Assembly (NCBI GenBank): GCA_017883385.1
Contig: JADGNQ010000001.1
Location: 124,001 to 188,000 of the forward strand
Source: Candidatus Sulfotelmatobacter sp.
GTDB lineage: Bacteria > Acidobacteriota > Terriglobia > Terriglobales > Acidobacteriaceae
DNA: 64,000 nucleotides
Direction of reading: 5' to 3'
This document shows positions 1 through 64,000 of the stretch, piece after piece. Within the stretch, counting starts at the first letter, position 1, and each line of letters begins with the position of its first letter. The notes under the pieces are model-generated. The model worked only from the letters and a program-made list of their open reading frames with translations. It did no database searches and had not been told where the DNA came from. The position numbers and the translations under genes are program-made.

Positions 1-38
1 CGCCCGGATTGGCCGACGGCGAGTGGACGACGATACGC

Positions 39-887
39 CTACGTCTTCGCGTTCTTGTGCATGTCCACCGTGCTCCAGGTTTTGTCCCCGGCGTGGCACA
101 GATTCTCCAGCGGGCAATCGGCGCACTTGGGTTTGCGGGCGATGCAGAGTCCGCGCCCGTGCCAGATGATCTGGTGCGAGAAGAGAATCCACTTCTCGCG
201 CGGGATGATGCGCATCAGATCCTGCTCGATTTTCTGCGGATCGTCCTGCTTCGTGAGTTCCAGGCGGCGCGAGATGCGGTGCACGTGTGTATCGACGACC
301 ACCCCCTCCGCTTTCTTGAACCACGAGCCGAGCACAACGTTGGCGGTTTTGCGGGCAACGCCGGGAAGGGTTAACAGCTTTTCCATGTCGTCCGGGACCT
401 GCCCGCCAAACTCCGCCACGACTCTCTTTGCCGCACCCACCACCGATTTGGATTTATTACGGAAGAATCCGGTGGAGCGCACATCTGGTTCCAGTTGTTC
501 TGGTTCGAGTGCGGCGAAGGCCTCCACCGTCGGATACTGGCGAAAGAGTTCAGGAGTCACGCGGTTGACGTTCACATCGGTCGACTGGGCGGAGAGGATC
601 GTAGCGACCAAGAGCTCCCACGCGCTGGAGTGGGTGAGGGCACAGGTCACAGCCGGGTAAAGCAGGTCGAGACGCTTCAGGATCTCAGTGACGCGCTCGG
701 GAGCTACGGGATTGTAGGCCTTCACCTTAGCGGCGGGAGCAGGCTTTGGCGCCGATTTCTGGCGCCCCTCCAGGGCTGCTGCCGAGGCGTTGCCTCGGCC
801 TGGACGGGCCGGAGTGCCCGTCCCCACACGAACTTTGTCTTGGCGTCCGGTTCGGGCGGGCTGGCGAGGGACTACTCCACGCGGCAT
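39..887 (-). CDS. nth: Endonuclease III (DNA glycosylase/AP lyase)
   Basis: Base-excision repair enzyme that removes oxidised pyrimidines and nicks the abasic site. The 282-residue product shows the helix-hairpin-helix LPGVARKTA with the catalytic lysine (about residue 180), the catalytic aspartate in VVVDTHVHR (about 199), and a C-terminal 4Fe-4S cluster of cysteines spaced C-x6-C-x2-C-x5-C (248, 255, 258, 264). I chose the ATG at 887 because AAGGAG lies just upstream; the frame stays open to 983 but without a ribosome site. About 60 basic, low-complexity residues precede the conserved core, an extension common in high-GC genomes. It stands alone, divergent from the small gene at 1045. Confidence 0.95.
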   Translation of the reverse strand: MPRGVVPRQPARTGRQDKVRVGTGTPARPGRGNASAAALEGRQKSAPKPAPAAKVKAYNPVAPERVTEILKRLDLLYPAVTCALTHSSAWELLVATILSAQSTDVNVNRVTPELFRQYPTVEAFAALEPEQLEPDVRSTGFFRNKSKSVVGAAKRVVAEFGGQVPDDMEKLLTLPGVARKTANVVLGSWFKKAEGVVVDTHVHRISRRLELTKQDDPQKIEQDLMRIIPREKWILFSHQIIWHGRGLCIARKPKCADCPLENLCHAGDKTWSTVDMHKNAKT

Positions 888-1044
888 GGGGTCTCCTTGG
901 GGCCAACATCTTAGCAGAGCGTGTCTTAACCCAGGGCGCCGAATGGCGACGCCGCGACTGGCCCTCGGTAACCGCCCTGGCATTTGACGCGTCCAAATGC
1001 CCCCGGTAGTCTAGAGGTAACCTCGTTAGAGTCAGGAAGACATC

Positions 1045-1269
1045 GTGGCAGTCAATTCCATCCAGCTCGGGCAAGTGTGGCGCAGCGACGCGGACGGCCA
1101 GGATTACCTGGTCACTAAGGTCTATAGCGAAGTCTTTACCCAGTTCGCCATGCTGCGGCCGGCGGGGATCACCGCTCCCGATGCACCCACCGTACGGATA
1201 AAAGTCGTCAAGACTCCCCAGGGCGCGACCCTCCCCGGCTACGCGTTTACTCAGGAAGGGTCGTTCTAG
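1045..1269 (+). CDS. Small conserved-looking hypothetical protein (74 aa)
   Basis: I do not recognise this family. It is a 74-residue soluble protein starting at GTG, with a purine-rich ribosome site (CAGGAAGA) directly upstream. There is no signal peptide or membrane segment. It opens with a beta-rich stretch around GQVWRSDADGQDYLV, which resembles small barrel-like bacterial proteins, but that is only an impression. It is divergent from nth, and a long inverted repeat separates it from the dedA-type gene downstream. Codon use and ribosome site support a real gene. Confidence 0.6.
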   Translation: MAVNSIQLGQVWRSDADGQDYLVTKVYSEVFTQFAMLRPAGITAPDAPTVRIKVVKTPQGATLPGYAFTQEGSF

Positions 1270-1311
1270 CTGCGGCCATATCTGCCGCGAATTTCCATTA
1301 CACTGGAATGC

Positions 1312-1394
1312 AAGTTCTCAGTTCTCGGTTCTCAGTTCTCAGCAAGAGCCCGTGGGGTTTAACTGAGAACTGAGAACCGACAACTGGGAACTGG
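1312..1394. repeat. Long inverted repeat built from GTTCTCA units
   Basis: Left arm 1312-1342 is a run of AGTTCTC units. Right arm 1361-1394 is nearly its reverse complement (about 28 of 30 positions), separated by about 18 nt. A transcript would fold into a long hairpin between the 74-aa gene and the DedA gene, ending just before the latter's start codon. Confidence 0.8.
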
Positions 1395-1399
1395 CTCCT

Positions 1400-2044
1400 A
1401 TGACTGAAAAACTTCTCGCAGTCCTGTTCGTCTTTATCAGCAAGGTCATCGCCGTGACCGGCTATGCTGGCATCACTCTTCTTATGGCGATTGAGTCGGC
1501 GTGCATTCCGCTGCCTTCCGAATTGATCATGCCCTTTGGCGGATACCTCGTGTTCCAGGGCACATTCAAACTGCTGTGGGTGGCGACGGCGGGCGCAATC
1601 GGCTGCAATCTGGGGTCGCTGATCGCCTATGAAATTGGATGCTATGGTGGCCGCCCCATGGTAGAGCGCTATGGCCGCTGGATTCTCATGGGACACCGCG
1701 AACTCGACTGGGCTGACCGCTTCTTCGCGCGCTGGGGATATCTGGCGGTTTTCATCGCCCGCCTCCTGCCCGTGGTCCGCACCTTCATCGCGCTGCCCGC
1801 AGGAGTGGCCCGCATGCCCCGCGGCCGCTTTCACCTCTACACGTTCCTGGGATCGTGGCCGTGGTGCCTCGGGCTGGCTTGGCTCGGCATGAAGCTGGGC
1901 GAGAACTGGCGCGAACTTGGAAAATACTTCCACAAGTTCGATGCTGTCATCGGCGTGGTGCTGGTAGCGGGCCTGGCGTGGTTTGTGTGGAGTCACTGGC
2001 AGAACCGGCTCAGCAGTCAGCCGTCAGCAGTCGGCCGTCCATAA
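1400..2044 (+). CDS. DedA-family membrane protein
   Basis: A 214-residue integral membrane protein of the DedA/SNARE-associated family, implicated in lipid flipping (undecaprenyl phosphate or phospholipid) and membrane homeostasis. It carries the family's acidic-proline motif ESACIPLPSE near residue 33 and the arginine-rich loop FIARLLPVVRTF followed by PAGVARMP, with several hydrophobic helices and a final helix around 183-200. The last residues (SSQPSAVGRP) are encoded by a CAGCAGTCAGCC-type simple repeat that looks like intergenic repeat DNA read into the gene. The start lies directly after the 1312-1394 inverted repeat, so the ribosome site is poor. The substrate cannot be inferred. Confidence 0.88.
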   Translation: MTEKLLAVLFVFISKVIAVTGYAGITLLMAIESACIPLPSELIMPFGGYLVFQGTFKLLWVATAGAIGCNLGSLIAYEIGCYGGRPMVERYGRWILMGHRELDWADRFFARWGYLAVFIARLLPVVRTFIALPAGVARMPRGRFHLYTFLGSWPWCLGLAWLGMKLGENWRELGKYFHKFDAVIGVVLVAGLAWFVWSHWQNRLSSQPSAVGRP

Positions 2045-2075
2045 GCGCTGTGCCGCTCTTATCGCGGAAGTCAAC

Positions 2076-2675
2076 TTACTCCAGCAAGTTCCGCGAAATT
2101 GAGTTTACTGAGCGCTGTTTGCGTGGGCTTGTGCCTTTGCTTCGTCTCTGTGCCAAGAGTGCCGGAAATATCCCCCACGCCGTAGCCCCGTCGAGTGGTG
2201 GCGTGGGAAGCAAGTTGAAAGCCGCGACTCCCAGGCTAAAGAAGCCGAGAATTACGAAGAGCATATTCAGGGCTTCAAAGCGCGAGTAACCAAACACCGC
2301 AACCCAAGCTACGAGGGGAGTGGCGATTACGGCTTGCGCCAGCACGCCCGCCCAGGCGATCACGCAGTGGTCAACACGCGACCAGGGCGTTCCAAATCGC
2401 GTGACGCCAAAAATGGGATAGAGCTCAATCGAGAAGACGGGGCATCCCAAGCGTTGAGCCGCGATCAAATGTCCGGTCTCGTGAACTAGCAGCACTCCCC
2501 AGTACGCCGCCAAGCCCAGGATGGTTAATCCCGGGCGCCTTATGACTCCTGCCAGGATCACCGCAGCTACGAGGAAGACGGTCCAGTGCACATACGTATC
2601 GACACCGCGGATCTGCCCTATCTTCGTCTTCTTGTCGAACCTGATCGGATTTGCGAATTTGAACAGCGGAGGCAC
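2076..2675 (-). CDS. M50-family intramembrane zinc metalloprotease
   Basis: Site-2-protease-like membrane peptidase of 199 residues. The zinc site is HETGH within a hydrophobic helix, and the second catalytic element is LPTPPLDG (NPDG-like) near the C-terminus. There are about five hydrophobic segments and no PDZ or CBS domain, so it is the short type of the family. The start is GTG at 2675. The C-terminal tail after the LDG motif is short and basic. It is convergent with the DedA gene (31 nt between stops) and shares its strand with the DUF4440 gene upstream, 30 nt away, so the two may be cotranscribed. The substrate is unknown. Confidence 0.85.
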   Translation of the reverse strand: MPPLFKFANPIRFDKKTKIGQIRGVDTYVHWTVFLVAAVILAGVIRRPGLTILGLAAYWGVLLVHETGHLIAAQRLGCPVFSIELYPIFGVTRFGTPWSRVDHCVIAWAGVLAQAVIATPLVAWVAVFGYSRFEALNMLFVILGFFSLGVAAFNLLPTPPLDGATAWGIFPALLAQRRSKGTSPRKQRSVNSISRNLLE

Positions 2676-2705
2676 GTTCTGATCTTCTGACGAAATTTGA
2701 AGTTG

Positions 2706-3122
2706 CTATTCTAGCAGCGGCCCTCCGGAGTGCTCCTTGAAGTCCCCGCACTGCTTCGCCAGTTGTGATCCCACGATCTGCCACTTTCCATCACGCTTCA
2801 TCACGACATCCATGTACACGTAGCGAACAAGGAAGCGCTTTCCGTCCCGCTCGACTACATCGTTCTCCGATCCGTGAACGACGGCCACGTCGTCCCGCAA
2901 TATGCGAATGCGGCGCCCGGTCGAGACCATCGAGACAAACCGAATCGCGCCGGACTGAAGATGATTGATCACGTCCTGCTTAGTGGAGAGCTTGCCTGAT
3001 TCGTCATACTGAACGTAATCGTCGGCAAAGATGCGCGACAACTCCCCAACGTCGCCAGCGACCAGAGCGCGATCGCCGTCTTCAAAGAGTCTCAGAATTT
3101 GCTGTTCGTCGCTCAGTTCCAT
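2706..3122 (-). CDS. SnoaL-like/DUF4440 (NTF2-fold) protein
   Basis: A 138-residue cytosolic protein with the NTF2-like cone fold of the DUF4440/SnoaL group: an opening alpha-helical segment (DEQQILRLFEDGDRALVAGD), the typical FADDYVQYDESG turn, and the closing strand RDGKWQIVGSQ. Members include small enzymes and ligand-binding proteins; no catalytic pair is obvious here. I chose ATG at 3122 over the adjacent TTG. It lies upstream of the M50 protease on the same strand, but nothing links the two functionally. Confidence 0.8.
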   Translation of the reverse strand: MELSDEQQILRLFEDGDRALVAGDVGELSRIFADDYVQYDESGKLSTKQDVINHLQSGAIRFVSMVSTGRRIRILRDDVAVVHGSENDVVERDGKRFLVRYVYMDVVMKRDGKWQIVGSQLAKQCGDFKEHSGGPLLE

Positions 3123-3156
3123 CAATCAATCTACCTTCATGGCTAGAAACCATACT

Positions 3157-3216
3157 TGTCATTCTGAGCGGAGTGGCCGATCGCGAAGCGAACGGCCACG
3201 CAGTCGAAGAATCCCT
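3157..3216. repeat. Dispersed intergenic repeat (TGTCATTCTGAGCG family)
   Basis: Begins TGTCATTCTGAGCG and ends GAAGAATCCCT. It is interrupted internally by a GGCCGATCGCGAAGCGAACGGCC hairpin-like stretch. Related copies lie at 53705, 54582 and 60963. Confidence 0.7.
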
Positions 3217-3332
3217 AGCGCTCAAGCACGGCAACCGCGCCGGCCGGGAGTTCTCAGAAATCCGCCAAGCCTATTGATGCTAACCGCCGCTTGGTGTACA
3301 AGCAAAAAGCACCCACTCCGAGGAGGATCCAC

Positions 3333-3791
3333 GTGATTCCCATGCGCCGCATTCTCGCCGCCTTGCTGTTCATCACTATCGCCGTCCCCATCGCTTCAAA
3401 CGCCCAGTCTGCTCCCGGTGCGTCCGACAAGCCCTTCGTCGTCGAGTACTACTACAAAACGAAATGGGGCCACGCGGAAGAATTCCTCAAGCTCTTCAAG
3501 AAGAACCACTATCCGCTGCTAAAAAAGGAAGTCGAGATGGGGCGGATGGCCAAGGTCTGGATGGATCAGCCCCGCTACCACACGACCGAAGACGGCCGCT
3601 GGGATTTCCGTGTGACCATCGTCTTCAAGAACGCCATCGTCGCCAACGAGGCGTTCGACGAAGACGCGTTGAAGAAGCAACTCTGGCCAGACCAGGAAAC
3701 GTACATCCGCGAAGAGCAGCGACGTTTCGAAATCCTCGATGCGCACTGGGATTTGCCGCTCAAGAGCGTGGACTTGGAGGCGAAACCCTAA
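3333..3791 (+). CDS. Secreted protein of unknown function
   Basis: About 152 residues with an N-terminal signal peptide (MRRILAALLFITIAVPIASNA, cleavage probably after NAQ). GTG at 3333 is favoured because AGGAGG ends 6 nt before it; ATG at 3342 is the alternative and leaves the mature protein unchanged. The mature part is rich in aromatic and charged residues, including a YYYKTKWGHAEEFLKLFKKN stretch that resembles dimeric alpha-beta barrel proteins. No catalytic motif is recognised. It is convergent with the SDR at 3856. Confidence 0.75.
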   Translation: MIPMRRILAALLFITIAVPIASNAQSAPGASDKPFVVEYYYKTKWGHAEEFLKLFKKNHYPLLKKEVEMGRMAKVWMDQPRYHTTEDGRWDFRVTIVFKNAIVANEAFDEDALKKQLWPDQETYIREEQRRFEILDAHWDLPLKSVDLEAKP

Positions 3792-3799
3792 AGGCTTTC

Positions 3800-3856
3800 A
3801 ACCACAGAGGACGCTGAGGACACAGAGAGAGCTTTTTCGTCCGTGTCCGCTGAGGT
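3800..3856. repeat. Dispersed repeat of the ACCACAGAGGAC / GTCC..GTGGTT family
   Basis: AACCACAGAGGACGCTGAGG followed by a related stretch in the opposite sense, filling the gap between two convergent genes. Relatives occur at 33803, 53752, 57491, 61119 and 61738. Confidence 0.65.
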
Positions 3857-4707
3857 TAAGTGGCTTGGTCAATCTTCAGGAAATTCGCTACCAACTTCTC
3901 GTGCCATTTCCAGGGCAAGATGCGCTTCATCGCAAGCTGGATCTTGGCGTCGCGCCCGGCCAGGTAGCGCAGCTTGGGATTGGGATTCAGTGCGATGGCG
4001 GCGATAAGCCGCGCCACTTCGATCGGATCGCGTTTGGGGAGCTTCTCAATCGTAGACCGCATGCGCAGGCTACGCTGAATGTTGGGCGATGTCTGCTTCG
4101 TCGCTTGCTCTCCCATGACCGCGCCGCGCGTCCAGATGTCGGTCTGAAATGCACCCGGTTCCACCAGCACAATCTTGATACCTAGCGAATTAACCTCAAG
4201 CCGCAATGATTCGCTCCATCCCTCGAGCGCGTGCTTCGACGCAGAATAACTGCTCACGGTGACCGACCCATGCAACCCCGCGATTGACGAGACTTGGATG
4301 ACGTGTCCGGAGTGCTGCTGCCGCATGGTGCGCAGCGCGGCTTTGGTCATCGCCACAGCACCGAAGAAGTTTGTCTCGAACTGCAGGCGCAACTCGTCGA
4401 GCTTGATGTCTTCCGCAAATCCGGCCACAGCGAATCCCGCATTGTTGACCAGAACGTCCAGTTGCCCGTAGTCGCGAACCACGGTGTCGACGAAGTCCTG
4501 TATCGCGTCAAACTGTGTGACATCGAGTGCACGCACCTCGATCTTCGCGGCGACTCCTGCCGCCGCCACAGCCTGATCGAGTCGGTTGCGGCGGCCAAGA
4601 TCGCGCATGGTAGCCACCACGCGGAATCCCGCTTTGGCCAGTTCGATGGAGGTCAGCAATCCGAAACCGCTGGAGGCGCCGGTGATGAGTGCGACTTTGT
4701 CAGCCAT
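3856..4707 (-). CDS. Short-chain dehydrogenase/reductase
   Basis: Classical SDR oxidoreductase, 283 residues, with an NAD(P)-binding Rossmann fold: TGASSGFG cofactor loop near residue 9, the LDVT acidic segment, NNAG near 88, a catalytic serine in QVSSIAG, and the YSASK tyrosine-lysine pair. The basic residues after the glycine loop (TMRDLGRR) suggest an NADP preference. The C-terminal extension beyond residue 250 resembles the SDRs annotated as oxidoreductases or retinol-dehydrogenase-like. The substrate cannot be inferred. It is monocistronic, divergent from the small membrane peptide gene at 4823. Confidence 0.9.
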   Translation of the reverse strand: MADKVALITGASSGFGLLTSIELAKAGFRVVATMRDLGRRNRLDQAVAAAGVAAKIEVRALDVTQFDAIQDFVDTVVRDYGQLDVLVNNAGFAVAGFAEDIKLDELRLQFETNFFGAVAMTKAALRTMRQQHSGHVIQVSSIAGLHGSVTVSSYSASKHALEGWSESLRLEVNSLGIKIVLVEPGAFQTDIWTRGAVMGEQATKQTSPNIQRSLRMRSTIEKLPKRDPIEVARLIAAIALNPNPKLRYLAGRDAKIQLAMKRILPWKWHEKLVANFLKIDQAT

Positions 4708-4822
4708 GGAAATGGTGTAACACAGGCCGGCAAAAAACAGGAGCCAGAGGCTTCAAACAGTGGCAAAATAGGATTAGATAGGCTGCTCCGTTGGCACTCG
4801 AAGCGCGTGCGAAGGAGGCTTT

Positions 4823-4957
4823 ATGCTGGCCACAAGACATCGTCTGACGCGGAATCCGTACTTTCATTTTCACCCACTGCACACCCTCTTCTCCCTGGTC
4901 GGTACTTTGCTCCTGTTTGGGCTGCTGGGCTGGTTTCTAGCTGTGCCAGCCCGTTAG
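4823..4957 (+). CDS. 44-residue single-pass membrane peptide
   Basis: A short gene with a strong ribosome site (AAGGAGG, 4 nt before ATG). It encodes a basic N-terminus (MLATRHRLTRNPYFHFHP) followed by one hydrophobic helix of about 20 residues rich in Leu, Gly and Phe, ending VPAR and stop TAG. The topology would be N-in. I do not recognise it, and no domain can be expected at this size. The ribosome site and clean amphipathic-to-hydrophobic layout make it a credible small protein. It sits divergently from the SDR and about 250 nt before the GAF-ANTAR gene. Confidence 0.55.
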   Translation: MLATRHRLTRNPYFHFHPLHTLFSLVGTLLLFGLLGWFLAVPAR

Positions 4958-5203
4958 TCAGGCCTGCGGGCAAGACGCTGCTCCTGGGTAGGCTGCGATG
5001 ATCGGGCCGCGATCAGTGTGGCTTTAGCCTTGGCGGTACGAGTCTTTCCTCCCGGTGCTCGCGTGCTCCAGTCCATCCGCAATCCGATGCGCGAACTTCG
5101 CAAAAGATGTTAAACGTTGGTAACAATTGCGACGGAAATCCTTTATCGCGATCATCGAAATTTGGAATTAGACATAATCTCTACAAGATCGATAATGTAA
5201 CCC

Positions 5204-5926
5204 ATGGACCCCTTTATTTCTGTTGAGGACTCACATGTTGATGTACTCCACGAAATCAGCGTCCGCCTGGGTACGGCGGACGGATTTCACGAAGTTCTGA
5301 GCCGCGTTGTCGAATTTGCCTCTGCCCTGGTGAAATGCGATTCGTGCCTGATCTATGTGCTCGAAGGCGATGAACTCGTGCTGCGAGCTTCGAAGAACCC
5401 GCATCCCGACGTTGTCGACCGCCTGAAATTGCGCGTCGGACAAGGCATTACGGGATGGGTGGCAGAGCACCGCGAGCCGGTGGCTATTCCGGAGAAGGCC
5501 GCGCAGGACCCGCGCTTCCAATTCTTCCATGAGTTGCCCGAGGACAGTTACGAGGCGTTTCTCTCCGTGCCTCTGATGTGCCGTGGACGCGTGGTGGGCG
5601 TCATCAACCTGCAGCACAGCCAGCACCATGTTTACCGCAGGCGTGAGATTCGGATGATTTCCACCGTAGGCTTTCTGGTCGGCGCGGAAATTGAGCTGGC
5701 GCGGCTCGAGGATGCCAACTCCACACTCGCCGAGCAGTTGCAGACCAGGAAGATCGTCGAGCGGGCTAAGGGCATTCTGCAGCGCGATCTGGGATTGAAC
5801 GAAGAGCAAGCCTACCTCGCCCTGCAACGGCAGAGCCGGCAGAAGCGCAAGCCGATGAAGGAGATTGCCGAAGCGATCGTGCTGAGCGACGAAGTAAGAG
5901 GAAATTCGCAGGTGCAACCGGCCTAG
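5204..5926 (+). CDS. GAF-ANTAR transcription antitermination regulator
   Basis: A 240-residue one-component regulator. An N-terminal GAF sensor domain (about 20-165; VGQGITGWVAEHREP and FLSVPLMCRGRVVGVINLQ are typical) is joined by a helix to a C-terminal ANTAR domain (about 178-235; QTRKIVERAKGILQRDLGLN is the diagnostic helix). ANTAR proteins bind paired hairpins in nascent RNA and prevent termination. Here the sensory input is the GAF domain rather than a phosphorylated receiver, and no histidine kinase is adjacent. The gene is monocistronic, with a hairpin terminator shared with the convergent gene at 6039. No Shine-Dalgarno sequence is evident before ATG. Confidence 0.9.
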   Translation: MDPFISVEDSHVDVLHEISVRLGTADGFHEVLSRVVEFASALVKCDSCLIYVLEGDELVLRASKNPHPDVVDRLKLRVGQGITGWVAEHREPVAIPEKAAQDPRFQFFHELPEDSYEAFLSVPLMCRGRVVGVINLQHSQHHVYRRREIRMISTVGFLVGAEIELARLEDANSTLAEQLQTRKIVERAKGILQRDLGLNEEQAYLALQRQSRQKRKPMKEIAEAIVLSDEVRGNSQVQPA

Positions 5927-5986
5927 ACGCTGCCGAACAATCTCCTCACAAGTTCGGCCAAGCAGATTCAACTACAAAACAACCAA

Positions 5987-6014
5987 GGGCGGATACCCGG
6001 TCCGGTATCCGCCC
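5987..6014. terminator. Hairpin between convergent genes
   Basis: Perfect 11-bp stem: GGGCGGATACC (5987-5997) and GGTATCCGCCC (6004-6014) around a 6-nt loop. It lies between two convergent stop codons and is the likely bidirectional terminator, although no T-run follows on the plus strand. Confidence 0.65.
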
Positions 6015-6038
6015 TCGACTTTGGGGACAGCGGAGTAA

Positions 6039-6473
6039 CTACTGAGCCGATGCCGGGGGCATAGTTGTAGTCCTCGCCATCTGTTTCTCCGTGGCTTGCG
6101 ACGGCACCGCGAAATTCAGCGTGATGCCGAACTCAGGCAATTGCATGGCGCTGACATAGCTGCCCTCAGGTGTGGTTCGCAGGACAAGCCGGCTGGGATC
6201 CGAAGGCTTGGCCTCGTCAGCGTCGTGCACCATGAGCAGGAAACCGGTGCGCGCGCCGCTGAGTTTGCTCAGCGTCAAAAGCCCCGCGACGCCGTCGGAG
6301 TCGAGCGAGAAACGGTAATCTCCGGCGGGGACCAGGGCATTCTGCCAGTGAACGTCATGCGTGAGGGTGAACTTGCCGTGCGCCTTTTCCTGCGCGGATG
6401 CCAGGCTGGGTGCGAAATTCAGACTGGTTGCCGCCAGCAATGTGGCGTAAACGAATTTGCGAATCGAAGTCAT
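6039..6473 (-). CDS. Secreted hypothetical protein
   Basis: A 144-residue exported protein of unknown function. The signal peptide MTSIRKFVYATLLAATSLNF...SLASAQ ends in an AxA-type site near residue 27. The mature part is a compact beta-rich domain with phrases seen often in acidobacterial secreted proteins (HWQNALVPAGDYRFSLDSDG, FLLMVHDADE). AGAAGGAG lies upstream of the ATG. It is convergent with the ANTAR gene and appears monocistronic. No catalytic residues are recognised. Confidence 0.8.
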   Translation of the reverse strand: MTSIRKFVYATLLAATSLNFAPSLASAQEKAHGKFTLTHDVHWQNALVPAGDYRFSLDSDGVAGLLTLSKLSGARTGFLLMVHDADEAKPSDPSRLVLRTTPEGSYVSAMQLPEFGITLNFAVPSQATEKQMARTTTMPPASAQ

Positions 6474-6973
6474 GGAATCTCCTTCTGCTCCTCGTAAGGA
6501 AGAGCGTGTCTGAAGAGCACGCTACCCGCGCAATGCCGGGCGGCGTGGGCTCAGATTGTGGTGGAGATCAACGAGGTCAGGAATTTTGCGAATGCCGCTT
6601 CAGGGCCGACATGCAAACATCAGCTTCGCGGGACCGGCTGCTGAGCTGGGTGCGAAGTAAGTTCATTGTGCAGGAAGCTGAGGTGAGAGTCCAATGGAAA
6701 TAATCGATCAGAACGATTCGCGCGCTGGTGACTGTAGTAGCACCCTTTATGGAAATGCTCATGTGGCGCCAGCGGATTCCGCCGGCTCGCCTGGGCAAAG
6801 TCGGGCGATGCCGCAACGCCGCCCCCAGCGTCTCTCCGCTCAATGACCAAGTGACGCTGTTGAAGTGAGATTCTCCGCATTTGGCCGCTCTCGTTTGCAA
6901 AACTCCTGCCCGATACGAGAACATACAAGGTTTGTACATCCATCCTGATTCTTACTGAGGAAGCGGCCAATCT
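6474..6973. other. 500-bp intergenic region between divergent genes
   Basis: It holds the promoters for the secreted protein (minus) and the inositol-phosphate synthase (plus). Visible elements are a short inverted repeat AGCGTG..CACGCT near 6506-6526 and a 13-bp palindrome TACAAGGTTTGTA at 6924-6936, about 38 nt before the synthase start, a possible operator. GAGGAAG at 6957-6963 is the ribosome site. I see no convincing coding sequence or -35/-10 pair. Confidence 0.5.
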
Positions 6974-8377
6974 ATGGCGACACGGCAGAAGTCGGCAAAG
7001 GCGAAGACAGCTCGAGTCGAAGTAGTGGAAAAGAAGGCGGAAGGGAAGTCGCGTTCCAAACACAACGGCACCATTGATCCCGCTAAGGGCAAGCTCGGCG
7101 TGATGATCCCCGGCATGGGAGCTGTGGCGACGACGTTCGTCGCCGGCGTCGAGGCGATTCGCAAAGGCCTGGCGAAGCCCATCGGCTCGATGACGCAGAT
7201 GGGAACCGTGCGCCTGGGCAAGCGCACCGACGGACGTTCTCCCAAAGTGAAGGAATTCGTGCCGCTGGCAGGACTCGACGACCTGGTTTTCACCGGCTGG
7301 GACATTTTCGAAGACAATATGTATGAGGCCGCGTCTAACGCGGGTGTGCTCGACTACCGCCTCCTCGAGCAGTTGAAGCCGTTTCTTTCTTCGGTGAGGC
7401 CGCGGGCGGCGGTGTTCGATCACAACTACGTCAAGAAGATCGACGGGCCCAACGTGAAGAAGGGCAAAACGAAGATGGATCTCGCCGAGCAGCTACGCGA
7501 CGACATCCGCGACTTCAAGAAGACGAGCGGAGCCAGTCGGCTGATCACCATGTGGTGCGGCTCGACGGAATCGTACATCGAGGCGACCGCGGCGCATCAG
7601 TCGGTGAAGTCGTTCGAGAAGGCCATGCGTGAGAACGACGAACTGATTGCGCCGTCCATGATCTACGCCTACGCGTCTTTGATGGAAGGTGTGCCGTTCG
7701 CCAATGGCGCGCCGAATCTGACGGTCGACCTGCCCGTAATGCTGGAGCTGTCGCGCAAGAACGAAGCCCCCATCTGCGGAAAAGATTTCAAGACAGGCCA
7801 GACGCTCATGAAGACGGTTCTGGCTCCGGCTTTCAAGGCGCGACTTCTGGGCCTGAGCGGGTGGTATTCGACCAACATCCTGGGCAACCGCGACGGTGAA
7901 GTGCTCGATGATCCCGGCTCGTTTAAAACTAAGGAAGAGTCGAAGCTGGGCGTGCTGGAACACATTCTTCAGCCCGCACTGTACCCCGAACTCTACGGCA
8001 ACATCTTCCACAAGGTTCGCATTAATTATTATCCGCCTCGTGGCGATAACAAAGAAGGTTGGGATAACATCGACATCTTTGGATGGCTCGGCTATCCCAT
8101 GCAGATCAAAGTCGATTTCCTGTGCCGCGATTCGATTCTCGCGGCCCCGATCGTGCTCGACCTCGTGCTGTTCCTCGATCTCGCGAAGCGGTGTTCCGGA
8201 CTGCGCGGGTTGGGGATTCAGGAGTGGTTAAGCTTTTACTTTAAGTCTCCTATGACGGCGCCCGGGCTGTATCCCGAGCATGATCTCTTCATTCAGTTGA
8301 TGAAACTGAAGAACACACTGCGGCACCTGAAAGGCGAGGAACTGATCACGCACCTGGGGCTGGAGTACTACGACTGA
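6974..8377 (+). CDS. ino1: myo-Inositol-1-phosphate synthase
   Basis: Converts glucose-6-phosphate to inositol-1-phosphate using bound NAD, feeding inositol phospholipids or osmolytes. The 467-residue product has the Rossmann start GVMIPGMGAVATTFVAG after a Lys-rich extension of about 40 residues, then the family signatures NGAPNLTVDLP, GKDFKTGQTLMKT and the SWYSTNILGN-like segment GWYSTNILGNRDG. Length suits the prokaryotic/archaeal-type enzyme. The start has a clear GAGGAAG site. It is monocistronic, followed by a strong intrinsic terminator. No inositol monophosphatase or phosphatidylinositol synthase lies nearby. Confidence 0.93.
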   Translation: MATRQKSAKAKTARVEVVEKKAEGKSRSKHNGTIDPAKGKLGVMIPGMGAVATTFVAGVEAIRKGLAKPIGSMTQMGTVRLGKRTDGRSPKVKEFVPLAGLDDLVFTGWDIFEDNMYEAASNAGVLDYRLLEQLKPFLSSVRPRAAVFDHNYVKKIDGPNVKKGKTKMDLAEQLRDDIRDFKKTSGASRLITMWCGSTESYIEATAAHQSVKSFEKAMRENDELIAPSMIYAYASLMEGVPFANGAPNLTVDLPVMLELSRKNEAPICGKDFKTGQTLMKTVLAPAFKARLLGLSGWYSTNILGNRDGEVLDDPGSFKTKEESKLGVLEHILQPALYPELYGNIFHKVRINYYPPRGDNKEGWDNIDIFGWLGYPMQIKVDFLCRDSILAAPIVLDLVLFLDLAKRCSGLRGLGIQEWLSFYFKSPMTAPGLYPEHDLFIQLMKLKNTLRHLKGEELITHLGLEYYD

Positions 8378-8400
8378 GATTGTGTGCCTGAGTTCACGTG

Positions 8401-8428
8401 GCGCGGGCGTCTCCGCCCGCGCTTTTTT
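8401..8428 (+). terminator. Rho-independent terminator of ino1
   Basis: Perfect 9-bp GC stem: GCGCGGGCG (8401-8409) and CGCCCGCGC (8414-8422) with a 4-nt loop, followed by six T (8423-8428), 24 nt after the ino1 stop. Confidence 0.9.
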
Positions 8429-8545
8429 GCGGAGCAAAAGACCCCGGCCCGAACCCGGGCCCCCTCGCCAAACCGGGAACCGATGCGACTATACTTCCGT
8501 AGTTCATAGCGTTACCACGTCATCCGTCCAGAAAGAGGCTCCGCA

Positions 8546-11440
8546 ATGGCAGCCAGTATGCGAAAGACCGCCCTTCTCCTTCTGTGTCTTGCCACGTTGA
8601 CAGTCTGTGTATCCGCGCAAGACAAGGCCGCTTCCACCGACAACACACCGAGGTACCGCAATCCGAATCTGACGGCAGAGGAGCGCGCGGCCGACCTGTT
8701 GCCGCGCCTGACGCTTGAGGAGAAGGTCGAGCAGATCAGCGGCGGCTTTGAAGCGCATGCGGAGATCCTGGATACCACGGGCACCTATACGACCGAACAG
8801 GCGCGCGCGGTATTCCAGCGCTGGTGGGACCCGGAGTTGCTTTTTCCCCCGAAGCGGGCGGCGATCCTACACAACGCAGTGCAGCGCTATTTGCGCGAGA
8901 AAACCAAGCTCGGTATTCCGGCCCTCTTCATGGGCGAAGGCCTGCACGGCTTCATGGAGTACGGCAGTACGAGCTTCCCGCAGGCCCTAGGGCTGGCTGG
9001 CACGTGGGATCCGGAACTGGTGCATCAAGTGTTCACCGCCGCCGCGGACGAGGCGGCTTCGGCGGGAGTCAATCAGGTGTTCTCTCCCGTGCTCGACATC
9101 GCGCGCGACCCGCGCTGGGGACGTACCGAAGAAACTTACGGGGAAGATCCGTTCCTCGCGTCGCGAATTGGCGTGGCTGCGATTACGGGATTTCAGGGCG
9201 ACACGTTCAACATTGGACGCCACCACGTGCTGGCGACGGCGAAACACTTCGCCGTCCACGGCCAGCCGGAAGGCGGCACGAACACCGCGCCGGGGAATTA
9301 CTCCGAGCGGATCATCCGCGAGAACTTTCTGGTGCCGTTCCAAGCCGCAATCGAGGAAGCCAAGGCCGGAAGCGTGATGGCCTCCTACAACGAAATCGAC
9401 GGCATCCCATCACACATTAATCACTGGCTGCTGGAAAAGGTCTTGCGCGAGGAGTGGGGTTTTCACGGATTTGTGACTTCCGACGGCGACGGCATCCAGA
9501 TGCTGGTTGGAACCCATCACGTCGCACCGAACAATGCCGTGGCGGGGCGACTCGCACTCGATGCCGGCGTCGACTTCGATCTCTCGGATGGATCCCCGTT
9601 CCGGTCGCTGATCGAACAAGTGAAGCAGGGAGTCGTTCCTGAGAATGAAGTTGATCAAGCGGCGGCACGGATCTTGACCGACAAGTTCCGCCTGGGACTG
9701 TTTGACAATCCCTTCGTCGATCCGGACTATGCGGAGAAGATCACCAATAGCCCCGAGCACCGAACTCTGGCGTTGAAGGCGGCGCAGAAGGTAGTCACCC
9801 TACTGAAGAACGAACCCGCGAAGGACGGCAAAAATCTTCTGCCGCTCGATCTCGCGAAACTCAAGACGATCGCTGTGATTGGTCCCAACGCCGAGGACGT
9901 GCATCTCGGCGGATACAGCCGCGAACCCGCGCACAGTGTCAGCATTTTGCAAGGCATTCGCGATCGCGTCGGCTCGAAGGCGCAGGTGGTATACGCCGAG
10001 GGCTGCAAGCTCACCGACGCCAAGCCCGGTTGGAGAGGATGGTTCAGCGACAACGTTCATCTCATCGATCCCGCGACGCAGGTCGATGGCGTCAAGGCCG
10101 CGGTTGCAGCGGCCCGCAAAGCCGATGTCGCGATTCTGGTCGTGGGCGAGAATGAGAGCACGAACCGCGAGGCCTGGGCCGAGCAGCATCTCGGAGATCG
10201 CGACTCGCTCGACCTACTGGGAGCGCAAAACGATCTAGTGAAGGCAGTCGTGGAAACAGGAACTCCGACGGTAGTGTTGCTGATCAACGGCCGTCCGCTT
10301 TCCATCAACTACATTGCCGAGCACGTGCCCGCGATTCTTGAGGGCTGGTATCTCGGCCAGGAAGGCGGGACTGCGGCGGCCAGCGCGCTGTTTGGCGATG
10401 TGAATCCCGGCGGCAAGCTTCCCATTACATTCCCGCGCTCGGTGGGCGACCTGCCCGACTTCTACAATCACAAGCCGTCGGCCAATCGCACCTATGCATT
10501 CAGCACGCGGAAACCGCTGTTTCCCTTTGGCTACGGGTTGAGTTACACGACCTTCAAGTTCGACCACCTGAAGGTCGAGCCTGAGCAAATTAAGGTGGGC
10601 GGGACTGCGAAGGTGAGTATCGAGATCACGAACACGGGAACACGCGAAGGCGACGAAGTTCCGCAATTCTATGTTCACCAGAAGATTGCGTCGGTGACGC
10701 GGCCGGTCCTGCAGCTGAAGGCATTCCAGCGCATCACGCTAAAGGCGGGCGAGAAGAAGACTGTCGGCTTCACGGTCACCCCCGACATGCTGTCGATGCT
10801 CAACGTCGATATGCACAAGGTCGTCGAGCCAGGGATTTTCGAATTGATGGTCGGGCCAAGTTCCGATCAGACCGAGAAGGTCATGCTCGCGGTCACAAGC
10901 GTCAACGGCGACACAGGCCTGCCGCCACTACCGCCGCCCCCAGCGGGATCTGAATCGGGAGTCGTTAGCACGTTCGACGACCTAAAACCGTCCGCCCACT
11001 ACGGATCGTGGATCGCGATCTCCGATGGCATGCAGGGCGGGAAATCCTCGAGTGCGATGCAGGCGGTGGAAGGCGGAGCGAACCACTCCAAGGGTGCGCT
11101 GCGCGTGTCAGGCGAGGTTGTCGCGGGGGGCCAGGTGTCATACGGCGGAGCCGCCTTCGGTCCGGGTTCGTCTCCCATGGAGCCGGCGAATCTTTCGAAA
11201 AAGAAGACGGTCAGTTTCTGGGCCAAAGGAGATGGCACGAGCTATCTGGTCGCCATGCTCACCAAAGGAGCGGAGGGCATGCCTCCGAATAAACCCTTCG
11301 CAGCCGGGGCGGAATGGAAGCAGTATTCGTTTCCGTTGTCCGACTTCAATACCGATGGCAGCGACGTTACGTCGCTGGCTTTTGTGAGCGTAGTGCCGGG
11401 CAAGTTCGAGTTCGAACTCGACGAGGTGGAGATCAAATAG
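8546..11440 (+). CDS. Secreted glycoside hydrolase family 3 (beta-xylosidase/glucosidase type)
   Basis: A 964-residue exported exo-glycosidase. A signal peptide (MRKTALLLLCLATLTVCVSAQ) is followed by the GH3 (alpha/beta)8 barrel, with KHFAVHG and the nucleophile aspartate D313 in FVTSDGDG. Next comes the alpha/beta sandwich domain (LKTIAVIGPNA), then a fibronectin III-like domain (about 670-760, EVPQFYVHQKIASVTRP). After a Pro-rich linker (PPLPPPPAGS), the last 160 residues form an extra jelly-roll domain resembling CBM11/CIA30 (TFDDLKPS, YSFPLSDFNTDG, FVSVVPGKFEFELDEVEI). The SDGDG motif resembles beta-xylosidase-type GH3. It probably degrades plant oligosaccharides in the periplasm or outside the cell. 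Confidence 0.92.
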   Translation: MAASMRKTALLLLCLATLTVCVSAQDKAASTDNTPRYRNPNLTAEERAADLLPRLTLEEKVEQISGGFEAHAEILDTTGTYTTEQARAVFQRWWDPELLFPPKRAAILHNAVQRYLREKTKLGIPALFMGEGLHGFMEYGSTSFPQALGLAGTWDPELVHQVFTAAADEAASAGVNQVFSPVLDIARDPRWGRTEETYGEDPFLASRIGVAAITGFQGDTFNIGRHHVLATAKHFAVHGQPEGGTNTAPGNYSERIIRENFLVPFQAAIEEAKAGSVMASYNEIDGIPSHINHWLLEKVLREEWGFHGFVTSDGDGIQMLVGTHHVAPNNAVAGRLALDAGVDFDLSDGSPFRSLIEQVKQGVVPENEVDQAAARILTDKFRLGLFDNPFVDPDYAEKITNSPEHRTLALKAAQKVVTLLKNEPAKDGKNLLPLDLAKLKTIAVIGPNAEDVHLGGYSREPAHSVSILQGIRDRVGSKAQVVYAEGCKLTDAKPGWRGWFSDNVHLIDPATQVDGVKAAVAAARKADVAILVVGENESTNREAWAEQHLGDRDSLDLLGAQNDLVKAVVETGTPTVVLLINGRPLSINYIAEHVPAILEGWYLGQEGGTAAASALFGDVNPGGKLPITFPRSVGDLPDFYNHKPSANRTYAFSTRKPLFPFGYGLSYTTFKFDHLKVEPEQIKVGGTAKVSIEITNTGTREGDEVPQFYVHQKIASVTRPVLQLKAFQRITLKAGEKKTVGFTVTPDMLSMLNVDMHKVVEPGIFELMVGPSSDQTEKVMLAVTSVNGDTGLPPLPPPPAGSESGVVSTFDDLKPSAHYGSWIAISDGMQGGKSSSAMQAVEGGANHSKGALRVSGEVVAGGQVSYGGAAFGPGSSPMEPANLSKKKTVSFWAKGDGTSYLVAMLTKGAEGMPPNKPFAAGAEWKQYSFPLSDFNTDGSDVTSLAFVSVVPGKFEFELDEVEIK

Positions 11441-11460
11441 ACCAGTTTCGGCGAGTCACG

Positions 11461-12761
11461 TCACACGTCAGCCAGTGCGAGAGATCTTCGTTCGCTTGTA
11501 CTCGTCGAATTTCTCAGGAAGCGGTCGATTTCCTTCTTCTGTAGATAATACGGAGTCAACAGCCGCAGTTTGTGCGGATCGGCTCCGCGAATGTGGATCT
11601 TGTGCGTCTTCCATAGCCAGTTCTCCAGATCAGCGCGCGGAACCGCCGGCACGTTGACCGTGACAATCGCACAGCGCAGGGCGGCGTCGGGAGATGTCCA
11701 CGACTCGGCACCGCGTTTTTTTTATTTCTTCGAGAATGTAATCTGCGAGGTGCCGGTGGCGGCGCTCAATACGCTCCATACCGATGTCGTTGGCCAGTTT
11801 GATCGACGCGCGCAATCCCCACAGTGCCGGGACGTTCGAACTACCAATGCGCTGGAAGCGCTCCGCCCGAATCTTTGTTTCGTCCCAGCCTTCGGTCGCA
11901 ACGGTGTTCCACAGTCGGTCGATGACTTCGTCACGCACGTACAGGAAGCCCGAACCCTTGGGCGCCTGCAGCCATTTGTGCGGGCTTGAGGAATACATGT
12001 CACAGCCGAGCTCGTGCACATTCAGCCGCATCATCCCGGGGACGTGGGCGCCGTCAACAGCAGAGAGAATTCCTTTTGTGCGCGAGTGCTGCAAGTTCTT
12101 TGGCGGGCAGCACCACTCCCGAGAATGTCGTGATGTGGCTGAAGAAAAGCACGCGCGTGCGTGGCGTGATGGCATCGTTGAAAAGGTTGAGCACCTGCGC
12201 CGCGTCTTTCATGGGGCGGGGAAGCGTGACCTTCTTCACCACGATGCCGTAACGTTTGGCCTTCAGATCCCACGGATGCTCGCCGCCCGGATGCTCCTGA
12301 TCAGTCATCAGCACTTCGTCACCGGGCTTCATATCGATGCCGTTAGCGATGTAGCTATTGGCTTCGGTCGCATTACGCAGAAGGGCGATTTCGTCGCGGT
12401 TGCATCCGACGAAGGCCGCCAGCGGATCTCGGAACTCATTCCACGCAGCGTATCCCCAGATGGGATAATCCTCGGGATCCTGCTGATCCATTTTCTCGGT
12501 GGTGGTGTAGCCGTCGAAGATGGCGTGCAACACAGGTGCGGGGCTCGAACCTACGGTGCCATTGTTCAGGTAGACTTCATCTTCGGGGATCAGGAACTGC
12601 TTCCGCATCTCGGCCCAGTAGGCGTCTTCGTTCTTGTCGAGCAGCGCGTGGTCAGGGAGCGGGGGAGTCTTTTCGAGTTGCGCGAGCAGACTCCCGCGGA
12701 ACGCAAGCGAACCGGCAACACCGCTGGCGGCAGTTGCGAGGAAATGACGGCGGTCGAGCAC
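11461..12761 (-). pseudogene. Tat-exported class V aminotransferase, broken by two frameshifts
   Basis: The reading frame starts at 12761 with a twin-arginine signal (MLDRRHFLATAASGVAG) and continues as a PLP-dependent class V aminotransferase of the isopenicillin-N-epimerase-like type (LNNGTVGSSPAPV, EALLRNATEANSYI-like region, KPGDEVL). It shifts frame near 12070 at an AAAA run, continues through the PLP lysine segment SSPHKWLQAPKGSGFLYV, and shifts again near 11718 at a run of eight A (minus strand). It finishes in a third frame with IVTVNVPAVPRADLENWLW...LRLLTPYYLQKKEIDRFL. Joined, the three parts give a full-length enzyme. Both breaks lie in homopolymers, so sequencing error is as likely as true decay. 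Confidence 0.85.
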
Positions 12762-12835
12762 AGTGGAACCTCCGGCGAACGGAAGGCGCTATGGTACGAC
12801 CCGGCCAGCACAAGGAGCAAGGGCGGGAAAGAATA

Positions 12836-12872
12836 ACGGGGCCGTGCCCAGAGTAAGAGCGCACAGCCCCGT
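12836..12872 (-). terminator. Terminator hairpin after the GloVer gene
   Basis: ACGGGGC-C-GTGC (12836-12846) pairs with GCAC-A-GCCCCGT (12861-12872) with one mismatch. On the minus strand it is followed by a T-rich stretch (TTATTCTTT). It sits after the GloVer gene stop and before the aminotransferase start. Confidence 0.65.
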
Positions 12873-12927
12873 GCAGGACTGCAGTTCATGGTTCCAATAC
12901 TTACAAGTCGTTCTACATGCAGCGCGG

Positions 12928-14535
12928 CTACTCCACTGTGAATTCTGTCGCGCTGCTCGCATTTCCTCCTTGGGTCGTAACCTGAATCTTCCCGGTGACG
13001 GCCCCTGTAGGCACGGTGGTTGTGATCTGAGTGTCAGAGTTGACCGTGAAGGTTGCAGTTTTAGTTCCGAACCTGACCGCCGTGGTCTGGGTGAAGCTCA
13101 TCCCGGTAATCACAACCTGTGTGCCCACCGGTCCGCTGGGTGGGGTGAAGCTCGTGATCACGGGCGCGATCTTGAATTTCAGCGGCGACAGCAGGTTGCC
13201 CCCGGGTTCCTTCACTGTGATGATCCCGGTGGTCGATCCCGCAGCCGGCTTCGCGATCATGAATCCGTTGCCCGACGTGCTGAATGGAGCGGCGGTGCTC
13301 CCGAATAGCACCTGGGTTGCAGTCGAAAGATTCTGGCCCAGAATCCCTACAGACCCACCCACCTTCGCCGACTTGATTCCAACCGGAGTAACGAAGGATT
13401 TGAGACCGGCGGACAGACTATATAGGACGCCATCGTTGTGCGCCCCACCCGCGTTGGTCAGGCCGTAAATTGTTCCATTCGTGTGCAGCAGTGGCTGCGA
13501 GTACGGGGACGAGCCGTGTGTAATATCGAAGCTGTGAATCACGGCGAACGACGTACCATCGGTCTTCAGCTTGAAGATGGTGCCACCAAGCGCAGTCCCT
13601 CCACCAGAAGTTACTCCGTAGAGAAAACCGTCGCTGCCCTGAACCAACCCCGTCAGAGGATTGATGCCGTTGGCCCGCGTGTTGTTATCGAAATTGTGCA
13701 GCACGGTGTAGACGCCTGCTGGAGTCATCTTGTACACCACGCCTGAAACAAGCGAACCCCCGACCGAGGCGGTGCCGTAGAAGTTTCCGTCGGCCGCCTG
13801 CAGAATTGGGCCATAGGGAACTGCTCCCGTCGGATCGTTAAAGCTGAACACGGTCTTGAGCACCCCAGCCGAGGTCACGGAGAAAACCGACCCGCGGCCG
13901 AACGTGCCACCCAGTTGAGTGACGCCGTAGAGCTTGCCGTCGATCCCCAGTGTCAGGGGACCATCGCACTCCAGTCCCAACGTGACCAGAGGCGTGAACA
14001 CGCCGGCAGTGCTGACCTTGTAGATGGTGGACTTTGATCCGGTGACGGTGGTGCCGTAGAGCCTGCCATCCGGCCCGGTCGCGGGCGAGTTGCGCGGGAA
14101 CCCTCCCTCGGTGCTGTTCGTGAAGTTGTAAATCACGGTGTGGGTTCCCGAAGGAGTGATCTTGTAGATAGTTCCCGCCGAATGGGTTCCACCGGAAGTC
14201 GTGGTGCCGTAGAAATTTCCGTCTGTTCCCAGAGTGAGCCCGCCTTGCGGTGTGCTTCCATCGGTAACATTAAAACTGTGCAGCACGGTCACGGTGCCGC
14301 TGAGCGTGGACTTAAAGATCGAGCCCCTGCCGTTGACGCCGCCGGAAAAGGCAGTGCCATACAGGTTGCCGTCGCGACCCTGCGCCAGTGTACCGGGGAA
14401 CGATGAGCAGCAGCCTGAATTTGTGTGGTCAAATTCGAAGAGATCGGTGAAAGTTTGCGCCTGCGCGACGGCGGCGGAGGCCACAGCGGCGGCTATGAGC
14501 GTCAGCAATAGGAGACGTAGCTGGTTGCATTTCAT
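12928..14535 (-). CDS. Secreted GloVer-repeat (TIGR03803) protein with TIG domains
   Basis: A 535-residue exported surface protein. After a signal peptide (MKCNQLRLLLLTLIAAAVA) come about ten tandem GloVer repeats of the pattern GxDGxxYGTTxxGG...GTIFK, expected to form a beta-propeller. Two IPT/TIG immunoglobulin-like domains at the C-terminus contain GPVGTQVVITG and VNSDTQITTTVPTGAVTG. ATG at 14535 has AGGAG upstream; the frame is open to 14703 but without support. It is a close paralogue of the gene at 15853. No anchor such as LPXTG or an autotransporter barrel is visible. Family function is unknown. Confidence 0.85.
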   Translation of the reverse strand: MKCNQLRLLLLTLIAAAVASAAVAQAQTFTDLFEFDHTNSGCCSSFPGTLAQGRDGNLYGTAFSGGVNGRGSIFKSTLSGTVTVLHSFNVTDGSTPQGGLTLGTDGNFYGTTTSGGTHSAGTIYKITPSGTHTVIYNFTNSTEGGFPRNSPATGPDGRLYGTTVTGSKSTIYKVSTAGVFTPLVTLGLECDGPLTLGIDGKLYGVTQLGGTFGRGSVFSVTSAGVLKTVFSFNDPTGAVPYGPILQAADGNFYGTASVGGSLVSGVVYKMTPAGVYTVLHNFDNNTRANGINPLTGLVQGSDGFLYGVTSGGGTALGGTIFKLKTDGTSFAVIHSFDITHGSSPYSQPLLHTNGTIYGLTNAGGAHNDGVLYSLSAGLKSFVTPVGIKSAKVGGSVGILGQNLSTATQVLFGSTAAPFSTSGNGFMIAKPAAGSTTGIITVKEPGGNLLSPLKFKIAPVITSFTPPSGPVGTQVVITGMSFTQTTAVRFGTKTATFTVNSDTQITTTVPTGAVTGKIQVTTQGGNASSATEFTVE

Positions 14536-14605
14536 CGGATTGCTCCTGAGATTGTCATTGTCACGTATGCGCACAACGAAACTGCGTTTCTTTCCAGGTT
14601 CGACT

Positions 14606-14962
14606 TCAGCGTGCTTTTTGTGGGAGAGATCGAATGGCGACCGCGGCCGTGGGCGGAATCCCGAGCATGATCGAATAGTGCCCGCTCTTGTTCGGTTGGA
14701 CACTCTGGGTTTCCATCCACAGCGGCGCGCCGCCCTGCGATTCTTTGTATAACGAGAACGTCACGCCGACCACGCTGATCAGCGGCCTTCCGCTCACGTC
14801 GGCCAGCGTGCCGCCGTAATTCACGAGTTTTGGCACGACGGTGTTGGTGGAGACCGCTGATGCTCCCACGGGGATGGCGAGTTGCTGCGCCAGACCGGCG
14901 ACCGGGAAGCTGCACACTGCTGCGATCAGGCTGAGCCTGAGCCCCAAGTATCTACGGATCAT
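14606..14962 (-). pseudogene. Truncated N-terminal copy of the fibre-like secreted protein
   Basis: A 118-residue frame with a signal peptide (MIRRYLGLRLSLIAAV...) and then the domain that also opens the 767-residue protein at 17753: PKLVNYGGTLADVSGRPL, VTFSLYKESQGGAPLWMETQS and GHYSIMLG match its VRYGGTVRGATGPL, LTFALYKTQQGGSPLWLETQS and GHYTVQLG. The match ends there, and the frame stops after about 20 unrelated residues. I read it as a remnant of a deleted paralogue; the signal peptide is intact, so a short secreted product remains possible. The shared 25-nt upstream element is at 15010-15034. Confidence 0.65.
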
Positions 14963-15009
14963 ATTTCTCCTCCAGACAGCTTCGCTTGCACGGTTCTACT
15001 TGTTGATAA

Positions 15010-15034
15010 CGAAAAGCGCGAGCGGATTGGCTCA
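15010..15034 (-). promoter_or_regulatory. Shared upstream element, copy A
   Basis: On the minus strand: TGAGCC, 8 nt, then CGCGCTTTT. It is 47 nt before the start at 14962. The same ungapped 25-nt pattern lies before the secreted genes at 17460 and 20056. The left half also belongs to a perfect 13-bp inverted repeat, GCGCGAGCGGATT (15016-15028) with 15047-15059. Confidence 0.55.
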
Positions 15035-15113
15035 TCTCATCGATGGAATCCGCTCGCGCTCCCCCACACGCTCATTATTGGGTGCAGCCTCGTTCAGGCT
15101 CCGCGCCTTGCGA

Positions 15114-15152
15114 CGAATCGGGTCACGCCTGAGAACGGTGAGGCCCGATTCG
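15114..15152 (-). terminator. Terminator-like hairpin
   Basis: CGAATCGGG (15114-15122) pairs with CCCGATTCG (15144-15152), and TCACGCC with GGTGAGG can extend the stem inward with mismatches. It lies just after the remnant at 15173 on the minus strand. No T-run is evident. Confidence 0.45.
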
Positions 15153-15172
15153 CAACTATTTGCGTTCTGGCT

Positions 15173-15659
15173 CTACTTCTGCACCAGGGGATGACCAGCG
15201 TGCGCGGAATTCGCCGGGATCATCCGGCTCATATCCAGATACGTCGGTGTGGTGCCGAGGGTCTGCATCTTCGACGGGTCTGGATCGTTGGTATGGTCGG
15301 CCATGCGGATGTTCTCGCAGTCCTTCCGCAAGGCCACGATGCGGTAGTCAAATCCAACGCTTGAGGTTCCGTCGCCTATCTCGCGCACCTCGAATGAGTT
15401 CGCCGTTTTGTGTGTGACGTAGAGGCCTTTGCAATCATCACTCGGAGTCAGGAACACGTGGTACCGGTTCCGGTGTTGACGGTCTGCGCGAACCGGCTTC
15501 GAGATGGATAACTGCGGAGCCGTTCGACAGGTGCTCGGAGCCAAAGTCTTCAAACCAGTTTTTCGGAGACTCGATGGCCGCGAGCGCCACCTTACGCTGG
15601 CCGCCATTAATCGGGACGACCGCGGTTCCTTTCGAATTGTGGACGGTTGCGATGAGACC
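15173..15659 (-). pseudogene. Frameshifted C-terminal remnant of a fibre-like secreted protein
   Basis: Read in three frames, this yields one continuous family sequence. First GLIATVHNSKGTAVVPING and KVALAAIESPKNWFEDFGS with NGSAVIHLEA, then FAQTVNTGTG, then YHVFLTPSDDCKGLYVTHKT, FEVREIGDG and FDYRIVALRKDCENIRMADH, to the stop at 15173. This is the C-terminal module that ends many acidobacterial secreted fibre-like proteins. Two frameshifts fall within about 60 bp. It begins directly after the stop codon of the TIG fragment at 15660 with no start codon of its own, so it is a gene fragment. Confidence 0.7.
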
Positions 15660-15788
15660 TTAATTCACGGTGAAGGTGGTTGTGCTGGTTGCAGTTCCTC
15701 CTGATGGAGTGAGGGAGATTTTGCCGGTCAACGTTCCAGTGGGGAGGGTGACGGTGACCTGCGTGTCCGAGTTCACGGCGAGAATCGA
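15660..15788 (-). pseudogene. Orphan TIG-domain tail (about 42 codons)
   Basis: On the minus strand, about 42 codons read VNSDTQVTVTLPTGTLTGKI and end FTVN-stop. They closely match the last 42 residues of the intact paralogues at 15853 (VNSDTQVTATVPTGAKTGKI...FTVN) and 12928. No start or signal peptide precedes it; its 5' edge is about 65 nt from the stop of the intact gene. It is a duplicated 3' end left by recombination between tandem paralogues. Confidence 0.7.
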
Positions 15789-15852
15789 TGTGCTCTCCGC
15801 CCAAGGCGGGGACAGCCATGTGGCTTTCCCCGCTGGGCCTCGGAGACTTCGT

Positions 15853-17460
15853 TTAGTTAACGGTGAAACTGGCTGCGCTGTTCGCCGTTCCTCCGGGCGT
15901 GACGACCGAGATCTTTCCCGTCTTTGCTCCGGTAGGAACGGTTGCCGTGACCTGCGTGTCGGAATTTACCGTGAAGGCCGTGGCTGCAACGCCGCCGAAC
16001 TTCACGGCCGTAGCCTGCAACAGGGCAGTCCCGGTGATTACGACTTGCGTACCCACCGGGCCGTTGGGCGGAGTAAAGCCGCTGATGGACGGTGAGATCT
16101 TGAAGTTCTGCAGCGTCAGCAGATTGCCGCTGGGTTCCTGCACCGTGATCAGTCCGGTGGTGGCGCCCGCGACAATCTTGGCCGTCAGGTAGGTATCGTT
16201 GGAGACCGTGAAGGTTCCCCCGCCGGCGCCAAACAAAACTCCGGTAGCGCTGTGGAAGCCCTGGCCGAGCATGCCAATGGATGTGCCCACTTTAGCGCTC
16301 TTGCGCACCACGGGAATGGTGAAGGATTTCAGGCTGGCGTCGAGACTGTAAACCGTTCCATAGGGCACGTGAGCGCCGCCGTGAGAAGACATTCCATAGA
16401 TCTTTCCGTTGGTGTGAAGCAGCGGCGTGGAGAGCGGTGTATCCCCAGTTGCGGTGTCGAAGTCGTGGAGCACCGCGAACCCTGTGCCGGTCGTGTTGAT
16501 CTTGAAAAGCACGCCCAAGTTGTTAGCGCCGCCGGATGAGGTTACGCCATAAAGAAACTTGTCACTGCCCTGAACCAAACCCGAGTAGGGAGTCGCGCCA
16601 TTGGCATGACTTGAGGTGCTGAAGTTGAACAACACTTTGTAAGTGCCGGCCGTGGTCAACTTGAAAACGACTCCGCCGGAACTCGTTCCGCCACTCGCAG
16701 TGGTCCCGTACAGCACACCGTCGGCACCTTGCATCAGCGGCCCGTGGGGCGAAGATTCCGTATGGAAGTTGAAGATCGTCTTCAGTGTCTTGGATGTGGG
16801 TGAAAACTGAAATACCGTCCCGGCGTTGAAGGTTCCGCCGGTAAGCGTCGTGCCGTAGAGATTGCCATCTACACCGAGCAGCAATGGTGAGTAACTCTGC
16901 GCCGCCAGATTCGTCATCACCGTGAATACGCCGGCAGTCGTGAGTTGGTAAAGCACCGCGATCGTACCGTTGTTGGTGACCCCGTAAAAGCTTCCGTCCT
17001 GTGCCTGCACAGGAGGAACCTTCGGATATGCGCCGTCGGTGGTGTTGGTGAAATCGTACACTTCGGTGAATGTGCCGCTCGGCGTGATCTTGAAGATGGT
17101 TCCGAAATGGTTGACGCCGCCCTGATAGGTAGTGCCGTAGAAGTTCCCATCCGTTCCCATGCTGATCCCCCCCTGGGGATAGCCGCCGTGGGTGAGGTCA
17201 AAGCTGTGAATGCTGGTCAGCGTCCCCGACGGCGTCATCTTAAAGATGTTTCCGTAGAAGTTCACGCCTCCGCTGGTCGTTGCCCCATAAACATTTCCAT
17301 CTCTCCCCTGGGCGAGCATGCTGGGATAGCTTGCACAGCATCCATCGGCCTCGTTGAAGTCGTGGATGTCGGTGTAGGTCTGCGCCTGCATGAGTGTCGT
17401 AAATGGCAGTACGAAGACGGCGAACATCACCAGAAGGCGATTCAGCTTTGGCCTCGTCAT
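15853..17460 (-). CDS. Secreted GloVer-repeat protein with TIG domains (paralogue 2)
   Basis: A 535-residue exported protein, the same length and layout as the gene at 12928. A signal peptide (MTRPKLNRLLVMFAVFVLPF) is followed by about ten GloVer repeats (GTDGNFYGTTYQGGVNHFGT is typical), then two IPT/TIG modules (SIGMLGQGFHSATGVLFG; GPVGTQVVITGTALLQATAV) ending FTVN. The start has an excellent GAGGAGG site. Both paralogues contain a CCASYPSMLAQGRDGN-like or CCSSFPGTLAQGRDGN-like segment after the signal peptide, probably a disulphide-bearing first repeat. Its upstream element at 17686-17710 matches those of the neighbouring secreted genes. Confidence 0.87.
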   Translation of the reverse strand: MTRPKLNRLLVMFAVFVLPFTTLMQAQTYTDIHDFNEADGCCASYPSMLAQGRDGNVYGATTSGGVNFYGNIFKMTPSGTLTSIHSFDLTHGGYPQGGISMGTDGNFYGTTYQGGVNHFGTIFKITPSGTFTEVYDFTNTTDGAYPKVPPVQAQDGSFYGVTNNGTIAVLYQLTTAGVFTVMTNLAAQSYSPLLLGVDGNLYGTTLTGGTFNAGTVFQFSPTSKTLKTIFNFHTESSPHGPLMQGADGVLYGTTASGGTSSGGVVFKLTTAGTYKVLFNFSTSSHANGATPYSGLVQGSDKFLYGVTSSGGANNLGVLFKINTTGTGFAVLHDFDTATGDTPLSTPLLHTNGKIYGMSSHGGAHVPYGTVYSLDASLKSFTIPVVRKSAKVGTSIGMLGQGFHSATGVLFGAGGGTFTVSNDTYLTAKIVAGATTGLITVQEPSGNLLTLQNFKISPSISGFTPPNGPVGTQVVITGTALLQATAVKFGGVAATAFTVNSDTQVTATVPTGAKTGKISVVTPGGTANSAASFTVN

Positions 17461-17552
17461 GGCTTTTCCTCCTCAGATGTGCTTCTCTCGTTCTTTGTTT
17501 TGTTTCCTGGCAGGAAGCGCAAGCCGGAGTAGTTGCTCACGGCTCGGGCAAT

Positions 17553-17598
17553 CCGGAGCGACGGTAAGCTCCTGAACTGAGCTTTCCGTCGCCTCCGG
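17553..17598 (-). terminator. Terminator-like hairpin in the 17461-17752 gap
   Basis: CCGGAGCGACGGTAAGCTC (17553-17571) pairs with 17579-17598 almost throughout (one bulge, one mismatch) around a short loop. It lies between two secreted-protein genes on the minus strand. It is about 155 nt past the 17753 stop, so it may instead act as a 5' leader hairpin of the 17460 gene. Confidence 0.5.
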
Positions 17599-17685
17599 AG
17601 ATCGTCCGAATCACGGCCTCGAAGTTCCCCCCGAAACCCCAATGGCCGGCGGCTAAGGACTAATGAGCCGCTCTATCCAGTAATG

Positions 17686-17710
17686 TGAGAAGCGCGTGAG
17701 AATTGGCTCA
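17686..17710 (-). promoter_or_regulatory. Shared upstream element, copy B
   Basis: TGAGCC, 8 nt, CGCGCTTCT on the minus strand, 225 nt before the 17460 start and 42 nt after the 17753 stop. It matches copy A at 18 of 21 positions in the core. Confidence 0.55.
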
Positions 17711-17752
17711 TCATGATTCGAAAAAAATTAACGAGCGTCTCCAAACCGCAAA

Positions 17753-20056
17753 CTATTGCAGTTTTGCGATCTTGTTGGACACAGTCTTGCGCGACGTTTG
17801 CACTTTTGCGCGTATAGCCTCAGCCTTGCGCATCACCCCAGGATGCCGCGCCTCGAAGATGCTCTGCTCCGCCGTGGCTCCATACAGCTCAGGGTGCAAA
17901 AAGTGTCCCCGTTCCCGCCCTGCCTTGGCTTGTTCGACGACCAGGGGATGAGCCTTGGCATACGCGTCCTGCCGGACGGCGCTCACCTGCCACGAGACTT
18001 TCGCCCCTGCGTGGCCTCCCGCAATTCGGAAGTGGCCTCCGGAAATCTCCTGCGCAATGTAGAGATTGGGACCAGGTGCGCCGATGGAGGTTAAGGTATA
18101 ACGGAAGTCGCTGTTCGCCGCCTCGAACCAGCCAGGTAGAGCCACGTCGGCCTCGCCCTTGGTATCAAGCACTGCGTTGCCCGTGTAAAGGTTGAGCATC
18201 TCCGACGACTCGATCGAAGCGTGGTTGAGATATTTGTTGGAGGGGTCGAGCGGGTGATCGATGCGGAAGTTCTTAACGGCAGCCGTCAGTGTGCCCGACA
18301 CGGTAACGTCGCCGGAGAAGCTGCCCGCATAAGCGGGAAGTCCGACGACCCCCGCCCCAACGACGGCGCTGATGCCATCGCCGGCTGGTTCTCCGCCTTC
18401 TTCGTCCGCCGAGCCGCCGACGAAAAAGCCGCCGTCACCGTCGCCGTCGCCGCCCTTGGCATAAACCCCGGTCGCTCCGTTGACGCCGTTGTGAGAAAAT
18501 CCGGTACCTCCGAGAAAATAACCTGCCATGGTGTTAACGGTATCGGGACCGGAGAATCCCTTGCCGACTATTGCAGCGCCGAGGCCATCGAATGCAGAAT
18601 CGCTCGCCGCCACGGAGCCGAACGCATGCAGATTCCCAAACTCGTCAAGCTGCATCCGCGCTGCGCTTGAGTCGCCAAACCACATATTCTGGCCTTGCGC
18701 GACGCGCATCCCGCCATCCCCCGCCAGCGTGCCCGGAATGAACGCGCCGGGAGCTGCAACAAACATCTCTGCAAAGGTGCCGCTGGCACTGCCGCCGTTG
18801 TACACGCGGATGGAATTGGCATCGGTGGCGTTCGAACCAGCGCTGCCGAACTGGGCCATCGGAGCGTGGCTCCCTGCGTTCGTCGCCGTCACATTCAGGA
18901 TCGTGCTGGCCGCGGCGTTGATGTTTTCCGTGCCGTTGATCGTCTGAACAGCAGAAAAAATATTGGCCGCAGCCAGCAGCGGAACCTTGGTCGTATCCAC
19001 ACTCAGGGTCACGGAGCCGCTGTTCCCGCCGCCCTTGAGCCCGGTGCCCGGGCTCACCGCCGTGATCGTGCCCGTGCCCGGAAACGTTTGTCCCGCAGCG
19101 AACGTGAACTGCCCATTACTTGCGATGCTCAACCCTGTTTCTGTCGGCGCGCTGCTGCCCGAGTAAGACAACAGACTCAACTTTCCGCTCGGGTTGGCCG
19201 TGTTGTTGGCCACAGGTTCCGCCTGCCAGCGGAAATTCTGCGTGACCGACGTTGCCGTTCCGCTGTTGAAGGCCGTCGCGCTCAGCAGCAGAGGGAACGA
19301 AGCCTTTCCCGTCGTACTTGTGGCCGCTCCCGACGAGGTCAGGCCTAGAGTTCCCCGAAACGTGCCCGCGCCTTTCACATCCAGCGTGGACGCCGGCGTC
19401 GTGGTGTTGATGCCGATGTGTGCACTCGTTCCACTACCCGTTTGAGTCATGACGGAGCTGACTATATCGCTCGCCGTGTCCCACAGCGGAATGGCATTAA
19501 CAATGCCCGCTCCGGTTACGGCGGCATTGGGCGGCGGAACCGCTGCTGCGGGCAATGGCGCCGCAAACGTTCCCGATGCTGGGACTGCCGTCGCAGGTGC
19601 AGCCAGCACAAATGCCGAGAGCGGAAATCCCCCCAAGGTTTCCGCATCCGCGGCCTTCAGTGCGTATGGCACGCTCAGCAGCAGTACGCGCTGTTGTTCC
19701 GCTTGCCCCTCCGGTTGCACGCCGAGCCAGCGCGCTTCGCCGGAAACAAACACTTCCTTGGGCAGACCGCCGGGCAGAGTCGCGCCCAACTGCACCGTGT
19801 AGTGCCCAGTGCCGTCGACCGGCACACTCTGCGTTTCCAGCCAAAGAGGAGATCCTCCTTGCTGGGTCTTGTACAGGGCAAAAGTAAGCCCGACGAGGGG
19901 TCCGGTTGCACCTCTAACCGTTCCGCCGTATCTCACCATCGTCGGAACAGGGGTGGCAGAAGATGTCTGTGAAGTCTGAGCTTGGGCCAGCAGGGAAGCG
20001 ATCAGGCAAGCCAAAATCAGGGACGTCAGGCGTAAGAACGCAGAAAGTTGGGACAT
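17753..20056 (-). CDS. Large secreted fibre-like protein
   Basis: A 767-residue exported protein. A signal peptide (MSQLSAFLRLTSLILACLIA) is followed by an N-terminal domain with VRYGGTVRGATGPLVGLTFA and LPYALKAADAETLGG-like segments, which opens many acidobacterial cell-surface fibre proteins. The Gly/Ala/Ser/Thr-rich centre (about 180-560) contains short beta-repeat phrases such as GIGTTTPASTLDVKG-like and GTGTITAVSPGTGLKGGG, seen in phage tail fibres. The C-terminal module (about 600-720) contains NFRIDHPLDPSNKYLNHASI and FRIAGGHAGAKVSWQV. A Lys/Arg-rich tail ends the chain. It probably forms a trimeric surface fibre; the ligand is unknown. It is divergent from the ECF/STPK pair. Confidence 0.82.
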   Translation of the reverse strand: MSQLSAFLRLTSLILACLIASLLAQAQTSQTSSATPVPTMVRYGGTVRGATGPLVGLTFALYKTQQGGSPLWLETQSVPVDGTGHYTVQLGATLPGGLPKEVFVSGEARWLGVQPEGQAEQQRVLLLSVPYALKAADAETLGGFPLSAFVLAAPATAVPASGTFAAPLPAAAVPPPNAAVTGAGIVNAIPLWDTASDIVSSVMTQTGSGTSAHIGINTTTPASTLDVKGAGTFRGTLGLTSSGAATSTTGKASFPLLLSATAFNSGTATSVTQNFRWQAEPVANNTANPSGKLSLLSYSGSSAPTETGLSIASNGQFTFAAGQTFPGTGTITAVSPGTGLKGGGNSGSVTLSVDTTKVPLLAAANIFSAVQTINGTENINAAASTILNVTATNAGSHAPMAQFGSAGSNATDANSIRVYNGGSASGTFAEMFVAAPGAFIPGTLAGDGGMRVAQGQNMWFGDSSAARMQLDEFGNLHAFGSVAASDSAFDGLGAAIVGKGFSGPDTVNTMAGYFLGGTGFSHNGVNGATGVYAKGGDGDGDGGFFVGGSADEEGGEPAGDGISAVVGAGVVGLPAYAGSFSGDVTVSGTLTAAVKNFRIDHPLDPSNKYLNHASIESSEMLNLYTGNAVLDTKGEADVALPGWFEAANSDFRYTLTSIGAPGPNLYIAQEISGGHFRIAGGHAGAKVSWQVSAVRQDAYAKAHPLVVEQAKAGRERGHFLHPELYGATAEQSIFEARHPGVMRKAEAIRAKVQTSRKTVSNKIAKLQ

Positions 20057-20136
20057 AAGTTACTCCAGTGTCGCGGATGGATGCTGAGATCGGAGTTAAG
20101 CTGGCGCCCTGTTACGAGGCGACTACTTTACTAATG

Positions 20137-20161
20137 CGCAAAACGCGGGCGATTCGGCTCA
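20137..20161 (-). promoter_or_regulatory. Shared upstream element, copy C
   Basis: TGAGCC, 8 nt, CGCGTTTTG on the minus strand, 80 nt before the start at 20056, in the divergent region shared with the ECF sigma gene. A CCCCGC-TTGCA-GCGGGG hairpin lies beside it at 20176-20192. Confidence 0.55.
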
Positions 20162-20249
20162 CGCCCTCATCCAAACCCCGCTTGCAGCGGGGCAATCCGG
20201 GTTTAAGTTGTCTGTTTTCAGTTTGTTGACTTTGGAAGGAATACGGGAT

Positions 20250-20876
20250 ATGCTTCGCCCCCAAAGCGCTTTCTGGGCGCGGCATTGGGCGGGAATCTTG
20301 CATCGGGAACCATCGAGTCCGGTTACGGAATTGTTAGTGCGTTGGCGCGAGGGAGACCGTGAGGCTCTGGAGTCTCTCATGCCTCTCGTCTACGGCGAGT
20401 TGCGCCGGCTGGCCCACCACTACCTGCAACGCGAACGCAGCGATCATACCCTGCAGAGCACGGCTCTGGTGCACGAGGCCTACCTGCGATTGGCCGGACC
20501 GGGTGCACCCCAGTGGCAGAATCGCGCCCATTTCTTCGGCATTGCCGCCCGTGTGATGCGCCAGATTCTTGTCGAGTACGCCCGCGCCCACAGCGCTGCC
20601 AAGCGCGGAGGAGTCGGCGCTTGCAAGCTCACACTCGACGACGCGCTCGACCTCCAGCAGAAAACCGACGTTGATGTTATTGCCCTGGATGGCGCTTTGG
20701 ACCGTCTCAGTGAGTTGGACCCGCAGCAGAGCCGGATCGTGGAACTCCGCTTCTTCACCGGACTCACCATTGAAGATACTTCCGAAGTCATGGGAATTTC
20801 TCCCGCCACGGTGAAACGCGACTGGACCTCTGCCCGCGCCTGGCTTCATCGCGAGATTGCTCGGAGCGAACTCTAA
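20250..20876 (+). CDS. ECF sigma factor, STPK-associated (TIGR02999 type)
   Basis: A 208-residue sigma-70-family factor with regions 2 and 4. Region 2 spans about 25-110 (LVYGELRRLAHHYLQRERSD, TALVHEAYLRL, NRAHFFGIAARVMRQILVEY); this wording is diagnostic of the acidobacterial/planctomycete group often paired with Ser/Thr kinases. Region 4 spans about 145-200 (RIVELRFFTGLTIEDTSEVM, SPATVKRDW). I chose ATG at 20250, preceded by GGAAGGA, over the in-frame start at 20208. Its stop TAA overlaps the ATG of the kinase by one base, so translation is coupled. No anti-sigma is present; the kinase is the likely controller. Confidence 0.9.
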   Translation: MLRPQSAFWARHWAGILHREPSSPVTELLVRWREGDREALESLMPLVYGELRRLAHHYLQRERSDHTLQSTALVHEAYLRLAGPGAPQWQNRAHFFGIAARVMRQILVEYARAHSAAKRGGVGACKLTLDDALDLQQKTDVDVIALDGALDRLSELDPQQSRIVELRFFTGLTIEDTSEVMGISPATVKRDWTSARAWLHREIARSEL

Positions 20877-21823
20877 TGACTCCGGAACGCTGGCAGCAGA
20901 TTCGCGGAGTGTTTGACCTGGCTGCGTCCCTGGATCTCGAAAAGCGCGGTGCTTACCTCGACCAGGCCTGCGCCGCAGATGCAGATCTTCGTCACGAAGT
21001 GGAATCGCTTCTGCTTTCCGACCATGAGGCAGGGATCGGGTTCCTCAACACTCCTGCCATCGACCTGGCGGGGCGGCCTGGAATTGGTTCCGCCCCAAGC
21101 CGTGTGGGACGCCGGATTGGCGCGTACAACATCGTGGAGGAAATCGGCCGTGGCGGAATGGGTGAGGTTTATCGCGCCGGCCGCGCTGACGGTCAGTATG
21201 AGAAGGAAGTAGCCATCAAGCTGGTTCGCGGCGGATATGACACGGCATCCGTTCTCGAACGCTTCCGTCACGAGCGCCAGATTCTGGCCAGTCTTGACCA
21301 CCCCAACATCGCCCGCCTGCTCGACGGTGGCACCACCGACGAGGGCATTCCTTACCTCGTGATGGAGTTGATTGAAGGCACGCCTATCGACCAGTATTGT
21401 GACGCGAACAAGCTGAACGTCACCGAACGTCTGCGCCTCTTTGTGCAAGTCTGCTCGGCGGTGCAGTATGCGCACCAACGGCTGGTCATCCATCGCGACA
21501 TCAAACCGGGCAATATTCTCGTCACCAGGGAAGGCGTTCCGAAACTGCTCGACTTCGGAATCGCGAAGATTCTGGATCCGGCGGCCAGTTCCGCCACTAC
21601 CGTCGCCGGTCCTTTGACCCCCGAATATGCCAGCCCTGAGCAGATTCGTGGAGAACCCATCACCACTGCGACCGACGTGTATTCCCTCGGCGTAGTCCTC
21701 TATCAGTTGTTGACTGGACGTTCTCCCTATCCCCGAAACACTCATGTGCCCCATGAGTTTGCTCGAGCCATCTGCGAGTTCGAACCGGAACGACCCAGCA
21801 CGGTCATCCTGAGGCCAGTGTGA
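20876..21823 (+). CDS. Ser/Thr protein kinase, N-terminal part of a split gene
   Basis: 315 residues. A short helical leader of the type following ECF-coupled kinases (MTPERWQQIRGVFDLA) precedes a Hanks-type kinase domain from about 82: glycine loop GRGGMGEVY, VAIK lysine, catalytic loop IHRDIKPGNI, DFG as LLDFGIA, and the APE-like SPEQ. The frame ends at TGA (21821) inside the C-lobe, before subdomain XI. The missing C-lobe helices, including the RRYASVEQF segment, continue in the next frame at 21820. It should phosphorylate the adjacent sigma factor or its partners if full length. On its own it is an incomplete kinase. Confidence 0.85.
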   Translation: MTPERWQQIRGVFDLAASLDLEKRGAYLDQACAADADLRHEVESLLLSDHEAGIGFLNTPAIDLAGRPGIGSAPSRVGRRIGAYNIVEEIGRGGMGEVYRAGRADGQYEKEVAIKLVRGGYDTASVLERFRHERQILASLDHPNIARLLDGGTTDEGIPYLVMELIEGTPIDQYCDANKLNVTERLRLFVQVCSAVQYAHQRLVIHRDIKPGNILVTREGVPKLLDFGIAKILDPAASSATTVAGPLTPEYASPEQIRGEPITTATDVYSLGVVLYQLLTGRSPYPRNTHVPHEFARAICEFEPERPSTVILRPV

Positions 21824-23514
21824 GTAGGGAACAGACGGCTGATCCCGCGCAGGCCGTCCCCCTGAGCAGGGAGGCGATGAGTAACCTGCGAGAGGGCGCG
21901 CCCGCGAAATTGCGCCGTCGTCTCAGCGGGGACCTTGACACTATCATGCTTCGAGCGCTGCACAAGGAACCGCAGCGGCGATACGCCTCAGTCGAGCAGT
22001 TCGCCGAAGATATCCGCCGGCACCTGGAAGGCCTTCCCGTCACTGCCCGCCGAGATTCATGGCGCTATCGCGCGGGCAAGTTCGCCATCCGGCACAAGTT
22101 GGTGGTCGGCGCGTCTGCACTCGTTCTGACGGCGGTGCTGGGTGGAGTTGCCGCCACCGTACGCGAAGCGCGCATCGCGGCGGCCAACCAGCGCCGCGCT
22201 GAACAGCGCTTCAACGACGTCCGCAAATTGGCCAACTCTCTGATGTTTGAAATCCACGATGCGATCCGGGACTTGCCTGGTTCTACACCGGCGAGAAGGT
22301 TGCTCGTCACGCGCGCCTTGGAATACCTGGACAGCCTCAGCGAGCAGTCCAAAGGCGACGTCTCCCTGCAAAAAGAGCTGGCAGCCGCATACGAGAGAGT
22401 GGGGGATGTCCTTGGATATCCTTACGCCGCCAATTTGGGCGATCGAGCGGGAGCGATGCAAAGCTACCGGAAGGCGCTAGCCATACGCGAGCCCCTAGCT
22501 GCCGCAGCTCCGAATGACACCCAAATCCAGCGGGACTTGGTCGGTAACTACTTCAGGGTCGCCCAGGTATTGGAGACAGAAGGAAACTTCCCGGATGCGC
22601 TCGCTACTTTGCGCAAGGTGTTGCCCACGGCGCAAAGTATGGCAGCGGGCAACCACGATCCTGTGCTGGCCGATCAGTTTGCCGGCGTCTATTACTTTAG
22701 CGCTTCGATTCAAGTCCAGACCGGAGATTTGGACTCGGCGCTGGAGAACTACCAGCGCGGCGCCTCGATCCGCGCTGCAGCGCTGCAGGCCAATCCCGGC
22801 AGCTTTCCCTTGCGCACTCATTTGGCCGCGGATTATGGCGGCATCGCAAAGTGCTCGGCGGAAAGGCACGACCTTCCCCACGCCATAGAGATGCAGGCCA
22901 AGGCCACGGCAATGTTGGACGATGCGTCGAAGGCGCACTCGGATAACGCGACGCTTCGCGAGTATCTCGGTGAGGCTACAAACAGGCTGGCGACTTACCG
23001 GAACGAACAAGGTGATTCGACCGCTGCCCTGGAGATGTACCGCAAGGCCCACGAAATATTCCGCGATCTGTTGGCCGCGGATCCGAAGAACTCCCTGGCA
23101 AAATCGAACTTCGCGTTTAGTAACGATGGAATTGCAAGCAGCCTTGTGGCGTTGGGCAAGCCCGCTTCGGCCGCAAGGCTTTATCGTGAGTCCATTGCTA
23201 CCTTTGAAGACATGTCTCCCACGACCGGGAGCAATCGCTATCCCCGCTCTGGGCTGGCAGAAGCGTATGCGGGTCTGGGCACCGCTTATTCGATCCTGGG
23301 AGCTGGCAAGGGCGTTCCTCCAAATCAGAAACGTGAATACTGGGAAGAAGCTCGTACCTCCTGCCAAAAAAGTCTCGACCTGTGGAATGACAAGGAAAAA
23401 CGCGGAGAGTTGGAAAGCGGTGAACGCCAAGTCCCTTCGCGGGTTGCCGCGTGCATCGCCAAGAGCGAAGGGCAACTGCACAATCTGAGTCCCGCGTCGG
23501 ACGGTCCGCGTTGA
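21820..23514 (+). CDS. Kinase C-lobe, membrane segment and TPR region, C-terminal part of a split gene
   Basis: 564 residues from a GTG that overlaps the upstream stop by four bases. It opens with the rest of the kinase C-lobe (LRRRLSGDLDTIMLRALHKE, PQRRYASVEQFAEDIRRHLE). A transmembrane helix follows at about 90-110 (KLVVGASALVLTAVLGGVAA), then a long TPR solenoid probably outside the membrane. In relatives this is a single polypeptide with the preceding kinase. Removing one GT of the GTGT at 21818-21821 restores one frame of about 879 codons. So this is either a frameshift, a sequencing error, or two coupled proteins reassembling a kinase. Confidence 0.8.
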   Translation: MSREQTADPAQAVPLSREAMSNLREGAPAKLRRRLSGDLDTIMLRALHKEPQRRYASVEQFAEDIRRHLEGLPVTARRDSWRYRAGKFAIRHKLVVGASALVLTAVLGGVAATVREARIAAANQRRAEQRFNDVRKLANSLMFEIHDAIRDLPGSTPARRLLVTRALEYLDSLSEQSKGDVSLQKELAAAYERVGDVLGYPYAANLGDRAGAMQSYRKALAIREPLAAAAPNDTQIQRDLVGNYFRVAQVLETEGNFPDALATLRKVLPTAQSMAAGNHDPVLADQFAGVYYFSASIQVQTGDLDSALENYQRGASIRAAALQANPGSFPLRTHLAADYGGIAKCSAERHDLPHAIEMQAKATAMLDDASKAHSDNATLREYLGEATNRLATYRNEQGDSTAALEMYRKAHEIFRDLLAADPKNSLAKSNFAFSNDGIASSLVALGKPASAARLYRESIATFEDMSPTTGSNRYPRSGLAEAYAGLGTAYSILGAGKGVPPNQKREYWEEARTSCQKSLDLWNDKEKRGELESGERQVPSRVAACIAKSEGQLHNLSPASDGPR

Positions 23515-23921
23515 ACATTTCACTGGGCAATGGCCGATTCTCCCGGTCTCCGGCCGGGATCTCTCTCTAGATGAGCAGCGCCCAAACCAACGGTTTTGAC
23601 TGCGTTCCTCTCCCGTGGCTACCGCTCGACCTGCAAAGTACGTGAAGTCGCTGGGGAAGGTCCAAGTCGACGAGTCCGGCGGAAAGAGATTAGGACACGC
23701 CCTCCCGTGACCGCATCCGTGCCTCATGGTTTGTGGGTAGGCGACCCCAAGGAGGAAGAGGTTGCCCGGCAGGCCAAATGCAACCTCCAGACTCTCGTAA
23801 CCGGGATCTAACCCAAACCCGGATAACCCCGGACCGGGTGGCACGCGTCTAACCCGTAGGGTCGATATCGGGGCTTGGCGTGCAAGGGACCGGGCGTATA
23901 ATCAGGCATAAGGAGTTCACT
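23515..23921. other. Intergenic region with M48 promoter
   Basis: About 400 bp without a credible gene. Near the upstream gene end, CCCGG..CCGGG around 23542-23557 may be a weak terminator. GC-rich CCCGGATAACCCCGG-type runs follow at about 23800-23840. The only clear signal is the promoter at 23875-23902 described next. Confidence 0.45.
23875..23902 (+). promoter_or_regulatory. Sigma-70-like promoter of the M48 protease gene
   Basis: -35 TTGGCG (23875-23880), 16-nt spacer, perfect -10 TATAAT (23897-23902), about 20 nt before the ATG at 23922 and its AAGGAG ribosome site. Confidence 0.6.
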
Positions 23922-25022
23922 ATGAGATTCAGGTGGCTGGCAATCGCAGCGGCATTGGCGGCGTTCAGCGCGGGGCCCTGGACGTTAGCGCAGGTTTCAG
24001 ATCAGGATAAGGATCAGCCGAAATCCGGCGACGTGCAGAATGCGCCCAAACAGGCGCCTGCCGCCCTGCCGACGGCCGACGACAGCGACCTCAAGCACGA
24101 CGGCGGCAAGACCGACGTCGACGCCGTGGGCAACCGCAACGTGGGATGCGGGCGCGGCGTGGGCAACTGGTACACGGTCGAGGGTCAGGTGGCTCGTGGC
24201 CGCGGCTATGCCCAGCAGATCGAAGCCGAGGTCAAGCTGGTCAACGACCCAGTGGTCACCGAATACGTGAACCGTATTGGCCAAAATCTCGTCCGCAACT
24301 CCGACGCGCAGGTGCCCTTCACCATCAAAGTCATCGATTCCGACGTGGTCAACGCCATGGCGCTACCGGGCGGGTTCTTCTATGTGAACTCCGGCCTGAT
24401 TCTCGCCGCCGACGAAGAAGCCGAAATGGCTGGCGTGATGGCGCATGAAATCGCCCATGTGGCGGCCTGCCACTATGGACGCGAAATGACGCGCGTCAAC
24501 CTCCTGCAGATGATGTCGCTCCCCGCCATCTTCATGGGCGGTGCAATCGGCTACGGGATCTATGAAGGCATGGGTCTCGGCATTCCGCTGACCTTCCTCC
24601 ACTTCTCGCGTGGATTCGAAGCCGAAGCAGATTATCTCGGTGTGGAGTACATGTACCGCGCTGGATATGATCCGTCGGCTTTCGTCTCCTTCTTCGAAAA
24701 GATCCAGGCGATGGAAAAGAAGAAACCAGGCACGCTGTCGAAGGCCTTCGATACCCATCCGCAAACTCCGGACCGGATCGAAAAGACGCAGGCTGAGATC
24801 CGCAAGATTCTTCCCGCCAAACAGCAGTACGTCGTGACCACCTCGGAATTCGACGAAGTAAAAGCGCGCCTGGCGGCGATTGAAAACAAACACAAGCTGC
24901 TGGACGAAAAAGACTCCAGCAAACCGAGCCTGCGGCGGACTTCAAACACGACCGACAAGTCCGACGACAGCAAGAAAGACGACGATCGCCCGACGCTAAA
25001 GCGCCGCGACGATTCGAACTAG
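23922..25022 (+). CDS. Exported M48-family zinc metalloprotease
   Basis: A 366-residue BepA/Oma1-like peptidase of the periplasm. A signal peptide (MRFRWLAIAAALAAFSAGPW) is followed by a low-complexity acidic linker, then the M48 domain: MALPGGFFYVNSGLI, zinc motif HEIAH (175-179) and the third ligand in FEAEADYLG. The family clears misfolded outer-membrane proteins. The charged C-terminal tail (SDDSKKDDDRPTLKRRDD) is disordered; no TPR domain follows, unlike BepA. ATG at 23922 has AAGGAG upstream. A strong terminator follows. Confidence 0.92.
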   Translation: MRFRWLAIAAALAAFSAGPWTLAQVSDQDKDQPKSGDVQNAPKQAPAALPTADDSDLKHDGGKTDVDAVGNRNVGCGRGVGNWYTVEGQVARGRGYAQQIEAEVKLVNDPVVTEYVNRIGQNLVRNSDAQVPFTIKVIDSDVVNAMALPGGFFYVNSGLILAADEEAEMAGVMAHEIAHVAACHYGREMTRVNLLQMMSLPAIFMGGAIGYGIYEGMGLGIPLTFLHFSRGFEAEADYLGVEYMYRAGYDPSAFVSFFEKIQAMEKKKPGTLSKAFDTHPQTPDRIEKTQAEIRKILPAKQQYVVTTSEFDEVKARLAAIENKHKLLDEKDSSKPSLRRTSNTTDKSDDSKKDDDRPTLKRRDDSN

Positions 25023-25062
25023 GGCTTAGTAGGTCTGAAGTTGTAGATGTAAAGGATATGGC

Positions 25063-25100
25063 GACAGCCGCCTCGGCTGTCCGGCCAGAGCGAAGCTCGG
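25063..25100. repeat. 38-bp dispersed repeat with hairpin, copy 1
   Basis: Identical over 38 bp to 38933-38970. It contains the palindrome ACAGCCG-CCT-CGGCTGT and then CCGGCCAGAGCGAAGCTCGG. Confidence 0.85.
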
Positions 25101-25123
25101 TCGAACGTACGGCGAATCGAATC

Positions 25124-25148
25124 CCGGCGGCTGCGGCCGCCGGTTTTT
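25124..25148 (+). terminator. Rho-independent terminator of the M48 gene
   Basis: CCGGCGGC (25124-25131) pairs perfectly with GCCGCCGG (25136-25143) around a 4-nt loop, followed by TTTTT (25144-25148). Confidence 0.85.
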
Positions 25149-25214
25149 CTTGCTCGTAAGAAACCTGCAGTTTCGCGCTAGAAGGCCCGAGATTGGCACG
25201 ACATCACGTGAATC

Positions 25215-25230
25215 TGTGATCTCAATCACA
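25215..25230 (+). promoter_or_regulatory. CRP-like operator upstream of citrate synthase
   Basis: TGTGATCTCAATCACA matches the CRP consensus TGTGA-N6-TCACA exactly. The symmetry extends to GAATCTGTGAT/ATCACAGATTC (25210-25235). It lies 71 nt before the gltA start. A second, similar palindrome lies before the iron operon (45103-45118). Confidence 0.6.
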
Positions 25231-25238
25231 GATTCAGC

Positions 25239-25267
25239 TTGAAAACGGAAATAGGCTCGGCTACGTT
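25239..25267 (+). promoter_or_regulatory. Candidate sigma-70 promoter of citrate synthase
   Basis: -35 TTGAAA (25239-25244), 17-nt spacer, -10 TACGTT (25262-25267). The CRP-like palindrome is centred about 52 nt before the expected transcription start, compatible with activation. The -10 is imperfect. Confidence 0.4.
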
Positions 25268-25301
25268 GGAATCATTGTGCAGCTGAGAGGGGAACCTTCC
25301 C

Positions 25302-26620
<1,319 letters not shown>

Positions 26621-26624
<4 letters not shown>

Positions 26625-27565
26625 CCGCTCTTTTGGAACATCGCCGTCACCAGGCTCCGGATCTCGGCGAAATAGACGTCCGCATCCTTAGCAAAGTCCG
26701 CCCATTCGATGGCCGCGGCGCGCGGAATGTTTTCCTTCAGGATTTGCCAATCTTCCCGCCAGCAAGCCGCAGGGTCAGGAGTCTCCGCATACCCTATCCC
26801 CAGGTTCGTGGAACGGCACAACCGGTCGGCCAGAGCGACGATCGCGACCAGCCCGGGACTGACGACCGCGGCTGCAGGATTGTGGTGGCACAGGATCACT
26901 TCAATCAGATCCTCGGAGAAATTCCATCTGCGCGCCAGCACCTCTCCGCTCTGACAATGGGTGAAGCCGAATGCCTCATACTAGGACTCGCCCATGAACA
27001 CGCCTGTCTCCAGCCCATTCTCGTAGGCTGCTTTCGTTTCCTTTGGCAACAGAACCAGATTGACCACATAGCCCAGATCGTGCAGCAACCCCGCCAGGTA
27101 CGCTTTCTCTGGACACTCAAACCCCACACAACGGGCAAGCTTGCGGCTCAGAATTGCGCAGCCCAGAGAATGCTCCCAGAAGACTGCGGGGTCGAGAACC
27201 TTTTGCGCAGACCCGATCCGCATCATCGAGCAGGAGACGGCAATGTCGCGCGTTCGCGCTATGCCCAGCGTTCGCACGGCCGCCCGCAGAGAACTCGTCA
27301 CTGCTCCCCGACCGAATAGCGGCGAATTCGCCATGCGCAGGCATTGCGCTGCCAGAGTTTCGTCGCGGCCTACCAGATCCGCCACGCGCAGCAGATTCAC
27401 GTCTTCCGCAGGCTGGTCCAGTTCCGCGAGCAGAGTGTGCAAAATCGTAGGAACAGTGGGAATGGAGTTCAATAAGTTATTGTGCCCTTCGATGACCTTC
27501 TGGAGGGCAACATTCGCGGCGGCAGGCTGGCTGAATCGGTCGTCTGAAATCTGGTGTTCGTTCAT
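26621..27565 (-). pseudogene. HDOD-domain protein interrupted by an in-frame amber codon
   Basis: The frame from 27565 to 26621 is one continuous HDOD protein of about 314 codons: an N-terminal helix, then NSIPTVPTILHTLLAELDQP, VADLVGRDETLAAQCLRMAN, RTLGIARTRDIAVSCSMMRI, FWEHSLGCAILSRKLA and YLAGLLHDLGYVVNLVLLP. After FMGES comes TAG (26981-26983), then YEAFGFTHCQSGEVLARRWN continues in the same frame to the normal end. HDOD proteins link stress or signalling inputs to motility and c-di-GMP output. Only one base differs from a sense codon (for example GAG), so it is a recent nonsense mutation, a base-call error, or a readthrough site. Confidence 0.85.
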
Positions 27566-27799
27566 GGTGGCGGAGCGTTCCGGCTGAAGCCAGAGAACTG
27601 CTCATGAACATTCTGCGGCTTCGCGAGTCGCCCACGAAGACAGACTTAGACGGGTGTTACTTCGGTGCGATCCATAACGGGAAGGCCCCGCTATGGTTCC
27701 GATGTGGTGCTCCAATACGACTCTGACAACCGACCCCAGCTCAGGCGTTCCGCGGTAACTCCGCAGCTCGCCCCGATCTTCGAGTCTAAGTCCGCACGG

Positions 27800-28033
27800 C
27801 TATGCGGCGTGTTTGGCCAGTTCGGCGAGATGCTCGCGGTGACGCTCCGGCGAAGTGATGACTTTCATCTCTTGCCAGTCATACGGAAATTCCTTGCCGC
27901 AATCCAGACAAGCGACATAGGTTCCAGTCAAAGCCGCGGCCTGAGGGCGGCGCGCCGCTCCGCGGATCGTTACCGGAAAGCTGTAACGAGAATGTTTGCA
28001 GCCAAAAAACGCATCGACCAATTTTGCAATCAT
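27800..28033 (-). CDS. Small cysteine-bearing hypothetical protein (77 aa)
   Basis: I do not recognise the family by name. The 77-residue product has FFGCKHSRYSFPVT near the start and CLDCGKEFPYDW in the middle, an arrangement (C-x-H, then C-x2-C) resembling a small zinc ribbon. ATG at 28033 is preceded by a purine-rich GGTGGGGG site; the frame is open a few codons further. No signal peptide. It stands alone between the HDOD gene and the anti-sigma gene on the same strand, with over 200 bp on each side. Role unknown; possibly metal or nucleic-acid binding. Confidence 0.6.
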   Translation of the reverse strand: MIAKLVDAFFGCKHSRYSFPVTIRGAARRPQAAALTGTYVACLDCGKEFPYDWQEMKVITSPERHREHLAELAKHAA

Positions 28034-28249
28034 ATCCCCCACCTTCCACACTCGGGCTGGTTTGCCCCGGATCCCTGGGATGCGAGTGTATGCGCCCCCT
28101 CACGATGAACTGTGTACGCTCCACTCTAAATGCTTTAGATTCACTTCTGAGCGAAAGGGTTTCGGATTTCGGAGCCGCAGGGGTTCCCAAAGAGGAACAC
28201 TCCCCAAACTCCTTGTCTTAGAGATAGTTACGTTAAGAGGAAAAACGTT

Positions 28250-28507
28250 TCACACGCTCTGGGGGCCGCGCTTCTTCTGCTGTTGACACTTGGTCATGAT
28301 GGCAGAACGGAGGCGGCTGCGGAGGTCTTCGGGCAGCTCATACAGTTGTGAGTCACGGTAAATCTCGATGGTTTTCTTGGTCGTGTCGCATACCACGTAG
28401 CAGTTGTGGCACCAGGAAAGATGGTTCTCCAACTCAATTTTTGTCTTATCGTCGAGGACGCCGTCCAAATAATTGGTCAGCTCGTGCAGAAATTCAGAGC
28501 ATTTCAC
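28250..28507 (-). CDS. Anti-sigma factor with zinc-binding ZAS domain
   Basis: An 85-residue protein with the zinc-binding anti-sigma motif H-x3-C-x2-C (ELENHLSWCHNCYVV, about residues 26-40), matching the mycothiol/ChrR/RsrA-type fold that clamps ECF sigma factors. It has no transmembrane helix, so it is cytosolic and probably redox- or metal-responsive through the zinc cysteines. The GTG start overlaps the TGA stop of the sigma gene by four bases (28504-28507), so translation is coupled and stoichiometric. The sigma partner is the gene upstream. Confidence 0.88.
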   Translation of the reverse strand: MKCSEFLHELTNYLDGVLDDKTKIELENHLSWCHNCYVVCDTTKKTIEIYRDSQLYELPEDLRSRLRSAIMTKCQQQKKRGPQSV

Positions 28508-29133
28508 TGGTTGCCATCTCCACTCTCGCGTTTCTGGAAGTACTTTCCCAACCGCTCGCGCAGCTGCAATCGAGCCCGCAGCAGCCGCGACTTCACCGCA
28601 GGCACGCTCAACTCCAGCGCGGCTGCGGTCTCTTCGGTGGAAAGTCCTTCCACGTCCCTCAGCACAAACACCGTCCGGAACCCCGGGGGCAGGCCCTGGA
28701 TGGTCTTACTTAAAATCTCACGCAATTCCGCTTGCGTGTATTGTTGCTCTGGATTCGGGCTCCAGTCCGCAATCTCGCGGGGAAGGGAGTCGTCTTCTGT
28801 CTTGATCTCTTCGTCCAGCGAAACCGTGCGCTCCGGCTTACGCCGGCGCAATTTCATCAGCGCTTCATTGACGGCGATCCGGACCAGCCACGTATAAAAC
28901 TTTGACTGTTCCTGAAACTGCGCCAAGTTCCCATACGCCTTTAGGAACGCTTCCTGCACCACGTCTTCCGCATCTTCGCGGTTTTGCGTGATGTGCTGCG
29001 CGATCCGAAAAACGTTACGGTCGTAACGGCGTACCAACTCCTCAAACGCGGAGTCATCGCCCCGCTTGGCCGCCTGTACCAGCGTCAGCTCTTCGCTAAC
29101 AGGCCCTGCTAGTTTGTTTTGGATGGCTCCCAT
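28504..29133 (-). CDS. ECF sigma factor, RpoE/SigE-like
   Basis: A 209-residue sigma-70 ECF factor. Region 2 (about 20-95) reads FEELVRRYDRNVFRIAQHIT, EDAEDVVQEAFLKAYGNLAQ and FYTWLVRIAVNEALMKLRRR. Region 4 (about 150-200) reads LPPGFRTVFVLRDVEGLSTE and SVPAVKSRLLRARLQLRERL. I chose ATG at 29133 over the upstream TTG. It is coexpressed with its zinc anti-sigma by a four-base overlap. The pair is a stress-response module; the signal cannot be read. I looked for a GAAC-type autoregulated promoter upstream and did not find a convincing one. Confidence 0.92.
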   Translation of the reverse strand: MGAIQNKLAGPVSEELTLVQAAKRGDDSAFEELVRRYDRNVFRIAQHITQNREDAEDVVQEAFLKAYGNLAQFQEQSKFYTWLVRIAVNEALMKLRRRKPERTVSLDEEIKTEDDSLPREIADWSPNPEQQYTQAELREILSKTIQGLPPGFRTVFVLRDVEGLSTEETAAALELSVPAVKSRLLRARLQLRERLGKYFQKRESGDGNQ

Positions 29134-29488
29134 TGTCTCGGCGATGCAGTATTTTCCGGCTGCTACGATCAACGTCCCGCAACAAAAATGATGCTATAAA
29201 GCCCGCGCGCTGCATGTGACGCCATGGTGCGGCGCGATGGATTCAACCCGCGCTGAAATTCGAACTGTTATTCTACTTGGTAACCCGCCACTTTGCCCAA
29301 CCGCTTTGACGTAGGCGATGAGGAAGGTTTGCGATAAAGTTCAGAGAGGATGGGCTCACGCGAATGAACAGGTACTATCGTACCCTGATGTGCGGGCGCC
29401 CAAGTGCCGTATAATCAGCAGTTAGGATAGTCTCGTTTGGGGTGTGCGAGGCAGCGAAACAGTCAGCCTTGGGAATGGTTCTCTGAGA

Positions 29489-30661
29489 ATGGCCGAAAGC
29501 AAGGAACTTCAGCAAGTCGTCGAGCATGCAGTGGCGCAGGTTCTTGAGCGCCACTTGCCAAAGCTGCAGGCGGAGCTGGTCGAGCGTGTTTTGGCAGAGT
29601 TGCCTGCGCCGGCCGCTGCGGCAGCGGCTGGCCCTGAGAGCGGCGCGAGGCGCCCCAATCAAAGCAATCTGGTCCAAGCAGTCGCCAGCGTTCATGCTGG
29701 AACCACGCAAAAAGAAATCCTGCGGGCGTTGCTCGATGCGGGCACCGCATACGGAGCGCGCGTCGCGCTTTTCGTAGTGAAGGCCGGAGCCGCCAACGGG
29801 TGGCAGGGCCGCGGTTTTGGCGAGGCTGATCTCATCAAGGATTTTTCCCTCGACATGACCCACGGGCCCGCAGCCCATGCCTACCAGAACCGCGTGGTCA
29901 CCCCCGGCAATGTTGCCGAGATGGACCGGCGCTTCGTGGAGCAGTTTGGCGGACCGGAGAACGAGCAAATCCTGGTGCTGCCCTTGGTCCTGAAAGACAA
30001 AGTTGCAGCGCTGCTGTATGCCGACGGCGGCGCGAATGCCCTGCTCGACGCTGCCTCCTTGGAACTGTTGGTGATGGCCACGAGCGCGTGGCTGGAAGTT
30101 ACTTCGTTGCGCAAGCAAGCGCAGAAAGATACCGGCGATGCCGGCGGAGGTATCGCCGCGGCGAGCATGCCGGTAGCGGTGTTCGATCGGCCTGCGGCTA
30201 CCCCGGTGCAGACTGTTAGTTCATTCCCGGATCCTTTCGCCGCTCATACTCCGAAACACATCGCTCCCCAGGCTGCGCCAGAGCCGGAACCGGCCGCCGA
30301 GGTGGTCGAAGTTTCCGCTCATGCTGCGTCGGCCAGTGCAGCCGCGTCCGCGCCGGCCGCTGCGGCTGACCCGTTTGCGGGAATGTCCCCGGAGGACGCC
30401 GAGACGCACCGCAAGGCGCAGCGCTTTGCGCGCCTGCTGGTCGACGAGATAAAGTTGTACAACCAGGCGAAAGTAGCCGAGGGCCGCCGCAACAAGGATC
30501 TGTACGATCGTCTGAAAGAGGACATCGACAAGAGCCGCTCGACCTATCAGAAGCGCTACGGCAGCACCGTAGCCGCCAGTGGCGATTATTTTCAAAAGGA
30601 AGTTGTGCGCAATCTGGCCGAAGAAGATCTCTCCCTCATGGGCGCGAACTTCCGTAAGTAG
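29489..30661 (+). CDS. GAF-like domain protein with Ala/Pro-rich linker
   Basis: A 390-residue cytosolic protein. A helical N-terminus (LQQVVEHAVAQVLERHLPKL) and Ala-rich spacer precede a GAF-like sensor region (about 60-205: TQKEILRALLDAGTAYGARV, ILVLPLVLKDKVAALLYADG). A Pro/Ala/Glu-rich linker (about 230-315) leads to a conserved helical C-terminus (RKAQRFARLLVDEIKLYNQA, VAEGRRNKDLYDRLKEDIDK). The C-terminal helix pair is typical of an acidobacterial family of unknown function. ATG at 29489 is preferred over an earlier GTG. A TATAAT box lies at 29410-29415. Confidence 0.7.
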   Translation: MAESKELQQVVEHAVAQVLERHLPKLQAELVERVLAELPAPAAAAAAGPESGARRPNQSNLVQAVASVHAGTTQKEILRALLDAGTAYGARVALFVVKAGAANGWQGRGFGEADLIKDFSLDMTHGPAAHAYQNRVVTPGNVAEMDRRFVEQFGGPENEQILVLPLVLKDKVAALLYADGGANALLDAASLELLVMATSAWLEVTSLRKQAQKDTGDAGGGIAAASMPVAVFDRPAATPVQTVSSFPDPFAAHTPKHIAPQAAPEPEPAAEVVEVSAHAASASAAASAPAAAADPFAGMSPEDAETHRKAQRFARLLVDEIKLYNQAKVAEGRRNKDLYDRLKEDIDKSRSTYQKRYGSTVAASGDYFQKEVVRNLAEEDLSLMGANFRK

Positions 30662-30797
30662 GGGGCTGGGGAAGGGGTGCGGCTTTCGCCGTGCCGCTAC
30701 GAGCCACTAAGACTGCGGGCCTTAGCCCTTGAGGATCGATTCCCGGTTCTAGATCTGAACAGGTTCTGGCATTCGCGTCTCCGCGCGAAACATTAAG

Positions 30798-33230
30798 GTG
30801 GTTCGATTGGGTCTCAAGCGGTGGTGGGTATTCGTCCTGGGAGCGCTATGCGGCATTCTCAGTGGCGCAGGTTCTGTTGCGCACGCGTTCCCTCAACAAC
30901 CGCTGACTCCTTCAGCGTCTGATACGCAAGACAAGACTGCGCCCGGGACAAATAGGCCGGCGGCTGAACAGAAGGACTCCCCGGACCAAGTCGCTCCCAA
31001 GAAGCCCGCTCGTAAACCCCAGCCGAAATCTTCCCCCGCGACGAAAGCAACAGGGACTAAGAAAGCAGGAACTGCGGAAACTCGCGCTGCCAGCGCAAGA
31101 AAGCGAAAGCGCCCCATGTCTCCCCGCGTACGTCGCATACGGGAAGCCTTCGTCGCTTCGACCAGTCTCCGCCCCATGGCCCAGCAGTTGATTCAAGATC
31201 GTTCCCCGGCAGCCTACGCCGGAGTGGAATCCTACGCGCGCGCGCACACCAAGGAAGACGCCGGAGCCCTGGCGTGGCTGGCGGTTGGATACGCCCACGT
31301 GCTCGACCACGACTACGCCGAGGCCATCGATCCGCTGAACCGCGCCAAGCCGCGTGCAGGCGACCTCGGCGACTACATTGCCTACTATCTGGGAACGAGT
31401 TACCTGCAGACCGGCCGTCAGGGCGAAGCTCTGGCAACGTTGGCCGATTTCCCCACTGCACATCCAGATTCGTTGCTGGTGCGGGACGCACACCTGAGTT
31501 ATGCCGGTGCGCTTCTCATCGAGGGACGAGCAGCCGAAGCCGCTGGATTACTGGAAAAGGACCGCCTGCCCGCGCGCTCCGAGGTGGAATTCACATTGGG
31601 GAAGTCCTATGCCGCTCTGGGCCAAAACACCAAAGCGGTCGAAGCGCTGGCGAACGTCTACTACAACATGCCGACCGCGCCGGAAGCCGACGGCGCGTAT
31701 GCGGAGTTGAAGAAGCTCCAGTCCATTGCCCCAGCAACTTCAGCGCAGCGCAAGACGCGCGCCGACTTGCTCATGAAGGCACGCCGCTATAACGATGCGG
31801 CGGATGAATATCGTGACCTCGTGATTCACGCCGGAGCAGAAGGCCGACCGGCCTTAGAACTCGCCTTGGCCGATGCCCTGCATCGCGGGGGGCGCAACCG
31901 TGAGGCCAAGGCAGAATTGACAACCTTGCCAGGCGCCAGTCCAGAACAGAACGCACAGCGCCTGTATATTCTCGGCGAGGTCGCATGGGCTTCCGACGAG
32001 AACGAGACCTTTTACCGCACCGTCGACGATCTGCGAAAACTCGCGCCCACAAGCTCCTGGCTCGAAGCCGCACTGCTGTCGGTAGCGAATCTGCATTTAG
32101 TTCATCACGAATACGATCAGGCACTCGACGCGTTTCGCGAATTGCAGCAGCGTTTTCCCACTGGATCGCGGGCCTCGTACGCGCACTGGAAAGCGGCGTG
32201 GCTTACGCTGCGCCAGGGCCGCAACGACGAAGCGAAAAAGGAATTCGAAGAACAGATCGCACTGTATCCATCAGCCAACGAGACCTCCGCGGCTCTCTAT
32301 TGGCGCGCTCGGTTGGCCGAAGAAGACAACCAGCCGGGGATGGCCCGGGCTTACTACCAGAAACTTTCCGATCGCTTCCGCAACTACTACTACGCCGAAC
32401 TCGGCCGGCAGCGTCTCCAGAAACTTCCCGGGGCGGCCGATCCTCCAGGGCAGCATCCGCTTCTCGATCACATTCCACCGCTCGACAATGCGCAGAAAGT
32501 CGTGCTGTCGGAACCTCCCGCCGACGATCTCCACCTGCAGAAGGCCGAACTGCTCGGCAACGGTGGCCTGGTCGATCTTGCCGTCCGCGAACTGCAGGCA
32601 GCCGCTACTGCCGACGGAGGGAACTGGGGACCTGCAGAAACCTCGCAGCTCTACATCGACACCGGACACTACGATCGTGCCATCGAAGTGATGAAGCGCT
32701 CGGTGCCAAGTTACTTCGCGGTCGAAATTCCAACCCTGCCGCGTGCCTACTGGGAGGCCTTGTTTCCGAAGCCCTATTGGACAGACCTGAAAAAGTTCTC
32801 ATTGGCCAACGGCCTTGATCCATACCTGGTGGCGTCGCTGATCCGCCAGGAATCCGAATTCAATCCCGCGGCAGTTTCGCGTGCCAACGCCGTAGGCTTG
32901 ATGCAGTTGCTGCCCAAGACCGGCAAACTCGTCGCCCACCAGGAAAATCTTAAGCGCTACAACCCCAGTCAGTTGTATACGCCGGCAGTAAATCTGCAGC
33001 TGGGGACGCGCTACTTCCGCGGCATGGTCGAAAAATTCGGTGGCTCGTTCGAATACGCGCTAGCCGCCTACAATGCAGGTTCGGACCGCGTCGAAGAATG
33101 GCTCGGGCAAGGGACGTACCGCGACGAGCCCGAGTTCGTGGAGTCGATCCCCTTCACCGAAACCCGCGAATACGTTCAAGCCATCGTCCGCAACGCTAGC
33201 GTCTACAAACAACTCTACGGTGCCCCGTAA
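30798..33230 (+). CDS. Soluble lytic transglycosylase with TPR region (Slt70-like)
   Basis: An 810-residue periplasmic murein hydrolase that cleaves glycan strands to 1,6-anhydro products. A signal-like helix (about 8-30) is followed by a Pro/Lys-rich low-complexity segment and a long superhelix of TPR-like repeats (about 110-640). The C-terminal SLT domain (about 660-790) has catalytic glutamate in SLIRQESEFNP, then NAVGLMQLLP and YALAAYNAGSDRVEEW. The start is GTG at 30798, which gives the only frame including the signal helix. It may be cotranscribed with the GAF-like gene 136 nt upstream. Confidence 0.92.
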   Translation: MVRLGLKRWWVFVLGALCGILSGAGSVAHAFPQQPLTPSASDTQDKTAPGTNRPAAEQKDSPDQVAPKKPARKPQPKSSPATKATGTKKAGTAETRAASARKRKRPMSPRVRRIREAFVASTSLRPMAQQLIQDRSPAAYAGVESYARAHTKEDAGALAWLAVGYAHVLDHDYAEAIDPLNRAKPRAGDLGDYIAYYLGTSYLQTGRQGEALATLADFPTAHPDSLLVRDAHLSYAGALLIEGRAAEAAGLLEKDRLPARSEVEFTLGKSYAALGQNTKAVEALANVYYNMPTAPEADGAYAELKKLQSIAPATSAQRKTRADLLMKARRYNDAADEYRDLVIHAGAEGRPALELALADALHRGGRNREAKAELTTLPGASPEQNAQRLYILGEVAWASDENETFYRTVDDLRKLAPTSSWLEAALLSVANLHLVHHEYDQALDAFRELQQRFPTGSRASYAHWKAAWLTLRQGRNDEAKKEFEEQIALYPSANETSAALYWRARLAEEDNQPGMARAYYQKLSDRFRNYYYAELGRQRLQKLPGAADPPGQHPLLDHIPPLDNAQKVVLSEPPADDLHLQKAELLGNGGLVDLAVRELQAAATADGGNWGPAETSQLYIDTGHYDRAIEVMKRSVPSYFAVEIPTLPRAYWEALFPKPYWTDLKKFSLANGLDPYLVASLIRQESEFNPAAVSRANAVGLMQLLPKTGKLVAHQENLKRYNPSQLYTPAVNLQLGTRYFRGMVEKFGGSFEYALAAYNAGSDRVEEWLGQGTYRDEPEFVESIPFTETREYVQAIVRNASVYKQLYGAP

Positions 33231-33261
33231 GGAATTGTTGCCTGACGACCCGTGGGCTGCA

Positions 33262-33768
33262 TCAGGCAGACGTCGTGTCCTCACCCGGCGCTCTGTGAAA
33301 CAAAATCTCAAGCACTAACAGCGAGGCCCCCACAACAATCGCACTATCCGCCAGATTAAACACAGGCCACTGGTACTGCTTGTAGTACAAGAGCAAGAAA
33401 TCTACCACGCGCCCGCTGGCCGCACGATCCCAAAGATTCCCCACCGCCCCTCCCAGAATCAGAGAAAGCGCGATCCCGGTGATCGCCAGCGGTCGTGCCT
33501 GCTTCCAAAGCAGCACCGATACAATTACCATCGCGACCACCGAGAACCCGATCAACAGTCCTGTCTTCCAATGTGCCGGAGAGTCCGCGAAAAGACTGAA
33601 CGCGGCCCCCGTATTCTCCGTATGCGTGAGCCGGAAGAATCCCGGAATGATCTGCACATGCGCGTAAAGCGCAATGCGCGCAGCCACGAGCCGCTTCGTC
33701 CACCGGTCCACTAGGACGACAAGCAAGGCGATAACAAAATGAACACTACGTGCGCGATAAGAAGACAT
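33262..33768 (-). CDS. lspA: Lipoprotein signal peptidase (signal peptidase II)
   Basis: A 168-residue, four-helix inner-membrane aspartyl protease that removes signal peptides from prolipoproteins. Motifs are VDRWTKRLV near residue 20, NTGAAFS, GGAVGNLWDR followed by GRVVDFLLLYY (first catalytic aspartate) and FNLADSAIVVG (second). It follows ileS on the same strand 143 nt away, the common ileS-lspA arrangement, though an intergenic repeat sits between them. It is convergent with the lytic transglycosylase. Confidence 0.97.
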   Translation of the reverse strand: MSSYRARSVHFVIALLVVLVDRWTKRLVAARIALYAHVQIIPGFFRLTHTENTGAAFSLFADSPAHWKTGLLIGFSVVAMVIVSVLLWKQARPLAITGIALSLILGGAVGNLWDRAASGRVVDFLLLYYKQYQWPVFNLADSAIVVGASLLVLEILFHRAPGEDTTSA

Positions 33769-33802
33769 GGTAAGACGATATTAGGAGTGAAATTGTAAAG
33801 CG

Positions 33803-33856
33803 CCTTTCTTTGCGTCCTTAGCGGTCGTTCTCAGCGTCCTTTGCGGTCAAGGGCTT
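33803..33856. repeat. Dispersed GCGTCCTT(A/T)GCGGTC repeat between ileS and lspA
   Basis: Two related units, TTTGCGTCCTTAGCGGTC and CAGCGTCCTTTGCGGTC, in tandem. They belong to the GTCC..GTGGTT repeat family. Confidence 0.6.
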
Positions 33857-33911
33857 CTTGCTTTTGTAGCAGGTGTGGCTTCGCTAAATGACACGAAGAA
33901 GCGCGACGCAG

Positions 33912-36749
33912 CTAAGCGTTTCCTTTCAGTTCCTTCAGCACCGCGCTGCAGCGCTCGCACACGGTTGGATAGCTCTTGTCTTCGCCAACATGCGTGGAGA
34001 AGTTCCAGCAGCGGTCGCACTTGGCGCCATCGGCCTTCTTCACTTCGATGCGGACTCCGCCGGTGCCATTGCCCGAACCCGGCACGAGCGTGACCGCCGA
34101 AACGATGAACAGGTAGCGGAGTTGGTCCCCATGGCGCGCCAGCACCGAGTACGCAGGATCCGCCGCTGTGATGACCAGTTGCGCCTCCACACTCTTTCCA
34201 ATCTGCTTGCTGTTCCGCGCCTCTTCCAGCGCCTTCATCGCCTGTTCCCGCACGGCAAGTAACGTGGTCCAGTCGGACTGCTGCGGGTCATCTTCCGGCA
34301 CTGAGCCGCCGCCGAGCACGTCGGTGTCATCAGGAAACTTCGCCAAATGCACGCTATCAGGGCGGTCTGGCGTTTTCGGCAAGTGCTGCCAGACTTCCTC
34401 GCACGTGAAACTCAAAATCGGCGCCAGCAGCCGCGCCATGGCCTCACAAATGCGCCACACCGCAGTCTGCGCCGAGCGCCGTCCTGCAGAATTCGGCGCA
34501 TAGGTGTAGAGCCGGTCCTTGATCACGTCAAAATAGAATGCGCTGAGTTCGACCACGCAGAAATGGTTTACGCGGTGGTAAATCTTGTGGAAGGCAAAAT
34601 CGTCGTACCACTTACGTACGTCGCGGGCCAGGGCCGAAGTCTGGCGAAGCATGTACTGGTCCAGCGGATCCAGTTTTTCGAATGGCACGGCGTTCGTTTG
34701 CGGATCGAAATCGTACAAGTTCCCCAACGCATTCTTGAACAACTTATTCCGAATCTCCCGATAGTTCTCGCCCACGCGCAACATCAGAGCTTCTGACCCG
34801 ACCACATCTTCACGGAAATCCACCGACGCGACCCACAACCGCACCACTTCTCCGCCCAGTCGTCCAGCGATGTCCACCGGGTCCACATCGTTCCCGCGCG
34901 ACTTCGACATCGCCTGACCTTTTTCGTCGAGGGTCCATCCCGGAGTCACCACGCCCTTATAGGGCGGATTGGCGTGCGTCCCCATGGCGCAGAGCAGGGA
35001 AGACTGGAACCATCCTCGGTACTGGTCTCCGCCCTCAAGGTACAGGTCTGAAGGCCATGGATAATCTGGCTCGTCGTCGACCAGCGCCAGATAGCTCGCC
35101 CCGGATTCAAGCCACACATCAAAGATGTCGGTTTCCTTGTCAAACTTTGCTCCACCGCAGTGCGGGCACTTCGTCCCAGCGGGAAGGATCGTGTCCGACT
35201 CCGGCGTGAACCAGGCGTCGGCGCCTGACTTCGCAAATAATTCCACGACCTTTTGGTTGACCGAGTGATCGTTGAGCGGCTTGCCACAGCCCTCGCACAG
35301 AAAAACCGCGATGGGCACCCCCCACACCCGTTGCCGCGAGATGCACCAGTCGGGCCGCGTCTGAATCATGTTCGACAACCGCTCTTCGCCCCAGGCCGGG
35401 TCCCATTTGACCTTCTTGATTTCGGCCAGCGTGCGCGTCCGCAGTGTGTCGTTCTTGCCCGCCCCGCCCGGCATGAGCGTTTCCATCGATATAAACCACT
35501 GCTCGGTGGCGCGAAAAATAACAGGATTGTGACAGCGCCAGCAGTGCGGATACGAGTGCTCCATCTTGTCCGAATGCAGCAATGCTCCGCGCTTCCGCAG
35601 TAGCTCAACGATCAGCGGATTCGCCTTAAAGACGTACTGGCCGTTGTACTCGGGCAGCCCATTCCGCAGGATGCCCTTTTCGTCGACGTTGCTGGTTGCA
35701 TCGAGTCCGTACTTCACGCCAGTGATGAAGTCCTCCGCGCCATGCGACGGCGCAGTGTGCACGACGCCAGTCCCGGTGTCCATCGTGACGTAGTCCGCCA
35801 GCACTCCCAGAACCTTGCGATCCAGAAACGGATGCTGGAAGTTCAACCGCTCCAGCTTCCGCCCAGGAAAGTGCGCAAGCGCATGTGGGTCGGCTAAGCC
35901 GCACTTCGCCGCCGCGTCGGCAGCAAGCTTCGACGCGACGATATAAACTTCTCCACCAGACTCCAGCGCGACGTACTCTTCATCCGGATGAAAGGCCACG
36001 GCCATCGAAGCCGGCAGCGTCCATGGAGTAGTAGTCCAGATGATGGTCGAAACTTTCTTCCCCGCAAGCGCGGTGTCGATCAAGCAAGGATCGTCAATCA
36101 AGCCGTACTTCACCCACACCGTCGGGCTGGTGTGGTTCTCATATTCGACCTCGGCCTCGGCTAGCGCTGTCTCGTCATGCATGCACCAGTACACAGCGCG
36201 CAATCCCTTGTAGACGAAACCATTTTCATAAAACGAAAAAAAAGTCGAAAGGACGACCGACTCATACTGTGGAGTCATCGTGGCATAAGGCCGGTCAAAG
36301 CGCCCGAACACTCCGATGCGCTTGAACTGATTCCGCTGTAGGTCGAGAAATTTCTGCGCATACTTGCGGCACTCGGCGCGCACGTCGGTAGGCCGCATTT
36401 GCAGCTTCTTGCCACCCAGTTCCTTGTCGACCTTGATTTCGATGGGCAGTCCGTGGCAGTCCCACCCCGGCACGTAGGGCGCGTCAAATCCCGCCATGGT
36501 CTTGGACTTGACGATGAAGTCCTTCAGGCATTTGTTCAGCGCGGTTCCCATGTGAATGGGTCCACTGGTGTATGGAGGCCCGTCATGCAGAATGTACCTG
36601 GGCGCCCCTTTACGAGCCTCCCGAATACGCTCGTAGATGCCCATCTGCTCCCAGCGTTCCAGCATTTTGGGCTCATTTTGGGGCAGGTTCGCCTTCATCG
36701 GAAAGGCGGTTTTGGGCAGATTAATCGTCGCTTTCAGTTCGAACGGCAC
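33912..36749 (-). CDS. ileS: Isoleucyl-tRNA synthetase
   Basis: Charges tRNA-Ile; class Ia enzyme of 945 residues. The ATP site has the HIGH-type PIHMGTALNK (about 64) and KMSKS as GQAMSKSRGND (about 613). The editing domain lies between them (GTGVVHTAPSHGAEDF). The C-terminus carries a zinc finger with CDRCWNFSTHV and CERC. Length and layout fit the bacterial IleRS that is naturally mupirocin-sensitive, but resistance cannot be read reliably. The promoter at 36783-36811 is strong. It is followed by lspA. Confidence 0.98.
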   Translation of the reverse strand: MPFELKATINLPKTAFPMKANLPQNEPKMLERWEQMGIYERIREARKGAPRYILHDGPPYTSGPIHMGTALNKCLKDFIVKSKTMAGFDAPYVPGWDCHGLPIEIKVDKELGGKKLQMRPTDVRAECRKYAQKFLDLQRNQFKRIGVFGRFDRPYATMTPQYESVVLSTFFSFYENGFVYKGLRAVYWCMHDETALAEAEVEYENHTSPTVWVKYGLIDDPCLIDTALAGKKVSTIIWTTTPWTLPASMAVAFHPDEEYVALESGGEVYIVASKLAADAAAKCGLADPHALAHFPGRKLERLNFQHPFLDRKVLGVLADYVTMDTGTGVVHTAPSHGAEDFITGVKYGLDATSNVDEKGILRNGLPEYNGQYVFKANPLIVELLRKRGALLHSDKMEHSYPHCWRCHNPVIFRATEQWFISMETLMPGGAGKNDTLRTRTLAEIKKVKWDPAWGEERLSNMIQTRPDWCISRQRVWGVPIAVFLCEGCGKPLNDHSVNQKVVELFAKSGADAWFTPESDTILPAGTKCPHCGGAKFDKETDIFDVWLESGASYLALVDDEPDYPWPSDLYLEGGDQYRGWFQSSLLCAMGTHANPPYKGVVTPGWTLDEKGQAMSKSRGNDVDPVDIAGRLGGEVVRLWVASVDFREDVVGSEALMLRVGENYREIRNKLFKNALGNLYDFDPQTNAVPFEKLDPLDQYMLRQTSALARDVRKWYDDFAFHKIYHRVNHFCVVELSAFYFDVIKDRLYTYAPNSAGRRSAQTAVWRICEAMARLLAPILSFTCEEVWQHLPKTPDRPDSVHLAKFPDDTDVLGGGSVPEDDPQQSDWTTLLAVREQAMKALEEARNSKQIGKSVEAQLVITAADPAYSVLARHGDQLRYLFIVSAVTLVPGSGNGTGGVRIEVKKADGAKCDRCWNFSTHVGEDKSYPTVCERCSAVLKELKGNA

Positions 36750-37087
36750 TCAGTCAGGTCTCCCAAATGATTGAATCTTTTCATTATAGGGAGCGCGGCA
36801 GGGATCGTCCACGTGGGACAATGTTGAACAGAAAGATTGCACATCCGAACAGGAAGGACGTGGCTGTCGGAGAGTTCGCTAGGACACGGAAATGCACTGT
36901 CGAAAAGGGTGAACTAGAGTTACAATTTCAGAAAGCAGAGAGCAACCTGTCCCGGTCTGTCCGTGGGGGCCGATGGGTACCTTATCGACAAAATCGGGCG
37001 CACTTTGAAGCAACTTACAGCAGGTCGCGCTCATCTGTGTAAGCAGCGGATTTCGCTATAGTTCACAGAGCATTACCAGACCTGAAT
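36750..37087. other. Divergent promoter region between ileS and the TonB-like gene
   Basis: About 340 bp. On the ileS side it holds the promoter at 36783-36811. On the TonB side, TATAGT at 37058-37063 could be a -10 but has no partner -35. A short frame at 36767-37042 has no ribosome site or family resemblance, and I do not call it a gene. Confidence 0.45.
36783..36811 (-). promoter_or_regulatory. Sigma-70-like promoter of ileS
   Basis: Minus strand: -35 TGGACG (36806-36811), 17-nt spacer, perfect -10 TATAAT (36783-36788), about 34 nt before the ileS ATG. Confidence 0.65.
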
Positions 37088-38083
37088 ATGGGATCAGCAC
37101 CGACCAATCCGAACGCCCCGGGCAACGAGCCACAACTGCACCTGCTCATTACCGACAAGGGTTTTGAAGAACCCCTCTACAAATCCCTGTTCCGCGAACT
37201 GGACGAGTTTTTCTTTCCCAAGAAGCTTCCGCCTCTGAAGCTGGAATCGAAGCCCGAACCGGTCAAAGACATCTGGGGCTTCTACAACAACCGGAAGAAT
37301 GGAGCACTCGGGTCGACCGGCGTGCATATTCTGATCGCCGCCGTCATCGCAGGCGGCTATTTGCTCGGACGCCACGTGGTGAATGCGGCCCCGACCCCAA
37401 AGGTCACCGTGACTCTGGTTGACCCCGGCGATATTCCTGCGCTGAAGCCTTCCAAGACGCAAGTCGGTGGCGGCGGTGGTGGCGGAGATCGTGACGTATT
37501 GCAGGCCAGCAAGGGAAAACTGCCGAAGTTTGCCATGACGCAGATCACGCCTCCGGTGGTCGTGGTGCGCAATGAACATCCCAAGTTGGCGGTAGAACCC
37601 ACAATCGTGATTCCTCCGCAGGTGCAACTGGCCTCGAACAACATGCCGAACCTGGGCGATCCGATGGCGGGCGCGGTGTTGCCCTCGAACGGTACAGGCT
37701 CGGGCGGCGGTATCGGTTCCGGCAGCGGCGGTGGTGTGGGATCAGGCCATGGACCGGGCTTTGGCCCCGGTGAGGGCGGCGGTACCGGTGGAGGCGTCTT
37801 CCACGTCGGTGGCGGAGTTAGTCCGCCGCGGCCCACGTTCCAGCCCGAACCAGAGTTTTCCGAAGAAGCGCGTAAGGCCAAGTATCAGGGGGTTTGCACG
37901 CTCGGTCTGATTGTAGGAGTTGATGGTCGCCCCACCAACATTCGCGTCCTGATGAGTCTCGGCATGGGCCTCGACGAAAAGGCGATCGAGGCGGTAAAGA
38001 ACTGGCGCTTCGAGCCCGGGATGAAAGATGGTCACGCCGTGCGCACAGAGATTGCCGTCGAAGTCGACTTCCACTTGTACTGA
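37088..38083 (+). CDS. TonB-family energy transducer
   Basis: A 331-residue inner-membrane protein with the TonB plan, but with an unusually long cytosolic N-terminus (1-78). This is followed by one transmembrane helix (about 80-97, VHILIAAVIAGGYLLG). A periplasmic Pro/Val segment and a Gly-rich hinge (GTGSGGGIGSGSGGGVGSG, about 200-245) come next. The TonB C-terminal domain ends the chain (PEFSEEARKAKYQGVCTLGL, EAVKNWRFEPGMKDGHAV). It would couple the proton-motive force to outer-membrane receptors. No ExbB/ExbD or receptor gene is nearby. The Gly-rich rather than Pro-Lys-rich spacer is typical of acidobacterial versions. Confidence 0.88.
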   Translation: MGSAPTNPNAPGNEPQLHLLITDKGFEEPLYKSLFRELDEFFFPKKLPPLKLESKPEPVKDIWGFYNNRKNGALGSTGVHILIAAVIAGGYLLGRHVVNAAPTPKVTVTLVDPGDIPALKPSKTQVGGGGGGGDRDVLQASKGKLPKFAMTQITPPVVVVRNEHPKLAVEPTIVIPPQVQLASNNMPNLGDPMAGAVLPSNGTGSGGGIGSGSGGGVGSGHGPGFGPGEGGGTGGGVFHVGGGVSPPRPTFQPEPEFSEEARKAKYQGVCTLGLIVGVDGRPTNIRVLMSLGMGLDEKAIEAVKNWRFEPGMKDGHAVRTEIAVEVDFHLY

Positions 38084-38116
38084 GATGGAGGTCCGGCCAG
38101 ACCGATCAGCATCTCG

Positions 38117-38133
38117 TCCCTCTCTCTGAGGGA
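38117..38133. terminator. Weak hairpin between convergent genes
   Basis: TCCCTC-TCTCT-GAGGGA, a 6-bp stem between the TonB-like stop and the GNAT stop. Confidence 0.35.
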
Positions 38134-38134
38134 G

Positions 38135-38821
38135 CTATTCCTTTCGTAGCACCGCAAAGTGCCCTAGTTTCCGCTCGCGGAATCCCAGCCGTTTATAGAT
38201 CTCGACCGCACGCACATTGTCCTGCCTGACGTGCAGAAACGGCGTTTCTCCCCGATCACGAATGCGGTTCACCACTTCCGTCATCAGAATTCCGGCATAG
38301 CCTTTGCCAGTGTGCTCGGGATGCGTGCAGACTGCGCTGACCTCTGTATGCCCCGGAACCTTCAAGCGCTCGCCCGACATCGCCACTAGCTGTCCGCCTC
38401 GGCGAATCCCCAGGTAGGTCCCCAATTCGTGCGTGCGACTCCCAAACGGCCCCGGCTTCGTCAGGGACGTAAGTTCGATCATCTCCGCGGAGTCCTGCGG
38501 GCCAAGTTCTATGAGTTGCAGGTTAGGATCCGGCCGGCCACTCGGCGCAATGCCATTGTCGGCAATCATCTGCAGGAGGGGTGCGCCGACCACGAAACTC
38601 CAACCCTCGCGCGATTCGTACGGTTCGTCGAGGAACAGCCCCACCGTGCCGCCGGGTCCAACTAGTCCGGCCAAAGACGCATAACCCCGCGGGCTATGCT
38701 CGCAGAATGCGCCCAACGGGCCTACCTCGCGAACAAAGCGGCGCGCCTCGTCAAAGCTCTCAGCAAACTGCGCGTCCCGGGTGGTGAGCGCCTGCCAGAT
38801 TACATTGTCCAGTGGGTGCAT
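38135..38821 (-). CDS. GNAT-family N-acetyltransferase
   Basis: A 228-residue acetyl-CoA-dependent acyltransferase. The C-terminal half holds the GNAT core: AVCTHPEHTGKGYAGILMTE is the pyrophosphate-binding loop (R/Q-x-x-G-x-G/A type), followed by FLHVRQDNVRAVEIYKRLGF. The N-terminal half is a degenerate second GNAT-like lobe, as in the FR47/ycf52-like subgroup. ATG at 38821 is chosen; the frame is open to 38869 without a better start. The substrate is unknown. Upstream lies a copy of the 38-bp repeat. Confidence 0.88.
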   Translation of the reverse strand: MHPLDNVIWQALTTRDAQFAESFDEARRFVREVGPLGAFCEHSPRGYASLAGLVGPGGTVGLFLDEPYESREGWSFVVGAPLLQMIADNGIAPSGRPDPNLQLIELGPQDSAEMIELTSLTKPGPFGSRTHELGTYLGIRRGGQLVAMSGERLKVPGHTEVSAVCTHPEHTGKGYAGILMTEVVNRIRDRGETPFLHVRQDNVRAVEIYKRLGFRERKLGHFAVLRKE

Positions 38822-38932
38822 GGTGGTCGTCTTTATCCTGATTCGATTGGGAAAACTTCCGCAGGACACACTAATTCTGACGCGTTAGGCAGCGCTATCC
38901 GAATCTTGCGAGGGAATCGCAACTCATGTGGG

Positions 38933-38970
38933 GACAGCCGCCTCGGCTGTCCGGCCAGAGCGAAGCTCGG
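38933..38970. repeat. 38-bp dispersed repeat with hairpin, copy 2
   Basis: Identical over 38 bp to 25063-25100, here between the murI end and the GNAT start, with ACAGCCG-CCT-CGGCTGT at its left end. Confidence 0.85.
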
Positions 38971-39009
38971 CCGTGCCGAGTAGCACTGCTCGAAATCAGG
39001 ATGTCCCCG

Positions 39010-39834
39010 CTATTCCTTCAAATCGACGTGCTGCACGTCCTCAATCGCATGCCCCAGAAATCGCTCCCCCAGCCGGCGAAACTTTTCCACCGAATCGGTG
39101 GCGAAGAACTCAAGACGCGGAAGCACCCGCCGTTCCTCCTCGCCCACAGGCGAGGGCACAAGCCGCTGCAGGCGGGAAGCGACGGTGCGAGCCGTGGATT
39201 CAGCCGAGTCCACAATGCTTACGTGCCCTGGCGCCACGCGATGCAGCAGCGGTTTGAGCAGCGGATAGTGAGTGCACCCAAGCACCAGCGTATCGGCATC
39301 GCTAAACCCGTCCGCGAAGCCCTCTGCCAGATAAATGCGCGCAACCTGCTCGGTGACCGTGTGCTCAACCCATCCTTCTTCCACCAACGGAACCAGCAGC
39401 GGGCAAGCTTTCTCTCGTGCGCTCAGGCCACGGGCTGCGAGAGCCTTGTGGTACGCGTGACTGCTTACCGTCGCCTCGGTCCCAATGACCACGATTTTCT
39501 GATTCTTGGTAGCCGAAGCGGCCGCCTCCGCTCCCGGCTCAATCACTCCAACGACTGGCACATGAGCGGCCGCTGTTATGCGGTCGAGAGCTAGCGCCGT
39601 CGCCGTATTGCAGGCGATCACCAACATCTGTGCGCCGTGAGATTCGAGGTAGTGCGCGGCTTCGACGGCGTATCGCGCCACGGTCTCAACCGACTTCGAC
39701 CCGTAGGGCAGGCGCGCCGTGTCGCCGAAGTAGGCATAATCCGCCCCAGGAATAAGTTCAAGTAAAGCCTTAAGGACGGTCAGCCCGCCGAAGCCGGAAT
39801 CGAATACTCCAATGGTGGGACGACGGGTCGTCAA
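39010..39834 (-). CDS. murI: Glutamate racemase
   Basis: Supplies D-glutamate for peptidoglycan. The 274-residue product has the two catalytic cysteines in VIACNTATA and LGCTHYPLL, and the N-terminal GVFDSGFGGLTVLK and YFGDTARLPYGSKS signatures. The start is TTG at 39834; it is the only initiation codon that retains the conserved first strand, and no Shine-Dalgarno sequence is visible. It lies downstream of the iron operon on the same strand but 100 bp away. Confidence 0.96.
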   Translation of the reverse strand: MTTRRPTIGVFDSGFGGLTVLKALLELIPGADYAYFGDTARLPYGSKSVETVARYAVEAAHYLESHGAQMLVIACNTATALALDRITAAAHVPVVGVIEPGAEAAASATKNQKIVVIGTEATVSSHAYHKALAARGLSAREKACPLLVPLVEEGWVEHTVTEQVARIYLAEGFADGFSDADTLVLGCTHYPLLKPLLHRVAPGHVSIVDSAESTARTVASRLQRLVPSPVGEEERRVLPRLEFFATDSVEKFRRLGERFLGHAIEDVQHVDLKE

Positions 39835-39934
39835 TTATGCCGCCAGATCTTTTTGTCGGCCTCGACCCGCTCATTTCCAGCGAGAGAGCTAACGCAGGGA
39901 AGCGGTTCTAGCCATCCAAGCTCGACAGCCATGA

Positions 39935-41218
39935 TTATCGCTTGTTCATTTCTTCTCGTGTAAAGGGACCGCCCGACTGAACTCCATCGAGGGTCTTCAT
40001 AAGTTTATCGTAGTCACCGACTCGCCCGCAGCACGGCCCCGGCGGAATCGGCGCTCCATGCGGACAGGTCCGCGGATGCCCCAGAAACGCGCAGATCTTG
40101 TCGGTGGCTTCCGGCGACAGAATATGCTCGAACTTGCAGGCTTGCTGCTCGATTTCAGTCTCGCTGTCCATCGCTAAGCTGTCAGTGAAAAGCCGCTCGG
40201 CCAGCCGGTGCCGCCGGATAATGTTGCCCGCCCGCTCGCGCCCCCGCGGCGTCAGCTCGACAATCAGGGTACCGTCACCCGAAGACGCAGCCACCGGTTT
40301 CAGCGCCTCGTGACAAGGATTCACAAACGGCTTGTGATCATGCGGCTGGGGTGGGTGCGGAGCCGATACCACCAGCTCCATCTCGATCATCTTTTCAATG
40401 GCCAGGCTGACCGGGAGCGCCCCATGAACCTCCATCCGCTCGACTTCAGCGATCTCTCCATGCTCGGCCAGCACCCACAATTCCTCGAGGACTTCGTCCA
40501 GTTGCTCCTCGTCGGCCAGGGAGAAGATCTCCTGCGACGCGATCTTGCCATGGTGCAACTCAATCCGCCGGTCCGCGAGCCGCGCCACCACCGGATCGTG
40601 CGTGACCATCACGATAGTGCGCCCTTGCTGGTGAAACTCCCGCAGCAACCGCAGCACGATCTCCTCGTTCTGCCCGTCAAGATTCCCGGTCGGCTCGTCC
40701 GCCAGGATGATTCGGGGATCGTTAATCAGAGCCCGCGCGATGCACACCCGCTGTTGTTCTCCCCCGGAAAGCTGCGATGGCAGGTGATGGGCGCGATCGC
40801 CCAGCCCCACGCGCGTAAGGGCTTCCACTGCTTCCTTCTCGTCCGTCATGCTGTGAAAATACTGCGCCAGCATGATGTTCTCGACTGCGGTCAAAAACGG
40901 AATCAAATGAAACTGCTGAAAGATAAAGCCGATTTTTTCCGCGCGTACCCGGTTCAGCTCTGCCGCGGCGATTCCGGCCACATTCTGCCCATCGAGCCAG
41001 ATCTCGCCCGAGGAAGGCTGATCCAGGCACCCAATCAGATTAACCAACGTCGATTTCCCCGATCCCGACGGGCCCATGATCGACAGCCATTCCCCTTGCG
41101 TCACGTGCAGCGAGATGTGGTCGAGAGCATGAATCGAGCTGTTATCCTTGCCCGATCCATTCCCGTTTCCCGCTTCCTTGGCGGGGTAGAGCTTCGTCAC
41201 ATCCTTGATCTGAATCAT
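39935..41218 (-). CDS. ABC transporter ATPase fused to a DtxR-like metal-sensor module
   Basis: 427 residues. Residues 1-225 are a LolD/MacB-type ATPase: Walker [10 protein letters not shown] (49-57), Q-loop FQQF, signature LSGGEQQR (150-157), Walker B IILADEP (170-176), H-loop THD. Residues 238-392 match a whole DtxR/MntR repressor. A winged-helix-like segment (238-285) comes first, then a His/Cys-rich insert ([13 protein letters not shown], 286-303), then the dimerisation/metal domain with RRHRLAER (H337, E341), QACKFEH (C361, E364, H365) and CPHGAPIP (385-392). These are the DtxR primary and ancillary metal ligands; DtxR Met10 aligns to Glu. It probably gates transport by bound Fe/Mn, or doubles as a regulator. 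It is the last gene of the iron operon. Confidence 0.9.
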
Positions 41219-41219
41219 T

Positions 41220-42488
41220 TCACTCGCCCCTCAGAATAACCGCCGGTTGCACCCGCCGCAGCAGCGAGATCGGGAGGATCGCCGACAACAAAGTAACCGC
41301 CATGCTACCAGCCAAAACCACCGGTAGCACACTCAAACGCGGAACCACCGGAGCGTGAAAGTTCACGCGCCCGATCCAGGCCGCAATGCCGATCCCGACA
41401 AGGAATCCGATGAGAGCGCCAGCCGCACCTAGGACTGCGGCCTCGGCTGCAAAGAAGCCGTTCAGCAATCGCCCCGACGCGCCCAGTGCTTTCATGATCG
41501 CGAAATCGCGTCGCCGATCGAATACCCATCCCATCAACGTCGATAGCACGCACAACGCCGCGGTCAGGATGATCAACGCAGCAGCGGCCAGCAGCGTCGC
41601 GCGCGTCTTGCCCAGCACGCGCGCCTCGCCTTCCATAATCTGCCGTACCGGACGAACATCGCCAGCCGGAATCGCCTGTGTCAGTTGGCTCATGATGCTG
41701 GCAACTTCCTCGGGCGACCCGCTCGCAGCCACTTCAATCGTCGTCGGCTGAACCCCAGTCCACGCCACGAAGTCGCCCAGCGAGATATAAATGCGGCTGT
41801 CTTCGGCGGCCCCGGTCTGCACCGTGCCCGCAGGCGCAACCTGCAAGGTTCGTCCCTGAAAACTGAGATCAAACGCCTGCCCCTTCGGCGCCACCGTCGC
41901 CAACGCCCGCACGCCGATCAACGCCGGGTGCCCCATCCTTGTCGCGTCTTGTGCGACAGAGCCTGCCCTGAGCGGAGCGAAGGGGTGGGGATTTTGATTT
42001 TCAGAAGGAATCGGATTTCCAGATTGATTTGCTGAAGAGGAAGAATTCAACGGCCAACTGCTCACCGACCACCACTTATCCAACTGCCGCACGCGCTCAA
42101 ACTCTGTACCGGCCACCACGATCGCTTGGCCGTCTCCAGTTCGCGCCACGACCATTCCAAAAGGAGCCGCAATGCCGCGGCCTGCCAGAACGTAATCTAC
42201 GTGAGAGAGCGCATCCGAGGGCAGGGAAGTACCGTCTCTCCCAACGAGAATAATATTCGCACCATAGTTCCGAAACTCCCGCCGCAACTTCGCCTGCACG
42301 TCCACATAAAGATTCAGCATTGCCGTGGCCACCGCCGCAGCCACCACCATGGCGAACAGTGCGGATGCGGCACGCCCCCGCCGCAGAATCGCCGCCCGCA
42401 CCAGCATGCGCAGAAACATCGAAGTGTGCGGGCCATGGGCCCGGCTGGCCGCCAGGTCTCGTGCCGAGTGTGACATGGGCGCGCTCAC
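41220..42488 (-). CDS. FtsX/MacB-type ABC permease (iron operon, permease 2)
   Basis: 422 residues: one N-terminal membrane helix (about 40-62), a periplasmic domain, then three C-terminal helices with the FtsX signature (MGWVFDRRRDFAIMKALGAS). It starts within a four-base overlap with the first permease and ends one base before the ATPase start. A stretch of about 40 residues (about 146-187, SSSANQSGNPIPSENQNPHP then FAPLRAGSVAQDATRMGHP) is low-complexity and unlike the paralogous permease. Its DNA (41926-41985) resembles dispersed intergenic repeat sequence, inserted in frame. It is one half of the MacB-like permease pair handled by the fused ATPase. Confidence 0.85.
   Translation of the reverse strand: MSAPMSHSARDLAASRAHGPHTSMFLRMLVRAAILRRGRAASALFAMVVAAAVATAMLNLYVDVQAKLRREFRNYGANIILVGRDGTSLPSDALSHVDYVLAGRGIAAPFGMVVARTGDGQAIVVAGTEFERVRQLDKWWSVSSWPLNSSSSANQSGNPIPSENQNPHPFAPLRAGSVAQDATRMGHPALIGVRALATVAPKGQAFDLSFQGRTLQVAPAGTVQTGAAEDSRIYISLGDFVAWTGVQPTTIEVAASGSPEEVASIMSQLTQAIPAGDVRPVRQIMEGEARVLGKTRATLLAAAALIILTAALCVLSTLMGWVFDRRRDFAIMKALGASGRLLNGFFAAEAAVLGAAGALIGFLVGIGIAAWIGRVNFHAPVVPRLSVLPVVLAGSMAVTLLSAILPISLLRRVQPAVILRGE
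41926..41985. repeat. Repeat-like insert inside the permease gene
   Basis: Starts GGGTGCCCCAT (shared with the hairpin inside uvrA at 51330), contains the small hairpin TGTCGC-GTCTTGT-GCGACA, and ends CCTGAGCGGAGCGAAGGGG, which resembles the TGTCATTCTGAGCG repeat family. It is read through in frame. Confidence 0.55.
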
Positions 42489-43750
42489 AGTTCGCCCCGC
42501 AACGCAAACACCGGATCTAGCCCAACCGCGCGCCGGATGGCTGCCGCGCTCCCCGCGAACGTCACCGCCACGGCAATCGCCAGGATCACCGGCAGCAGCA
42601 CAGGCTGAATCGAAATCTCCGAATTAAAGATCGAGTGCCCAATCTGGTGGGCGAGCCCAGATCCGACCACGAAGCCGACCAAGCCACCGATCAATGCCAG
42701 TAGCGTAGCTTCAGCGAAGAATATCGAGGCAATGGCGAGCTTTCCCGCGCCCAGAGCCTTCATCAGTCCAACCTCGGCACGCCGTTCAAAGATGGTAGTG
42801 GCCATGGCGGCCGATACCGCCAGGGCCGACGCAAACAGCGCGGCCAAGGTGATCAAGAAAATGAGCCCTTCGATGCGCGTGAGCACGGCGCCCTCGTTTT
42901 GAGAGACCTGACGCACCTGTTCGGCATGCGAATGGGGAATCGCCTCGGCCAACTGAAACGCAATCGACTGTGGATAAGGCGTGCAATACCACCGATCATA
43001 GATCGCGCCCGATAAGCTCTTGGGATCGCGGCGCCCGAACGCGTCCTCAGGCTTGGTCAGCGCACTGACATAAACCCGCCGAACCGCCCCCGGTCTGCCC
43101 AGAATCTCTTGCGCGAGAGCGAGAGGGGCCACGACCTCATCGTCTTCCGCCCCGCCGGTCGAGAGAATCCCGCTCACTCGCAGCTGGCGGCCCGCAAGCA
43201 TGATTACATCTCCGGACTTCTCGTCCAAACGGCTGGCCAGCCTCTCCCCCAGCAAAACGTCCCGCGAAGAATCCTCTGGCCACGCGCCGGAAACGTGCCA
43301 CCACGGATGTGTGGTGCGCACCCCGGTGGCGAACTCGTCCGTGCCGAAGGCAACCTTCTTCGCAAAATAAGTCCCCAGCATCATCACGTCCTGCCGCTTC
43401 CCGTGATGCTCGATCGCCACGCTAACCGGAAGCATCGGCGCAAACCCTGTGATGTTGTTATGCCAGAAAATCCCTTTGATCTTGGGTAGGTCGGCTTCGC
43501 TGAGAAAAGCCCCGTCCGTCGGAGGCTTGAGGTTGATGCCCCCAATTTCCACGTCGAGCGAATCTTCCTGCGGGGTCACTACCAGGTTGGCGCCAATGGT
43601 GCGCAGTTCGCGATTAATCTTGTCGCCGATATCCGTCGCCACGGCAATCATCGCCGTCGCCACGGTCACGCCCAGAGTAATGGCCGCGCCCGCCAGCAGC
43701 TTGCGCCGCTTCTGGCGCCGGAAGGATTCGTAAACGAGTCGGACGAACAT
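42485..43750 (-). CDS. FtsX/MacB-type ABC permease (iron operon, permease 1)
   Basis: 421 residues: N-terminal helix (about 18-40, LLAGAAITLGVTVATAMIAV), a large periplasmic MacB-like domain (about 45-280), then three helices with the FtsX consensus (RRAEVGLMKALGAGKLAIAS). It starts 3 nt after the FTR1-fusion stop and overlaps the next permease by four bases. It corresponds to one of the Cj1661/Cj1662-type permeases of the Campylobacter iron locus. The periplasmic domain may receive iron or electrons from the FTR1/DUF2318 protein; that is inference. Confidence 0.9.
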   Translation of the reverse strand: MFVRLVYESFRRQKRRKLLAGAAITLGVTVATAMIAVATDIGDKINRELRTIGANLVVTPQEDSLDVEIGGINLKPPTDGAFLSEADLPKIKGIFWHNNITGFAPMLPVSVAIEHHGKRQDVMMLGTYFAKKVAFGTDEFATGVRTTHPWWHVSGAWPEDSSRDVLLGERLASRLDEKSGDVIMLAGRQLRVSGILSTGGAEDDEVVAPLALAQEILGRPGAVRRVYVSALTKPEDAFGRRDPKSLSGAIYDRWYCTPYPQSIAFQLAEAIPHSHAEQVRQVSQNEGAVLTRIEGLIFLITLAALFASALAVSAAMATTIFERRAEVGLMKALGAGKLAIASIFFAEATLLALIGGLVGFVVGSGLAHQIGHSIFNSEISIQPVLLPVILAIAVAVTFAGSAAAIRRAVGLDPVFALRGEL

Positions 43751-43753
43751 GGC

Positions 43754-45004
43754 TTACTGTTGCGCGAACATACGGCCACCGGCCGCAACGTCCGCCTCCT
43801 CGATGATGACCGCATCCGCTGTCTGCGTGGCCTTCAGCGGTACCGGATTGCAGCCGCCCGCCGTCCCCACCGATTGCGGATTGATGGGCGCCGCGCAATT
43901 CTTGCAGATTACGCCGTTTCCGCTCTTGTAAAACCCGACCGATCCGCAAATCTCGCAGGCGTCGAACACGGTAGCGATCTTCCCATCAGGCTTTTGATAC
44001 AGCCAGAAGCGAACTGCAGTCCCGTTCTCCTGCGCCTGGAAGCGGTGCAGGTCTCCACCAGAAAGCTCCGTCAGCGGAATACTCACGCGCCCGTTCGTAA
44101 ACGTCACCTCAGTCGCGGGCGAGAGAGCGCTCACACCCTTGGTATAGATAAATTCCGCCGTCACCAGCGCGATAAACACAAACGAGAACGTGTATACCGA
44201 AACCATCCACATGCGCTCGCGGCGGGCGCTCCACGCGGCCTTGCGGCGCTCGGCAGCAGAAGCGGAGGCGGGCGCAGGCTCGCGTCGCTTGGCGTCAAAC
44301 AGCACCATCAGCGCCGCCAGCGCAAAAATAGTCACAAAGAAGAACCAGTCGTTGCTGACGATCGGCCCAATGATCGCCATTTCCCGCTTGGAGGAGGCAA
44401 TGAAGCCGCTCTCCGAAAGTTCATGTAGCCCGGAGATCACCAACTGCGCCGCCACCAGAAACATGATCGCGGTCGTGACCCGGAAGAACTTCTGCAGGTT
44501 GATGCGCACGCTGCCCTTGACGAACATCACCCCAAAGGCGATGGCGGACAGCACGCCCAGCAGTGTCCCCAGAAAACTCATCAGTTCGGTCGAGTTCAAC
44601 GACACGGCGGAAAGAATCAGCACGGTCTCCGCCCCTTCCCGCAACACCATCAAAAAGATGAAGACGAACAGCCCAAACCACGCGTCGTTGCCCGCCAGCA
44701 GCCCGACCTTGCCCTCAATGTCTCCCTTCAGCTTGCGCCCCGTCTTCATCATGAAAATAACCATGGTGATAACGAAGAAGGCGGCCACAAGCATGACCCA
44801 GCCTTCGAACACGTCTTCGTTCAGATGAGTGCGGGAGATGACGACAGCGACGCCAATACTGCCGAGGAACGCAGCCGCCAGCGCCGCGTACACGGTCTTG
44901 CGCAGTTCTTGCCGCCCGATCTTGGTCAGATACGCCAGGGTGATGCCGACGATGAGCGCCGCTTCAACCCCTTCCCGGAGCGTAATGATGAAAGCCTGAA
45001 GCAT
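43754..45004 (-). CDS. FTR1 iron permease fused to a DUF2318 Fe-S-type domain
   Basis: 416 residues. The N-terminal part (1-235) is an FTR1/EfeU-type permease with seven predicted helices and both iron-binding REGxE motifs: REGVE (10-14) and REGAE (122-126). A basic loop and an eighth helix (about 266-287) lead to a C-terminal periplasmic domain (about 295-395). This carries CEICGSVGF, VICKNCAAP and GGCNPVPL (Cys 350, 353, 367, 370, 385), the signature of the DUF2318 family. In Campylobacter these are two separate genes (Cj1658 and Cj1660). It is the first gene of the operon, downstream of a Fur-box-like site. No P19 gene is present. Confidence 0.92.
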   Translation of the reverse strand: MLQAFIITLREGVEAALIVGITLAYLTKIGRQELRKTVYAALAAAFLGSIGVAVVISRTHLNEDVFEGWVMLVAAFFVITMVIFMMKTGRKLKGDIEGKVGLLAGNDAWFGLFVFIFLMVLREGAETVLILSAVSLNSTELMSFLGTLLGVLSAIAFGVMFVKGSVRINLQKFFRVTTAIMFLVAAQLVISGLHELSESGFIASSKREMAIIGPIVSNDWFFFVTIFALAALMVLFDAKRREPAPASASAAERRKAAWSARRERMWMVSVYTFSFVFIALVTAEFIYTKGVSALSPATEVTFTNGRVSIPLTELSGGDLHRFQAQENGTAVRFWLYQKPDGKIATVFDACEICGSVGFYKSGNGVICKNCAAPINPQSVGTAGGCNPVPLKATQTADAVIIEEADVAAGGRMFAQQ

Positions 45005-45025
45005 TGAAGGAGTGCCTTTTGATTA

Positions 45026-45040
45026 TGAAAATGAATTTCA
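45026..45040 (-). promoter_or_regulatory. Fur-box-like operator of the iron operon
   Basis: TGAAATTCATTTTCA on the minus strand fits the 7-1-7 Fur box (TGATAAT-N-ATTATCA) at 11 of 14 positions. The AT-rich tract extends over 45021-45047. It lies immediately downstream of the -10, where a repressor would block RNA polymerase. Confidence 0.6.
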
Positions 45041-45052
45041 ATTTCAACTTCA

Positions 45053-45082
45053 AGGATAGTCCCGCCCCGCCAAACCCGTCAA
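45053..45082 (-). promoter_or_regulatory. Sigma-70-like promoter of the iron operon
   Basis: Minus strand: -35 TTGACG (45077-45082), 18-nt GC-rich spacer, -10 TATCCT (45053-45058). It is about 50 nt before the ATG at 45004. Confidence 0.6.
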
Positions 45083-45102
45083 TCCACTGCCTCACAACCG
45101 CA

Positions 45103-45118
45103 TGTGATTAGGATCACG
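45103..45118 (-). promoter_or_regulatory. CRP-like palindrome upstream of the iron operon
   Basis: TGTGATTAGGATCACG (plus-strand reading) fits TGTGA-N6-TCAC and resembles the site before citrate synthase. It is centred about 64 nt before the expected transcription start, a classical activator distance. Confidence 0.5.
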
Positions 45119-45619
45119 CTGCGCAATTCAGCCCTTGAAATGCTTCCGCTTGAAGGGAAGGACTTGGGCTGTCGCACGTGCACTCTGCGGATCTGTGCAA
45201 TGGCCATTGCAAGCAGTACGCTGCGAAGGTTATGCATCTACCATCTTGACCCCTGACTGTGTGGGAGGACAGCTCCCTGGTTCTCGACTGACGAAACTCC
45301 CTCTCCCAGCCCAGCCCGCCGCGTTCGCACCATTCAGCGCGCTTATACTGTGGAGTGCGTCGGTTTTGGCCAAATCTGGCAAGGTCGGAATTCTCTCTAC
45401 GCTCACCACTCCGAAGGGAGGGATCGGCTGTTCGACTTGGATCCAGATCAATACCGGAACGCCCTAGTCAATTTTGGACAGGATCATCGGCCCCAGTCTC
45501 GAAAAGCGCGAGACGTGGGGCAGGTGCGTAAAGTTTCCGTGGTTCGCCGCGCGAAGTCACGGGAGCCTGCAACAAAGCGAGCGCGATGAAGGAGTAATGT
45601 CGAGACCGGGCCTTAGCGC
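45119..45619. other. 500-bp region without a recognisable gene
   Basis: It lies between the iron operon promoter and the stop of the SprT-like gene. Short frames exist on both strands (for example plus 45135-45467, minus 45230-45451), but none has a ribosome site, domain or plausible composition. In particular there is no P19-type periplasmic protein here. I see no other structure. Confidence 0.5.
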
Positions 45620-46306
45620 TCACAACCGCCGCAGAAACGCATTCGCCTCCGCCACCCGCGGAAACAGCCTCTCCTCCGCCTGAAACTCCGCCGAATGCAC
45701 GCACCGCGTGCTCCCCCTCAGTTTCACCGGATGTTTCAGATGCAGCATCTCGTGGTACACGATGTACTCCAGCACATACGCCGGCACAGCAGGATGGTCG
45801 AAAATGCGGCTGATGATGATGGCGTTGTGCGCCGGATCGTAGTGGCCCAGAATGCGGCGAGTTCGAAGCTGGCTCCAGCTCATGCGCGGCCGCGCCATTA
45901 ACCCATGGAAAAAGCGTGTATTCAATTCCTCGAAGATCTCGTCCAGATCGTAGAAGAAACCGCGCGCCGAGCGCAGCCGCTTGTGCCCGCGCATCTGCCG
46001 CACCAGATGCGTCTTGCGCACGATCTCGTGGCTGGCCACATACTTCCGATAGCGCGCCGCCTGCCCGCGATCAATTGGCTGCCGATACATCTTGGCCAGG
46101 AGAATATGCGCGATCGCCCGAAGAACGCCGTCCGGCGCCCCTTCCAGCAGATCCGACAGCCGCACCAGAAGCCGCCCGTCACGCAGCCGAATCGTGTTGT
46201 TGATATTGGCGAATGCGAAGAAGTCGATCTTCAACTCGGGAAGGGAAGACTCAGGCCGCAGTTCCCTGTAACTCTCCTGGAAGATTTCAAGCAGCCCTTC
46301 GCGCAC
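45620..46306 (-). CDS. SprT-like zinc metallopeptidase-fold protein
   Basis: A 228-residue protein with the zinc motif HEMLH (VYHEMLHLKHP, about 180-190) and a C-terminal third-ligand region (VHSAEFQAEERLF). The N-terminal half is helical and lacks a signal peptide or membrane helix, so it is cytosolic. The fold resembles SprT/Spartan or the M48-like YgjP/WLM group that handles DNA-protein crosslinks or metal-dependent proteolysis. The exact subgroup is uncertain. The start is GTG at 46306. It follows the uvrA-TPR gene run on the same strand, a possibly meaningful link to DNA repair. Confidence 0.8.
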   Translation of the reverse strand: MREGLLEIFQESYRELRPESSLPELKIDFFAFANINNTIRLRDGRLLVRLSDLLEGAPDGVLRAIAHILLAKMYRQPIDRGQAARYRKYVASHEIVRKTHLVRQMRGHKRLRSARGFFYDLDEIFEELNTRFFHGLMARPRMSWSQLRTRRILGHYDPAHNAIIISRIFDHPAVPAYVLEYIVYHEMLHLKHPVKLRGSTRCVHSAEFQAEERLFPRVAEANAFLRRL

Positions 46307-46467
46307 GGTGAAGTTAGGTTAGCACGAGGCGGACCTTTTTCCTCCGAGGCTGCCACCGTGATTCCATCGCTTCCTACCGCGAACCGAAAAAGCCCACAAC
46401 GGCCCTGTTGTCCGTCTTTCGCCGAACATCTCGCCGCACAACGCCGCAGTTCTATTTCTAGGATCGG

Positions 46468-46498
46468 TTCCCTGACCCCTGACCCTAGTCCCTGTTAC
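46468..46498. repeat. CTGACCC/AGTCCCTG simple repeat
   Basis: CCCTGACCCCTGACCCTAG followed by TCCCTGTTACTCC, running into the stop of the next gene. The same style of repeat is at 63529-63607. Confidence 0.55.
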
Positions 46499-47064
46499 TC
46501 CGGCTTCCCCCCGTTCTTCGCATTCGACCTGGAATTCAGCTTCTTATGTTTGGCCGCTTCTTCCTGATCCGCCAACAGTTTCTTGTGATCCTCGGAAGAT
46601 GTGTCAACCGTCTCCAATAGGTTGGTCAAAACGAACTCGTACTCGCGAGATTCCTCGCGCGGAATATCAGCGGCATCCTTCAGCGCACGCAGCTTGGCTT
46701 GAAACTCGTTATCGGCCTCGATGACGACCTTCATCGGCTTGCGGATATCATCTTTGCGATCGACGTAGGTGTCGATGTTGTCGTTGAGTTCGTCGTACAG
46801 CAACAGGAAATCGTCGAGCATGTCATGCGTTTGCCGCGGCCGATCCTTCGTCTTTGAGTCGCTCCGCATCTGCTCCAGTTTCACCAGTCGCGCCCGCGCA
46901 AATTGGACGTAGAGCGTGAGTCGCTCCCGTGGTTCCCAACTGACGTCGCGAATCTGGTCGATCTCCGACTGCGTCAAGGGATCGCGGTGGCGCTGCGCTA
47001 ACGCCCCGGTACCGGCGGCCAGCAGTACGGCGATGCAGACATAAGAACGAAGCGAAGCAATCAT
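46495..47064 (-). CDS. Secreted helical hypothetical protein
   Basis: 189 residues with a signal peptide (MIASLRSYVCIAVLLAAGTGALAQ) and a charged, mostly helical mature part without cysteines (REERLTLYVQFARARLVKLEQ-like, DDFLLLYDELNDNIDTYVD). It ends in a Lys-rich tail. Its start overlaps the end of the preceding gene at 47061 by four bases, and the two proteins have similar size, export signal and helical character. They probably act as a pair. No known family is recognised. Confidence 0.75.
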   Translation of the reverse strand: MIASLRSYVCIAVLLAAGTGALAQRHRDPLTQSEIDQIRDVSWEPRERLTLYVQFARARLVKLEQMRSDSKTKDRPRQTHDMLDDFLLLYDELNDNIDTYVDRKDDIRKPMKVVIEADNEFQAKLRALKDAADIPREESREYEFVLTNLLETVDTSSEDHKKLLADQEEAAKHKKLNSRSNAKNGGKPE

Positions 47065-47531
47065 TTCGGACCTTTCCTGAACATGGCAGCCAGCAGATCG
47101 TCGCGCACGCGTTCCAGGCGGTTAATGGCATCTCGGAGCGGCGCCTGCTCGTCATGGGCGAGCGTGTGCATGATCTCATTCAGCTTGCGCGTCATCACCC
47201 GCACCGTAATCTCCGTCTGCTTCTGATATTTGTGCGACTGAATCGCATAATCCCGGGCCAATTCCGAGTACGCCACCACATCCGTCAACGTCGTCTGGGC
47301 CTTCTCTATTTCGGCAGCCGCATAGAATTTGTCGGTCTCAGCCAGTTGATGCTCGGCGATTTGAACGCACAGATGTGGGCGGTCTCCAATGCCAGTCGAC
47401 GAAAGTCGGCCCTTCATTGCATCAAGCGCGGGATCTTCCGTCGGCAGTGCGCCAGCCGCCAAGGCGGCGACTAGCGTGACCACCGTGACCGCCACCAAGA
47501 ATCGAGGTCCGTGCCCCAGCCCAAGCATCAT
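47061..47531 (-). CDS. Secreted helical hypothetical protein (partner of the next gene)
   Basis: About 156 residues. I chose the ATG pair at 47531/47528 because it gives a good signal peptide (MLGLGHGPRFLVAVTVVTLV, AALAAGA); the frame is open to 47594 but without support. The mature part is helical (VQIAEHQLAETDKFYAAAEI, YAIQSHKYQKQTEITVRVMT). It overlaps the following gene by four bases and follows the TPR gene by 17 nt, so uvrA, the TPR gene and these two look like one transcription unit. Function unknown. Confidence 0.72.
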   Translation of the reverse strand: MMLGLGHGPRFLVAVTVVTLVAALAAGALPTEDPALDAMKGRLSSTGIGDRPHLCVQIAEHQLAETDKFYAAAEIEKAQTTLTDVVAYSELARDYAIQSHKYQKQTEITVRVMTRKLNEIMHTLAHDEQAPLRDAINRLERVRDDLLAAMFRKGPK

Positions 47532-47548
47532 CCAAATCTCGCAGCAAT

Positions 47549-48946
47549 CTATTTCTTCGGCTCGATGGCAATTAGCCGATGCTTCGCCTGCCACTCCTGA
47601 TCAGGATACTTCCCATTCGCCGCCTTGAGAAAGAGATGATAATTCACCGCCGCCTGCTTGACATCCCTAAGATGGTCATAGGCCGAGGCGCGCAGGAAGT
47701 ACGTTTGGGCATTCTCCGGCAGCAGCTTCACGCGCAGATCGAGCGCCTTGAGGGTCAAGGGATAATCTTTGTTCTCGCTGGCGGCGAAAGCCAGATTCGC
47801 ATAGCCCTCGCCGAAACCTGGTTTGAGCTTCACCGCCGCCAGGAATTCCTTCTCCGCGTCGGCGAACTTCTTCTGTTCCAACAGCGATTTTCCGAGGGCA
47901 TGGTGTAACTCGGCGTCGTTGGGATTGCTGGCCAGCAGCGCGCGATAACCCGCCTCAGCCTGGTCGTTCTTCTTCATCGTGGAGTACAGATCGGCCAAAT
48001 CGCGCTGCACCGACACGTCCGCCGGAGCCAGCTTTGCGCTCGCTTGCAGTTCAGCAATGGCGTCCTCGTTCTTGCCCTCAGCAGCCAGCACACGCCCCAA
48101 CTGAATGTGGGCAGATGTATGGTCCGGATGGGCCGCGACCAGCTTGCGCAGGCATTCTGCCGCCTCGGGCAAGCGTCGGCCGCGCATGTAGATGTTGGCC
48201 AGCCCCGTGAGTGCCTCGTCAGAGGAGGGTTCGAGCACGAGGACTTCTCTGTACTCCTGCTCTGCATCGGAAAACTTTTCCTGCGTCTCCAAAAACAGTC
48301 CGGCTGAGAGATGAGGTTCCGGGTTCTTCGGCTGCAAGACCGCAGCCTCTCGGTAGGCAGCGATAGCATCTTCCGGCTTCGTCGGTTCGAGAACATGAGC
48401 CAGCGAAAGCCACGCCCGCGATTTGCCCTCATCGACACGGCTGGTAGGTTTGAGCTGTGTGGCCGCCCGCAGGAATTGCGCGGCGTCGGGTTGCCCCGTC
48501 TTGGCCAGTTGCAGGCCCAGATTCAGATTCGACTCGAAGACATCGGGCTTCGCTGCTACCGACTTGCGATAGGCAGCAATGGAGTCCTCCACTTTGCCCA
48601 GCCCGTTCTCCACGAATCCCAGTTCAAACCACGCCACGTAGTTCGCGGCGTCGTTTCCAGCATCGCCGGCGAGCACCTTCCGCAGCAGCGGCTCGGCCGC
48701 GGCGTAGTCCTGTTTCTGAATCAACTCCTCCGCCTGCGCCAGTTCCGGTGGCGGCGATCCTTCTTCAGGAACTTGGACGTGATGCACCGCCTTGTGATGC
48801 TTCTGGCTCGACGAAGTGCTCGCTTCCGATTGTTGCTGATCCGCAGCTGGCGCGTTGGTGGACTGAGCGAACGCGCACCCGCCCACGATGGCCGCGAGCA
48901 CTGCGACAGGAAGTCTACGAGCGACCATTGGAACGCGAGGTGCCAT
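47549..48946 (-). CDS. Exported TPR-repeat protein
   Basis: 465 residues: signal peptide ([20 protein letters not shown]), a Gln/Ser/His-rich linker, then about ten TPR units (about 70-450) of the canonical NLGLQLAKTG / A-x3-P form. It is a periplasmic scaffold rather than an enzyme; no catalytic domain follows. If VGGCAFAQ were a lipobox the cysteine could be lipidated, but the spacing is not typical. Its start (48946 or 48928) lies inside the 3' end of uvrA, an overlap of 14-32 nt, so expression is probably coupled to uvrA. The two small secreted proteins downstream may be its partners. Confidence 0.82.
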   Translation of the reverse strand: MAPRVPMVARRLPVAVLAAIVGGCAFAQSTNAPAADQQQSEASTSSSQKHHKAVHHVQVPEEGSPPPELAQAEELIQKQDYAAAEPLLRKVLAGDAGNDAANYVAWFELGFVENGLGKVEDSIAAYRKSVAAKPDVFESNLNLGLQLAKTGQPDAAQFLRAATQLKPTSRVDEGKSRAWLSLAHVLEPTKPEDAIAAYREAAVLQPKNPEPHLSAGLFLETQEKFSDAEQEYREVLVLEPSSDEALTGLANIYMRGRRLPEAAECLRKLVAAHPDHTSAHIQLGRVLAAEGKNEDAIAELQASAKLAPADVSVQRDLADLYSTMKKNDQAEAGYRALLASNPNDAELHHALGKSLLEQKKFADAEKEFLAAVKLKPGFGEGYANLAFAASENKDYPLTLKALDLRVKLLPENAQTYFLRASAYDHLRDVKQAAVNYHLFLKAANGKYPDQEWQAKHRLIAIEPKK

Positions 48947-51900
48947 TGCCGTTCAGAATACGCGCCAGATACTTGCCGGTGTAAGACCCAGCCAGCTTCG
49001 CGATGGTCTCCGGTGGTCCGACCCCAACCACTTTGCCCCCGCGACTTCCGCCTTCCGGCCCGAGATCGATCACCCAATCAGCAGTCTTGATCACCTCGAG
49101 ATTGTGCTCGATGACCACGATCGATCCCCCTGCCTCAATAAGACGGCGAAATGCCGCCAGGAGTTTGCTCACGTCGTCAAAATGCAGCCCGGTCGTAGGC
49201 TCATCGAAAATATAGAGCAGGCGCAGCTTGCGCCGTGCTTCGCCGCTCCCCGGGCCGGACCGGTTGGCATCTCGCGACGCCGGCTGCAGATGGGCCGCCA
49301 GCTTCATGCGCTGGGCCTCGCCGCCCGAGAGCGTCGTCGCCGATTGTCCCAGCCTCAAGTATCCCAGGCCAACTTCCTCCAGCGACCGCAGCTTCTCGGT
49401 GATTTTCGGTACCTCGGCAAAGAACTTCAGTGCCTCTTTCACCGTCAAGTTCAGCACTTCGTGAATGTTCTTGCCGCGGTAGCGTACCTCAAGAACCGTC
49501 GGTTTGTAGCGCGTCCCTTTGCACTCTTCGCAAATCAGCTCGACGTCGGCCAGAAACTGCATCTCCACTGTGACCGTCCCATCCCCCTGACAAACCTCGC
49601 ACCGCCCTCCCGGAATATTGAACGAAAAGTGTCCCGCGCTGAACCCGCGCTTCTTCGATTCCGGCAGGGAAGCGAACAGCTCGCGAATCGCATCAAACGC
49701 CTTGATGTATGTAACCGGATTCGACCGCGGAGTGCGCCCAATCGGCGACTGGTCCACCAGCACGACTTCCTCAATGAACTGATCGCCCTCCAGGCTCTCC
49801 CAGCTCGCGGCGGGCCCGGTTGTCCCGTTGCCCGACTGCTGCTTGGCCTGCGCCAAAGCCCGGTACAGCACCTGGTGCAGCAGAGTCGACTTACCTGAGC
49901 CCGACACGCCTGTGATCGCCACGATCATGCCCAGCGGAATGCTGATGTCCACGCCCTTCAGATTGTTAGCGCGCACTCCCCGAATCGTGATCTGTTGTGT
50001 CCCTGGCTTGCGCCGCGTAGCCGGAGATTGGATGCGCAAGTCCTCGGAAAGATAACGCCCCGTCAAAGAAGCAGGATTGTGGAGGATCTCGTCGTAGGTT
50101 CCCTCCGCCACAAGCTTGCCGCCATTCTCGCCCGCCCCGGGCCCAAGATCGAGAATCCGGTCCGCCGCCCGCATGATGTCCGGATCGTGCTCCACCACCA
50201 GAATCGTGTTCCCGAGATTCCGCAGGTCGTGAAGAATCTTGATCAGCCGGTGCGTATCGCGCGGATGAAGCCCAATCGACGGCTCATCCAGCACATACAG
50301 CGTGCCTACCAGCCGCGACCCGAGCGAAGTCGCCAACTGAATACGCTGCGCCTCGCCGCCCGAGAGCGTGGAAGAAAGCCGATCAAGGGTCAGATATTCC
50401 AATCCCACGTCGTTCAGAAACCGCAACCGCTCGCGAATCTCCTGCAACAGTTTGTCCGCAATCTCTGCGTCCTCCGCGCTCAGTTCTACCTTCTCGAAGA
50501 ACCGCAGCGCGTCTTCAACCGTGAGAGCACTAACTTCGCAAATATTGCGTCCCTGGATCTTGACCTGCCGGGCCTCCAGCCGCAGCCGCGTTCCATTGCA
50601 AGTCGAGCACAGCGAATACCCGCGATAGCGACTCAGAAACACGCGCACGTGCAGCTTGTATTTCTTTCGCTCCAGGTGATTGAAAAATCCGCGCACCCCG
50701 AAAAACTTTCCCTCGCCGTTGAGCACAAGATTCCTGTGCTCGTCCTCCAGATCAACCCACGGCACATCGAGTGGAATTTCCGCCTGCTTCGCATACCGCT
50801 TCAGATCCGTAAACAGCGGACGATACTTCGGCTTGGTCCACGGCTCAATCGCGCCCTCGCCCAGCGTCTTCATCTTGTCCGGGATGACGAGGTCGAGATC
50901 AAAGTCGATGGTGTTCCCAAACCCCTGGCACCGTGGACAAGCGCCATAGGGATTGTTAAAAGAAAAAAGCCGCGGCTCCGGCTCCTCGTATCGCAGGTTG
51001 CAGTCCTTGCACTCAAACCGTTGCGCAAAGCGCAAGGTCTTTGGGGCACGGGGCCCCCCGTCCGCGTCGCTGGCATCACCGGGAGTCTCGAAGATCACCT
51101 CCCCCGATTCCCGATAAGCCGTCTCAATCGCGTCCACAATGCGAGTGCGAGCCTCAGCCGAGACGACAAGCCGATCAACCAGCACGAATACTGGTTGTCC
51201 AAAGTCAATATCGAGCAGCGACTCCGGCGTAGAGAATTCATAAACGTCCCCCGCCTGGTAGAGCCGATTGAACCCGCTCTTGCGCAAGTCAAATAGTCGA
51301 GTCCGAAGAGCCTCGGTCAACTCAGCCCTGGGTGCCCCATTTCTTGCGTCCTTTGCGAGAAGTGGGGCTCTTGACGTAGCCTTCTTCGATTTCGTCGAAC
51401 GCTCAATTCTGCTCGTCGGTTCCTGCACCCCCACCCCGGCCCGCTGCAGCGGAAACAGCACCTGCAGCCGCGTCTCCGGATCAAGCGCCAAAATGGCGTC
51501 CGCAACCTCGTCGACCGTATCCTTCTTTACTTCGCGCCCGCAGTTCGAGCAATATGTACGTCCCACGCGGGCAAACAATAAGCGCAGGTAGTCATATATC
51601 TCCGTGGCCGTCGCCACGGTAGACCGCGGATTCCGCGTCGTATTCTTCTGCCGGATCGCGACCGCGGGCGCGATGCCGTCGATCGAGTCGGCATCCGGCT
51701 TTTCGATCCGCTCCAGGAACTGCCGCGCGTAGGCTGACAGGGACTCAACGTACCGGCGCTGCCCCTCGGCATAGATCGTGTCAAACGCCAGCGAGGACTT
51801 GCCGGAACCAGAGACCCCGGTCACCACCGTCAACATATTGTGGGGAATCTCAAAGTCAATGTTTTTGAGGTTATGCACGCGCGCGCCGCGTACAACAATG

Positions 51901-51959
51901 CTTTCCGTGTGCGTCGCGTCAGGCTGCGTCGGGGAAGGGCGCGTAGGGTCAGAAGACAT
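48915..51959 (-). CDS. uvrA: Excinuclease ABC subunit A
   Basis: Damage-recognition ATPase of nucleotide excision repair, 1014 residues versus about 940 in E. coli. Two ABC modules are present: Walker [10 protein letters not shown] (48-56) and GVSGSGKST, and signatures [12 protein letters not shown] and [12 protein letters not shown]. Zinc fingers contain CKDCNLRY...CPRCQGFG and CEVCQGDG...CEECKGTRY. The extra length includes a Lys/Ser-rich loop around 180-215, where a palindromic DNA repeat (51334-51368) is translated in frame. The promoter is probably at TATAAT 52041-52046 (minus). No LexA box is visible. Confidence 0.97.
51334..51368. repeat. Palindromic repeat translated inside uvrA
   Basis: GCCCCATTTCTTGC (51334-51347) and GCGAGAAGTGGGGC (51355-51368) pair over 14 positions, two of them G-T wobbles, around the 7-nt loop GTCCTTT. 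It encodes about UvrA residues 198-209. The flank GGGTGCCCCAT is shared with 41926. Confidence 0.65.
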
Positions 51960-52040
51960 CGGGTCCGGGGCCGCGATGGCTCCACGCTCGCCCCGAGCGC
52001 AAGCGCTCAGAGCCTTCCGCGAAGGCCACCGAATCTTTCT

Positions 52041-52046
52041 ATTATA
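52041..52046 (-). promoter_or_regulatory. Probable -10 box of uvrA
   Basis: TATAAT on the minus strand 82 nt before the uvrA start. The -35 at the expected distance (GAGCGG) is poor, so the call is tentative. Confidence 0.4.
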
Positions 52047-52076
52047 AAGCAGGGAAGTAAGGCCCGCTCTCGTCGT

Positions 52077-52100
52077 AGAGACGTAGCTTGCTACGTCTCT
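52077..52100. repeat. Perfect 11-bp hairpin repeat
   Basis: AGAGACGTAGC (52077-52087), TT, GCTACGTCTCT (52090-52100). It lies after the last gene of the oxidase operon, so it could serve as its terminator, although no T-run follows. Confidence 0.6.
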
Positions 52101-52170
52101 GCCGGAAAGCGCCTCAAACGATGGTGAGAGGTGTTAGTGGCAAGGTCGCTATAGATCTGATCGCACAGTC

Positions 52171-52425
52171 CTAATCGGAGTTGTCGTCGTTCTCTCGATC
52201 GCGCCGCTTCCCATATCGAATAGCGAAGCCGAATCCAAAAATCATAATCGCGACCGGCGGCGCCAGCATGACGAAGATCGCGTGATTGAGCGCCCGCTGG
52301 CCTTCCTTGGGTGTGGCCTTAGCATTCGCGGCACACATGGCGCACCCTTGGGCAAATGCCGGCGCAGTCCAAAGCGCGAGAAGCAGCAGCAGGAACGCCC
52401 AACGAAATTGTCGGCCAAGTTTCAC
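52171..52425 (-). CDS. Small membrane protein at the end of the oxidase operon
   Basis: 84 residues: signal-like helix (RWAFLLLLLALWTAPAFAQ), then a GCAMCAAN cysteine pair, a second hydrophobic helix (about 48-68, HAIFVMLAPPVAIMIFGFGF) and a charged tail. GTG at 52425 starts one base after the subunit IV stop, so translation is coupled. The cysteines just after the signal sequence could be a disulphide or copper-handling pair, which is speculative. I do not recognise a named family; the location suggests a role in oxidase assembly. Confidence 0.7.
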   Translation of the reverse strand: MKLGRQFRWAFLLLLLALWTAPAFAQGCAMCAANAKATPKEGQRALNHAIFVMLAPPVAIMIFGFGFAIRYGKRRDRENDDNSD

Positions 52426-52426
52426 G

Positions 52427-52738
52427 CTACTGCACTCCCAGCCTCAAAATCCGCCCCGCATCCGGGAAGAAAAAGAAATACATGATGACAAAGCACGCCG
52501 TCACCGAGAACACCAGCATCCAGCGCATCAAGGCCTTCTCAAACTTCAAGTGCATAAAGTAGCCGATAATCAGGGCCGACTTGATGATCGACAGAACCAG
52601 CAGCACCTCGAGCATGCGCACCGGCGAAAAGATCTGCTTGTATCCCAGCACAACCTCCACTGCGGTCAGTGCCAGCAGTGCTCCCCACACCCAGAAGTAT
52701 TGTCCCTTGCTGTCGTCATGCGCTGTGGCGTCGTGCAT
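52427..52738 (-). CDS. Cytochrome c oxidase subunit IV (prokaryotic type)
   Basis: A 103-residue membrane protein with three hydrophobic helices (about 15-33, 43-63, 73-90), including KSALIIGYFMHLKFEK, the hallmark of the CtaF/CyoD subunit IV family that stabilises the oxidase CuB site. ATG at 52738 gives the standard length; the frame is open to 52798. It lies between subunit III and the small membrane protein in the oxidase operon. Confidence 0.88.
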   Translation of the reverse strand: MHDATAHDDSKGQYFWVWGALLALTAVEVVLGYKQIFSPVRMLEVLLVLSIIKSALIIGYFMHLKFEKALMRWMLVFSVTACFVIMYFFFFPDAGRILRLGVQ

Positions 52739-52870
52739 CGTGTTTGTCCTCGTGTCGTACTCAGAGCCCGTGTTGCAAACTGCCTTCGGAAAGGGCACCG
52801 CTGCAACTGTGCCGCGCTCATCTCACTTCAACCGGCTTCAGCCGCTGAGGTATCGCGGATTTACTATCCT

Positions 52871-53677
52871 CTACGTGATCTTGGTCGACAGCAAATACAC
52901 CAGCGGAAAGATGAACATCCACACCAGATCAACGAAGTGCCAGTATAGCCCCGAAACTTCCACATCCTGCGCATCGTAATCCTTCGGCTTCAGAAACAGG
53001 ATCACCGCCGCCACGATCAACCCTAGACCCAGCGCATGAATCCCCCAGTGAAAGACATTGTCCGACGGAATCAGCAAGTACCCCACGATCCAAAGCACGC
53101 CCAGAACCGGCAGGAACCACTTCCGAAACGCGATCACCCCGAGATAGATCACCCCAATGGTCACATGCAGCATGTGCATCGCGGTCAGACCAAAGAACGT
53201 CGCCGGGAACTGCGGTGTGTTCTTTGAGATGTCCACCATCTCTCCAACAGCGGCGTGCGCTGGCTTCGGAAACAACGGCAGCGTCAGCCCTTCGCCGATC
53301 AGTTTGCTCCACTCCATGCCATGCAGCACAATAAACGCCGTGCCAAACGCCATCGTTGCCAGTAGCCAGTAGCGGGTCCAGGTCCGGTCGCTGCGCTGCG
53401 CCGCAAACACCGCCATCACCATGGTCAGCGAACTGGATAGCAGGCACCCCGTCATGATGGTCGAATTGATGATGCTCTGCACGTGAAACGGCGTGGGCCA
53501 CGCGGTATAAATCCGGACGTAACAGAAAGCAAAAAGTAGCGCTCCGAAGGTCAGCGAGTCCGAGGCCAGAAACAGCCACATCCCCACCTTCTTCGAATAG
53601 GCTCCAAACAGCGGAGCCTCGTAAGCTCCCGGCAGCCCGTGTCCGACAGCATCATGCTGAAGCGTGGCGTCAGCCAT
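52871..53677 (-). CDS. ctaE: Cytochrome c oxidase subunit III
   Basis: 268 residues with seven helices and the subunit III signatures KVGMWLFLASDSLTFGALLF, FIVLHGMEWSKLI and TAMHMLHVTIGVIYLGVIAF, ending GLYWHFVDLVWMFIFPLVYL. It is a typical bacterial full-length subunit III. It lies downstream of a second, divergent subunit III-like gene (53795); a repeat element fills the gap between them. Confidence 0.95.
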   Translation of the reverse strand: MADATLQHDAVGHGLPGAYEAPLFGAYSKKVGMWLFLASDSLTFGALLFAFCYVRIYTAWPTPFHVQSIINSTIMTGCLLSSSLTMVMAVFAAQRSDRTWTRYWLLATMAFGTAFIVLHGMEWSKLIGEGLTLPLFPKPAHAAVGEMVDISKNTPQFPATFFGLTAMHMLHVTIGVIYLGVIAFRKWFLPVLGVLWIVGYLLIPSDNVFHWGIHALGLGLIVAAVILFLKPKDYDAQDVEVSGLYWHFVDLVWMFIFPLVYLLSTKIT

Positions 53678-53704
53678 TCCTCAATGTCCCCTTTCAGTTC
53701 TGCT

Positions 53705-53790
53705 TGTCATCCTGAGGCGAGCGTCTTCTGCCCGCCGAAGGACCGATGCAACTCTTCGTGCACCTTCGTGTCCTTCGTGGTTAATGCTCT
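53705..53790. repeat. Composite dispersed repeat
   Basis: 53705-53744 (TGTCATCCTGAGGCG...GAAGGACC) matches 60963-61002 with 2 mismatches in 40. It is followed by a CACCTTCGTGTCCTTCGTGG unit of the GTCC..GTGGTT family (to about 53782). It sits between two subunit III genes. Confidence 0.8.
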
Positions 53791-53794
53791 TGCC

Positions 53795-54532
53795 CTACCG
53801 CGCGAATCCCAACAGCGCAAAAACATAAATCCAAAGCACCGCCATGAAATGCCAATACCAAGCCGTGATGTCGACTACAATCCGCCGCGCTTCCACCGGT
53901 TTCCGCAGCAGGGAAGCGCTAGCCGCCCACAGCAGCGCAATCATTCCCCCGCCCAGGTGAATCGCGTGCGCAATCGTCAGCAGAAACGCAAAAGAACTGC
54001 TGGGATTCGTACTCACATAGAACCCGCGATTGTGCAGTTCTACCCAAGCCAACCACTGTCCGGCCAGAAATCCGATCCCGAGCAGCACCGTAATCCCTAA
54101 CCAGGGAAATGACTTCTCGTTGCCCAGCGACACTCCCGGAATCGATTTCACCGGAGCCAGCGCCGCCTGCAGCGCCGCGCCCCGTCGCGCAAATTCCATA
54201 GTCAAACTGCTCACCAACAGCAACGCCGTGTTGATCGCCAGCAGCGCCCAGGGCAAATCCGTTTTGCCCCAATCGCGGACATAACTGTTCGACGCCCCAT
54301 CAAACGTCGGCAACCCCTGCCGCACAATGTAAGCGCTGGTCAGCGAGATAAACACCATGCACACAGTAGCAATCCCGCAAATCAGCCCCAGCCGTGCCCG
54401 CCGCAGCCGCGCCCCATAATTCGGAACGTCCCCGCCGCCGCGCCCGTCATCACCCCCGCCCGCAGGCGAGAAAGGCGGCTTGTGCCCATGCCCCACATGA
54501 TCAATCGGCGTCGTTGGAGTGTAAGTCGCCAT
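53795..54532 (-). CDS. Second cytochrome c oxidase subunit III-like protein
   Basis: 245 residues. A His/Gly-rich cytosolic N-terminus (1-40) is followed by five to six helices with subunit III features: GLICGIATVCMVFISLTSAY, FLLTIAHAIHLGGGMIALL and DITAWYWHFMAVLWIYVFAL. It is only distantly similar to the 53677 gene. Two different subunit III genes in one aa3 operon are known in acidobacteria and some actinobacterial-like operons; one may replace an assembly role. It lies between ctaD and ctaE. No Shine-Dalgarno sequence is evident. Confidence 0.88.
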   Translation of the reverse strand: MATYTPTTPIDHVGHGHKPPFSPAGGGDDGRGGGDVPNYGARLRRARLGLICGIATVCMVFISLTSAYIVRQGLPTFDGASNSYVRDWGKTDLPWALLAINTALLLVSSLTMEFARRGAALQAALAPVKSIPGVSLGNEKSFPWLGITVLLGIGFLAGQWLAWVELHNRGFYVSTNPSSSFAFLLTIAHAIHLGGGMIALLWAASASLLRKPVEARRIVVDITAWYWHFMAVLWIYVFALLGFAR

Positions 54533-54581
54533 AACTACATACCCACAGAAACTCTGACCAACTCTCGCAAATCTCTTTCCT

Positions 54582-54610
54582 TGTCATTCTGAGCGAAGCG
54601 AAGAACCCCT
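54582..54610. repeat. TGTCATTCTGAGCG repeat
   Basis: TGTCATTCTGAGCGAAGCG followed by AAGAACCCCT, between ctaD and the second subunit III gene. Confidence 0.75.
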
Positions 54611-54704
54611 CGCACGCCCGCACCACCAACGACCGCGAAAGGAATTTCCATCACAGCCCTACCGCCGACCCTCCCGGCAGGGTCTGACCGGATTACACAA
54701 TGCG

Positions 54705-56435
54705 TCAATGCGCCGACCCCGTTGGCGGATCCGTCTGCATCACATAATCCTTCGCCGCCCCCGGCACACCGTACTCATACGGCCCGTGATTCACCACCGG
54801 AGTCACCCCGCCAAAATTGTCGTGCGGCGGCGGAGTCGCCGTCGTCCATTCCAGCGTGGTGCATTCCCACGGATTGTCGCTGGCCTTCGGCCCCTTGAAC
54901 ATGCTCCAGAACAGATTGATCACAAAAATAAACTGCGCCGCAATCGTAATGATCGCAGCATAAGTCATGAACGTCTGCAACGGCAGCAGCTTCTGCTGGT
55001 AAGCGACTTCGGTGAATTGCGAATAGCGCCGCGTCTGCCCCGCCATCCCCAGATAGTGCATCGGCATGAAGATGGCGTAAGTCCCCGCCAGAGTGATGAA
55101 GAAGTGAACGCGTCCCCATGTTTCATTCATCATCCGCCCGAACATTTTGGGGAACCAGAAATAAGTAGCTGCAAAAATCCCGAAGATCGCCGCCACCCCC
55201 ATGATCAGGTGGAAGTGTCCGACTACGAAATACGTATCGTGCAGTTGAATATCAAGTATCGGCTGCGCGAGGAACGGTCCGCTCAATCCGCCCGAAACAA
55301 ACAGCGATACGAAGCCGATGGCATACAGCATCGGCGTATGAAAGCGCAGTCGCCCCTTATACATCGTCCCCAGCCAGTTGAACGTCTTGATGGCTGACGG
55401 CACGCCAATGCACATGGTCAACAGCGAAAACGCAAACGCCGAGTAAGGGCTCATCCCACTCATGAACATGTGATGGCCCCAGACCATGAACCCGAAAAAG
55501 CCGATCGACAACATGGCGTAAACCATCGCCCGGTACCCGAAGATCGGCTTGCGCGAGAACGTCGAAAGAATCTGCGACGCCACGCCCATGCCCGGCAGAA
55601 TCGCGATGTACACCTCAGGATGTCCGAAGAACCAGAACAGGTGCTGCCACAGCAGCGGAGACCCGCCCTTGTGGCCCATCACCACTCCATTCACCACTAC
55701 CAGAGGCACATAAAAGCTGGTGCCGAGATTGCGGTCCATTAGCAGCAGGATGCCCGCCGAGAGCAACACGCCGAACGCCAGCAGCCCCAGAATTGCCGTA
55801 ATGAACCACGACCACACGGTCAGCGGCATGCGCATCATGGTCATGCCCTTCGCCCGCAGGTCGAGCGTCGTGGTGATGAAGTTCAACGCCCCCATTAGCG
55901 ACGCAACGCAGAAGATCGCAATGCTCGTGATCCAAAGGTCAGCGCCAAGTTGTTCGCCCGGTCCAGCCGACGACAGCGCGCTGAGTGGAGGATACCCAGT
56001 CCACCCGTGCAGCGGCGCTCCTCCGGTCACAAAGAAGGCCGCCAGGATCACGATGAATCCCACAAATGTGGTCCAGAACGAAAGCATGTTCAGGACAGGG
56101 AACGCCATATCCGGCGCCCCGATTTGAATCGGCAGGAAGTAGTTTCCAAATCCGCCCTGCGGCGCCGTCGTGAGCACGAAAAACACCATGATGGTGCCGT
56201 GCATCGTGAGCAGACTGAGATAAGTCTCAGGCTTGATCTCGCCGACGAGTGGCAGCACAGCCGCCGGCCAGATCATGTGAATGCGCATCAACAGCGACAG
56301 GAACATTCCGACAAACACCGCAGTGAGTGCCAGAAAGAAATACTGAATGCCGATGACTTTGTGGTCGAGACTGAAAATGTATTTCCGAATAAAACCCTGA
56401 GGAGCGTGCGCGTGAACCGTAGCCGGGGTCGCCAT
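54705..56435 (-). CDS. ctaD: Cytochrome c oxidase subunit I (aa3-type)
   Basis: 576 residues from ATG at 56435, which begins one base after the subunit II stop; an upstream in-frame start at 56567 would lie inside ctaC and is rejected. Twelve helices. Haem a ligand in LTMHGTIMVFFV, CuB/Tyr cross-link motif FGHPEVYIAILPG, and the haem ligands VGHFHLIMG. The glutamate in GHPEVY places it in the A1 proton-channel class. It catalyses oxygen reduction with proton pumping. Confidence 0.97.
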   Translation of the reverse strand: MATPATVHAHAPQGFIRKYIFSLDHKVIGIQYFFLALTAVFVGMFLSLLMRIHMIWPAAVLPLVGEIKPETYLSLLTMHGTIMVFFVLTTAPQGGFGNYFLPIQIGAPDMAFPVLNMLSFWTTFVGFIVILAAFFVTGGAPLHGWTGYPPLSALSSAGPGEQLGADLWITSIAIFCVASLMGALNFITTTLDLRAKGMTMMRMPLTVWSWFITAILGLLAFGVLLSAGILLLMDRNLGTSFYVPLVVVNGVVMGHKGGSPLLWQHLFWFFGHPEVYIAILPGMGVASQILSTFSRKPIFGYRAMVYAMLSIGFFGFMVWGHHMFMSGMSPYSAFAFSLLTMCIGVPSAIKTFNWLGTMYKGRLRFHTPMLYAIGFVSLFVSGGLSGPFLAQPILDIQLHDTYFVVGHFHLIMGVAAIFGIFAATYFWFPKMFGRMMNETWGRVHFFITLAGTYAIFMPMHYLGMAGQTRRYSQFTEVAYQQKLLPLQTFMTYAAIITIAAQFIFVINLFWSMFKGPKASDNPWECTTLEWTTATPPPHDNFGGVTPVVNHGPYEYGVPGAAKDYVMQTDPPTGSAH

Positions 56436-56436
56436 T

Positions 56437-57243
56437 TTACTGTTTCTCCGCCTCCCGTGCCGCCAGCCACTTGTCAAAATCGTCCTGGCTGACGACGTGA
56501 ACCATGCCGTGCATCTTGTAATGTCCCAACCCGCAAAGTTCCGCGCAGGCAATTTCGTATTCGCCAATCGCCGTCGGCTTGAAGTGCATGTGAATGTTCA
56601 GCCCCGGAACCGCGTCCTGCTTGAAGCGCAGGTTCGGCACAAAGAAGCTGTGAATCACATCCACCGCGCGCAGGCTCAAATCGACTTCGCGGTTGACCGG
56701 CAAATACATCGTCCCCGTCACCACATCGTCCTTCGCGGCAGGATCGGATGTACTGAGTCCGACGGCGGCTTCGCCACCGGCCGATGGATCCATCAACTTG
56801 ACGCTTGTCTTGCCATACGTTCCGTCGGGCCCCGGATACCGGAAGTACCAGGCAAACTGCATCCCCGTAACTTCCACCTGCACCGCGCCCGCCTCGGCCG
56901 CATCAAAGCGCTGGCTCGCCCACACACTACTTCCCATCAGGTTCAGCCCGATGAACAAGACCGCGGTGAGTCCTGTCCAAACGAGTTCCAGCGTTGTGTT
57001 GCCATGAGAATACGAAACGGGAGGGGAAGAGGAATTCTCGCGGTATCTCCACACGATGTAGCCCAACCCGAGCTGAGCCGCCAGGAACACAACCCCCATA
57101 ATGATGAAGGTGAGAGCGAATTGCCGGTCAATGAACTCCGCGGACGCTGCCGCACCCACCGGCAGCCACCAGGTCTTGGCAACGAAGAAGTACGTGCTGA
57201 CCAGTGTGATTATCCAGATCAACAGCAGTAACGCGAGGCCCAC
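56437..57243 (-). CDS. ctaC: Cytochrome c oxidase subunit II (CuA)
   Basis: 268 residues: two N-terminal helices (1-25, about 40-65), then a periplasmic cupredoxin with the binuclear CuA ligands in CAELCGLGHYKMHGMV and an upstream histidine in VDVIHSFFVPNLRFK. No fused cytochrome c domain. The GTG at 57243 is supported by AGGAGG with 7-nt spacing; it lacks a cleavable signal peptide. First gene of the operon: ctaC, ctaD, subunit III-like, ctaE, subunit IV, small membrane protein. SCO and haem-A synthase genes are not in the window. Confidence 0.96.
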   Translation of the reverse strand: MGLALLLLIWIITLVSTYFFVAKTWWLPVGAAASAEFIDRQFALTFIIMGVVFLAAQLGLGYIVWRYRENSSSPPVSYSHGNTTLELVWTGLTAVLFIGLNLMGSSVWASQRFDAAEAGAVQVEVTGMQFAWYFRYPGPDGTYGKTSVKLMDPSAGGEAAVGLSTSDPAAKDDVVTGTMYLPVNREVDLSLRAVDVIHSFFVPNLRFKQDAVPGLNIHMHFKPTAIGEYEIACAELCGLGHYKMHGMVHVVSQDDFDKWLAAREAEKQ

Positions 57244-57544
57244 GCAAAGCCCTCCTAAACCCTAAGGACGATAACCCTAATGACGATACGAAAGGATTTC
57301 CCCACGGCTGCCGCCGCGTCCCACAACGCGGGCAACAGTCGGCGGCGAGTGTACCACAGCCGCGCGCAAATATAGCAAGCGACTTGCCGGGAAAGATCTG
57401 GACAGAGGAACCAGTGATTAATAAATCATCAAAATCCACACAGGACACGAGGATTCGCAAGACAAGACGGGAGTCCTCGTCGAGGCTGCAATTCCTCCGT
57501 GTACTCCGTGTCCTCTGTGGTTATTCTTGTTTTGTTGCGAGTCC
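57244..57544. other. Intergenic region between ctaC and the Asp-box protein
   Basis: About 300 bp. It should contain the ctaC promoter (minus), but I find no convincing -35/-10. The left end has tandem ACCCTAA-like units (57255-57280). A GTCC..GTGGTT-family repeat fills 57491-57527. No gene. Confidence 0.45.
57491..57527. repeat. CTCCGTGTCCTCTGTGGTT repeat
   Basis: CCGTGTACTCCGTGTCCTC followed by TGTGGTT, next to the stop of the Asp-box gene. Confidence 0.7.
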
Positions 57545-60500
57545 CTACTTCTCCGACCACTCGGGCACCCGCCCCGGAGTCCAGGGTGCCCCCGCAGCCT
57601 CCATATCCTTCTCAAGCTTCGAAAGATCAACCTCCACCAGCGTATGCAGCTTGGCGAGTTCCTCCGCAAACTCCCCTGCAGCGATGTTGTACGAATCCAC
57701 ATGTGACTGCGTCGGTTTCGCCAGCGAGAAGCGCTCCCCCTCCATCACCGAATTCACCCGGTCACCGATCGACGACGCCACTGGTTCATTCCGCTTCGCA
57801 ACCTCGACATCCCCCCGCAGCGCTCGCAGAATCTCGCGATTCCGCTGCTCGAGAACGTCCGCAACGCTCCCCAATTGCTTCTCGGCCGCTGGAGCCTCCC
57901 GCAGCGCCTCCCGAATCCCCTTCAGCCGCGACTCCACGTCTTCCGAAGTATGCAGCGCACCCGAAACCGCCCGATACAGTCGCGTTACTTTGCGCAGGAA
58001 TTGTTCTTGCGCGCCTCGGTCCGCCGCACTCATACCCACAGCGCCCTCGGTCACAACTTTGAACGACTGCGGCCCCGCCAGTTCCGTCACCACGCCGCTG
58101 GCCTTCTCAAAGAACCGTACTGAGTAGTTCCCAGCAAGCACGAGCGGCCCCTGGTCCGCCGCATCCGGAATGGAATCGTCGCCGTCGTCAGAAGGCTTCT
58201 TCACCTGCGGCGCCGGATATCGCAAATCCCACGCCACCCGCTGGAACCCCGCATCCGTGCTCCCCTCCACGCGCCGGATCGCCGCCCCACTCTCGTCATA
58301 CACTACGAAATAAACTTCCGGCTTCGCCTCCTCCGCCTCGGCACGAAGCTCGTCCTTCGTCGGATAAGCCAGCGTCTGATTCTTCTTCGCGGCGCCCTTC
58401 TCCGCCTCCTGCCGTTCTTCCTTCTTCGTCTTGACCTTCTCCTTCATATAAGCCGTAAACACAGCCCCATACGGCGGATTCTCTGCCGCATAAAATGCGT
58501 CGCCTTGAAACCCTTTCTTCGCCCCGCCCAGCGGATGCCGCTCCACATAGAGGAGAGCATCCTTCACCGGGAACACCGCGGCAGCCTGCTCCGTCGACTC
58601 CGCCTTCATCTGCCGCAGCGGAGTAATGTCATCCAGCACATAAAACCCGCGGCCAAACGTTGCGATCACCAAATCCCCTTCGCGCGCCTGAATTACCATG
58701 TCGCGCACCGCGATCGTAGGCAGTCCGCCTTTCAGTCGCACCCAGTGCTGCCCGCCATCGATGGTAAAGAACGCGCCGAACTCCGTCCCTGCAAACAGCA
58801 GATTCGGATTCACCGTATCTTCCGCAAACGCCAGCACCGGCCCGCTCTCCGGCAGATCCCCCGCAATCGAAGTCCAACTCTTGCCCGCGTCGGCAGACTT
58901 CATTAGATAAGGCTTAAAGTCCTCGTTCTTATGATTCTCAAACGCTGCGTACACCGTGTTCGCGTCGTGATTCGACGCCGCCAACCGGCTCACGTAAGTC
59001 GTCTGTGGAACCCCGGCGAACTTTTCATATTCCGTCCAACTCTGCCCGCCATCGTTCGTAACCTGAATCAGCCCATCGTCGGTCCCCACATACATCAGCC
59101 CTTCCTTCTTCGGAGACTCCGCCAGCGCCACAATATTCCCGTAAAACGAAGTCGACTGATTCTTCGCTACCGCATCCGGCCCCCATACCTTCCCCATCAC
59201 CGGCAACTTGTTGCGATCAATTTGCCGCGTCAGATCCCCGCTAACCGCTTTCCACGTGTCCCCACGATCGTCACTGCGAAAAAGTTTGTTAGCCGCAAAA
59301 TAGAGCCGCGTGTGCGAATGCGGGCTGACAATCAGCGGCGAGTCCCAATTCCACCGCAGCGGCGCCTCGCCCTTGCCCTCCAGCGGCTGCAACACCAGTT
59401 CCTGCCCAGTCGGCTTGTCATGCCGAACCAGCACGCCATATTGCGACTCCGAATAGATCGTGTTCGGATCCACTGGATCCACCTGCGACCGGAACCCATC
59501 TCCCCCAGTCGTTACGAACCAGTCTGAATTCACAATCCCATTCAAATTGCGCGTCCGCGCCGGCCCGCACCACGAGAAATTGTCCTGCGTGCCACCGCAC
59601 ACGTTGTAGAAGGGAAGCGCATTGTCCACCGCTACGTCATAAAACTGCACCGTCGGCAGATTGGCCTTGAACTCCCACGATTTCGCGTCATCCCAGGTCT
59701 CGTACATCCCGCCGTCCGATCCGAGCAGCCAATGCTTCGTATCGTCCGGATCGATCCACAGCGCGTGATTGTCCCCGTGATGATTCACCTCGCTGACCTT
59801 CCGCAGCGTCTTGCCGCCATCCAGCGACTCGCGCAACTGAACCGACATCACGAAAATGCGGTCCACATTCTTCGGATCAGCCACCACCCGAGCGTAATAC
59901 ATCGCTCCCTGATCAAACTCATTGCGCCGCTCCCAGGTCGCGCCCTTGTCGAAAGACCGGAAAATCCCGCCCTTCCCATCCGCCGCCTCCACGGTTGCAT
60001 ATACCACATTCGGATCAGCCTGCGAAACCGCCAGCCCAATCCTCCCCATGTCCACCGACGGCAGCCCCGACTTCAACTTGTTCCACGTGGCACCCGCATC
60101 AGTCGATTTGTAAATCGCGCTCTCCGGCCCGCCATCAATCAACGTGTAAACATGCCGCCGCCGCTGATACGCCGCCGCATACACAACGTCCGGATTCGCC
60201 GGATCCAGCGCCACGTCCACCACGCCCGTGTTCTCGCTGATCGTCAGTACAGCCTTCCAACTCTTCCCGCCGTCGGTCGTCTTGTACAGTCCGCGATCGC
60301 CCCCAGGCCCCCAAAGCGGCCCCTCGGCCGCGATGTACACAACCTTCGAATCCCGCGGATCCACCACCACCCGCCCAACATGCTCCGACTTCTTCAACCC
60401 GAGATTCTCCCAGCTCTTTCCGGCGTCGACAGACCGGTAAATCCCATCCCCGTACCCCACGCTCCGCTGCGAATTGCTCTCCCCAGACCCCACCCACACC

Positions 60501-60931
60501 ACCGAAGAGTCATTCGGATCGAGCGTCACCCACCCAATCGAATACGATCCCTCGCCATCAAACACCGGAGACCAAGTCGTCCCGTCATTCACGGTCTTCC
60601 ACACGCCCCCAGACGCGACCCCAACGTAGTACTCAAACTTGTTCTTCGGATTCACCGCAACCGACATCACCCGCCCCGAAGCCACCGCCGGCCCAATCAA
60701 CCGGAACTTCAGCCCTGAGAATGTGTCGGCAGTCATCCCGCCCTTCTTCTCGTCCTTCGGTTCCTCTTTCTTCTCCTCCTTCTTCTGATCTTTCTTCTGG
60801 CCCTTCTTGCCCGTAGACGCAGCAGGGACGGGCTGTTTCTTTTCAGCGTCACTGTCCTGCGCCTTCTGCGCAGCAATCGGCATCACGAACGACAGTGACA
60901 AGACGAGGGCGAAAATAGCGAATGGTTTCAT
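57545..60931 (-). CDS. Large secreted Asp-box (sortilin/VPS10-like) beta-propeller protein
   Basis: 1128 residues. Signal peptide (MKPFAIFALVLSLSFVMPIA), a highly charged Lys/Glu linker (about 25-75), then at least ten Asp-box motifs of the form S/T-x-D-x-G-x-T/S-W (VNDGTTW, SVDAGKSW, TTDGGKSW, STDAGATW, SFDKGATW, SDDRGDTW, TNDGGQSW, SADAGKSW, TIDGGQHW). These form one or two ten-bladed propellers as in sortilin/VPS10. The C-terminal 400 residues lack the motif and contain a charged coiled-coil-like tail. Members are often annotated as glycosyl hydrolases without proof. The ATG at 60931 has GGAGCG upstream. Function unknown; probably periplasmic or surface binding. Confidence 0.88.
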   Translation of the reverse strand: MKPFAIFALVLSLSFVMPIAAQKAQDSDAEKKQPVPAASTGKKGQKKDQKKEEKKEEPKDEKKGGMTADTFSGLKFRLIGPAVASGRVMSVAVNPKNKFEYYVGVASGGVWKTVNDGTTWSPVFDGEGSYSIGWVTLDPNDSSVVWVGSGESNSQRSVGYGDGIYRSVDAGKSWENLGLKKSEHVGRVVVDPRDSKVVYIAAEGPLWGPGGDRGLYKTTDGGKSWKAVLTISENTGVVDVALDPANPDVVYAAAYQRRRHVYTLIDGGPESAIYKSTDAGATWNKLKSGLPSVDMGRIGLAVSQADPNVVYATVEAADGKGGIFRSFDKGATWERRNEFDQGAMYYARVVADPKNVDRIFVMSVQLRESLDGGKTLRKVSEVNHHGDNHALWIDPDDTKHWLLGSDGGMYETWDDAKSWEFKANLPTVQFYDVAVDNALPFYNVCGGTQDNFSWCGPARTRNLNGIVNSDWFVTTGGDGFRSQVDPVDPNTIYSESQYGVLVRHDKPTGQELVLQPLEGKGEAPLRWNWDSPLIVSPHSHTRLYFAANKLFRSDDRGDTWKAVSGDLTRQIDRNKLPVMGKVWGPDAVAKNQSTSFYGNIVALAESPKKEGLMYVGTDDGLIQVTNDGGQSWTEYEKFAGVPQTTYVSRLAASNHDANTVYAAFENHKNEDFKPYLMKSADAGKSWTSIAGDLPESGPVLAFAEDTVNPNLLFAGTEFGAFFTIDGGQHWVRLKGGLPTIAVRDMVIQAREGDLVIATFGRGFYVLDDITPLRQMKAESTEQAAAVFPVKDALLYVERHPLGGAKKGFQGDAFYAAENPPYGAVFTAYMKEKVKTKKEERQEAEKGAAKKNQTLAYPTKDELRAEAEEAKPEVYFVVYDESGAAIRRVEGSTDAGFQRVAWDLRYPAPQVKKPSDDGDDSIPDAADQGPLVLAGNYSVRFFEKASGVVTELAGPQSFKVVTEGAVGMSAADRGAQEQFLRKVTRLYRAVSGALHTSEDVESRLKGIREALREAPAAEKQLGSVADVLEQRNREILRALRGDVEVAKRNEPVASSIGDRVNSVMEGERFSLAKPTQSHVDSYNIAAGEFAEELAKLHTLVEVDLSKLEKDMEAAGAPWTPGRVPEWSEK

Positions 60932-60962
60932 CGAACGCTCCAATTCATCGTGCGACTTGATC

Positions 60963-61002
60963 TGTCATCCTGAGGCGGGCGTCTTTTGCCCGCCGAAGGA
61001 CC
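60963..61002. repeat. TGTCATCCTGAGGCGGGC hairpin repeat
   Basis: Matches 53705-53744 with 2 mismatches in 40. It contains the perfect 7-bp hairpin GGCGGGC-GTCTTTT-GCCCGCC. A GTCC..GTGGTT unit follows near 61119. Confidence 0.8.
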
Positions 61003-61190
61003 TTTGCAACCTTGCCTGCATCGCCCATGTCGAATTACGGGCCAAGAAACCCAAAACCGATATGTATACAGCAATCGGACGACACAGCAAAGCAGACCTC
61101 TCAGTTTTCCTTCGTGAACCATCCTGTCCTTCGTGGTTTCCGCCTTTGCACTTTTCCGTCCGCACCCGGGCACACGATAGAATCTTCCTC

Positions 61191-61655
61191 ATGCCCGGCA
61201 AGATCCACGGCCACGAAACCCGCGACCTCAAACTCCCCAAGAATTACTGCTTCGCCTGCGGACCCGACAACCCCGACGGTATGCACCTGCAATTCACACT
61301 GGACGAGGAACGCAAGGTCTTCGTCTCCCGCTTCCAGTTAGGTAAGCGCTACACCGGCCCTCCCGGCCACTGCCACGGCGGCATCATCGCCACCATCCTC
61401 GACGACGCCATGGGCAAGGTCAACAAACTGCGCCACGTTGTGGCCGTAACAAAAGAAATGACTGTCGAATACTTGAAGCCTGTGCCGCTAGACACACCGC
61501 TGCACGTCGAAGGCAGGGAAGTCAGCGTCCACGGCCGCCAGCACATCAACACTGCCGAAATCCTTAACGAAGACAACGAAGTCCTGGCCCGCAGCAAAGG
61601 AACCTTCATTGCCATCGACCCCGAAAAAATGTTCGCAAGATTCGTAGAGCGCTAG
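61191..61655 (+). CDS. PaaI-like hotdog thioesterase
   Basis: A 154-residue acyl-CoA thioesterase-fold protein. The hotdog core shows GPPGHCHGGIIATILDDAMG (the PaaI active-site HGG with the following aspartate), plus an N-terminal cysteine pair in NYCFACGPDNPDGMHLQF that marks the small subgroup with this signature. ATG at 61191 gives the standard length; the frame is open far upstream, but that part is repeat-derived. It could hydrolyse aryl- or acyl-CoA esters; the substrate is unknown. It is on the opposite strand from the Asp-box protein. Confidence 0.87.
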   Translation: MPGKIHGHETRDLKLPKNYCFACGPDNPDGMHLQFTLDEERKVFVSRFQLGKRYTGPPGHCHGGIIATILDDAMGKVNKLRHVVAVTKEMTVEYLKPVPLDTPLHVEGREVSVHGRQHINTAEILNEDNEVLARSKGTFIAIDPEKMFARFVER

Positions 61656-61699
61656 CATGGGACGGACACTCCTTCCGTCGCCTTTACGTTGATTTGTTG

Positions 61700-61775
61700 G
61701 TGGGGCGCGGGCGCCCCGGGACAGAGTCTCTGCCTTTCGTGGCTTTCCTTCGTGTAACTTCGTGTCCTTTGGGTT
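61700..61775. repeat. GC hairpin and repeat units between thioesterase and pdxS
   Basis: Perfect hairpin GGGGCGC-GG-GCGCCCC (61702-61717), then repeat units (61738-61775) of the GTCC..GTGGTT family (CTTCGTGTAACTTCGTGTCC). The hairpin may terminate the thioesterase transcript. Confidence 0.55.
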
Positions 61776-61880
61776 TAAGAGTTCGCAGTCGTATGCTACC
61801 AATCCGCGGGGTTCCGCAAATCTCGCTCCAGCGTTAGAATGAATCAGGCCAAAACCCACCGGGCGCTCATCACCAAAGGG

Positions 61881-61921
61881 GTTAGCTGAGAGCTGACAGC
61901 CGATAGCTGAAAGCTTCGGGG
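61881..61921. repeat. AGCTGA simple repeat
   Basis: GTTAGCTGAGAGCTGACAGC followed by CGATAGCTGAAAGC, just before pdxS. The DedA gene ends with a similar CAGTCAGCCGTCAGCAGTC stretch (2018-2040). Confidence 0.55.
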
Positions 61922-61931
61922 AGTTCAATCC

Positions 61932-62852
61932 ATGTCCCAACACAACGGCAACAACACCAGTCTCCGTCTCAAAACCGGCCTCGCCGAAATGCTCAAAGGC
62001 GGCGTCATCATGGACGTCACCAACGCCGACCAGGCCACGATCGCCGAAAGAGCCGGCGCCGTAGCCGTCATGGCCCTCGAACGCGTCCCCGCGCAAATCC
62101 GCGCCGAAGGCGGCGTCGCCCGCATGGCCTCGCCCAAGAAGATACGCGAAATCATGGCCGCCGTGTCCATCCCGGTCATGGCCAAGTGCCGCATCGGACA
62201 TTTTGCCGAGGCCCAGATCCTGCAGGAACTCGGCGTCGACTACATCGACGAATCCGAAGTCCTTACCCCCGCCGACGAGTCTCACCACGTCGACAAGCAC
62301 GCCTTCAAAGTCCCCTTCGTCTGCGGCGCCCGCAATCTCGGAGAAGCCCTGCGCCGCATCGCCGAAGGCGCCTGCATGATTCGCACCAAGGGAGAAGCCG
62401 GCACCGGCGACGTAGTCCACGCCGTCAAACACATTCGCCAGATCGTGCAAGAGATGAAGATTCTCACCGTCCTCGGTGAAGAAGAACTCTACGCCAAAGC
62501 CAAAGAACACGGGGCCCCCTATGAACTGGTGCGAATCGTGGCGAAAGCAGGGAAGCTCCCCGTCCCAAACTTCTCCGCCGGAGGTATCGCGACCCCAGCC
62601 GACGCGAGCCTAGTCATGCAGCTAGGAGCCGAAGCCGTATTTGTAGGCTCAGGAATTTTCATGAAGGATTCGACAACCTTTGCGGATCCAGTCGAAGCGG
62701 AGAAGAGAGCCCGGGCGATCGTGAAAGCCGCCACGCACTTCAACGACCCTAAAGTATTACTTGAAGTCAGCGAAGACCTCCAGGGCGCCATGAAGGGCTT
62801 GGCAGTCGCGGGTTTGGACGAAGCCCACATGCTGCAGACTCGAGGTTGGTAG
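61932..62852 (+). CDS. pdxS: Pyridoxal 5'-phosphate synthase, synthase subunit
   Basis: Builds PLP from ribose-5-phosphate, glyceraldehyde-3-phosphate and ammonia; the 306-residue (beta/alpha)8 barrel forms dodecamers. Hallmarks are [31 protein letters not shown], the second lysine in [11 protein letters not shown], and [19 protein letters not shown] with GSGIF. The ribosome site is GGGGAG. Its glutaminase partner PdxT, normally the next gene, is not present: the next genes are SRPBCC proteins on the other strand. Confidence 0.98.
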
Positions 62853-62998
62853 AGCCGCCGTCTCGGCATCGGGACCTGAACACTACTCGGAAGATCGACG
62901 GCAACGTTTTCCCTCACAAAGTTCTCCCGGTGCACGGCACTGCGCGCCTCGAACCCCCAAGGCAGCATCGTCGCCGTGACACCCGGCCTTGCTTGGTT

Positions 62999-63508
62999 TT
63001 AGGTCCTCTCCGAAGTTCCGTCTTCGACGAAAGCTTCCAGCCAGCCGAGGACACGCTTCCAACCTTCGCCGTGGCTGGTTGCGGACTGCACGTTGCCGGC
63101 AAAGCCTTCCTGTCGGACTCGTACCAGGGTTCCGGTGCCGGATTTCTTGGGACCACTGGGGTGCAAGCCGTGAACCGTGTGCGGCTCCAGTTCCCAGCGG
63201 ACAACGGTCTTCAGTGGATCGTAGCTGCCCACCCAGGTATGCACCAGCAGACGTGGCGGGTCGACCTCGAGATACTCGCCCTCGACATAGAATGCCTTGC
63301 CGTCGGCGCCGACGCCGTCGCTACGCCATTTGCCTCCGGGGCGGAGATCCATGGTGGATTTAGTGACGTGATATAGACCAGCCTGTCCCCACCACTTCGG
63401 GAGTTGGTTGGGGTCGCTGATCGCCTGGAAGACGCGGGCCGGGGGCGCGGCGATGAAGATTTCTGCGATGACAGCGTTCTGATCGGGAGTGATGGTTGCG
63501 GTTGCCAT
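62999..63508 (-). CDS. SRPBCC/AHSA1-domain protein
   Basis: A 169-residue START-like helix-grip protein. An opening AVIAEIFIAAPPARVFQAIS (typical of the AHSA1/CalC/PF08327 group) is followed by WWGQAGLYHVTKSTMDLRPG, VEGEYLEVDPPRLLVHTWVG and the C-terminal EGWKRVLGWLEAFVE helix. AAAGGAG lies 7 nt before the ATG. It probably binds a small hydrophobic ligand, or is a stress-related protein; function is unknown. A second member of the family follows on the same strand, 105 bp away, so the two may be an ancient duplication. Confidence 0.88.
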   Translation of the reverse strand: MATATITPDQNAVIAEIFIAAPPARVFQAISDPNQLPKWWGQAGLYHVTKSTMDLRPGGKWRSDGVGADGKAFYVEGEYLEVDPPRLLVHTWVGSYDPLKTVVRWELEPHTVHGLHPSGPKKSGTGTLVRVRQEGFAGNVQSATSHGEGWKRVLGWLEAFVEDGTSERT

Positions 63509-63528
63509 TGGTGCTCTCCTTTAATGGG

Positions 63529-63607
63529 CTAGGGGCCAGGGATTAGGGGGCTAGAGATCCAGCACAGGTGGCGGATCCTTCGCCTGACCTCTGACCTCTA
63601 ATCCCTG
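63529..63607. repeat. TAGGGG/CTGACC inverted simple repeat
   Basis: GGGCTAGGGGCCAGGGATTA (63526-63545) and the opposing GACCTCTGACCTCTAATCCC (63588-63607) could pair imperfectly; between them lies the spacer of the two SRPBCC genes. Similar DNA is at 46468. Confidence 0.5.
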
Positions 63608-63613
63608 CTTTGT

Positions 63614-64000
63614 TCACTTCTCGACAAACTTCTTCAGCATTTCGACCACGCCGGGCCAGCCTCCGGCGTAATCCTTGCGGGAAACGGGCAGGTGGGCCAG
63701 GCCGCTGTGCGTGACCTTCACGTGCGTTCCGCCCGACTTGGGTGTGAGTTCCCAGCGGACGACAGTGCGGCGCGTGGGGTCTTCGTGCCAGTTGCCAAAC
63801 CACGTATAGGCGAGGACGCGGGGAGGATCGAACTCGACGATTTCTCCGCGACATTGGAACTCGCTGACGTTGTTGACTACGACTGTGCCTTTTCCGGTGG
63901 CGTAGCGGTAGCGGCCGCCGAGGCGCGGGTCCATCTCCCAGAACTTCACCGGGCACTCCGGACTGTTGAACCAGCGCATGAGTTCAGCGCCAGTTGTCAG
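63614..64000 (-). CDS. SRPBCC/AHSA1-domain protein, truncated by the window edge
   Basis: The visible 128 codons form most of an AHSA1-type protein: LMRWFNSPECPVKFWEMDPR, GEIVEFDPPRVLAYTWFG, TRRTVVRWELTP and VVEMLKKFVEK. The reading frame continues past base 64000 (upstream residues TTGAEL before the internal methionine at 63979 fit the family), so the true start lies outside and the methionine is probably not the initiator. It is a paralogue of the protein at 62999. Ligand and function are unknown. Confidence 0.85.
   Translation of the reverse strand: MTTGAELMRWFNSPECPVKFWEMDPRLGGRYRYATGKGTVVVNNVSEFQCRGEIVEFDPPRVLAYTWFGNWHEDPTRRTVVRWELTPKSGGTHVKVTHSGLAHLPVSRKDYAGGWPGVVEMLKKFVEK

Follow-up and report, generated by a model that had tools for sequence, protein, structure and literature searches.

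A compact putative iron-uptake operon of the FTR1 type in Acidobacteriota, with an ATPase fused to a predicted DtxR-derived metal-binding module

Introduction

The closest described relatives of the operon analysed here are the FetMP-FetABCDEF systems of Campylobacter jejuni (Cj1658-Cj1663) and their enterobacterial plasmid homologues, in which FTR1, DUF2318, two FtsX-type permeases and an ATPase are encoded in the identical order. The homologous C. jejuni genes are described as functioning in iron acquisition (PMC10783030, PMC6083913); a Fur box is reported upstream of the fet locus (PMC6083913), and fetA-D deletions are reported to cause poorer growth at low iron (PMC10783030). In MetNI and ModABC, the nucleotide-binding subunit ends in a regulatory domain that is described as binding the transported nutrient and dimerising (PMC10710835). 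The ATPase of our operon likewise has a putative C-terminal regulatory domain; its fold differs, being of the DtxR type, and the ABC part is of the FtsX type, probably assisting FTR1 rather than carrying iron. The combination of an ATPase with FtsX-family permeases is shared with the type VII machines MacB, LolCDE and FtsEX, and we know of no such machine with a DtxR-type module. Our search of the open-licence PubMed Central literature, mostly by title, found no recognisable description of an ABC-DtxR fusion.

Results

The window, meaning the whole stretch of 64,000 nucleotides analysed, comes from a soil acidobacterium and contains four consecutive minus-strand genes at 45004-43754, 43750-42485, 42488-41220 and 41218-39935, with spacings of +3, -4 and +1 bases between consecutive ORFs; the region end at 45118 takes in about 110 bp of DNA upstream of the FTR1 gene, including a Fur-box-like site. 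The first gene (43754..45004) encodes a 416 aa fusion of an iron permease (PF03239, 1.2e-36) to a Cys-rich FtrD-like DUF2318 domain (PF10080, 1.1e-29). Its FTR1 part has two REGxE motifs, REGVE and REGAE, its DUF2318 part has five cysteines (C350, C353, C367, C370 and C385), and the RExxE-type residues and cysteines are invariant in a 19-row alignment. There follow a FetB-like FtsX/MacB-type permease of 421 aa (permease 1; 42485..43750; PF02687, 1.4e-14; PF12704, 4.3e-14) and a FetC-like FtsX-type permease (permease 2; 41220..42488; PF02687, 1.6e-15), whose length of 422 aa is counted from a GTG, with later starts possible, and which has an in-frame insertion absent from most of the seven close relatives in the alignment. 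The last gene (39935..41218) encodes a 427 aa ABC ATPase (PF00005, 3.3e-36 at residues 32-177) that ends in a DtxR-derived module (PF02742, a significant match with 1e-26 at residues 323-392). By profile this ATPase is most similar to MacB/LolD, and it is also close to chains of that type; the FtsX-domain permeases (PF02687, PF12704) and the LolD/MacB-like ATPase are those of a MacB/Lol/FtsEX-type machine. The gene layout, the two fusions, the FTR1 and DUF2318 motifs and the FtsX signatures of both permeases had all been proposed in the original prediction, and all are borne out here.

The relation to Cj1658-Cj1663 (fetMP-fetABCD) that was also proposed holds as well, since FTR1, DUF2318, the two permeases and the ATPase occur together and in order. 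The ATPase part shares 59% identity with Salmonella FetD over 207 residues; FetD is a 231 aa protein, and PF02742 does not figure in the listed 25 of 30 matches, whereas the ATPase here has the DtxR-derived domain. FTR1 and DUF2318, which are separate proteins in the Fet system, are here one protein, and the four-gene operon, unlike the Fet system, is without P19, YHS or thioredoxin parts. Indeed, P19 (FetP, PF10634) had no match in the operon's own genome, which is 97% complete, in a search that was positive in 1 of 14 control genomes. We also considered whether the membrane part of FetA might be a degenerate FTR1. Neither Salmonella nor Pasteurella FetA had a PF03239 match, and pairwise BLASTP alignments were confined to DUF2318 and a short preceding stretch; a profile comparison covered most of both proteins (probability 99.9), with DUF2318 as its convincing part. 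Judged by gene content and order, the operon is a compact four-gene variant of the FetM/FetABCD iron-uptake system without P19.

The four-gene fused operon was found in 14 of 20 chosen loci, from several families. A scan of genome contigs gave 561 confirmed loci, and the best 80 of these, all Acidobacteriota by title, include 57 with the four-gene order; in the remaining 23, judged in bulk, the order seems mostly to be interrupted by a contig end or by a gene that the ORF caller split. The order, a conservation check suggested with the original prediction, is thus conserved in relatives. Conservation in several families, together with the dN/dS values given below, rules out a chance or assembly fusion. 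Top-tier matches to the module occur in 22 of 396 acidobacterial genomes, all among the 74 with DUF2318 (hypergeometric 5e-18, kinship ignored), and the fusion was confirmed in 15 of the 22. A protein search of 199 genomes mostly counts ordinary ABC ATPases. The module is dispensable, because it is absent from 6 of the 20 fetched loci, namely four same-family operons (genus g4) and two others; the four g4 unfused ATPases sit among fused ones in the tree, consistent with loss of the module. These six unfused ATPases were excluded from alignments A1 and A2.

The C-terminus of the ATPase is predicted, from sequence and fold, to be a DtxR-derived metal-binding module. Its sequence profile matches IdeR/DtxR chains at 1e-21, the best Foldseek match of its predicted structure (pLDDT 82) is to IdeR (E 1.9e-7), and a VIA structure comparison of the model with the DtxR/IdeR fold gives Z 16.9 and rmsd 2.0 over 133 residues. 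The model of the full-length ATPase is too weak for domain arrangement (pTM 0.49; residues 216-235 with pLDDT below 50). In all 15 fused proteins aligned, the Walker A, LSGGE, DEPTG and H-loop motifs of the ATPase are invariant and PF02742 is matched. The metal-binding/dimerisation module itself (residues 323-397; 40028..40252, minus strand) keeps the DtxR-type ligand positions E341, C361, E364 and H365 in 15 of 15, as well as an invariant motif C376..H381..C385PH387..C396C397. Position H337, which corresponds to DtxR His79, is Gln in 4 of the 15, and position 357 is Glu rather than the His of canonical DtxRs. Residues 323-397 have dN/dS of 0.008-0.04, below that of the ATPase domain in six of seven comparisons (many dS values exceed 1), and the module is under strong purifying selection.

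The module has lost the DtxR DNA-binding signature and probably no longer binds DNA. We compared the 15 fused proteins with 20 canonical acidobacterial DtxRs, chosen from matches spanning the helix-turn-helix plus the single one of the genome itself, a choice that favours a conserved helix-turn-helix, and with 21 of the closest stand-alone relatives of the module (20 from the 48 places scoring in that range, plus one plasmid protein), which adjoin FeoB in 19 of the 21 loci examined. The DNA-binding domain PF01325 was matched in none of the fused proteins, weakly in 2 of the FeoB-linked proteins and in 20 of 20 canonical controls, which rules out a whole DtxR regulator on the ATPase; of the two domains that the original prediction named for a profile search of this protein, PF02742 was found and PF01325 was not. 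The recognition-helix pattern was present in 0 of 15 fused, 0 of 21 FeoB-linked and 18 of 20 canonical proteins, and the mean net charge of this region was -3.3, -5.0 and +2.6, respectively. Conversely, the extra cysteines C376, C385, C396 and C397 each occur in 15 of 15 fused proteins and in 21, 20, 21 and 21 of the 21 FeoB-linked proteins, as against 1, 2, 0 and 1 of the 20 canonical ones. Fused proteins had no SH3/FeoA match, whereas the FeoB-linked siblings keep this domain, as canonical DtxRs do, and no fused or FeoB-linked protein matched the FeoC family PF09012 at E<=0.01. Searching plasmids with only the module gave 60 records; among the 40 listed, 38 are annotated as regulators and 2 have no annotation.

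Residues 234-322 (40253..40519, minus strand) comprise helix 1 and a winged-helix region that is diverged by PF01325 search, regional identity and charge, and alignment. In the predicted structure it can still be superposed on the DtxR winged helix, G266, L268, P269 and A273 are invariant among close relatives (52 rows), and its dN/dS is 0.02-0.08 where computable. Conservation among close relatives and a modelled fold that is retained indicate that this region has some role, with DNA binding an improbable candidate. A Cys/His-containing insert at residues 286-318 was seen in close relatives only and is missing from 11 of 15 diverse fused members.

A Fur-box-like palindrome, GAAATTGAAATTCATTTTC (45027..45045, minus strand), starts 41 bp upstream of the FTR1 ATG. 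It is one of three exact matches to the pattern GAAAWTGAAWTTCAWTTTC in the genome; another precedes a fur-family gene. Fur-type sites occur in this operon and in 47 of 52 operons from the contig collection, but in only 3 of 17 operons of a more distant set; the rows of this comparison are not all distinct (L032 and L102 appear to be one operon from two collections). Because a Fur-type operator is common to the operon and a fur-family gene, the site speaks for an importer repressed by iron and against an exporter, and we set the exporter reading aside on this evidence. Among the iron importers sought in the genome, FTR1 was the only one found, with no clear match to FeoB. The original prediction of a P19-independent importer or exporter therefore stands as to P19 and is refined to an importer, a direction we infer from the Fur-type site and Campylobacter genetics.

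Discussion

We propose, with a probability of about 0.55, that the operon encodes a Fur-repressed iron importer whose ATPase is trans-inhibited by a metal-loaded DtxR-derived domain. FTR1 would carry iron through the inner membrane, and the Cys-rich DUF2318 domain attached to it would presumably lie at the membrane's outer face. The two FtsX-type permeases and the ATPase would form a MacB/Lol-like ABC machine performing ATP-driven periplasmic work needed by FTR1, and each ATPase would carry a DtxR-derived domain that probably does not bind DNA. Once ferrous iron from the cytosol occupies the DtxR-type sites, the two domains of one transporter would pair and hold the nucleotide-binding domains apart, so that ATP use stops; this would be trans-inhibition as in MetNI/ModABC, with a metal-repressor fold. 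Metal binding, dimerisation within the transporter, complex formation and inhibition, rather than activation, are steps that we infer. A post-translational switch becomes more plausible with the DNA-binding signature gone. Several observations weigh against the proposal: the module is dispensable, H337 and position 357 depart from the canonical pattern, the winged-helix region is conserved among close relatives, and few operons of the more distant set have the Fur-type site.

FeoC is a winged-helix protein, and a FeoC-like role offers an unlikely alternative, in which the module responds to another signal or regulates in the opposite direction: the extra cysteines would bind zinc or an Fe-S cluster, with the domain stabilising or activating the transporter under redox or oxygen control. 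The four cysteines are near-invariant in fused and FeoB-linked proteins and rare in canonical ones (at most 2 of 20 each), the siblings adjoin FeoB, and FeoC is described as bearing an Fe-S cluster and shielding FeoB from FtsH (PMC10710835); however, the classical DtxR ligand positions are kept too, such a cluster is hypothetical, and neither group matches PF09012 at E<=0.01. We consider it improbable that the module is instead a cytoplasmic acceptor or buffer taking iron as it leaves the transporter. Its cytoplasmic-side position, conserved ligand positions and the Cys/His insert at 286-318 of close relatives would suit that role, but the FtsX-type ABC machine is probably off the iron path, the retained dimerisation-domain core would be superfluous in a simple buffer, and most diverse members (11 of 15) do without the insert.

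Absence of the module from 6 of 20 fetched loci, and the position of the g4 ATPases in the tree, could also be read as marking a structural leftover that serves ATPase dimerisation only, with no metal role. This is less probable still, given that ligand and Cys residues are among the invariant positions and that residues 323-397 show a smaller dN/dS than the ATPase domain does in 6 of 7 comparisons (many dS above 1). We think it very improbable that the fusion, from its place at the membrane, still acts as a transcription factor and represses its own operon: the DtxR ancestry of the module, the FeoA/SH3 domain of its FeoB-linked siblings (2 of 21 with weak PF01325 matches) and the winged-helix region conserved among close relatives speak for it, yet PF01325 and the recognition-helix pattern are absent, the region is acidic, and the operon carries a Fur-type site. 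Least probable of all is an iron exporter; FtsX-type ABC machines such as MacB do act in efflux, and direction is here a prediction, but the operator shared with a fur-family gene, the acquisition role described for the C. jejuni homologues (PMC10783030, PMC6083913) and the standing of FTR1 as the only importer found, with no clear FeoB match, all point the other way.

The module that would gate our proposed importer resembles DtxR, IdeR and MntR in its ligand positions and in the fold that serves dimerisation and metal binding; it differs in its fusion to an ATPase, its four extra cysteines, and its lack of a recognisable DNA-binding domain or SH3/FeoA match. The FeoB-linked divergent DtxR-FeoA proteins (e.g. 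that of a Pelobacter propionicus plasmid) resemble it in the lost DNA-binding signature and the C..H..CPH..CC motif, and differ in being stand-alone proteins with their own FeoA domain that adjoin FeoB. What goes beyond the original prediction is a module that keeps metal-ligand positions without the DNA-binding signature and has four extra conserved cysteines, traits shared by FeoB-linked relatives. Two unrelated NTP-driven iron importers thus share a single divergent type of putative iron sensor, one that probably does not bind DNA. More tentatively, and at somewhat under even odds, we suggest a class of DtxR-derived sensors that act off DNA and gate iron importers directly, in cis on the FTR1/Fet ATPase and in trans, via the FeoA domain, on FeoB, possibly with an Fe-S cluster on the four added cysteines.

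The role of FetBCD in C. jejuni is called unclear in PMC10783030, work that raises the question of how FtsX-type ABC genes help FTR1 to import iron. Through natural fusions, the operon described here links iron sensing to its ATPase and joins FTR1 with DUF2318, so that both questions can be tested. Sequence and structure models suggest that the pump itself senses cellular iron and shuts off. If so, a classical repressor fold would have come to gate transport in two unrelated iron importers, and the annotation labels "regulator" or "ATPase" would hide this level of control.

A conserved, predicted iron-uptake operon with a fused ATPase

The four genes lie on the minus strand as originally predicted. 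Their ORFs, at 45004-43754, 43750-42485, 42488-41220 and 41218-39935, are spaced by +3, -4 and +1 bases, and Pfam searches found the expected domains in the products: FTR1 and FtrD-like/DUF2318 together in the first; FtsX in the second, which also matches MacB_PCD, and in the third; and ABC_tran followed by Fe_dep_repr_C (E = 1e-26) in the fourth. The core gene order is that of Campylobacter jejuni fetMP-fetABCDEF (Cj1658-Cj1663), which bears out the proposed kinship, and the arrangement is the same in a Salmonella plasmid copy whose FetD (231 aa) shares 59% identity with the ATPase portion of the window's protein. The window's operon differs from these systems in that FTR1 is fused to DUF2318, P19 is absent, and a putative sensor sits on the ATPase. 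According to earlier reports, the first six Fet genes, including those for FTR1 and P19, keep their order and length in 33 species (PMC6083913), and deletion of fetA, fetB, fetC or fetD impairs growth of C. jejuni at low iron, with the function of FetBCD described as unclear (PMC10783030). The second permease also has an in-frame insertion of ~35 residues (41905-42060) that is missing from five of seven aligned relatives and shorter in the other two; it resembles an interspersed repeat that is read through in frame, and no second copy was found within the window.

Among 20 loci chosen from the matches of a 199-genome phylum search, 14 have the module on the ATPase, all with the order FTR1-DUF2318, permease, permease, ATPase, and the full order occurs in intact ORFs at 57 of the best 80 loci (of 561 confirmed) from a scan of genome contigs. 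Recurrence of the order, which the original prediction had set as its own test, is thus confirmed. The other six chosen loci have an ATPase without the module, and a single genus within the same family accounts for four of them; in an ATPase-domain tree these four are nested among fused sequences (support 92/87), consistent with loss of the module, with deeper forks weakly supported. At one locus (L044, genome G005), DUF2318 and FTR1 match separate ORFs, the ATPase is unfused, and a FeoB-linked sensor is encoded elsewhere in the genome.

The nearest named relatives among the matches listed are Candidatus Sulfotelmatobacter and other Acidobacteriota, and a PF02742 match within a frame of 415-425 aa occurs in 8 of 12 further genomes assigned to the genus of the window. 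When 396 acidobacterial genomes were searched with a module profile, 22 matched at E ≤ 1.3e-58, aligned from profile position 1, and the next match (3.4e-49) started at position 20; the fusion was confirmed in 15 of the 22. DUF2318 matched in 74 of the 396 genomes, and all 22 fall within them (hypergeometric 5e-18, ignoring kinship). No spanning NCBIfam model for the fusion ATPase appeared among the matches listed (25 of 194), where ATPase matches stop by residue 245. The operon and the ATPase fusion are real and conserved. One FTR1-DUF2318 protein (L036, 10176-11669) is extended at its C-terminus by a segment containing Cys, which on visual inspection resembles a YHS domain like that of enterobacterial FetA.

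A Fur-type site and the iron genes of the genome

A Fur-type site, GAAATTGAAATTCATTTTC, identified by consensus comparison, has its first base 41 bp ahead of the FTR1 ATG. At a threshold score of 13 out of 19 against the E. coli Fur consensus, such sites lie within 200 bp upstream of 51 of 70 operons, compared with ~1.2% of 3,500 shuffles; the 70 are related rows, and two (L032 and L102) are apparently copies of a single operon. The positives are the window, 47 of 52 genome-contig operons and 3 of 17 more distant ones. In the window's genome, a derived site pattern matches three sites perfectly and two others imperfectly (two mismatches), and its reversed control matches none. One perfect site is that upstream of the operon, another sits ~35 bp ahead of an ORF carrying a FUR domain (E = 4e-29), and the third (L237 1501-1519; G000:C2:176668-176686), identical to the window's, directly precedes a 288-aa ORF with no Pfam match and a signal-peptide-like start. 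Its product resembles an outer-membrane beta-barrel by eye, and may be a partner.

The genome has one FTR1 match, no P19 match, in line with the predicted P19-independence, and no clear FeoB (the best FeoB_N match, 4.4e-16, falls in a frame that carries two matches to G domains); since the genome is ~97% complete, these absences fall short of proof.

A DtxR-type module that has lost its DNA-binding signature

A profile of 15 diverse C-termini matched PDB chains of IdeR/DtxR (1e-21). An AlphaFold2 model of the window's C-terminus, built with 51 relatives (pLDDT 82, pTM 0.74), has IdeR and DtxR as its top Foldseek matches (1.9e-7), and VIA-align places 133 residues on the DtxR/IdeR fold (Z 16.9, rmsd 2.0). 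The predicted DtxR-like module therefore holds for PF02742 and the fold but not for PF01325, which matched 0/15 fused proteins, 2/21 FeoB-linked relatives (best 0.0027) and 20/20 canonical acidobacterial DtxRs.

In terms of the metal ligands numbered in DtxR and MntR, E341, C361, E364 and H365 occupy the positions of Glu83, Cys102, Glu105 and His106, and are kept in 15/15 fused proteins in the alignment. H337, at the His79 position, is His in 11/15 and Gln in 4/15; the His98 position is Glu in 13/15; and residue 242, at the Met10/Asp8 position, reads off the alignment as Glu (12/15), Asp (2/15) or His (1/15).

The recognition-helix pattern occurs in 18/20 canonical, 0/21 FeoB-linked and 0/15 fused proteins, and over the stretch spanning helix 1 to the wing their net charge averages +2.6, -5.0 and -3.3, respectively. 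Identity in helices 2-3 is 0.47, 0.19 and 0.28 in the same order, compared with 0.53, 0.64 and 0.71 in the C-terminal motif. DNA binding by the fused module is unlikely. Nonetheless, the winged-helix region is well conserved in an alignment of 52 close relatives, has dN/dS of 0.02-0.08 where computable, and in the predicted model still overlays the winged helix of DtxR, which speaks against simple decay; it must have some function. A loop within it (residues 286-318; 40265-40363), missing from 11 of 15 diverse fused rows, has H288, C302 and H303 invariant in the 52 close sequences, and is possibly another metal site.

Relatives beside FeoB and a possible role for the module

The FeoB-linked set (L182-L202) comprises 20 of the 48 places with intermediate scores in the module-profile search of 396 genomes, together with a protein from a Pelobacter propionicus plasmid, located by tblastn. 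Each of the 21 combines Fe_dep_repr_C with a FeoA domain, and FeoB-encoding DNA adjoins on the same strand at 19 loci; none was found near L188 or L195. For a FeoAB fusion from Bacteroides fragilis, FeoA is reported to contact the G-domain of FeoB and to stabilise FeoB in the GTP-bound state (PMC8980893). By analogy, regulation at the level of the transporter is a plausible role common to both families.

Type VII ABC machines perform mechanical work in the envelope; hence we assign iron transport to FTR1, to which the permeases and ATPase would lend ATP-driven assistance. In MetNI and ModABC, ligand bound to the C-terminal domains of the ATPase is reported to stop transporter cycling (PMC10710835), and a putative dimerising metal domain of the DtxR type, similarly placed, could halt cycling in response to iron. 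The strongest rival to such trans-inhibition is that the module activates the transporter or senses Fe-S, for which there is a precedent in FeoC. This is also favoured by four extra cysteines, C376, C385, C396 and C397, present in 15/15 fused proteins, in 21, 20, 21 and 21 of 21 FeoB-linked proteins, and in no more than 2/20 canonical proteins.

The operon encodes a variant form of the Fet system for iron uptake, and the finding is more informative than the first reading of the sequence suggested; the ATPase module is probably a built-in iron sensor, and its closest kin adjoin FeoB.
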